From IMG/VR virus record IMGVR_UViG_3300021084_000016, positions 1 through 28,545 of that record: DNA of 28,545 nucleotides, one strand, 5' to 3'. The stretch is from a virus. Of the stretch, positions 1-28,545 are shown piece by piece. Numbering within the stretch: position 1 is the first letter of the stretch; the number at the start of each line of letters is the position of its first letter. The translations under genes were made by a program, and so were the position numbers. The notes beneath the pieces are model-generated. The model saw only the letters and a program-made list of their open reading frames with translations. It was not told the DNA's origin and ran no database searches.

Positions 1-28
1 TAAAATTAAGAGGAGAAGTAGTATATAA
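1..28 (+). CDS. Tape measure protein, 3' end (duplicate of 28419-28446)
   Basis: Bases 2-28 encode KIKRRSSI and a TAA stop, identical to the C-terminus of the tape measure gene that ends at 28446. It is not a separate gene. It is the part of that gene duplicated by the terminal overlap of the contig. Confidence 0.9.
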
Positions 29-127
29 TTAATATAAATATATTTATTAAAAAATAAAATTATGGATTTAGTAGAATTATTGATAGATGAGAATAACCTA
101 GAGCTTACAATAGATGCAGTAAGCCTA
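1..127. repeat. Terminal direct repeat, left copy
   Basis: These 127 bases are identical to 28419-28545, so the contig is circular or terminally redundant. The copy holds the last codons of the tape measure gene (stop TAA at 26-28), the 33-base spacer and the first 66 bases of the protease gene. A repeat of exactly 127 bp that begins and ends inside coding sequence is what a de Bruijn assembler with k=127 leaves on a closed circle. I therefore read it as an assembly overlap and not as a phage packaging repeat. Confidence 0.95.
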
Positions 128-649
128 GTAGAATTCCCAGCTATGGAAAGCGACTGGGTATTTATGAGTAAAGAAAATAAAGTATCTTTAGCTAAAATAG
201 ATGAGGATAAAAAGCTAATTATAGGAGCTGCTTTAATACCAGATAAGCATATATTAAGAGTAGATGAGAATGGAGAAAAATTTAATATATTCTTTAGTAA
301 AGAAACTATTAAAAGAGCCTCAGAATTATACTTACAAAGTAATAATCAGAAGTCTGCTACTTATGAGCATAGTATTAAATTATCTGGTATATCAGCAGTT
401 GAGAGCTGGATAGTAGCTGATAGTAAAATGGATAAGAGCAATTTATATGGTATAAATGTTCCTACTGGTAGCTGGATGTTATCTTTAAAGATAGATAATG
501 ATGATGTATGGCAAGAGATTAAAAGTAAGAATGTAAAAGGTTTTAGTATAGAGGGCTTATTTACTCACCAATTACAGAAGTTGAGTAAGCAAGTAGATAC
601 TGATACTGATATACTTAATGCAGTAGCTGAGATAATGAAAATACAATAA
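62..649 (+). CDS. Prohead protease, XkdF-like (S78_2-type serine peptidase)
   Basis: The 195-residue protein probably cleaves scaffold and capsid proteins during head maturation. Residues about 45-170 carry the pattern I know from the XkdF or Peptidase_S78_2 family: a strand with IIGAALIPDK, an EHS motif near residue 102 (candidate catalytic His and Ser region), AVESWIVAD, a GSWMLSLKI strand and a closing GFSIEG motif. Its position directly before an acidic scaffold-like gene and the major capsid gene supports the role. ATG follows an A/T-rich leader without a Shine-Dalgarno site, the normal start context in this genome. On the circle it lies 33 bases after the tape measure gene. The family call is from motif recognition, and the catalytic residues are inferred. 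Confidence 0.75.
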   Translation: MDLVELLIDENNLELTIDAVSLVEFPAMESDWVFMSKENKVSLAKIDEDKKLIIGAALIPDKHILRVDENGEKFNIFFSKETIKRASELYLQSNNQKSATYEHSIKLSGISAVESWIVADSKMDKSNLYGINVPTGSWMLSLKIDNDDVWQEIKSKNVKGFSIEGLFTHQLQKLSKQVDTDTDILNAVAEIMKIQ

Positions 650-685
650 ACAATAAACTAATATATTTACTAAAAAAGATTAAAA

Positions 686-1366
686 ATGGATTTAAAAAAC
701 AGAATTAGAGTAGCTTTAGGATTAGATGCTGAGACTAAGCTAGCAGTACAAGAGAAATTAGTAGATGGTACTATAGTAGTATCAGAGGCTGATGTATTAG
801 AAGTAGGAGCTGATTTAAGTATTTTAGGAGAGGATGGATTAACTACTCTTATTGCTCCAGGTAATTATGAGTTAGAGAATGGTACTAAAATTGTAGTAGA
901 AGTAGAAGGAGTAATAGCTGAGATTGAGGTAGCAGAAGAGCAAGAGGAGGAAGTAGTAGAAGAAACTCCAGAAGTAGTAGAAGAGGAAGAGGAAGAGTTA
1001 TCTGCTGAGGTAGTAGCTGAGCCTATGCCTAAAAAGATTAAAGAGACTAAAGAGTATGAATTCTCTAAAGAAGAAGTAATTGAGGAGATAACTAATGTAG
1101 TATCTGAGTTATTAGCTGAGGCTCAAAAAGATATTGAGAGTATTAGAGCTGAATTATCAGAAGTAAGAGGAGCTAATGAAACTTTAGAAAATGATAACAT
1201 TGATTTATCTACTAAATTAACAGAGTTATCTAGTGAGCCAGCTACTGAGGAGGTAGTTTTAAATAAGTTTGCTAATGTAGAAGTAAAGAAATTATCTAAA
1301 GTAGAGTTAAGTAAATTATCTACTAAAGATAGAGTTAAGTATAACTTATCTCAATTGAATAAATAA
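686..1366 (+). CDS. Acidic scaffold-like capsid assembly protein
   Basis: The 226-residue protein has three parts: a small beta-rich N-terminal domain (about 1-80, with a GNYELENG turn and a strand ending GVIAEIEV), a very acidic Glu/Val-rich linker (about 82-112) and a predicted coiled coil (about 125-190) before a Lys/Leu-rich tail. Lying between the prohead protease and the major capsid protein, with an acidic coiled-coil composition, it fits an internal scaffold that directs capsid assembly and is then cleaved. I see no enzymatic motif. It could instead be a minor capsid or head-fibre precursor; the scaffold role rests on position and composition. Confidence 0.55.
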   Translation: MDLKNRIRVALGLDAETKLAVQEKLVDGTIVVSEADVLEVGADLSILGEDGLTTLIAPGNYELENGTKIVVEVEGVIAEIEVAEEQEEEVVEETPEVVEEEEEELSAEVVAEPMPKKIKETKEYEFSKEEVIEEITNVVSELLAEAQKDIESIRAELSEVRGANETLENDNIDLSTKLTELSSEPATEEVVLNKFANVEVKKLSKVELSKLSTKDRVKYNLSQLNK

Positions 1367-1400
1367 TAAATTAATAATTAATAAATAAAAAAGAAAAATT

Positions 1401-2264
1401 ATGGGTAATCCTATTACAACAAGTAGTCTTTATGCTGGAGAAGCTGGAGGTTATATTGGAGCTGCTGTAAAAAGTGGTAAAACTATTGCAGATGGTAATG
1501 TTACTATCTTAGAAGGAGTTAAGTACAAAAGAAACTTAACTATCGTTACATCATCTGGCTTAATTGCTAATGCTGATTGTGATTTTGATGCTGGTACTAT
1601 GACATTTGCTGATAGAGCAGTAGAGCCAGTTAAGAAAAAATTAAATTTAGAGCTTTGTGCTACTGACTTAGAACAAGATTGGCAAGCTGCACAAATGACG
1701 CCAGGAGCTAATAACTCTGCTATGGCTGGAGATTTTTCTGCTTTTGTTATGGAGTACTTAGGTGCTGAAATTGGAGAGAATATTGAAAATGCTATCTGGG
1801 CTGACTTTAAAACTGGCTTACTAGCTGATGCTACTGTAGTAGATGTAACTGGTGCTACTTTAACTGCTGCTAATATTGTAGCTGAATTAGGTAAACTAAG
1901 AGATGATGTACCTTCTTCTGTATATGGTAAAGATGACTTAAAATACTACTTAGGTACTGATGCTGTAAGATTTTATATTGCTGCTATGAGTACTTTAGGA
2001 TATATGAATGCTTACCACGCTGGAGATGTACCTTTAACTTTTGAAGGTGTTGAGGTAGTACATTGTCCTGGATTAGCTGCTGATACTATGGTAGCTGCAA
2101 GAGTATCTAACTTATTTGTAGCGACTGATTTAGTATCTGATGCTACAACTTTCAAAACTATTGATATGAGAGATACTATAGGAGCTAACTCAATTAGAAT
2201 AGCTGCTAACTTCTCTATAGGAGTTAATCACGCTGTAGGTGCTGACTGTGTACTTTACTCTTAA
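1401..2264 (+). CDS. Major capsid protein (HK97-fold type expected)
   Basis: This 287-residue protein should form the icosahedral shell. It follows protease and scaffold genes, is Ala/Gly/Thr-rich, and its composition and length suit a compact HK97-like capsid protein. The order of a flexible N-terminus (about 1-40), a central acidic helix-rich segment (around AFVMEYLGAEIGENIENAIWAD, near 115-135) and an alternating strand and loop C-terminal half resembles Bacteroidota phage capsid proteins. Codons here favour GCT, ACT and GGT, as expected for a highly expressed gene. A hairpin follows at 2287-2310. The fold is inferred, since no short diagnostic motif exists. Confidence 0.75.
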   Translation: MGNPITTSSLYAGEAGGYIGAAVKSGKTIADGNVTILEGVKYKRNLTIVTSSGLIANADCDFDAGTMTFADRAVEPVKKKLNLELCATDLEQDWQAAQMTPGANNSAMAGDFSAFVMEYLGAEIGENIENAIWADFKTGLLADATVVDVTGATLTAANIVAELGKLRDDVPSSVYGKDDLKYYLGTDAVRFYIAAMSTLGYMNAYHAGDVPLTFEGVEVVHCPGLAADTMVAARVSNLFVATDLVSDATTFKTIDMRDTIGANSIRIAANFSIGVNHAVGADCVLYS

Positions 2265-2286
2265 TAAGTAACTAACTAGAATAAAT

Positions 2287-2310
2287 AAGGGAGGTGAAAT
2301 ATACTCCCTT
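2287..2310 (+). terminator. Hairpin after capsid gene; attenuator or weak terminator
   Basis: AAGGGAG at 2287-2293 pairs with CTCCCTT at 2304-2310 around a 10-base loop, giving a 7-bp stem with four or five G-C pairs in a very AT-rich context. Only three T residues follow, then an A-rich tract, so it is not a classic terminator on the + strand. It may partly attenuate read-through, stabilise the 3' end of capsid mRNA, or be processed. Confidence 0.45.
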
Positions 2311-2334
2311 TAATTAAAAAAAAATAATAATAAT

Positions 2335-2865
2335 ATGGCTTGTGATTTGACTGCTGGGAGATTATTGGACTGTAAAGATGCAGTAGGGGGGATACGCTCT
2401 GTACTATTCTTAGAGGTTGCTGATTATACTCCTACATATACTGGTAATATACTAAGTGCTGTAGCTTCTGCTACTGCTTATAGGTATGAATTACCTAAAG
2501 GTACTGGCTCACTTAGTGAGGCTATTACTGTATCTACTGAAAATGGTAGCCTCTTTTTTGAGGATACTTTAACTATAAAACTGCATAAATTATCCGCTGC
2601 TGATAGAGATGAGGTTAAATTATTAGCTCAAAATAGACTTGTTTGTTTTGTTTTAGATAATAATAACAACCAATGGGCTATTGGTGAGGTTAATGGAGCT
2701 GATTTAACTGCTGGTACTGCTGCTACTGGGCAAGCCTATGGAGATATGGCTGGATATGAGATGACTTTTACTTCTCAAGAGGCTGAGCCTATGCGTAACT
2801 GTGGTACTTATACTACTACTCCTTTTGATAATATAACTGGGCTTACTGTTTCTCCAGCTTATTAA
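2335..2865 (+). CDS. Virion protein, possibly the major tail tube protein
   Basis: The 176-residue protein begins MACDLTAGRLLDCKDAVGGI, a start I associate with a conserved virion protein of Bacteroidota phages. It alternates beta strands and polar turns, has few charged helices, and ends in a Thr-rich segment. It lies between the capsid gene and a strong terminator, so it should be made at high level with the capsid protein. A major tail tube subunit is the best guess because the genome otherwise has no clear candidate and the tail genes lie elsewhere. A decoration protein is the main alternative. Two early Cys residues (3 and 13) are unusual for a tube protein. Confidence 0.5.
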   Translation: MACDLTAGRLLDCKDAVGGIRSVLFLEVADYTPTYTGNILSAVASATAYRYELPKGTGSLSEAITVSTENGSLFFEDTLTIKLHKLSAADRDEVKLLAQNRLVCFVLDNNNNQWAIGEVNGADLTAGTAATGQAYGDMAGYEMTFTSQEAEPMRNCGTYTTTPFDNITGLTVSPAY

Positions 2866-2894
2866 TCAGATTTAAAGAGGTTTTTAATACTTTT

Positions 2895-2930
2895 AGAGGG
2901 TATATCTTAGGATATATCCTCTTTTTTTTT
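2895..2930 (+). terminator. Rho-independent terminator
   Basis: The left arm 2895-2906 (AGAGGGTATATC) pairs with 2911-2922 (GATATATCCTCT) around the tetraloop TTAG, giving a 12-bp stem with one G-U pair. Nine T residues follow at 2922-2930. It closes the transcription unit of protease, scaffold, capsid and tail-tube-like genes. Confidence 0.9.
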
Positions 2931-2972
2931 AAATATATTAGATGTTTTTATACTTATTAAAAAGGATTAATT

Positions 2973-3140
2973 ATGAAATATAAGTTAAAAGCAAAATATA
3001 AAGGCTGTAAGATTAAGCCAGGAGCAAAAGAGATAGTTTTAGAGTACTTATCAGAGGCTCAAATAGAGCTATTAATTAAGGCTGGATATACTGAGTACTT
3101 TACTGAGGTAAAAGCATCTAAAAAGAGTAAGGAAGATTAA
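2973..3140 (+). CDS. Small basic virion-region protein, 55 aa
   Basis: The 55-residue protein starts at an ATG after AAGGATTAATT and ends in a basic Lys/Ser-rich tail. Its centre follows a pattern seen in many small head-region proteins: a strand with IKPGAKE, a helix with LSEAQIELLIKAGY and a final YFTEV strand. It is the first gene after the terminator at 2895-2930, so it needs its own promoter or read-through. Its stop overlaps the next start by one base (TAATG), implying translational coupling. The function is unknown; a head-tail interface or minor capsid role is inferred from position. Confidence 0.6.
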   Translation: MKYKLKAKYKGCKIKPGAKEIVLEYLSEAQIELLIKAGYTEYFTEVKASKKSKED

Positions 3141-3556
3141 TGATACTGCTTAAACAAGATACTCATAATGTAGTTTACCTTAGTTTAGAGGAGAAGATGA
3201 CTAATACTAGTAATTACTTTTTATTAGCTCTAGTTAATGATATGACTAAAGAGGAATATACTGGAGTTTTACGAAATAGAGAGGCTACTACTGAAGGATT
3301 AAGCAGAGTAAGTATTAAGCTAATAACATCTGGTAATCCTATAGGCACTAATGGAGAATTTAAGCTAGTTAATAATGGATATTACTCTTATAAGGTTTAT
3401 GAGCAGAATAGCAGCTTTAATTTAGATACTACTAGCCCAGCAGTTATAAAGCTATTAGAGGAGGGTAAGGCTAATATTAAAGGTACTGCTGAGGTAGAAT
3501 ATACAGAGCATACAGATACAACAAATACAACAAATTATTTATATATAAAAAATTAA
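3140..3556 (+). CDS. Conserved virion-associated protein, 138 aa
   Basis: The protein is beta-rich, starting MILLKQDTHNVVYLSLEEK, with a central strand and turn region (YFLLALVNDM, YYSYKVYEQ) and a Thr-rich end. I recognise the pattern as a conserved hypothetical that sits near head-fibre genes in Bacteroidota phages, where related genes are sometimes named head fibre or appendage proteins. It is translationally coupled to the 55-aa gene before it and separated by four bases from the next. No catalytic motif is visible. It is probably an adhesin-like or chaperone component of a surface appendage. Confidence 0.55.
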   Translation: MILLKQDTHNVVYLSLEEKMTNTSNYFLLALVNDMTKEEYTGVLRNREATTEGLSRVSIKLITSGNPIGTNGEFKLVNNGYYSYKVYEQNSSFNLDTTSPAVIKLLEEGKANIKGTAEVEYTEHTDTTNTTNYLYIKN

Positions 3557-3560
3557 AAAA

Positions 3561-3845
3561 ATGAGTTTAATAGATAATAATAACACACTATTAAGAGAGC
3601 AGCTAGGTAAAGGAGCTATAGAAGTATTTACTACTGCTGCTCAATCTAGTAAGGATTTTTACGCTGTTTACTTCCCAGTACAGAGTGTAATAACTACTAT
3701 TACTTTAGCTAATGCTACTGGCTCTGGATTAAATGGATTAACTATAGCAGCTGGTAGTACTATTTTTGGTAGATGTACTGCTATTACTTTAGCATCTGGG
3801 GTAGGGATGGGCTATGTAGAGAATGATGGAGATAGTAGTAACTAA
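3561..3845 (+). CDS. Small virion appendage-like protein, 94 aa
   Basis: The 94-residue protein has a helical start (LREQLGKGAIEVFTTAAQ), then a run of short Thr, Ala and Gly-rich beta segments, and ends in an acidic tail. Its composition resembles phage decoration or fibre-tip modules. The stop shares its last base with the next start (TAATG at 3842-3847), so it is coupled to the lectin-like gene. The function is inferred from composition and neighbours only. Confidence 0.5.
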   Translation: MSLIDNNNTLLREQLGKGAIEVFTTAAQSSKDFYAVYFPVQSVITTITLANATGSGLNGLTIAAGSTIFGRCTAITLASGVGMGYVENDGDSSN

Positions 3846-4510
3846 TGAAATTAGGCTTATCTAATATAATAGCATCTAAAGTATCTGGTAGCTCCTGGCA
3901 GCCTACTGATGAGGGTACAGTAGTAGCCTGGTATAAAAAAGATACTGGTATTACTCATAGCTCTGGAGCTGTTTCTGAGTGGGCTGATAGTGCTAATAGC
4001 TATGATATGGTACAAGCTGATGCTACTGAGCAGCCTACTTATTCTAATAATACTATTACTTTTGATGGTAGTAATGATAGCTTACAGACTACTTCTCAGA
4101 TTAGCCTAACTGGAGCTTTTACTATAGGTATTAAGATTAATCCTACAGCTTTTGGAGATACATTTTTAGGAGATAATACTATTAATAATGAGCTCTTTAA
4201 ATATACAACAAGTAGCCAGATTAGAGTTAAAATAGGAGGTACTCAAGCTAATTTAAGTAAAGATACTGGTACTTTTGGAGATGATTATTTAGTTATAATT
4301 AGAGATAGCTCTAATAACTTCCATCTGTGGGTAAATGGAGTATATCAAGCTCCAGCGGGTGCTATAGCTGGTACTTGTCAGATAGATGCTATAGGTATTA
4401 GAAACGCTGATATAGATAGTTTTGATGGAGATATAACAGAGATACAGATATTTAGCTCTACTAGTACTGATTTAACTAATAATATTAATAGTAGGTTATC
4501 AACTTTATAA
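3845..4510 (+). CDS. Lectin-like (LamG / concanavalin A-like) appendage protein
   Basis: This 221-residue protein has the hallmarks of a concanavalin A-like lectin domain: an AWYKKDTGI start, a WADSANSYD motif, TITFDGSNDSLQT near residue 70, alternating strands, and a late VNGVYQAP and IDAIGIRN strand pair. Such domains bind surface sugars. A receptor-binding or head-surface adhesion role is likely, because the gene lies in the capsid region between small appendage genes and the portal. No signal peptide is present, as expected for a virion protein. The fold call is from strand pattern and motifs; ligand and virion position are unknown. Confidence 0.6.
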   Translation: MKLGLSNIIASKVSGSSWQPTDEGTVVAWYKKDTGITHSSGAVSEWADSANSYDMVQADATEQPTYSNNTITFDGSNDSLQTTSQISLTGAFTIGIKINPTAFGDTFLGDNTINNELFKYTTSSQIRVKIGGTQANLSKDTGTFGDDYLVIIRDSSNNFHLWVNGVYQAPAGAIAGTCQIDAIGIRNADIDSFDGDITEIQIFSSTSTDLTNNINSRLSTL

Positions 4511-4511
4511 A

Positions 4512-6392
4512 ATGGCTAAAAAGAAAATAAAAAAAGATAGTAAGCCTTATATATCTCCTTTAAGAGAGGTATATTTAGCTCAATCAGTAACTCCTTCAGC
4601 TTATGAGAGTGCTGGAGATAGCTGGATTAATTATGGTAACACTCCTCCTTTTAAAAATTTATATCCTCAATTTTTAATTGATATGTATAATAACTCAGCT
4701 ACTCATAGAGCTATAGTAGATGCTGCTAGTAGCTATATAGCTGGTAAAGGTATTTTAATAGATGATAAAGGAGATATAGAGCAGACTAGTAAGTTAAATT
4801 TACTACTTAAAAATATTAACTCTAAAGAAACTATAGAGGGCTTATTAAATAAGATAGGTAAAGATTTATATTTACAGGGAGGCTTTGCTATTAATATAAT
4901 TTATACTAAGGATAAATTAGGTATAGCTAGTATTACTCATATTCCTACTGAAAAATTAAGAATTGGTGTACCAAATTCTAACGGTATAGTGGATACATTT
5001 TGGATTAGCTCTGACTGGGGTAATTATCGTAAAAAAGAGCATACTCCTAAACCAGTAGCAGCCTTTAATCCTAATGATAGAACTGAGGCAAACCAGATAT
5101 TATATGTAGCAGATTATACTCCAGGACTAGATTTATATGGAGCTCCTAGCTATACAGCTAGTACTAACTGGATTTTAACTGATAGTTTAGTATCTGAATA
5201 TCACTATAATAATGTAAATGAGGGCTTTAGCCCGACTACTTGGATTAATTTTAATGATGGGCAGCCTACAGAAGAGGAGCAGCAAGTTATAGAGAGGGCT
5301 ATTAATAAGAAAATGACTGGAGTAGGAGGTAAAAAGATGGTATTAACTTTTACTGATGAGGGTACTAATACTCCAGATATACAAAATTTAGCTTTATCTG
5401 ATGCTCACAATATGTATCAGACTTTAAATGAGTTAGTAATACAAAATTTAATGATAGGTCATAGAGTGGTATCACCTTCATTAATGGGTGTAAAAACGGA
5501 AGGGCAGCTCGGTGGAAAAAATGAGCTACTAGAGGCTTATGAGTTATATAGTAGAAGTGTAGTACAGCCTTACCAGGATATTATAGTTAAGGCTTTATCT
5601 AAGGTATTCTCTGTAGCTGGTATATATGTAGATTTTACTATTAAAGATGTAGCTCCATTCTCTAATAAATTTGGAGTTGATGTACTTAAAGAGGTATTAA
5701 CTAAAGACGAGTTAAGAGCAGAGCTCGGCTTAGAGCCTTTAGAGGCTGCTGAGGAGGTTATAACAGAAGAGGCTAAGTTATCTAAGGAATTAGCAGAAGA
5801 TGAAATAGAGGCTATGCTAGAGGGCTTAGGAGAGCTAGAGGAGGACTTACTAGAAGATTATGAGCTAATAGCTACTGAGGAGGTAGAGGATGAGGATGAG
5901 GATGATTTAGATTATGAGAATAGATTAAATTTAGGTAAGATAGATTTAGCTAAATCAGTAAAAACTGGTAAAGGCTATCCTAATAGGAAGAGTAAGCAAG
6001 ATGGCACTAATAAAAAAGGAGAGCTATTTAGAGTAAGATATATTTATACTGGTAATAAATCTCCAGAGCGTAAATTCTGTAAGGCTATGTTAAGAGCTAA
6101 TAAAATATATCGTAAAGAGGATATAATGAAAATGAGTACTATGGCAGTTAATCCAGGATGGGGAGAGGGAGGTAAAAATACCTACTCAATCTGGAAATTT
6201 AAAGGAGGAGGAGCTTGTAAGCATAAATGGTTTAGGAAGATTTACCTACAAAAAGGTAATAAAGCTATTAATGATGATGAGGTATTAACTACTACAAAGG
6301 CTAGGAGTAAAGGATTTAAGCCAGTAGCTAATGAGCAACAAGTACCAGTAGCTCCTAATGATATGCCTAACAAAGGATTTATAAACAAATAA
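4512..6392 (+). CDS. Portal protein with C-terminal Cys/His-rich extension
   Basis: Residues about 1-415 look like a portal protein of the HK97 or PBSX type: a THRAIVDAASSYIAGKGI motif near 62-80, LYLQGGFAINIIY, HIPTEKLRI, the late SPSLMGVKTEGQLGG loop and the LTKDELRAELGLEPL segment typical of portal ends. An acidic Glu/Asp-rich linker (about 416-470) joins a second domain (about 480-590) with FRVRYIYTG, RKFCKAML, NPGWGEGG and GGACKHKWFRKIY. That domain has conserved-looking Cys and His and recalls MuF-type minor head domains, but I cannot assign it firmly. The portal forms the DNA channel at the capsid vertex. Unusually, the gene is downstream of the capsid gene and far from the terminase. 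Confidence 0.85.
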   Translation: MAKKKIKKDSKPYISPLREVYLAQSVTPSAYESAGDSWINYGNTPPFKNLYPQFLIDMYNNSATHRAIVDAASSYIAGKGILIDDKGDIEQTSKLNLLLKNINSKETIEGLLNKIGKDLYLQGGFAINIIYTKDKLGIASITHIPTEKLRIGVPNSNGIVDTFWISSDWGNYRKKEHTPKPVAAFNPNDRTEANQILYVADYTPGLDLYGAPSYTASTNWILTDSLVSEYHYNNVNEGFSPTTWINFNDGQPTEEEQQVIERAINKKMTGVGGKKMVLTFTDEGTNTPDIQNLALSDAHNMYQTLNELVIQNLMIGHRVVSPSLMGVKTEGQLGGKNELLEAYELYSRSVVQPYQDIIVKALSKVFSVAGIYVDFTIKDVAPFSNKFGVDVLKEVLTKDELRAELGLEPLEAAEEVITEEAKLSKELAEDEIEAMLEGLGELEEDLLEDYELIATEEVEDEDEDDLDYENRLNLGKIDLAKSVKTGKGYPNRKSKQDGTNKKGELFRVRYIYTGNKSPERKFCKAMLRANKIYRKEDIMKMSTMAVNPGWGEGGKNTYSIWKFKGGGACKHKWFRKIYLQKGNKAINDDEVLTTTKARSKGFKPVANEQQVPVAPNDMPNKGFINK

Positions 6393-6398
6393 AATAAA

Positions 6399-6899
6399 AT
6401 GGCAGAAGTATTATTTATATCAGAAGAAAAATTAAAGAGTTATGCTATTGCTGGTAATGTATCTAGCACGCATATTTTAGCACACTTAAAAGATGCTCAG
6501 AGAATTTTTATAGAGAGTGCTCTAGGTACTGATTTATATAAGAAGTTACAAGATGATATTTTAGCTGGTACTCTTACTGGTAATTATAAAATTTTAGTAG
6601 ATGATTATATACAAGATGTTTTAGTACACTATGCTACTCTCCAGGCTATACCTCACTTAGCTTATAAGATTGAGAATGGTAATATCTACTCTAAGACTTC
6701 TGAGAGTGGTAATGCTCTATCTGTAGAGGAGCTAGGAGATTTAAAGGCTAGTATTAAAAATACAGCAGAATGGTATAGAGCTAGGATGGTAGATTATTTA
6801 TGTTATAATAACGATTTATTCCCAGAGTATAGTACTAATGAGGGTAATGAGTTAAGACCTAGTAAGACTACTTATACTAATAATATGAATTTATTTTAG
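6399..6899 (+). CDS. Head-tail adaptor (connector) protein
   Basis: This 166-residue mainly helical protein directly follows the portal gene by six bases. The LKDAQRIFIESALGTDLYKKLQDDI segment (about 31-55), a second helix pair VDDYIQDVLVHYATLQAIPHLAY and a C-terminal helix with WYRARMVDYL match the general pattern of Bacteroidota phage head-completion adaptors that dock on the portal ring. The short Asn- and Thr-rich tail is disordered. Family assignment is from recall of the pattern; the position after the portal is strong support. Confidence 0.65.
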   Translation: MAEVLFISEEKLKSYAIAGNVSSTHILAHLKDAQRIFIESALGTDLYKKLQDDILAGTLTGNYKILVDDYIQDVLVHYATLQAIPHLAYKIENGNIYSKTSESGNALSVEELGDLKASIKNTAEWYRARMVDYLCYNNDLFPEYSTNEGNELRPSKTTYTNNMNLF

Positions 6900-7022
6900 A
6901 TGAGTAAAAGATATAAAAAAGTTAAAAATGAGGTGAAGTTAAAAGCCTTTTTAAAAACAATAAAAAGAGATGCCGTTAAAAAAGTCAGCAGAGGAATTAG
7001 TACAAGTAGCAACATTAAATAG
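6900..7022 (+). CDS. Possible basic peptide, 40 aa
   Basis: An ATG abuts the adaptor stop codon (TAGATG at 6897-6902) and opens a 40-codon frame encoding a Lys/Arg-rich peptide with many AAA and AAG codons. The frame overlaps the next candidate gene (6970-7149) by 53 bases. Its coupling to the adaptor gene favours translation. Its short length and simple composition leave real doubt. No function can be assigned. Confidence 0.4.
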   Translation: MSKRYKKVKNEVKLKAFLKTIKRDAVKKVSRGISTSSNIK

Positions 7023-7149
7023 CACTACTTTTGCTATTACTTTTACTAATATTGAGATAGGATTAAAGATACTTTTACTATTTGTATCTATTGCATATAC
7101 TGTAGATAAATGGCTAACTCATAGAAAAAGAAATAAGAAAAACAAGTAA
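6970..7149 (+). CDS. Small single-span membrane protein, holin candidate
   Basis: The 59-residue protein has a polar N-terminus (about 1-25), one hydrophobic segment (IEIGLKILLLFVSIAYTV, about 28-46) and a highly basic tail (HRKRNKKNK). That is a type of topology seen among small phage holins and spanin-like proteins. It lies 109 bases before the endolysin gene, which supports a lysis role. It starts inside the preceding 40-codon frame. Function is inferred from topology and position; two further membrane proteins nearby compete for the holin role. Confidence 0.6.
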   Translation: MPLKKSAEELVQVATLNSTTFAITFTNIEIGLKILLLFVSIAYTVDKWLTHRKRNKKNK

Positions 7150-7170
7150 AAAGCAAACTTTATTTTTTTA

Positions 7171-7188
7171 TATCTAGTAAATGAATAT
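7171..7188 (+). repeat. 18-base intergenic repeat, copy 1
   Basis: TATCTAGTAAATGAATAT recurs at 8922-8939 with one change (G to A). Both copies lie in non-coding gaps that flank the endolysin to phosphoesterase block. The sequence is AT-rich, so chance cannot be excluded, but the 17/18 match and the intergenic placement suggest a shared regulatory or recombination element. Confidence 0.4.
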
Positions 7189-7258
7189 CTTTTTATTTTG
7201 ATACTAATATACTATAAAGGGGTAAAAGTTGCTTAGAAGTGCTTAAAATAGCTTTAAA

Positions 7259-7618
7259 ATGGATTTAAAATACTTTAGTTTAGATGAATTTGATAGCCCA
7301 GATGAGGCTGGTAGTGGTGCTAAAATGAGTAGAGGATTTTTACTTATTTTGGATAAAATTAGAGCTGATTTTGGTAAGCCTTTAAGAGTTAATTCTGGCT
7401 ACAGAAGTAAGGCTCATAATTTAAAAGTAGGAGGTAGAGTAGGCTCATCTCACTTAAAAGGATTAGCAGCAGATTTACATTGTAATAACTCAGCTGATAG
7501 AACTTTGCTATTAAATGCTATTTATAAAAATGGAATAGTAAGAGTAGGTATAGGCAATACTTTTATACATATAGATATAGATAATATTAAGCCAGCAGCG
7601 TGCTGGTTATATAATTAA
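7259..7618 (+). CDS. Endolysin, peptidase M15-type (D-Ala carboxypeptidase-like)
   Basis: This 119-residue protein cuts peptidoglycan peptide cross-links at the end of infection. It has the compact M15_3 layout: NSGYRSKAHN at 45-54, SSHLKGLAADL at 63-73 giving the zinc ligands His65 and Asp72, and the last ligand His104 in FIHIDID. The length is normal for a phage stand-alone catalytic domain without a cell-wall-binding module. No signal peptide is present, so it needs a holin; three small membrane proteins are encoded on either side. The start follows AGCTTTAAAATGG and there is no credible upstream start. The 109-base gap before it contains GCTTAGAAGTGCTTAAAA, a short direct repeat that could be regulatory. 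Confidence 0.88.
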   Translation: MDLKYFSLDEFDSPDEAGSGAKMSRGFLLILDKIRADFGKPLRVNSGYRSKAHNLKVGGRVGSSHLKGLAADLHCNNSADRTLLLNAIYKNGIVRVGIGNTFIHIDIDNIKPAACWLYN

Positions 7619-7629
7619 ATAATTAGAAA

Positions 7630-7782
7630 ATGGATTTTATTTTAGGAAACTGGGCAGAGCTTTTATTAGCGTTATTAGCTTTAATTAAAGTAATAGTAAG
7701 ATTAACTCCTGGAGTTAAGGATGATGCGATTTTTAACTATGTAGATAAGTTAATAGATGCTATAGTACCAGAGAATGAATAA
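7630..7782 (+). CDS. Small membrane protein, holin candidate
   Basis: This 50-residue protein has a hydrophobic N-terminal helix (WAELLLALLALIKVIVRL, about 8-25) followed by an amphipathic C-terminal helix (DDAIFNYVDKLIDAIV). I recognise the arrangement as a frequent small phage protein of the lysis region. It begins 11 bases after the endolysin stop and overlaps the next gene by 8 bases, which argues for coordinated expression. Holin function is likely but not shown by the sequence. Confidence 0.65.
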   Translation: MDFILGNWAELLLALLALIKVIVRLTPGVKDDAIFNYVDKLIDAIVPENE

Positions 7783-8008
7783 GCTACTCCCTTTAAAAGA
7801 GATAGTTAAGGCTTTAGGCTCTATACCTGGAGTATTTAAGCATACAGCTACTGGTAAATTTAGCGCTAGGAGGAGCGTATCAGGAGTATTAGTAATAGCT
7901 GCTACTACAGATATAGCTACTAAAGGAGATATAAGTACTAACGCTCTTATATTGAGCTTTATAGCAGTTTTACCTCTTATAGCTCTATCTTTTAACAAAG
8001 GTAAATAA
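7775..8008 (+). CDS. Membrane protein of lysis cassette, 77 aa
   Basis: The protein has a basic N-terminal half (KFSARRSVSG near 28-37) and two hydrophobic stretches, a short one (VLVIAATTDIA, about 38-48) and a stronger C-terminal one (ALILSFIAVLPLIAL, about 57-71), with a basic end. Its start overlaps the preceding holin-like gene. It could be a second holin, an antiholin or a spanin-like helper. The opposite strand also reads open across this stretch, but the + frame agrees with every neighbour in direction and coupling. Confidence 0.6.
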   Translation: MNKLLPLKEIVKALGSIPGVFKHTATGKFSARRSVSGVLVIAATTDIATKGDISTNALILSFIAVLPLIALSFNKGK

Positions 8009-8040
8009 TAATCAGTTAATTACTTTTTATAACTTGCATA

Positions 8041-8068
8041 GTTACTAGTAACCTATGTACTACTTTTG
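8041..8068 (+). promoter_or_regulatory. Palindrome beside a Bacteroidota -7 box
   Basis: GTTACTAGTAAC at 8041-8052 is a perfect 12-base palindrome. Nine bases on, TACTTTTG at 8061-8068 matches the Bacteroidota -7 box TAnnTTTG. A TTG at 8034-8036 could serve as the upstream element, but its 24-base spacing is longer than usual. The palindrome would lie in the promoter spacer, a good operator position. It would drive the phosphoesterase gene from its ATG at 8088. Confidence 0.4.
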
Positions 8069-8087
8069 TAGTATAAAAATTTTACCT

Positions 8088-8822
8088 ATGATTAATAAAC
8101 AATATAGACTTACTCCAGAGGAGGCAGCTTTAATTAAAAGGAATAGAGAAAACCACGAAAGAAGAGTATTAGTAATACCAGATTTACACGCTCCTTTTAT
8201 AGAGCCTGGCTTTTTTGAACATTGTAAAAATATCTATAAAAAATATAATTGTAATGCTGTTCACTTTACAGGAGATTTATTAGATAACTCATTTTCTAGC
8301 TTTCACGAAATAAGCCCAGATGGTAAAAGTGCTGGAGATGAGCTAGCTATGGCTATAGAGCAGATAAAACCTTTTTGGGAGGAATGGGGAGTAGCAACGA
8401 TTTGCATAGGAAACCACGACGCCATCATATCTAGGAAACTAGTAGCCTCTGGATTATCTCAAAAATGGCTTAAGGATTTTAATGATGTATTAGGTACTCC
8501 AGGCTGGATTTGGGCTGATAGTTTTGATATAGATGGAGTAAAGTATATACACGGTACTGGTAGTAGTGGTAGGAATGGAGCTATAAATAGAGCTATTAAC
8601 TGGAACACTAAAATTGTACAGGGACATATACATACTGAAACTAGTATAATATATCACGCTAATAAGGATAGCCTCTTATGGAGTATGCAGCTAGGAGCTG
8701 CTTTTGATAGTAATAGCTATGCTGCAAACTATGCTAAGAATTTTACTAAAAAGCCTATAGTAGCAGTAGGAGTAATATTAGATAATGGTAATTTACCTAT
8801 TTTAGAGCCTATGCCTCTCTAG
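8088..8822 (+). CDS. Calcineurin-like metallophosphoesterase
   Basis: This 244-residue enzyme has the complete metallophosphoesterase metal-site set: DLH at 32-34, GD at 62-63, GNHD at 108-111, and GHIH at 179-182, so a dinuclear metal centre is expected. Members hydrolyse phosphodiesters or phosphomonoesters, including nucleic acids and cyclic nucleotides; the substrate here is unknown. An upstream in-frame ATG at 8055 would add 11 residues, but a -7-like box at 8061-8068 places the likely transcript start after it, so I prefer 8088. It sits alone between the lysis genes and a terminator. Such genes are frequent in phages and may act in nucleotide recycling or host-signal removal. Confidence 0.82.
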   Translation: MINKQYRLTPEEAALIKRNRENHERRVLVIPDLHAPFIEPGFFEHCKNIYKKYNCNAVHFTGDLLDNSFSSFHEISPDGKSAGDELAMAIEQIKPFWEEWGVATICIGNHDAIISRKLVASGLSQKWLKDFNDVLGTPGWIWADSFDIDGVKYIHGTGSSGRNGAINRAINWNTKIVQGHIHTETSIIYHANKDSLLWSMQLGAAFDSNSYAANYAKNFTKKPIVAVGVILDNGNLPILEPMPL

Positions 8823-8887
8823 TAAACTTATTTTAAATGCTTTTAAGAGGCTTTTAGAAGTTTTTAATACTAACATATACCAAAATT

Positions 8888-8914
8888 AAAGAGCTTTTAT
8901 AGGCTCTTTTTTTT
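8888..8914 (+). terminator. Rho-independent terminator after phosphoesterase
   Basis: AAAGAGC at 8888-8894 pairs with GCTCTTT at 8903-8909 around an 8-base loop, and the T run extends to 8914. It ends the lysis and phosphoesterase transcription unit and insulates the promoter at 8963-8993. Confidence 0.85.
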
Positions 8915-8921
8915 ATATCCT

Positions 8922-8939
8922 TATCTAGTAAATAAATAT
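8922..8939 (+). repeat. 18-base intergenic repeat, copy 2
   Basis: TATCTAGTAAATAAATAT matches 7171-7188 in 17 of 18 positions. It lies just after the terminator and about 25 bases before the promoter -33 element. Confidence 0.4.
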
Positions 8940-8962
8940 TTATTAAATTTATGTTAATAAAG

Positions 8963-8993
8963 TTTGGTAGTTAAATAAAAAGGTTTAGTTTTG
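8963..8993 (+). promoter_or_regulatory. Bacteroidota-type promoter
   Basis: TTTG at 8963-8966, a 19-base spacer and TAGTTTTG at 8986-8993 match the Bacteroidota housekeeping consensus TTTG-N19-TAnnTTTG in both boxes. Transcription should begin near 9000, giving a leader of about 30 A/T-rich bases before the ATG at 9029. It is the best promoter in the window and probably opens the early region using the host sigma factor. Confidence 0.8.
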
Positions 8994-9028
8994 TCAACAT
9001 AAAATTAAATTAATTAAAAAATAAAAAA

Positions 9029-9208
9029 ATGGGAAATTTACAAATTATTGAATTAGCAATTAACAAATTAATGAATGGGTACTCAGAGAGTAGAGTAGTT
9101 GATTTTGTTTTACAAGAATGTGATAATGATACTAGAGCTTTAGCTATATTACCTCACATATTTGAAGTAAAAGAGGAGTATTTAATTTATATGAATATAA
9201 TAAAATAA
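9029..9208 (+). CDS. Small early protein, 59 aa, own promoter and terminator
   Basis: The 59-residue acidic protein reads as two or three helices (LQIIELAINKLMNGYSESR, VVDFVLQECD, RALAILPHIFEVKEEY). No known motif is visible. The ATG lies behind an A-rich leader, standard here. The gene has a near-perfect host-type promoter 36 bases upstream and a strong terminator eight bases downstream, so it is a stand-alone, probably strongly and early expressed unit. That organisation is typical of host-takeover or regulatory proteins, but the role is unknown. Confidence 0.7.
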   Translation: MGNLQIIELAINKLMNGYSESRVVDFVLQECDNDTRALAILPHIFEVKEEYLIYMNIIK

Positions 9209-9215
9209 ATAATAT

Positions 9216-9245
9216 AGGTAGATATTAAGTTATCTACCTTTTTTT
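9216..9245 (+). terminator. Rho-independent terminator
   Basis: AGGTAGATA at 9216-9224 pairs with TATCTACCT at 9231-9239 around the loop TTAAGT, followed by T residues to 9245. The 9-bp stem ends the 59-residue gene's transcript. Leakage through it, or a further promoter in 9246-9287, must feed the early operon. Confidence 0.85.
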
Positions 9246-9287
9246 ATAGTATAAAACCCTTTACGCTTAATATAGGTATATAAAATT

Positions 9288-9536
9288 TTGAAAAATTACA
9301 AAGTTACCAATTTAAAAACAGAAGTAGTAGAGTATCTTAATTATGATGAGATACTAAGGAGAAAATTAATAAATAGAGAGTTTGATTTAAAGTACTCTTT
9401 TGAGTATATTAGCAATACTCCTATAATAGATAAACTAAATAAGGTAGCATATAGTTTACTAGATATTATAGTATTTTTTGCTATGAGTTTAGCTTTAGGA
9501 TGCTTATTTTTAGAGATATTAACTAATTTAATTTAA
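9288..9536 (+). CDS. Small membrane protein, 82 aa, TTG start
   Basis: The frame opens with TTG at 9288; no ATG occurs early in this frame, so TTG is the likely start. The first 55 residues are polar and mixed-charge, and residues about 57-80 form one hydrophobic segment (LLDIIVFFAMSLALGCLFLEIL). A C-terminally anchored protein facing the cytoplasm is suggested. It is the first gene of the early operon, directly after a terminator. The function is unknown; a membrane-directed superinfection or host-takeover role is possible but unsupported. Confidence 0.55.
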   Translation: MKNYKVTNLKTEVVEYLNYDEILRRKLINREFDLKYSFEYISNTPIIDKLNKVAYSLLDIIVFFAMSLALGCLFLEILTNLI

Positions 9537-9540
9537 GAAA

Positions 9541-9789
9541 ATGGATAGAGTAGAGATAGTAAGTAATATACTTAACGATAGTAAGGTATATGATAAAATA
9601 GCTGAGGCTTTAGGTATAAAGGCTGATAATGATAGTGAGATATTTAGAGAGATTGAGGAGTATATAGTAGAGCAATATAATGAGATGGATAATAATAGGA
9701 AGGTTAAAACTTGTAGAGCTTGTAATGAGGAGGTAGGAGATTATAGTTACTACTGCTCTAAAGAATGCTGTAAAATAGATACTGAATAA
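9541..9789 (+). CDS. Small zinc-ribbon-like protein, 82 aa
   Basis: The N-terminal half is an acidic helical region. The C-terminal part has a likely zinc site with Cys58-x2-Cys61 and Cys72-x3-Cys76 (CRAC and CSKEC), plus Cys77. Such small knuckles occur in nucleic-acid-binding and protein-binding phage proteins. The stop shares bases with the next start (ATAATGG at 9786-9792). The complementary strand also reads open but is ignored because it opposes all transcription. The function is unknown. Confidence 0.65.
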   Translation: MDRVEIVSNILNDSKVYDKIAEALGIKADNDSEIFREIEEYIVEQYNEMDNNRKVKTCRACNEEVGDYSYYCSKECCKIDTE

Positions 9790-10199
9790 TGGAGATACTA
9801 AAGACAATTAAAGTAGCTGAGGTAGTAGCAAATATTACTACTTCTGTAAATAATGGAGATATAAACCCTTTAGAGGCTATTGTAAGCCTTAAAAAGCTAG
9901 AGGAGATAGTTAAGAAGGCTAAGGCTAATATATCTGATATGGTAATAGATGAGGCTACTAAGTATGGTAAAACTTTTACCTTTGCAGATGCTGAGATAAC
10001 TAATAAGAGTAGTGCTGGAAGATATGACTACTCTAATATACCAGAAGTAGTAGCTAAGGAGATAGAGTTAAAAGCTCTTAAAGATAAGCATAAGGCTGCT
10101 TTAAAGGTAGATGTAATAGATTTAGAAACTGGAGAGCTAATAACAGCTCCTATCTATAAAGGAGGTAAAGAGATTATCTCTATTAAATTAAATAATTAA
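9789..10199 (+). CDS. Conserved protein of the recombination operon, 136 aa
   Basis: The protein has an N-terminal helical region (about 1-60), a GKTFTFADAEITNKSSAGRYDY segment (66-86) and a C-terminal hydrophilic region with YKGGKEIISIKLNN. I have seen related proteins, with the GRYDY or GRYDF signature, next to Erf or single-strand annealing genes in phages, and here Erf follows two genes later. No catalytic motif is evident. A helper in recombination is inferred from context. Confidence 0.6.
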   Translation: MEILKTIKVAEVVANITTSVNNGDINPLEAIVSLKKLEEIVKKAKANISDMVIDEATKYGKTFTFADAEITNKSSAGRYDYSNIPEVVAKEIELKALKDKHKAALKVDVIDLETGELITAPIYKGGKEIISIKLNN

Positions 10200-10203
10200 G
10201 AAA

Positions 10204-10407
10204 ATGAAAAAACTAGAAAAATATCGTGCTTTTGAAAAATGGTTAATGCGTGAAACTAATGGAGATAGTGAGGCTATGTATTCCTTACTATATTCTGAGC
10301 TAATGGCTAATAATCATATAGTATTTAACTGGCTAGATGAGAAGGCTGGTAACTTAAAAACAAATTTGGAGAAAATAAGTAAATTAATAATTAAAAGAAA
10401 TAAATAA
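10204..10407 (+). CDS. Unknown protein, 67 aa
   Basis: This short helical protein (EKYRAFEKWLMRETNGDSEAM at about 4-24) has a basic C-terminal end. It begins four bases after the upstream stop and ends one base before the Erf start, so it belongs to the recombination operon. I recognise no family. Confidence 0.6.
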   Translation: MKKLEKYRAFEKWLMRETNGDSEAMYSLLYSELMANNHIVFNWLDEKAGNLKTNLEKISKLIIKRNK

Positions 10408-10408
10408 A

Positions 10409-10996
10409 ATGGCAAAAGAAACTAAAAAAATAGACTACTTAGTAGCTATACAAAGTGAGCTAAAAGCTCCTAAAAACCAATTTAATTCCTTTGGTAAATA
10501 CAAGTACAGAAGTGCTGAGGATATACTAGAGGCTTTAAAGCCTTTACTAAAAAAATATAATTGTCATCTGACTATAACAGAGGTTACTAATGAGATAGCT
10601 GGATATTTAGTATTAACTTCTAGAGTTACTATCTCAGATGGAGATAAGACTATGTTTGTAGAGGCTCAGGCTGGTATTAATCCAGAGCGTAAAGGAATGG
10701 ATATAGCCCAGAGTTTTGGTAGTAGTAGCTCTTACGCTAAAAAGTACGCTTTAGGTAATCTATTTTTATTAGATGATACTAAAGATGCTGATAGTACTAC
10801 TAATCCTAAAGAAGTAAAGCCAGCAGTTAAAGCTAAGCCCACTATGACTGTAGATATTTATAATATTATGTTAGAATTTATTAACACTGGTAAAGGCTCA
10901 GCTGTATCTTCTAAAATGCATAATTATAAAATGACTAAAAAGCAAAAAGATACTTTAACTAGAATGCTAACAGAAAATAATAATAAAAATGATTAA
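10409..10996 (+). CDS. erf: Erf-family single-strand annealing protein
   Basis: The 195-residue protein should anneal complementary single DNA strands for recombination-dependent replication or repair. The Erf hallmark is present: NSFGKYKYRSAEDILEALKPLL (about 26-47) and the conserved SFGSSSSYAKKYALGNLFLLDD near 101-122, a motif shared by Erf/Rad52-like annealing proteins. A disordered Asp- and Lys-rich linker (about 123-145) precedes a small C-terminal helical domain (about 146-190). It overlaps the next gene by eight bases. A RusA resolvase encoded 3.5 kb downstream would handle recombination intermediates. Confidence 0.88.
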   Translation: MAKETKKIDYLVAIQSELKAPKNQFNSFGKYKYRSAEDILEALKPLLKKYNCHLTITEVTNEIAGYLVLTSRVTISDGDKTMFVEAQAGINPERKGMDIAQSFGSSSSYAKKYALGNLFLLDDTKDADSTTNPKEVKPAVKAKPTMTVDIYNIMLEFINTGKGSAVSSKMHNYKMTKKQKDTLTRMLTENNNKND

Positions 10997-11516
10997 GAAT
11001 ACTAAAAAGATAATGGAGGATTTAGCCTCTTTAACCTCAGCTTTAATAGATGTAGATAAAGCCGCTTTATTAGGTAATAATAGGAGAAGAGATTTAATAT
11101 GTGGTAGGATGGCTTTGGCTAACTTCTTAAATTTTGAGCTCAAATATCACTATACAGATATAGCTAAATACTTAGGTAGAGATAGAACTAATATGTATCA
11201 CTATGAGGGTAAGCATAGAGATAATTATAACTACTGGAGAGAGTATAGGGAGCTTTACGATAATATTAAGGCTAGTTATGTAGGAGTGGATAACGCTGCT
11301 ATGACTAATAAAGAGATGACTAGGATAATTACTGAGGCTGGTATAGTATCTGATACTAATAACTCTTTTATGATTAGCTTTAAGATAGGCTACTCTGAGG
11401 CTCATATATATACAGCAGACTTAGATAAGGCTATTAAGCAGCTTAAGGAGGCTTTTAAGAGCTTTAATTATTCTTTTAGTGTAGAGCATAGGAATACTTA
11501 TAGTTATGCAGAGTAA
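10989..11516 (+). CDS. DnaA domain IV-like DNA-binding protein
   Basis: Residues about 32-80 resemble DnaA domain IV: RRRDLICGRMALANFL, a helix, then HYTDIAKYLGRDRTNMYHYEGKHRD, where GRDRT plus a basic helix corresponds to the DnaA-box-binding signature GRDHT. The ATPase domains of DnaA are absent. The C-terminal half (about 95-175) is an unassigned alpha/beta region with AHIYTADLDKAIKQLKEAF. With its location before a replisome-organizer-like gene and DnaB, a role in origin recognition or its regulation is likely. Overlaps of 8 and 11 bases couple it to both neighbours. The DnaA match is from motif recognition. Confidence 0.7.
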   Translation: MIKNTKKIMEDLASLTSALIDVDKAALLGNNRRRDLICGRMALANFLNFELKYHYTDIAKYLGRDRTNMYHYEGKHRDNYNYWREYRELYDNIKASYVGVDNAAMTNKEMTRIITEAGIVSDTNNSFMISFKIGYSEAHIYTADLDKAIKQLKEAFKSFNYSFSVEHRNTYSYAE

Positions 11517-11925
11517 GGGCTTTATTAAGCTGCATAGGAAGATTAAAGATACTAAACTATATAAGGATAGCTCTGCTATGCACTTATGGCTGGAGCTCCT
11601 TATTAGAACTAATCATACTGAAAATAGCTGGAATTATAAAGGTAAGCTATGCTCTGTAAAAGCTGGAGAATGTTTAGTATCTTTACAGACTTTAGCTGAT
11701 AGCTTAGGTATGAAGGTAAGCAAAGTAAGGAGCATACTTAAGAGGCTAAAAAGAGCAGAGATGATAAGTACTAAAAGTACTCCCTATCATACTCATATTA
11801 AGATAGTTAGCTGGAATAAATACCAGGAGCAAAATAAAAAAGAGCATAGTAAAAATATAAAAAGAGCATATAATAAGAATGATATTATTTATAAGCCTTT
11901 AAAAACAATTAAAAAATTAATATGA
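11506..11925 (+). CDS. Replisome organizer-like winged-helix replication protein
   Basis: This 139-residue protein begins GFIKLHRKIKDTKLYKD, with HLWLELLIRTNH, then KAGECLVSLQTLADSLGMKVSKVRSILKRLKRAEMI (about 54-88), a winged helix-turn-helix, and IKIVSWNKYQE. That pattern is typical of the N-terminal domain of phage replisome organizers (DnaD or Rep_N type) that bind the origin and recruit the helicase loader. The Lys/Asn-rich tail (about 107-139) is encoded by AAAGAGCATA repeats that look iteron-like. There is no C-terminal DnaD domain. Its stop overlaps the dnaB start by four bases, consistent with helicase loading. Confidence 0.75.
   Translation: MQSKGFIKLHRKIKDTKLYKDSSAMHLWLELLIRTNHTENSWNYKGKLCSVKAGECLVSLQTLADSLGMKVSKVRSILKRLKRAEMISTKSTPYHTHIKIVSWNKYQEQNKKEHSKNIKRAYNKNDIIYKPLKTIKKLI
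11839..11893 (+). repeat. Iteron-like AAAGAGCATA repeats inside replication gene
   Basis: AAAGAGCATA occurs at 11839-11848 and 11861-11870, followed by an AT-rich stretch with AATAAGAATGATAT. The same ordered words recur in the non-coding stretch 21437-21560. Phage origins often lie inside the organizer gene as repeats in the sequence for its linker, so this is a candidate origin. The 10-mer also occurs singly at 5034-5043 (portal) and 23527-23536, so the clustering is the signal. Confidence 0.45.
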
Positions 11926-13217
11926 TAAATATACCTAATGATAAGAATTTAGAGAGTAAGGTACTATCTGCTTTAATGAATACTACAGAGGCTATACATA
12001 TTATAGCCTCAGTACTACAGCCTAGCAGTTTTTATACTAATGAAAATAGGCTTATATATGTAACTTGTATAGATTTATATAATGCTAGTAAAATTCCTGA
12101 TATGAGCCTAGTAGCTGCTGAGCTTAAAGGTAAAGTAGATTTAATATATATATCTGAGATAGCTGGAGAGTTTGCTGATGAGATGGTATTACCAGATTAT
12201 TGTAGAGTATTAAAGGAGCTGGAGATGAGGAGAGATATGCTAGCTGGAATAAATAAGATGCAGAAGGCTGCTAACTTAGATACTGATATTTTTGATTTAA
12301 CTGCTGAGGTAAGTAGCTATATTGATAAGGTAGGTGCAGCTCCTAAGGAAACTATAGTAAATACTACTACTCTATTTAAAGATACTTTTACTGCTATTGA
12401 GGAGGCTAGCCAGAATAAAGGAGGCTGTACTGGTATATCTACTGGATTTAATGACTTAGATAGGCTTACTAATGGATTTGGTAAAGGAGAGTTAATAATA
12501 CTAGCAGCACGCCCTGGAATGGGTAAGACTACTCTAGCTCTTAACTTTATGCTAGAGGCTGTAAAACAGCAGAAGAGGGTACTGATGTATTCTGTAGAAA
12601 TGACTGCTACTGAGCTAGGATTAAAGCTAGTATCTAATCTATCTGGTATAGAAGGAGATAGAATACATAGAGGCAAGCTAACAGATGAGGAGTATAAAGG
12701 AGTATATAATGATACTGCTGCTATTATTAACTCTGGCTTACTTAATGTAGATGCTGAAACTTCTAATTTATTTGGTATAAAGAATGTAGCTAAAAAGCTC
12801 AATCATAAGAGTAAAATAGATATGATTATTATAGATTATATACAGCTATTATCTGGAGGAGATAAAACTAATAAGCAGCAAAATAGAGAGCAGCAGATAA
12901 GCTTTATAAGTAGGCAATTAAAAGCCTTAGCTAAGGAGTTAGATATACCTATTATTTGCTTAAGCCAGCTTAGTAGAGCAGTAGAGAGTAGAGGTAATAA
13001 ACGCCCTATGTTATCCGATTTACGAGAATCTGGAGCTATAGAGCAAGATGCTAATAAGGTACTATTTATATTTAGAGATGGCTACTATGCTAAAAATAAT
13101 GATACTACTACAGAGGTAATAGTAGCAAAGAATAGAGCTGGTAGTTTAGGTACTGCTATGCTAGACTTTAGAGGAGCTACCTCTAATTTTACAAGTGAAG
13201 ATTTTAAACCTTTTTAA
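11922..13217 (+). CDS. dnaB: DnaB-like replicative helicase
   Basis: The 431-residue protein unwinds DNA ahead of the replication fork. An N-terminal DnaB helical domain (about 1-100, ESKVLSALMN, PSSFYTNENRLIY) is followed by a linker and a RecA-type ATPase domain (about 168-431). Motifs: Walker A ARPGMGKTT at 196-204, the SVEM segment at 224-227, Walker B IIIDYIQLL with Asp305, QLSRAVE and DLRESGAIEQDAN. Its length is normal. It is coupled to the replisome-organizer-like gene upstream. The genome has no primase or polymerase that I recognise, so it should serve a host replisome. Confidence 0.93.
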   Translation: MINIPNDKNLESKVLSALMNTTEAIHIIASVLQPSSFYTNENRLIYVTCIDLYNASKIPDMSLVAAELKGKVDLIYISEIAGEFADEMVLPDYCRVLKELEMRRDMLAGINKMQKAANLDTDIFDLTAEVSSYIDKVGAAPKETIVNTTTLFKDTFTAIEEASQNKGGCTGISTGFNDLDRLTNGFGKGELIILAARPGMGKTTLALNFMLEAVKQQKRVLMYSVEMTATELGLKLVSNLSGIEGDRIHRGKLTDEEYKGVYNDTAAIINSGLLNVDAETSNLFGIKNVAKKLNHKSKIDMIIIDYIQLLSGGDKTNKQQNREQQISFISRQLKALAKELDIPIICLSQLSRAVESRGNKRPMLSDLRESGAIEQDANKVLFIFRDGYYAKNNDTTTEVIVAKNRAGSLGTAMLDFRGATSNFTSEDFKPF

Positions 13218-13218
13218 T

Positions 13219-14499
13219 ATGAGTATAAAAAATAAATACAAAGTACTGAGCATAAAAAAAGAGCTAACTTATGAGTGGCTATTAAAAAAGCACTATGCAA
13301 AAAGACTACCTAGCATATCATATTCTTTTGGCTTGTATAATTGTAATATTTTAGTAGGAGTGTGTACTTTTGGTATGCCTCCTAGCAGTACTTTATGTGA
13401 GAGTATTGCTGGTGCTAAATATAAAAGTTTAGTTCTAGAGCTTAATAGATTAGTTAGTAATGATGATTTAGATAAAAATGCTCTAAGTTATTTTGTAAGT
13501 AATGCTATTAGTCAATTACCTAAGCCTAAAATTATAGTTTCATTTTCTGACAATAATATGTATCATAATGGCTATATATATCAAGCTACTAATTTTATTT
13601 ATACTGGATTGAGTAGTAATGTTATCCAGTATATAGATAAAGATGGTAAAGAGTTTCATTTTAGGAATATCGGACATACACAAAAGAAACTAAATAATAG
13701 CATAAATATAAAAAAAAGGATAATTAACAATTTGTCAGATGATTTATTAAAAAAAGAATACCTAAATATATTAGATAAAAATAAATTTACTGGACATTGT
13801 TATGTAGCTAGCGAAACTTATTACCATCTATCTACTGAGAAACTTAAAATTTATCATATAAAGCACGAAAATTCTACTCATTGGTTTTTAAAAAATGATA
13901 AAAATGAGATTATAGATTTAACTTACCAACAATTTAAAACTCCAGTACCATATAATAATGCAAGGGGAGGAGCTTTTTTAACAAAAAAGCCCAGTAAGAG
14001 AAGTGTAGTTTTAATAAATAGAGTAGTTAATGATGAGTTTACTATAGTTAAAAGGAGATTAAACGAAGATAAAATAAATAGAATTGATATGGCTAATTAT
14101 ATTAGAGAAAACAAAGGGGAGTTAAATGCTAAAAAACTAGATAAAATATTCGGATATAAAGATACTGCTGCCCATTGGTTTAGAACTGATGGAGGATTTA
14201 GTTTTGTTAAAGTAGATGATTGGATGAAGTTAAAAGACTTACTAAATTTAGATGATACTTTTGATGATGTTATGCTGGATTTTGAATGGGTTGCAGATGT
14301 TAAGGACATAATTAAAAAGCTAGAGTTAAAAAAAGTAGATATTAAACCTAAAAATAGATATGTTTTTATATCAGCTAATAAAAGAGATAAAAGAGATATA
14401 ACGAAAAATTTAAAATACACTAGCCTTACATATCCTAAAGGAGATAATAAAAATTATAATGCTGCATATAATCCAGTAATACAAACTGAGATATTTTAA
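13219..14499 (+). CDS. Mom-like DNA-modification protein, three-domain fusion
   Basis: I read 426 residues from ATG 13219, one base after the dnaB stop; an upstream ATG at 13195 would add eight residues inside dnaB. Residues 1-135 resemble the Mom family of adenine-modifying, acyltransferase-fold phage proteins: KKHYAKRLP at 23-31, FGLYNCNILVGVCTFG, LELNRLVSNDD, SFSDNNMYHNGYIYQATNF and YTGLS. Residues about 190-262 form a second module with GHCYVASE (Cys194), THWFL (His221), IIDLT (Asp233) and GGAFLTKKPSKR, a papain-like triad order. Residues about 283-426 include DTAAHWFRTDGGFSF and resemble an accessory segment I recall from phage DNA methyltransferases. Mom in phage Mu modifies adenine to block restriction; here the target and chemistry are unknown. 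The next gene is RusA. Confidence 0.7.
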   Translation: MSIKNKYKVLSIKKELTYEWLLKKHYAKRLPSISYSFGLYNCNILVGVCTFGMPPSSTLCESIAGAKYKSLVLELNRLVSNDDLDKNALSYFVSNAISQLPKPKIIVSFSDNNMYHNGYIYQATNFIYTGLSSNVIQYIDKDGKEFHFRNIGHTQKKLNNSINIKKRIINNLSDDLLKKEYLNILDKNKFTGHCYVASETYYHLSTEKLKIYHIKHENSTHWFLKNDKNEIIDLTYQQFKTPVPYNNARGGAFLTKKPSKRSVVLINRVVNDEFTIVKRRLNEDKINRIDMANYIRENKGELNAKKLDKIFGYKDTAAHWFRTDGGFSFVKVDDWMKLKDLLNLDDTFDDVMLDFEWVADVKDIIKKLELKKVDIKPKNRYVFISANKRDKRDITKNLKYTSLTYPKGDNKNYNAAYNPVIQTEIF

Positions 14500-14500
14500 T

Positions 14501-14869
14501 ATGAGATTAGAATTTAATATAAAGCCGTGCCCTAAGCCTAGAATGACTAGAGCTGATAGATGGAAGAAGAGACCTATAGTACTTAAATACTGGAGCTTTT
14601 GTAATGAGTTAGAGAGGCAAGCTCATAAGCTAGAATATACTCCAGGAGATAAAGTTAGCTTAATCTTTTTTATTCCTATGGCTAAAAGCTGGAGTAAAAA
14701 GAAGAGAGCTTTAATGCTAGGTAAACCTCATAAGCAGAAACCAGACATAGATAATCTAGCTAAGGCTTTTTTAGATGCTCTACTAGATGAGGATAGTTAT
14801 GTATATTCTTTAACTGCTGAGAAGTACTGGAGTGAGGAAGGAAGTATTGTAGTATTAACAGATGAGTAA
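14501..14869 (+). CDS. rusA: RusA-like Holliday junction resolvase
   Basis: The 122-residue endonuclease should resolve branched DNA before packaging. The hallmark KPDIDNLAKAFLDAL at 80-94 supplies the acidic residues Asp82 and Asp84, and a further acidic pair lies at 97-98. The basic N-terminal half (KPCPKPRMTRADRWKKRP) suits junction binding. Its length matches RusA. It begins one base after the Mom-like gene's stop and overlaps the next gene by eight bases. Confidence 0.9.
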   Translation: MRLEFNIKPCPKPRMTRADRWKKRPIVLKYWSFCNELERQAHKLEYTPGDKVSLIFFIPMAKSWSKKKRALMLGKPHKQKPDIDNLAKAFLDALLDEDSYVYSLTAEKYWSEEGSIVVLTDE

Positions 14870-15206
14870 GGATAATCTGTTAGTATTAGTTGATAAATTA
14901 GATTTAATTAAGATAGGTAGTAGGTATATTTGTAGTACTAATAATTTAAAAAATAATAAAATGGCAGAATTTAAGCATAAACCTGGTAATGGTAGTATCT
15001 TTAAGAATGATTATAAGACTACTGATAACCAGCCAGATTATAAAGGTAAGATATTATTACAAGATGGTACTGAGCAGCAGATAGCTCTCTGGATTAAAGA
15101 GGGGCAAAATGGTAAATTTTTCTCAGCAGCTCTATCAGATGTATATGTAAAACCTAATAATGATAATGCAAGTACTAAGAATGAGGAAACTGACTTACCT
15201 TTCTAA
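14862..15206 (+). CDS. Putative SSB-like protein with acidic DLPF tail
   Basis: The C-terminal 82 residues contain FKHKPGNGSIFKND, DYKGKILLQDGTEQQIALWIKEG and KFFSAALSDVYV, a strand pattern like small OB-fold phage proteins, and end EETDLPF. A disordered acidic linker ending in DLPF is the classical SSB tail that recruits replication and repair proteins. Two starts are possible. ATG 14862 overlaps the rusA stop and gives 114 residues. ATG 14961 has the A-rich leader usual here and begins MAEFKHKPGNG, where I would expect the family to start, giving 82 residues. I report the longer frame; the first 33 residues are unassigned. Single-strand binding is inferred. Confidence 0.65.
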   Translation: MSKDNLLVLVDKLDLIKIGSRYICSTNNLKNNKMAEFKHKPGNGSIFKNDYKTTDNQPDYKGKILLQDGTEQQIALWIKEGQNGKFFSAALSDVYVKPNNDNASTKNEETDLPF

Positions 15207-15567
15207 ATTAGAGGAAGATACTATATTCGTATCTGCTGAGCATAAGGTTATTATGCTTAAGTATTATCAGAGTATAGATAATGCACTGAGTAAACTTAAT
15301 CCTAGTGATGATAATTATAGATTATTAGAGGATATAATGCTAGTAATTATAGACTACTCTAATAGCTTTAGTGAGGAGAGAGATATATTTTTTTATGAAT
15401 GGCTAAGAGTTATACCTACTAGCTTAACTTATGCAGTAGCTGGCTTTATATCTGGATTAAAGAATAAGGATAATAATGAGCTATGCAATATATACTACTC
15501 TGAGGTGCTTAAAGCAGCCTCTAAGTGTTTAGAGAGCCTTAACATAGTAGAGCCTACTAATGAATAA
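15181..15567 (+). CDS. Unknown helical protein, 128 aa
   Basis: A mostly helical protein with a mixed-charge start, acidic middle (EDIMLVIIDYSNSFSEERD) and a Ser/Leu-rich end. In-frame ATG codons also lie at 15160 and 15166; I chose 15181 because it overlaps the preceding gene by only 26 bases. It overlaps the sigma-like gene by eight bases. I recognise no domain. Its place between an SSB-like and a sigma-like gene suggests a replication or expression role, unproven. Confidence 0.55.
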   Translation: MRKLTYLSKLEEDTIFVSAEHKVIMLKYYQSIDNALSKLNPSDDNYRLLEDIMLVIIDYSNSFSEERDIFFYEWLRVIPTSLTYAVAGFISGLKNKDNNELCNIYYSEVLKAASKCLESLNIVEPTNE

Positions 15568-16123
15568 TAAAGATGTATATAAAGCCTTAGAAGAGGGTTA
15601 TATTAAATTTAAGGATGTAGCTCTTAATATCTGTAATGATGAGGATAAGGCTAGTGATGTTGTACAGATGACTATGGAGGCAGTATTAAAAATGCCTAAA
15701 GAAACTCTACAGGATATATATAATAAAGGAGGATTATTATGGTATGTAATAAGGATTATTAATCTTAATATTAAGAGTAAGACTAGTAGATACTACTATA
15801 AATATAATAAATACTATGAGCTAGTAGATAGTAATAATTCTGCTGCTACATACTCTCCAGATTATTACGAGAATAAGCCAGGAGATGATGAGAGGAGTAG
15901 TACTCATATTAGGCTGGATGCTATTGAGGAGCTAATAGAGGATTTATACTGGTATGATAGGGAGTTATTTTTAACCTATTATAAAGGCTCTTATACTTTA
16001 GATACTTTAAGTGATAAGACTGGTATAAGCCGCTCCAGTATTTTTAATACTATTAAGAGAGTAAAAGACTATATAAAAGATAATATAAATGAAAAAGCCA
16101 GGCAAATTAAAGAAACTGAGTAA
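15560..16123 (+). CDS. Sigma-70-like RNA polymerase sigma factor
   Basis: The 187-residue protein resembles a small sigma factor. Residues about 10-75 match region 2 loosely (FKDVALNICNDEDKASDVVQMTMEAVLKMP, then WYVIRIINLNIKS). Residues about 120-175 fit region 4, with ELIEDLYWYDRELFLTYYKGSYTLDTLSDKTGISRSSIFNTIKRVKDYI, a clear helix-turn-helix. The linker is acidic and Tyr-rich. In Bacteroidota phages such factors probably switch host RNA polymerase to late phage promoters. The late genes lack the TTTG and TAnnTTTG boxes, which agrees. It overlaps the following cysteine-rich gene by 35 bases. Confidence 0.75.
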   Translation: MNNKDVYKALEEGYIKFKDVALNICNDEDKASDVVQMTMEAVLKMPKETLQDIYNKGGLLWYVIRIINLNIKSKTSRYYYKYNKYYELVDSNNSAATYSPDYYENKPGDDERSSTHIRLDAIEELIEDLYWYDRELFLTYYKGSYTLDTLSDKTGISRSSIFNTIKRVKDYIKDNINEKARQIKETE

Positions 16124-16325
16124 TTTTACTTTAGCTGCTGCTAAGTTTGCAGCTGGAGGATTTATAGAGAGCTCTAAGGAGGTATATGATAGTAGAGTAT
16201 TAACTTGCTTAGCCTGTCCTTTTTATAATGTAGATACTGATGATTGTAATAAGTGCGGCTGTCCGATTGAGGTAAAAGCTAAATGGAGTACTGAGAGCTG
16301 CCCAGAAAATAAATGGAGTAAATAA
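16089..16325 (+). CDS. Cysteine-rich small protein, 78 aa
   Basis: The N-terminus is basic (KKPGKLKKL), followed by a small hydrophobic stretch. Six cysteines lie at 40, 43, 53, 56, 58 and 71, in CLAC, CNKCGC and ESCPENKW motifs, a probable zinc-binding knuckle. The pattern recurs in phages as a conserved protein of unknown role. The long overlap with the sigma-like gene suggests coupled translation. It may assist transcription or act as a redox-sensitive binding protein; neither is shown. Confidence 0.65.
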   Translation: MKKPGKLKKLSNFTLAAAKFAAGGFIESSKEVYDSRVLTCLACPFYNVDTDDCNKCGCPIEVKAKWSTESCPENKWSK

Positions 16326-16546
16326 TGGATTTAAGCAAAGAAGATATAAAGCTAGTAGATACTATCTGGAATAATATAAAGACTGGTAGAGCAGCTAGTA
16401 AGCAGCAAAAAGAGGATGCTGTAGCCTTCTGGAATAGAGTAGGTAATAAGAAGTATAAACTAAGTACTAGCTGTGGAGCTTGTTTATCTGATGTATATAA
16501 TGGAATAGCTAAACTATATAAAAAATACTATGAGCTTAATAAATGA
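16325..16546 (+). CDS. Unknown small protein, 73 aa
   Basis: A helical, Lys-rich protein with a CGAC motif at about 50-53. Its start shares a base with the upstream stop (TAATGG) and it overlaps the next gene by 17 bases. I do not recognise it. The CGAC pair could bind metal together with a partner. Confidence 0.55.
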   Translation: MDLSKEDIKLVDTIWNNIKTGRAASKQQKEDAVAFWNRVGNKKYKLSTSCGACLSDVYNGIAKLYKKYYELNK

Positions 16547-16733
16547 GATTAAAAAAACTGAGGGAGCTGTAGATAGCTCTGGAATAGGTAGAGGCTGGGT
16601 ACTATACTTCAACTCTAAAGATGAGATAGTAGAAGTAAAGAGCTTATATAATCCAGAAACTTATAAAGGTGCTAGGAAGGTATATACTGATAGTGAGATA
16701 ATAGATAAATTAACTAAATATAAAGAGATATGA
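16530..16733 (+). CDS. Unknown small protein, 67 aa
   Basis: The protein reads as a short alpha/beta fold: SSGIGRGWVLYFNSKDEIVEVKSLY, then a Tyr- and Lys-rich end. It overlaps both neighbours (TATGA at 16729-16733). No family is recognised. Confidence 0.55.
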   Translation: MSLINEIKKTEGAVDSSGIGRGWVLYFNSKDEIVEVKSLYNPETYKGARKVYTDSEIIDKLTKYKEI

Positions 16734-16858
16734 TATTTAAAATAATTGGAATAATAACAGTAATTTTTATAGCTATCTTATTTATACTTTTATATTTAGA
16801 TACTATCTCAGTAAAGAAAAATAATAATAAATTAAAGAATAGATTAAAAGATGAGTAA
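16730..16858 (+). CDS. Tiny membrane protein, 42 aa
   Basis: The frame begins with an ATGA overlap on the upstream stop and encodes a hydrophobic segment of about 21 residues (IIGIITVIFIAILFILLYLD), then a basic Lys/Asn tail. It ends eight bases inside the next gene. The single span and coupling on both sides make it a credible gene. Role unknown; possibly a membrane-acting or superinfection protein. Confidence 0.6.
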   Translation: MIFKIIGIITVIFIAILFILLYLDTISVKKNNNKLKNRLKDE

Positions 16859-17087
16859 AATACCTAATTATTATATAGGCTCAGTATATGGCTATGAGGC
16901 TAGGAAGGTAGTAGAAGATTATAACCTATCTTATAATAGTGGAGTAGCAGTATCTTACCTCCTCAGAGCTGGAGTTAAAAGTAGTAATAGCCTAAGCCAG
17001 ATAGATAAGGAGATAGATGATATTAAGAAGGCAATAAACCATCTTAATTTTGAGATAGATAAGTTAAATAATATTAAAGATAAATGA
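16851..17087 (+). CDS. Small coiled-coil protein, 78 aa
   Basis: The protein starts with a Tyr-rich motif (IPNYYIGSVYGYEARKVVEDYNLSYN) and ends in a predicted coiled coil (about 47-78, IDKEIDDIKKAINHLNFEIDKL). The central part resembles a ribbon-helix-helix-like helix pair (SGVAVSYLLRAGVKS), so DNA binding with a coiled-coil dimer is possible. It overlaps the methyltransferase start by four bases (ATGA). No family is assigned. Confidence 0.6.
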   Translation: MSKIPNYYIGSVYGYEARKVVEDYNLSYNSGVAVSYLLRAGVKSSNSLSQIDKEIDDIKKAINHLNFEIDKLNNIKDK

Positions 17088-18010
17088 TTAAATTATACAA
17101 AGGCGATTGCTTAATAGAAAGCGATAAAATAGAAAGCGGTAGCGTTGATTTAATATTGACTGATTTACCTTATGGAAATATGAAAAACGCACCAAGCACT
17201 TGGGATAAATCTAAAACAGAATGGGATACAACTATACACCCTAAAAAAGTTTATGAAATTGCAAACCGTATATTAAGAAAAAACGGAAAAATGATTTTAT
17301 TTAGCCAAGAACCTTACACGACTAAACTAATTAGTGAAGCAATACCAAACATACCATTTAATTATAGAATGGTTTGGGAAAAAGATAGTTTTGGTAATGT
17401 ATTAATGTGTAATAAAGCACCCGTAAGTTATATAGAGGATGTTTTAGCTTTTAGTAAAAATAACGAGTTTGAAGGATTGCACCCTTTAAGACCATATTTT
17501 AAACAAGTATTTGAATTTATTGGAGGTACTAAAAAATACATAATGGAAGTTGTAGGGCAAAGAGCAGACCACGTTTTTAGATTTAAAAGTTCTCAATTTG
17601 ATTTATGTACTTTAGAAACTTACAAAGACTTAATTAGGTATTTTGAAATAGATAAAATGCAAGGTTTTAAAGAGTTTGGTTATTTGCAAAGTATTGACAA
17701 TGATTTTAAAATAAAATTTGCAAGTACTTTTAATTTATGGGATGGTAATAAATACAAAAGCAATATTCTTAAATATAAAAAAGATTATGAAGGACATCAT
17801 CCAACGCAAAAGCCTGTTTTATTATTAGAAGATTTAATAAAAACCTTTAGTAATGAGAATGATTTAGTAGTTGATTTAACTATGGGTTCAGGAAGTACAG
17901 GAGTAGCCGCAAAGAATACTAACAGAAACTTTATAGGAATAGAACAGGATGAGAAGTATTTTAAGATTGCAGAGCAAAGAATAAAAGAAACCGAATATAA
18001 ATTGTTTTAA
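17084..18010 (+). CDS. DNA adenine or N4-cytosine methyltransferase, beta class
   Basis: The 308-residue enzyme transfers a methyl group from SAM to an exocyclic amino group in DNA. Motif order is IV then I: the catalytic motif is TDLPYG at 26-31 (a DPPY variant), a target-recognition region follows, then HPTQKP (near 244-249) and the SAM motif DLTMGSGSTG at 264-273. That order defines the beta class. No restriction endonuclease gene is adjacent, so it is an orphan that probably protects phage DNA. By eye, base use differs from its neighbours: more GAA, AAA and CGT codons and fewer CTA, TAG and AGC words, which suggests recent acquisition. Target sequence unknown. Confidence 0.88.
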   Translation: MIKLYKGDCLIESDKIESGSVDLILTDLPYGNMKNAPSTWDKSKTEWDTTIHPKKVYEIANRILRKNGKMILFSQEPYTTKLISEAIPNIPFNYRMVWEKDSFGNVLMCNKAPVSYIEDVLAFSKNNEFEGLHPLRPYFKQVFEFIGGTKKYIMEVVGQRADHVFRFKSSQFDLCTLETYKDLIRYFEIDKMQGFKEFGYLQSIDNDFKIKFASTFNLWDGNKYKSNILKYKKDYEGHHPTQKPVLLLEDLIKTFSNENDLVVDLTMGSGSTGVAAKNTNRNFIGIEQDEKYFKIAEQRIKETEYKLF

Positions 18011-18020
18011 TAAAAAATAT

Positions 18021-18221
18021 ATGAGATTAAGATATAAAGGAGCACCTAAAGAGAAGTATATAAGTAAGCCTATTAAATTACCTAAGATAATAACTGAAGA
18101 TTTAACTTACTTTATGCAGTTCGGATATGAGTATATACAACCTAAAAGAAGTGAAGTAGCAGATGCTAAGAAGTATGATAAAAAGAGGTATGCTGTAGGA
18201 GTAGATTATTATGCTGAATAA
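18021..18221 (+). CDS. Unknown basic protein, 66 aa
   Basis: A Lys- and Tyr-rich protein with MRLRYKGAPKEKYISKP at its start and YEYIQPKRSEVADAKKYD later. It follows the methyltransferase by 10 bases and precedes a 68-base gap before the terminase genes. Codon use is again like the phage. No family recognised. Confidence 0.55.
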   Translation: MRLRYKGAPKEKYISKPIKLPKIITEDLTYFMQFGYEYIQPKRSEVADAKKYDKKRYAVGVDYYAE

Positions 18222-18289
18222 TAGCTACTTATTTATATTTATATATAGGAGATAAAATAACAAACCTTACACTATAAAAAAGAATAGAT

Positions 18290-18637
18290 ATGTACTCAGA
18301 TAAAGACAAAGAGAAATTTTTAGAATTACTAGCTAAGAATGCTGGTAATGTTAGTAGAGCCTGTAAAGCCTTAGGCTGTAGTAGGAGGGCTTATTATGAT
18401 TGGTATAAAGAAGATGCTTTTAAGTTTGTAGTAGATGAGATACAGGAGAGCTTAATAGATGATGCTGAGAGCCAGCTACAGAAGTTAATAAAGGAGGGTA
18501 ATCCAGTTAGTATATTATTTTTCTTAAAGACTAAGGCTAAGAGCAGAGGATATGTGGAGAGGCAAGAGCAAGATATAACTAGTAAAGGTGAGAGGATTAA
18601 GATTAATATTAATTTAGATGAGACTCCAAACTGCTAG
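18290..18637 (+). CDS. Terminase small subunit (TerS)
   Basis: The 115-residue protein should recognise the packaging start and recruit the large subunit. The N-terminal helix-turn-helix (NAGNVSRACKALGCSRRAYYDWY, about 17-39) matches phage TerS, followed by oligomerisation helices (DEIQESLIDDAESQLQKLI, NPVSILFFLKTKAKSRGY) and a polar tail. Position 40 bases before the large terminase gene is the expected arrangement. Confidence 0.82.
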   Translation: MYSDKDKEKFLELLAKNAGNVSRACKALGCSRRAYYDWYKEDAFKFVVDEIQESLIDDAESQLQKLIKEGNPVSILFFLKTKAKSRGYVERQEQDITSKGERIKININLDETPNC

Positions 18638-18677
18638 TATTACTATTTATATTCTGCTTAATAATTCGTAAAAGGAG

Positions 18678-19988
18678 ATGATAGATATTAATCCAGACTT
18701 AACCTCTAAGCAGAAACAAGCTCTTAAGTATATGTTTGATGATACTACTACAGAGCTACTATATGGAGGAGCGGCTGGAGGAGGTAAGAGTTTTTTACTG
18801 GTAGCCTATGCTATTATAACTAGCTTAAAATATCCAGGAGTAAGAGGCTTAATAGGTAGGAGTAAATTAGATGCTCTTAAAAAGACTACACTAAATACCT
18901 TCTTTGATGTATGCAGCCAATGGGATATTAAGGCTGGAGAGCACTATACTTATAATGCTCAGAGTAATATAATAAAGTTTTATAATGATAGTGAGATACT
19001 ATTAAAGGATTTATTCTTATATCCTTCAGATGCTAACTTTGATAGCTTAGGAAGTTTAGAGCTAACTTATGCCTGTATAGATGAGGCTAACCAGATAACT
19101 GAGAAGGCTAAGAATGTACTAAGCTCTAGGCTAAGATATAAGCTAGATGAGTACGGATTAATACCTAAGTTATATATGAGCTGTAACCCAGCTAAAGGAT
19201 GGGTATATAATATCTATAAGAATAGTAGAGATAATACACTGCCTCAGCATAAGAAATTTATCCAGGCTCTAGTATCAGATAACAAGCATATTAGTAAACA
19301 CTATACAGCTCAGCTTAATAAACTAGATGAGATAAGTAAGGCTAGACTACTTAGAGGAGATTGGGAGTATGATGATAGTAAGGATGCTTTAATAGAGTAT
19401 GATGCTATCATAAATACTTTTAGTAATGTAGTACCTACTGGAGATAAGTATATAACTGCTGATATTGCTAGATTTGGTAAAGATAAGACTGCTATATATT
19501 TATGGAATGGGCTACAAGTAGCTGAGATAGTAGTACTAGATATGAGTAGTATGGTAGATGTAGCTAATAAGATTAAAGAGATACAGCAGAGAGAAGGAGT
19601 TAAGCTAAGTAATATTATAGTAGATGAGGATGGAGTAGGAGGAGGAGCTAAAGATATATTAAGATGTAAAGGATTTGTAAATAATAGTAAAGCTATTAGA
19701 GGTGAGAATTATACTAACTTAAAAACTCAATGCTATTATAAGCTGGCTGATTTAATTAATAAAGGGCAGATAGGTATAAGCACTAATGATATTAGATTTA
19801 AGGAGGCTATGATACAAGAGCTAGAGCAAGTAAGGAGAGTTAATATGGATAAAGATACTAAGCTAGCTATAATGAGTAAGGATAAGATAAAAGACTTAAT
19901 AGGTAGAAGTCCTGATTATTCTGATGCGTTAATGATGAGGTGCTACTATGAGCTAGGATTAAGTAGAGGTAAATACTCAGTACGCTAA
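18678..19988 (+). CDS. Terminase large subunit (TerL)
   Basis: The 436-residue motor packages and cuts DNA. Walker A GGAAGGGKS lies at 30-38 and Walker B YACIDEA with Asp135 and Glu136 follows. The coupling segment KLYMSCNPAKGW lies near 164-175. The nuclease domain has ITADIARFGKDKT (Asp262), VDEDGVGGG (near 316) and a closing RSPDYSDALMMR acidic site, all expected of the RNase H-like nuclease. Length is normal. The next gene is a tail chaperone and not a portal, which is unusual. Packaging mode cannot be read directly from this sequence. Confidence 0.93.
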   Translation: MIDINPDLTSKQKQALKYMFDDTTTELLYGGAAGGGKSFLLVAYAIITSLKYPGVRGLIGRSKLDALKKTTLNTFFDVCSQWDIKAGEHYTYNAQSNIIKFYNDSEILLKDLFLYPSDANFDSLGSLELTYACIDEANQITEKAKNVLSSRLRYKLDEYGLIPKLYMSCNPAKGWVYNIYKNSRDNTLPQHKKFIQALVSDNKHISKHYTAQLNKLDEISKARLLRGDWEYDDSKDALIEYDAIINTFSNVVPTGDKYITADIARFGKDKTAIYLWNGLQVAEIVVLDMSSMVDVANKIKEIQQREGVKLSNIIVDEDGVGGGAKDILRCKGFVNNSKAIRGENYTNLKTQCYYKLADLINKGQIGISTNDIRFKEAMIQELEQVRRVNMDKDTKLAIMSKDKIKDLIGRSPDYSDALMMRCYYELGLSRGKYSVR

Positions 19989-20000
19989 CCTAGTAAATTT

Positions 20001-20026
20001 ACTCTAATTAAGTAATAGAGTTTTTT
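20001..20026 (+). terminator. Weak terminator after large terminase
   Basis: ACTCTA at 20001-20006 pairs with TAGAGT at 20016-20021 around a 9-base loop, followed by T residues to 20026. The stem has only six mostly A-T pairs, so termination would be partial. It may separate packaging from tail transcription. The overlapping AGTAAATTTACT at 19992-20003 is a perfect palindrome. I see no clear promoter in the remaining gap to 20116. Confidence 0.5.
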
Positions 20027-20116
20027 AATAGTGTAGTACTGTAGAGCTATGTTAATTGATTAGAGGCTCTTAAAATAGTTAATATATTGTATTTAAAATA
20101 ATTATATTTATATAAA

Positions 20117-20761
20117 ATGAGAGTATTAGAGTTAGATAATAATGGGGTAGCTACTAAATATGAGCTGCCTACTTCCTGGGGTGAGGTAAGTCTAGAGCAG
20201 TATAGTAAGCTAATGATAGCTTTAGAGAATGATAGTAGTAATGAGATAGAGGCTGTTATAAAGACTTTAGAGGCTTTAGTGGGTATAGATGTTAGTACAC
20301 TTAGTAAAGTCCCTTTAAAGTATCTTAAAACGGCTTATGCAGAGCTATCTACTTTAACTGCTACTATGCCTAGTACTGAGTTAAAAAGGATTATAGATGT
20401 AGATGGTACTGCTTATGGATTTATACCAGATTTTGATGCTCTTACTTTTGGTGAGTTTTGCGACTTAGATAATTACCTCCAGGATAGCTGGAATAACTTG
20501 GATAAGATACTAGCTATATTATACAGAAGAGTTATAAAGAGAGAAGGAGATAAATACCAGATAGAGCCTTATAGCCTAGATGATATAAAAGAGAGGAGAG
20601 AGCTCTTTAAAAATAATATGAGTATAGGTACTATTTATGGTAGCCTGGTTTTTTTTTACACTATAGGGAGCAAACATATAACAACTATGCTATCATCTTT
20701 GGAGGAGGAGAACAAAGTATTGAGGAAGAAGAAGAGTATAAGAGAGAAGGAGCTACTATAG
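20117..20761 (+). CDS. Tail assembly chaperone, short form (gpG-like)
   Basis: The 214-residue helical, acidic protein follows the terminase and precedes the tail genes. It has a short N-terminal beta region (NGVATKYELPTSWGEVSLEQYSKL) and many helices (EAVIKTLEALVGIDVSTLSKVPLKYL, LTFGEFCDLDNYL). Chaperones of this type wrap the tape measure protein and recruit tube subunits. Near its end, codons 178-180 are GTT TTT TTT inside nine T residues at 20649-20657, an ideal slippery tract, and the -1 frame stays open for 88 more codons. The in-frame part after the slip is a Lys/Glu-rich tail. This gives the short and long forms expected of G and GT products. Confidence 0.75.
   Translation: MRVLELDNNGVATKYELPTSWGEVSLEQYSKLMIALENDSSNEIEAVIKTLEALVGIDVSTLSKVPLKYLKTAYAELSTLTATMPSTELKRIIDVDGTAYGFIPDFDALTFGEFCDLDNYLQDSWNNLDKILAILYRRVIKREGDKYQIEPYSLDDIKERRELFKNNMSIGTIYGSLVFFYTIGSKHITTMLSSLEEENKVLRKKKSIREKELL
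20648..20659 (+). promoter_or_regulatory. Slippery heptamer-type -1 frameshift site
   Basis: The sequence reads GTT TTT TTT TAC in the zero frame, with nine consecutive T residues at 20649-20657. After a one-base back slip on TTT TTT the next codon is TTA (20656-20658). It is the T-rich equivalent of the classic X XXY YYZ site. I see no certain downstream stem or pseudoknot, so efficiency is uncertain. Slippage by the polymerase adding a T would give the same frame. Confidence 0.75.
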
Positions 20762-20922
20762 GTAGTAAGTACGGATGGTATATATTGATACATAAAATAG
20801 CTGGAGGAGATATGCTAAAAATGAATAAAGTAACTAAAGAGAATGTTAATACTTGCCTTAACTGGCTAGCCTATACTAAGGAGATAGAGCTGGAAGAGGA
20901 GAGGAATAAAAAAAGTAATTAA
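20656..20922 (+). CDS. Tail assembly chaperone, frameshifted extension (GT-like)
   Basis: Read in the -1 frame from 20656, this adds about 88 residues to the first 180, giving a protein near 268 aa that ends immediately before the next ATG. The C-terminal module includes KYGWYILIHKIAGGDMLKM, a KENVNTCLNWLAYTKE segment and an acidic basic end. That GWY...IA.GD..K..V signature is what I recognise as the T-domain of Bacteroidota phage tail chaperones. The frame fills the gap of 161 bases otherwise left uncoded. An internal ATG at 20812 could start a 36-residue peptide, but the fused product explains the sequence better. Confidence 0.75.
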   Translation, partial: LHYREQTYNNYAIIFGGGEQSIEEEEEYKREGATIGSKYGWYILIHKIAGGDMLKMNKVTKENVNTCLNWLAYTKEIELEEERNKKSN

Positions 20923-21429
20923 ATGAATAAGACTTATAATAATGTAATAGATACTCTAGCCTGTATTAGTCAAGCACACGGATTTGTGCATACTGTAAGT
21001 ACTGGAGACATAGAGAATATAGATACTTCTGGAGCTGTTAAATATCCTTTAGTGCATATAGTACCTACTTCTGTAGCTGCTGATACTGGAGCTTTAACTT
21101 TTAACTTTAACATACTGGCTATGGATTTAGTACAGAATGATGAGAGTAATGAGCAAGAGGTATTATCTGATACTCTAATTATATTAACTGATATATTAGC
21201 AGAGTTTAAAAATGGTAAAAAGCTAGTAGATAATTTAGGAGATTATATGCAAGAGGATAATGAATTTAGCCTAGAGCCTTTTACTGAGCGTTTTGACAAT
21301 GTAGTATCTGGCTGGAATTGTAGCTACTCTATAACTTTGCCTCATAATTATGGAGCTTGTGATAGCTTTAATTATACTTTTGATGGTATTAATTTTGTAG
21401 ATGGAGGATTTAATAACTGCTCAAAATAA
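20923..21429 (+). CDS. Tail terminator-like protein, 168 aa
   Basis: The protein shows alternating helices and strands: YNNVIDTLACISQAHGF, YPLVHIVPTSVAADTG, FNFNILAMDLVQNDESNEQEVLSDTLIILTDILAEF. The last part is a conserved pattern in Bacteroidota phages, which I associate with tail completion or terminator proteins that cap the tail tube. The start directly abuts the frameshifted chaperone stop (TAAATG). It is 150 bases before the next gene. A tail terminator is the best guess, but a virion structural protein of other kind is possible. Confidence 0.55.
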   Translation: MNKTYNNVIDTLACISQAHGFVHTVSTGDIENIDTSGAVKYPLVHIVPTSVAADTGALTFNFNILAMDLVQNDESNEQEVLSDTLIILTDILAEFKNGKKLVDNLGDYMQEDNEFSLEPFTERFDNVVSGWNCSYSITLPHNYGACDSFNYTFDGINFVDGGFNNCSK

Positions 21430-21580
21430 TAAAAAAAAAGAGCATAGTAAAAGAGCATAGCTGAGAAGTCTGTAAGTTAATGAGAATGAGTAAGATATAA
21501 AGATAGTAAAAATAAAAAGAGCATAGTAAAGAGCACATAACAAGAATGATATATATAAATACATATTTTTTTAATTAATT
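21430..21580 (+). repeat. Non-coding region with AAAGAGCATA repeats
   Basis: This 151-base gap has exact AAAGAGCATA copies at 21437-21446, 21450-21459 and 21516-21525, and a variant AAAGAGCACATA at 21528-21539, followed by AACAAGAATGATAT at 21539-21552. The order mirrors the tail of the replisome-organizer gene (11839-11893). No credible ORF is present. It may be a second origin-like repeat cluster, a remnant of a duplicated gene end, or a recombination site between tail genes. It does not resemble a terminator. Confidence 0.5.
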
Positions 21581-22126
21581 ATGGCTACTAAATTTAGTAT
21601 TAAAAGTACAGAGTTAGAATTTAAGAAGTTTGCTAAGAAAGTAATACATAGAGCTAAATTCTATTTAAAGAGAAGGAAGAAAAATACTAAGGAGGCTAAA
21701 TTAAGTAATAGCTTAGGTTATAAATTAAAGGTTTATAAGTCTGGAGGATTAGAGCTAGGATTTGAGGCTGCTGATTATTTTAAGTATGTAGAGGAAGGTA
21801 GAAAGCCTGGTAAGATGCCTCCAGTAAGTGCTATAGCTAAATGGATAAGGATTAAGCCTATTAAGATTAGAGATATGGGCTATACCAAAAAAGATGGTAC
21901 TAAGGTTAAGGGTACTGGTAGATTTAAAGCTAAGACTGATACTAATATAAACTCTGCCGCTTTTGGTATTGCTAAGCATATAGGAGCTTATGGAGTAGAG
22001 CCTACTTGGTTTTTTAGAGATGCTTTTAAGATGCACTATAAGAGAATTAATAAAGATATAATAAAGGCTTACGCTAAAGATGTAGCAAAATTTATGAAGA
22101 TAACATTAAAAGATAATATAAAATAA
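21581..22126 (+). CDS. HK97 gp10-like tail/neck component
   Basis: This 181-residue basic protein starts with a helical region, then YFKYVEEGRKPGKMPPVSAIAKWI (about 64-87), a signature of gp10-like head-tail connector or tail completion proteins. A Lys- and Gly-rich loop (about 95-125) and a late GAYGVEPTWFFRDAF motif follow, the latter typical of the same family. It lies in the neck and tail-terminator region. Function as a neck component is inferred; family call is from motifs. Confidence 0.7.
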   Translation: MATKFSIKSTELEFKKFAKKVIHRAKFYLKRRKKNTKEAKLSNSLGYKLKVYKSGGLELGFEAADYFKYVEEGRKPGKMPPVSAIAKWIRIKPIKIRDMGYTKKDGTKVKGTGRFKAKTDTNINSAAFGIAKHIGAYGVEPTWFFRDAFKMHYKRINKDIIKAYAKDVAKFMKITLKDNIK

Positions 22127-22127
22127 G

Positions 22128-23537
22128 ATGGCAATAACACTAGAGCAAGATGTAGCATACAAAGAGATGCCAGCTGGTACTGATTGGGTATTTACTATCA
22201 GTAGTACTAACTATGCTGGGAATTATAAATTTAAGTATATAGCAGATTTATATATAGGTATATTTGGTAATACTTATGAGATGAGGCTTAAATTTTCTCC
22301 TAATAGTACTGGTAATGGTATAATAGATATTAGTAAAATACTAGAGCAGTATGTAAGCCCAGATAGATTAGGCTCTTATGATTTTTCTTATAAGTCTGAA
22401 TTTAAAGGAATAGATGCTAGTGCTACTTTAACTCATCCTTTACAGTTGACTGATAAATTTAGTGTAGCTACTAATAGTATTAGAAGGCTTACTATTAAAT
22501 GGGGTGAGGAGTATAGCGCTAATGCTACAGATGCTCCTACTCAGTACCTTAATGAGCTAACTAGCTCTAATTATCTTTTTTGGAATGGAGTAGCTTATAA
22601 TAATGAAGAGGTAAATATATCGGATGAGTATGGTATAGATTTAGAAAATTGGAATAATAAAGATTTTATTACTGATAATGATACTGCTTTATTTTTAACT
22701 GATGCTCCTTCTGATAAGCAATATATAGGAGATAAAGAGTATGCTACTTTATCATTTTTAAATGGGTACTTTCCTAGCCATTCTAAAGGCTCGGATGCTA
22801 TAGCTTGTCAAACTCATTTTTACGATATTGATGGTACTTGGATATCTATGAGCTCTTATACTTTATCTGGTACTACTGGAGGCTATCCTGGTTATAATGA
22901 TACTGCTTTAACTTGGAGCACTAGACAAATGCAGCACGTGGGAGTAGGTACTGCTAATATGCTAGGAGCTGGAGTTACTATACCATCTAACTGGTATAGG
23001 TATGATGTGTACCTAGTAGGCGCTACAGCAGTATCCGCTGGCTACTCTTATTATAAAAAAAATGCAGACTGTAAAGGTTTTGAGAAGATTAGATTAACCT
23101 GGTTAAATAAGTATGGAGTATGGGATTATTATACTTTTACTAAAAAGAATATAAGAAGTACTAATATTACTAGAGCTGAGTATAGTAAAATTAAGGGTAA
23201 CTGGAATGCTAGCTCTTTTAGTAAGAATGGATTTGATAGAGGTAGAGGAGTATTAAATACTAATGCTACTGAAACTATTAGCCTTAATTCTGATTGGATG
23301 GATACAGATGATGAGGCTGCCTGGTTAGAGCAGTTATTTATATCTCCAGAAGTTTATATATTAGGAGATTTTATTAGCTCTGATACTGCTACTTATGGTG
23401 CTGAGTATGGTAAGTATTTAACTCCAGTAGTAGTAACCTCTAAGAGTTATGATAGATATACTAGAGCTAATGATAAAGTAGCTCAGTATGAATTAGATAT
23501 TGAGTATAGTATTAATAAAAGAACACAAAGAGCATAA
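22128..23537 (+). CDS. Tail structural protein, 469 aa
   Basis: This large beta-rich protein begins MAITLEQDVAYKEMPAGTDWVFTISSTNY, then GIIDISKILEQYVSPD near 64-80. It is rich in Tyr, Thr, Asn and Ser with few long helices, like distal tail or baseplate-hub proteins. I recognise it as a conserved Bacteroidota phage tail-region protein, usually unnamed. Its stop TAA is next to ATG of the following gene. Possible roles are distal tail protein or receptor-binding protein; direct evidence is lacking. Confidence 0.6.
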   Translation: MAITLEQDVAYKEMPAGTDWVFTISSTNYAGNYKFKYIADLYIGIFGNTYEMRLKFSPNSTGNGIIDISKILEQYVSPDRLGSYDFSYKSEFKGIDASATLTHPLQLTDKFSVATNSIRRLTIKWGEEYSANATDAPTQYLNELTSSNYLFWNGVAYNNEEVNISDEYGIDLENWNNKDFITDNDTALFLTDAPSDKQYIGDKEYATLSFLNGYFPSHSKGSDAIACQTHFYDIDGTWISMSSYTLSGTTGGYPGYNDTALTWSTRQMQHVGVGTANMLGAGVTIPSNWYRYDVYLVGATAVSAGYSYYKKNADCKGFEKIRLTWLNKYGVWDYYTFTKKNIRSTNITRAEYSKIKGNWNASSFSKNGFDRGRGVLNTNATETISLNSDWMDTDDEAAWLEQLFISPEVYILGDFISSDTATYGAEYGKYLTPVVVTSKSYDRYTRANDKVAQYELDIEYSINKRTQRA

Positions 23538-25604
23538 ATGAATTTACAGCTAATAGCATATCCTCAGGGCACTACAGAGCCTTTATCTTATCCTACTGGA
23601 GAGGTAATACTAGACTTATATAAAAATGAGCCTATACCTTTAGTATTAAATGTAGATGATTTTACTAATGTAGCTGAGAAGGCTAGTAGCTACTCTAAGA
23701 GTTTTGATATACCAGGTACTAAAATTAATAATTTATTCTTTAATAATATTTATGAGATTACTGCTGATAGTGATTTTAATACTCATCTCAAAACTAAGGT
23801 AAAAATTAAGGAGGATGGAATAGATATATTTTCTGGCTATTTACAACTTAATGAGATAGTAGATAAAAGCTCTGAGCTAAGTTATGAAATTACTATTTTT
23901 AGTGAGAGCGTAAACTTAAAAGATACTTTAAGTAGTAAAATAATGAGAGATTTAGACTTGTCAGAGCTAGACCATACTTTTGATGAGGATAATATAAAGG
24001 ATAGTTGGACTGGTAATTTAACTGTAGATGCTACTCTTCCAGCTGATAGCTTTGCTGGTACTGGTACTACTACTGATGTATTAAAATATCCTTTTGTAAA
24101 ATGGAATAATGATAGCTTTGTTAATATGGGTACTTCTAGTATAGTAGCTAATAGTAAAAGTGATATATTTAGACCATTCGTAAATTTAAAGTATATAATA
24201 CAGAATATATTGAGAGATGCTGGCTACTCTTTTACTTCTAACTTTTTTAATACTACTACTTTTACTAAATTATTTGTAGATTTTAATAAAGGCTGGAGTA
24301 TGCCGACCTGGGGAGTAGGCTCTTTTAAGATTTATAATAATAATACTACTACATATACTGGCGTATTATCTACTACTTTAGATTTTGATAATATAGATAA
24401 TAGCGTTAATATAGTAGGTAGTAATTACTATGATACTTCTACTAAGGTTTTTACTGTTACTCCTGGAGTTAGTGTAGTACAGATAGAGACCTCTTTAGAT
24501 TTTGTATCTACTCAGACTAGTAATAATGTAACTTTAGGAATATTTAAAAATGGTGTTTTATCTCAGTATCTTTATAATGGCGCAATTTCTAATTATTTAG
24601 GAATATATGTTAATGTTGTAGTAGCTGGTTTGTTCCCAGGAGATACTATAGAGGTTAAAATAGAGGTTAATGGTGTTGGTAGTGTTACTTTAGATAGTAA
24701 TAGCTTTTTAAGATACTATGTAGCTAGTGAGACTACTTTTGTTAATGATAGCTTAGCAAGTTATAAAGGTAATACTAGTCAATGGGACTTTTTAAAAGGT
24801 ATAATTACTAAGTACAATTTACTTATAATGTCGGATGAGAATAATCCTAATAACCTATCTATAGAGCCTTATAAAGATTGGGTAGATGCTGGTAATCAAC
24901 TGGATTGGACTAATAAAGTAGATGATACTGATATTAAATATACTCCTATTGATGGGCTGGCTAAGAGATTAACTTTTAAGCTAGCTACTGATGATGCAGA
25001 CTGGATAACTGTTAATCATAACTATCCTAATATCTGGAGATATCCTTATAAGCAAGTAAATGATATAGAGATTTTTGATAATGCCGAGCAAGATATAGAG
25101 GTTAAAGAATTCTCTAGTACTTATATTAATAGATTTGAGGATAGAGAGGTAATATGCCCTATGATTATAGATAATGATTATAACGCTGACTGGGAAAATA
25201 AATGGAGGATGCTTTATGATGTTGGAGTACAGTCTATGACTATTGATGATATTGTTTCTTATGCTTTTACATCTACTGATTATTTATTATTCTCTCCTAC
25301 TAATGAATATCCTACTACTGCTAACACTTTATCGGTAGATTTTGGAGTAGTTAATTATGATATAACTGGAGCTGATGTACTAAATAGCTTGTATAATGTT
25401 TACTGGGCAAAGTATATAGATGAGCTTTATCATAAAGATACCAGGATAGCAGAGATGAATATACTTTTAACTGCTAAGGATTTATCTACTTTAAATTATA
25501 ATGATATTATAAGAATTAAAAATAAGAATTATAGGATAAAAAAGATAGAGTATAAAAGTGGAGCTATGAGTAAATTACAATTAATAACTATAAAAGATTT
25601 ATAA
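23538..25604 (+). CDS. Tail tip / baseplate-like protein, 688 aa
   Basis: The longest gene in the window. The N-terminal part has a signature I associate with Bacteroidota tail proteins: KASSYSKSFDIPGTKINNLFF (about 48-68), then FSGYLQLNEIVDK, and a middle with many Thr/Asn-rich strands. A GYSFTS region, TPIDGLAKRLTFKLATDDADWI (near 473-494) and an end with NYRIKKIEYKSGAMSKLQLI suggest a multi-domain tail hub with a final beta-sandwich domain. No peptidase motif is visible. A baseplate hub or tail-associated receptor-binding role is likely by position before the tape measure. Confidence 0.6.
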   Translation: MNLQLIAYPQGTTEPLSYPTGEVILDLYKNEPIPLVLNVDDFTNVAEKASSYSKSFDIPGTKINNLFFNNIYEITADSDFNTHLKTKVKIKEDGIDIFSGYLQLNEIVDKSSELSYEITIFSESVNLKDTLSSKIMRDLDLSELDHTFDEDNIKDSWTGNLTVDATLPADSFAGTGTTTDVLKYPFVKWNNDSFVNMGTSSIVANSKSDIFRPFVNLKYIIQNILRDAGYSFTSNFFNTTTFTKLFVDFNKGWSMPTWGVGSFKIYNNNTTTYTGVLSTTLDFDNIDNSVNIVGSNYYDTSTKVFTVTPGVSVVQIETSLDFVSTQTSNNVTLGIFKNGVLSQYLYNGAISNYLGIYVNVVVAGLFPGDTIEVKIEVNGVGSVTLDSNSFLRYYVASETTFVNDSLASYKGNTSQWDFLKGIITKYNLLIMSDENNPNNLSIEPYKDWVDAGNQLDWTNKVDDTDIKYTPIDGLAKRLTFKLATDDADWITVNHNYPNIWRYPYKQVNDIEIFDNAEQDIEVKEFSSTYINRFEDREVICPMIIDNDYNADWENKWRMLYDVGVQSMTIDDIVSYAFTSTDYLLFSPTNEYPTTANTLSVDFGVVNYDITGADVLNSLYNVYWAKYIDELYHKDTRIAEMNILLTAKDLSTLNYNDIIRIKNKNYRIKKIEYKSGAMSKLQLITIKDL

Positions 25605-26408
25605 ATGGATTTTAAGATAGGATATAATGTAAAGCCTAAACAAATTACTACTCTTAGTGAGGTTATTTTTGAGGAGTATCAGCTTGTAAGTGGTAGATAT
25701 GAGTTAGTAGAGGTAGCTCCTACAGAAGATGAGTGCAAAGGCTATGGATTTAACTATATAGATAGTAAATGTTGGATAACAGCTAAAAAAACTGATTTAA
25801 AGAAGATAGATAATGTTATAGAGGCTGGCTCTAGTAATATTAAAAGGACTGGAGCTAATAGGTGCTTAATAACTGGTAAGAATAATGCTATTAATGAGTA
25901 TGTAACTAGCTCTATAGTATCTGGTACTAAAGGAGAAGTAGTCTATCATAATAGTAAAGTATTAGGAGGTAATGATATATCTGATGAGCTAGGCGAGAGG
26001 CAAGCTGTACAAGTTATGGCTGCTGCTGCTACTACAGATGCTACTCCTACTATCTCTTATCTTAATAATGATGGTGCTACTATGATTAAAGTACCAGAAA
26101 ATACTATTATCTCTTTTAGTGCTGATGTATTAGCAGTAAGGACTGGAGGTACTGGCTCTGGAGATAAAGGAGATTTTAGAAAATGGCACGAGGAGGGAGC
26201 AGTAGTAAATATAGGAGGTACTTTAACTATAGAGAGGATAAAAACTTTAAAGGTTAGCTCTGGTACTGTATCTGGCTGGAGTATTGAGGCTAAAACTACT
26301 GGAGAGTATTTATATTTAGAATTAGTAGGAAGGAATAACAGAGATTTAAAATGGGCTATACAATGGAATTTAACAGAGATAAAAACTGGAGTAGATTTAT
26401 CAGCATAA
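25605..26408 (+). CDS. Tail appendage protein, 267 aa
   Basis: A beta-rich protein starting one base after the upstream stop. The middle contains turns like repeat-rich fibre shafts (GSSNIKRTGANRCLITGKNNAINEYV), then an Ala/Thr stretch and RTGGTGSGDKGDFRKWHEEGAVVNIGGTLTIERIKTL, and a C-terminal beta domain (YLYLELVGRNNRDLKWAIQWNLTEI). The region KWHEEGAVV to the end resembles a receptor-binding or fibre-tip domain. Function is inferred from composition and position between tail hub and tape measure. Confidence 0.55.
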   Translation: MDFKIGYNVKPKQITTLSEVIFEEYQLVSGRYELVEVAPTEDECKGYGFNYIDSKCWITAKKTDLKKIDNVIEAGSSNIKRTGANRCLITGKNNAINEYVTSSIVSGTKGEVVYHNSKVLGGNDISDELGERQAVQVMAAAATTDATPTISYLNNDGATMIKVPENTIISFSADVLAVRTGGTGSGDKGDFRKWHEEGAVVNIGGTLTIERIKTLKVSSGTVSGWSIEAKTTGEYLYLELVGRNNRDLKWAIQWNLTEIKTGVDLSA

Positions 26409-26527
26409 AAAATGATATTATATTAAATGCTAGTTATATTAAGCTAGTAATTAATAATACTGATAAGTTAGATTTAAAGAGTTATAAATTAAAAGATAAA
26501 AGACAATGGCTGAGAAGGTTATATTAA
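26363..26527 (+). CDS. Possible small overlapping gene, 54 aa
   Basis: An ATG-start frame runs through the 97-base gap between the appendage gene and the tape measure, overlapping the former by 46 bases and the latter by 22. It encodes a basic, helical peptide (NDIILNASYIKLVINN, then a Lys/Arg-rich end). It fills the only otherwise empty gap in this tightly packed block. Composition is plain for the genome. It could be a spurious frame; no function is proposed. Confidence 0.4.
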   Translation: MEFNRDKNWSRFISIKNDIILNASYIKLVINNTDKLDLKSYKLKDKRQWLRRLY

Positions 26528-28446
26528 AAGTAGTAGCAGAGACTAGTAAAGCTAGTAAAGATATGAATGCTCTAGGTAGTGAAACTAAAGGAGCAGCAGC
26601 AGAGACTACTTTACTAGGGGGTGCTATGAATTTTGTAAGAGGAGCTATGCTTAAAGTAAAAGCTATGAGTAAGCTATTATTTGGCTCTATTAAAGCTGGT
26701 TTAATTAGTACTGGAATAGGTGCTTTTGTAGTAGTTATAGCCTCTTTATTTGCATACTTTAAGAATACTAAGAGGGGTGCTGAGATGTTAGAGAGAGCTA
26801 TGGCTGGAGTAGGTGCAGTAGTTAATGTTATTACTGATTTATTCTCTAGCTTTGGTGAGATAATAGTAGGTGCTTTTGAAAACCCTAAACAAGCTATAGC
26901 TGATTTATGGGAGGCTATAAAGACTAATATAGTAAATAGAGTTGAGGGATTGTTTGATACTTTTGGTGCGTTAGGTGATACAATAAAAGCAGCCTTTAGT
27001 TTAGACTGGGAGGGAGTAAAGGCTGGAGCTGCTGACTTTAGCGAGAGTATGATACAAACAGCTACGGGAGTAGATGATTTTACTGGTAAAATGGCTGCTG
27101 GTTTTAAGGCTTTAGGTGATGAGATAGAGAAGGATGTAACTGCTGCTATGAAGTTAAAAGGATTAACTCAGCAGCTAAAAGATGAGGAGAGAGAATTTAG
27201 TAAAGTAAGAGCACAGACTAGGCAAGATATACAAAAAGCTAGATTAGATGCTTTAGATGAGACTAAAACAGTAGAGGAGAGGCTAGCAGCAGTACAGAGG
27301 GCTAACGACTTAGAGAAGAAAACTACTGAAGATGTTATAGCAATGCAAAAAAGGAAGATTAAGATACAGAATGAGACTATGGATTTATCTGAAAATATGG
27401 CAGAGGATTTAGATAAGCTAGCAGCTTTAGAAGTAGAGTTAATTAACCTACAAACTGCATCTTTTCAAACTCAGAAAAGACTAGCTACTGAGATGGAGAC
27501 TTTAACTAATGAGATAGCAGCAAATAAAAAGACAAAAGAAAAAGAGAGAATAGCATCTGAAAAATTAGACTTACAAGCACTTACAGACTTTAACTTACAA
27601 AGAATAAAAGGTGAAACTGATGAGGAGCTTAAAATAAGAATGGAGGGAGCTAAAGAGCAACAAGTTGAGGCAAAGAAGTTACTAACTATGCAGCAAGAGA
27701 ATGCTTTACTATTAATAGAGGATGCTAATGAGAGAGCTCTAGCTAAAATAGAGATAGATAGGCAGAATGCTTTAGATAGTGTAGCTGATACTGAAAATAC
27801 AGAGGCTACAAAGGCTGCTATTAATGAGAAGTATAACCTAAAAAAACAAGCTCAGAATAAAGCTACATCTGATGCAGAGCGTAAATTAGGAGTAGGAGAT
27901 TTAGGAGCTGCATCTAGTTTATTAGGTAAGCTAGCAGACCAGGAAACAGAAGGCACGCAAAAATGGAAGGATATGAAAATAGCAGAGGCTAGGATTAACT
28001 CTTTAGTAGCTGCTCAGGCTGCTTTTACCTCTATGGCTGGGATACCTATTGTAGGTACTGCTCTAGGTATTATAGCTGCTGGATTAGCTCTATCGCAAGG
28101 GCAGAAACAAGTAGATGCTATTAATGCTACAGAAATTCCAGAGATGGCTAGAGGAGGAGTAGTAGGAGGGCACGGCTCTGGTACTTCTGATAGTGTAAAT
28201 GCTAAGCTATCTAAAGGAGAGGTAGTAATTAACGCTAAAAGTGCTAAAATGTTTAGAGGTGCTTTATCTGGAATGAATGTAGCTGGAGGAGGTGTAGGCT
28301 TTGCTAGAGGAGGTGCTACTACTCCATCAGAAGGAGCTGGATTTAATGGATTTAGTAATGAGCCTTTAAAGGCTTTTGTACTTAGTGATGAGATGACCTC
28401 CAGCCAGGATAGAGCCTCTAAAATTAAGAGGAGAAGTAGTATATAA
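26506..28446 (+). CDS. Tape measure protein
   Basis: The 646-residue protein sets tail length and helps DNA ejection. Hydrophobic segments lie at about 58-80 (LLFGSIKAGLISTGIGAFVV) and near 98-125. A long coiled coil with many Lys, Glu, Gln and Ala residues follows (about 205-455). A second hydrophobic segment is at about 498-540 (IPIVGTALGIIAAGLAL). A C-terminal RGGVVGGHGSGTSDSVNAKL and SKGEVVINAKSAKMF domain, common at tape measure ends, completes it. At about 1.5 angstrom per residue the tail would be near 97 nm, a medium siphovirus tail. The gene ends across the circular join from the protease. Confidence 0.85.
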   Translation: MAEKVILKVVAETSKASKDMNALGSETKGAAAETTLLGGAMNFVRGAMLKVKAMSKLLFGSIKAGLISTGIGAFVVVIASLFAYFKNTKRGAEMLERAMAGVGAVVNVITDLFSSFGEIIVGAFENPKQAIADLWEAIKTNIVNRVEGLFDTFGALGDTIKAAFSLDWEGVKAGAADFSESMIQTATGVDDFTGKMAAGFKALGDEIEKDVTAAMKLKGLTQQLKDEEREFSKVRAQTRQDIQKARLDALDETKTVEERLAAVQRANDLEKKTTEDVIAMQKRKIKIQNETMDLSENMAEDLDKLAALEVELINLQTASFQTQKRLATEMETLTNEIAANKKTKEKERIASEKLDLQALTDFNLQRIKGETDEELKIRMEGAKEQQVEAKKLLTMQQENALLLIEDANERALAKIEIDRQNALDSVADTENTEATKAAINEKYNLKKQAQNKATSDAERKLGVGDLGAASSLLGKLADQETEGTQKWKDMKIAEARINSLVAAQAAFTSMAGIPIVGTALGIIAAGLALSQGQKQVDAINATEIPEMARGGVVGGHGSGTSDSVNAKLSKGEVVINAKSAKMFRGALSGMNVAGGGVGFARGGATTPSEGAGFNGFSNEPLKAFVLSDEMTSSQDRASKIKRRSSI

Positions 28447-28545
28447 TTAATATAAATATATTTATTAAAAAATAAAATTATGGATTTAGTAGAATTATTG
28501 ATAGATGAGAATAACCTAGAGCTTACAATAGATGCAGTAAGCCTA
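28419..28545. repeat. Terminal direct repeat, right copy
   Basis: Identical to 1-127. The copy includes the tape measure end, the spacer and the first codons of the protease gene. On the closed circle it should be counted once, so the unique genome is bases 1-28418. Confidence 0.95.
28480..28545 (+). CDS. Prohead protease, 5' partial copy (duplicate of 62-127)
   Basis: The first 66 bases (22 codons) of the XkdF-like protease gene, cut by the contig end. It is the same gene as 62-649 seen again through the terminal overlap and is not a second paralogue. Confidence 0.9.
   Translation, partial: MDLVELLIDENNLELTIDAVSL

Follow-up and report, generated by a model that had tools for sequence, protein, structure and literature searches.

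A phage Mom family protein with a YunG-type Cys-His-Asp domain and a probable DNA-reading module inserted in one loop

Mom was recognized decades ago, and a single product has been defined for it. The form with the closest solved structure is Mu Mom (PDB 8bv8; Pfam PF25680; PHROG 1384), which consists of a GNAT core and a C-terminal tail. Mom can also be one domain of a larger protein, since a jumbo-phage Mom fused to an REase-fold nuclease has been described (PMC7824862). Here we analyse a gene in a 28,545-nucleotide stretch of viral DNA (IMG/VR record IMGVR_UViG_3300021084_000016, positions 1 to 28,545; hereafter the window). The encoded protein shares with Mu Mom the GNAT core, the C-terminal tail, the conserved motifs and a probable counterpart of Ser124, and differs from it in carrying two inserts: a domain resembling the YunG family (PF24585, Bacillus subtilis YunG) and a small helical module, HWFR. 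Like the jumbo-phage protein, it joins Mom to other domains in a single chain, but the partner there is a nuclease and here a YunG-type domain plus HWFR.

The two inserts have relatives of their own. The YunG-type domain shares the GHC, HW and D-x-T-x-x-Q motifs with the YunG family, its match being weak and below the cut-off, while HWFR is also found where phage C5 and N4/N6 methyltransferases (pelagiphage HTVC309P and Staphylococcus phage Alsa_2) have their target-recognition region; these enzymes transfer methyl groups, in contrast to the GNAT chemistry of Mom. The papers searched, a set to which the key Mom papers do not belong, contained no report of Mom with YunG or of Mom with HWFR, and no description of YunG function. 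Against those papers, what appears to be new is the set of domains, and above all the repeated linkage of YunG to Mom; a member of the Mom family is in itself of a known kind.

A Mom protein with two inserts in one loop

The gene occupies positions 13219–14499 on the + strand. As originally predicted, it is a single frame encoding 426 residues, open throughout and containing every sequence motif quoted in that prediction; it begins with the ATG at 13219, a start shared with plain Mom relatives, which likewise open with MSIKNKYK. The gene is flanked by genes for a DnaB-like helicase upstream (11922–13217, +; PHROG 19, E 2e-92) and a RusA-like Holliday junction resolvase downstream (14501–14869, +; PHROG 140, E 4e-26). 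The same phage encodes a separate N6/N4-type DNA methyltransferase (17084–18010, +; PF01555, E 3e-32), which is without HWFR, and a short Cys-rich, zinc-ribbon-like protein (16089–16325; PHROG 13558). Some part of the 426-residue protein is matched in 360 of 50,697 phage records; an NCBIfam search with it gave no match, and a plasmid search gave a single weak match, in Rhizobium.

By each sequence and fold test run, the protein is a member of the Mom family. The Mom core, residues 1 to ~157 (13219–13689, +), contains the motifs HYAKR, ELNRL, KNALS, SFSD and YIYQATN. Residues 7–170 match PF25680 (E 2e-28; 99.9 bits against a curated cut-off of 27.1), the protein matches the Mom-like PHROG 1384 at E 5e-53, and Mu Mom 8bv8 is its sole sequence match in the PDB (E 4e-8). 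In a full-length AlphaFold2 model, made from an alignment that left out loci from annotated records, the Mom core has pLDDT values mostly of 93–98, and a Foldseek search places 8bv8_B first (E 5e-8, TMt 0.61) and 8bv8_A next (E 5e-7, TMt 0.57; rmsd 2.4). The Mom-type segment read from the letters alone in the original prediction is thus supported by both Pfam and fold comparison, and a GNAT-like N-terminal fold, on which that prediction depended, is present in the model. Ser90 (13486–13488, +), invariant across 63 aligned Mom rows, aligns with the mutated Ala of the 8bv8 S124A construct, and so is probably the counterpart of the Mu catalytic Ser124, the offset in numbering being one that we infer.

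The Mom fold is divided between the two ends of the protein. PHROG 1384 matches the N-terminal ~185 residues plus the last ~50, and a Mom HMM likewise matches in two pieces, the second of which marks Mom's own C-terminal part, residues ~367–426 (KNRYV to YPKG; 14317–14496, +). Plain Mom relatives (L005, L006 and L008–L014; 45–60% identity) lack residues ~158–366, aligning to residues 1 to ~157 and ~367–426 with nothing between. Since these relatives align on both sides only, the YunG-type and HWFR parts are, by sequence alignment, insertions in one Mom loop, just before the C-terminal tail. The predicted order, with Mom followed by a papain-like domain and a third domain at the C-terminus, was therefore wrong, because the C-terminus is formed by Mom's last ~50 residues.

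The closest relatives indicate what was combined. Among the HWFR-bearing Mom proteins of uncultured phages, L182 represents the same gene, with a DNA identity of 84–86% (about 85%) in both flanks, but without the YunG insert of 112 codons, its protein being shorter by 112 residues. The YunG DNA of the window is 84% identical to a stand-alone YunG gene (L025) that overlaps a plain Mom gene. Together, these two likenesses indicate that a Mom+HWFR gene and a YunG gene were brought together in the window gene. A joint MAFFT alignment of Mom, Mom+HWFR and YunG rows laid YunG on the HWFR columns, both having HW, and separate models were used instead.

The HWFR module and phage methyltransferases

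HWFR, residues 274–360 (14038–14298, +), is a small helical domain, probably a DNA-reading part of helix-turn-helix-like kind, with a pLDDT of ~96 in the full-length model. It was found inside ~80 other phage Mom proteins, and every locus of the HWFR scan has the module within Mom, usually in a protein of ~310–325 residues. An HMM made from the Mom copies alone also finds HWFR in two methyltransferases, the N4/N6-type enzyme of Staphylococcus phage Alsa_2 and the C5 enzyme of pelagiphage HTVC309P (L020 and L021; E 6e-10 and 3e-9 for 50,000 sequences), and the PADLOC model MTase_II matches window residues 289–352, within the module. In both methyltransferases HWFR sits between the catalytic motifs, as read from the sequences. 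In these methyltransferase classes the target-recognition domain lies between the catalytic motifs.

Since phage Mom proteins share the module with two kinds of methyltransferase, which carry it where the target is recognized, HWFR probably reads DNA sequence, which is the likeliest role that its distribution suggests. The idea that the third part reads the target thereby gained support as a probable one, even though that part lies elsewhere in the chain than had been supposed. In Alsa_2, the HWFR-bearing methyltransferase gene adjoins a Mom gene.

A plain Mom gene lies beside the HWFR-bearing one in at least ten loci of the scan. Such tandem Mom genes, one with HWFR and one without (two without in L258), are seen in L195, L212, L215, L217, L220, L224, L226, L232, L240, L247 and L258, as though a single phage targeted several motifs for modification.

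The YunG-type domain and its linkage to Mom

The second insert, residues ~158–273 (13690–14037, +), is a predicted papain-like cysteine enzyme, supported by matches to PF24585 and PHROG 12251 (E 1e-13), the comparison with L182 and a model. The window protein scores 21.2 bits against PF24585, below the curated cut-off of 27 (E 3e-4), and its domain is therefore filed as YunG-like only; all 38 aligned YunG relatives match the same family at E ≤ 1, the best at 5e-7. Cys194 (13798–13800, +), His221 (13879–13881, +) and Asp233 (13915–13917, +) are located at the positions originally given, and all 103 distinct relatives compared have the identical residues. The invariance of Cys is partly due to selection, since its motif belonged to the YunG search pattern; His and Asp lie mostly outside that pattern. 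The dN/dS of the domain is ~0.06–0.2, indicating purifying selection, and this value together with the identity of the three residues in all 103 relatives argues from sequence that the triad is more than a chance pattern.

A stand-alone model of the domain has a pLDDT of 90.8, although the same segment, unlike the Mom and HWFR parts, is poorly predicted within the full-length model. In the stand-alone model, Cys opens a helix that runs from model residue 39, and His (model residue 66) lies in the second strand (residues 64–71) of a hairpin, as in papain-like enzymes. Foldseek with this model gave no PDB match at E ≤ 0.001, with the papain-like enzymes USP28, PLpro, MepS and Tse1 appearing solely among weak, non-significant matches; a PDB search with the YunG profile gave chance matches only, and in a BFVD fold search the one match was a viral protein, A0A8S0IAK0 (E 5e-5). 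Since the model is without a significant solved relative, the term papain-like is based on the order of the triad residues and on secondary structure. The domain is probably papain-like, with a model resembling a minimal papain-like fold; of the predicted papain-like triad domain, the conserved Cys-His-Asp residues stood, and no solved papain-like enzyme matched its fold significantly. A transglutaminase-like identity, considered from the H-W and D-x-T spacing, was dropped, fold evidence for it being absent.

YunG and Mom are repeatedly linked, in three arrangements. YunG is inserted in Mom in the window and seven other loci (L001–L004, L027, L031 and L032), precedes Mom in one frame in L040, L270 and L326, and is a gene of its own that shares a few bases with the following Mom gene in L007, L025, L028, L030, L072, L082 and L203. 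In addition, a Mom-nuclease gene lies 23 bases upstream of YunG in L049, and a Mom gene 824 bases upstream in L078. When YunG proteins are clustered at 70% identity, a true Mom lies beside or within 9 of 56 clusters, a further 7 have an overlapping Mom-like GNAT with a GIY-YIG nuclease, and the remaining 40 have neither within the fetched flank, a count biased upward for linkage by a search that started from Mom-linked YunG. Another scan, seeded with YunGs that have no Mom, still turned up a new fusion, L326. The Mom-like GNAT of the GIY-YIG proteins matches Mom in profile comparison at E 4e-5 (probability 69%). Such recurrent fusion and adjacency, in more than one layout, lends weight to the proposal that the second module acts together with Mom.

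When Mom cores are arranged in a tree, fused forms appear at three separate positions, and at each of them an unfused form is the neighbour. A single origin of the fusion was considered, but well-supported branches force at least three changes. These changes may be gains, losses or recombination, of which the shared insertion point favours recombination. The linkage is not obligatory on either side. YunG has other uses, since 40 of the 56 clusters are without Mom in the fetched flank and the YunGs of isolated phages (L018, L019 and L022–L024) are not adjacent to it; Mom, in turn, does not require YunG, which is nearby in only 1 of 80 plain-Mom loci.

YunG was also observed in a variety of other settings. 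A YunG gene overlaps by 17–29 bases a gene for a ~500-residue protein with a Mom-like GNAT and a GIY-YIG homing-type endonuclease in L033, L035, L051, L058, L060, L062–L064, L066, L070, L076 and L339 (upstream in L339), and in L049 (663–2878) it is flanked by a Mom + GIY-YIG gene on one side and a Mom-like GNAT + GIY-YIG gene on the other. The phage protein at L077 (1742–3793) joins a minimal CRISPR polymerase domain (mCpol), YunG and a GNAT in one chain, and a very large polyvalent protein of Myxococcus phage Mx1 (L018, 3941–8305), annotated only as a NUDIX hydrolase, contains YunG, GNAT, ART and NUDIX domains. YunG adjoins a deoxycytidylate-type deaminase gene (by Pfam) in L016 (7476–7967) and shares a frame with a deaminase-like stretch, read from sequence only, in L024 (2146–5856). 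In L274 (6984–7685), ~580 bases downstream of a YunG gene, a protein weakly matching the Mom profile (5e-5) was not counted as Mom, Pfam assigning it to Druantia DruA (E 2e-7); the double match hints at a relation between DruA and Mom.

Proposed route of modification and alternative roles for YunG

We propose that the window protein is an enzyme by which the phage modifies its own DNA, with Mom acylating a base, HWFR directing it and YunG altering the substituent, a reading that we hold to be evenly balanced between right and wrong. In the first step, the GNAT core, whose probable catalytic Ser is kept, would attach an acyl-type group to a base in the phage's DNA; the analogy with Mu points to N6 of adenine. 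In the second, HWFR, placed in the loop before Mom's last strands, would add or change sequence specificity. In the third, the adjoining Cys-His-Asp domain would form a cysteine acyl intermediate at that site and change the substituent by hydrolysis, amide exchange or further transfer. The final mark would differ from that of plain Mom and would resist host restriction. The steps differ in strength: from family membership, acylation of a base by Mom is likely, and direction of Mom to its sites by HWFR is probable, while participation of YunG in modification at all is the weakest step, with the case for it about equal to the case against.

A bolder form of the proposal, which we advance tentatively, is single-chain, two-step hypermodification, in which YunG converts the Mom acyl group into a new substituent at sites chosen by HWFR. 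YunG would then represent a DNA-modification enzyme of a new class, which phages also encode as a separate partner of Mom. If Mom does have a recurrent partner enzyme, phages would build other bases from the Mom reaction, with a bearing on escape from restriction, and the window phage may make a base as yet undescribed. Furthermore, the link of YunG to Mom and GNATs provides a first concrete test for the function of the YunG family, and HWFR offers a route to studying the transfer of sequence specificity among unrelated modifying enzymes.

Two other roles for YunG, both rather unlikely, deserve weighing. YunG might make or load the acyl donor for Mom and other GNATs, working as a thiol acyltransferase before transfer and not on the DNA product. 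The Cys-His-Asp order also fits cysteine acyltransferases, and YunG accompanies GNATs generally, being fused to an ordinary GNAT in L053 and sharing a polypeptide with GNATs in L018, L073, L077 and L268; however, the fused YunG has the Mom core on one side and the putative DNA-reading module on the other, a better fit to action at DNA, and no donor-binding signature was identified. Of comparably low probability is a counter-defence role, in which YunG would be a peptidase or deamidase that serves as an independent weapon alongside Mom, the two being grouped since both counter host defence. Many YunGs occur without Mom, and some are found beside ART, NUDIX and GNAT domains in large polyvalent phage proteins, which have been described as multi-domain conflict proteins (PMC5512222). 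Against this, the insertion within the Mom fold, the several independent-looking types of fusion and the overlapping gene pairs are more specific than a general grouping would be.

An editing or erasing role, in which YunG strips Mom marks from wrong sites or limits modification, would be compatible with a hydrolase triad beside an acyltransferase, but most Mom proteins do without YunG, and we regard this role as improbable. Least credible of all is a catalytically dead structural or DNA-binding spacer: YunG is dispensable in L182-type relatives, but its triad is strictly kept in every distinct relative and its dN/dS is low.
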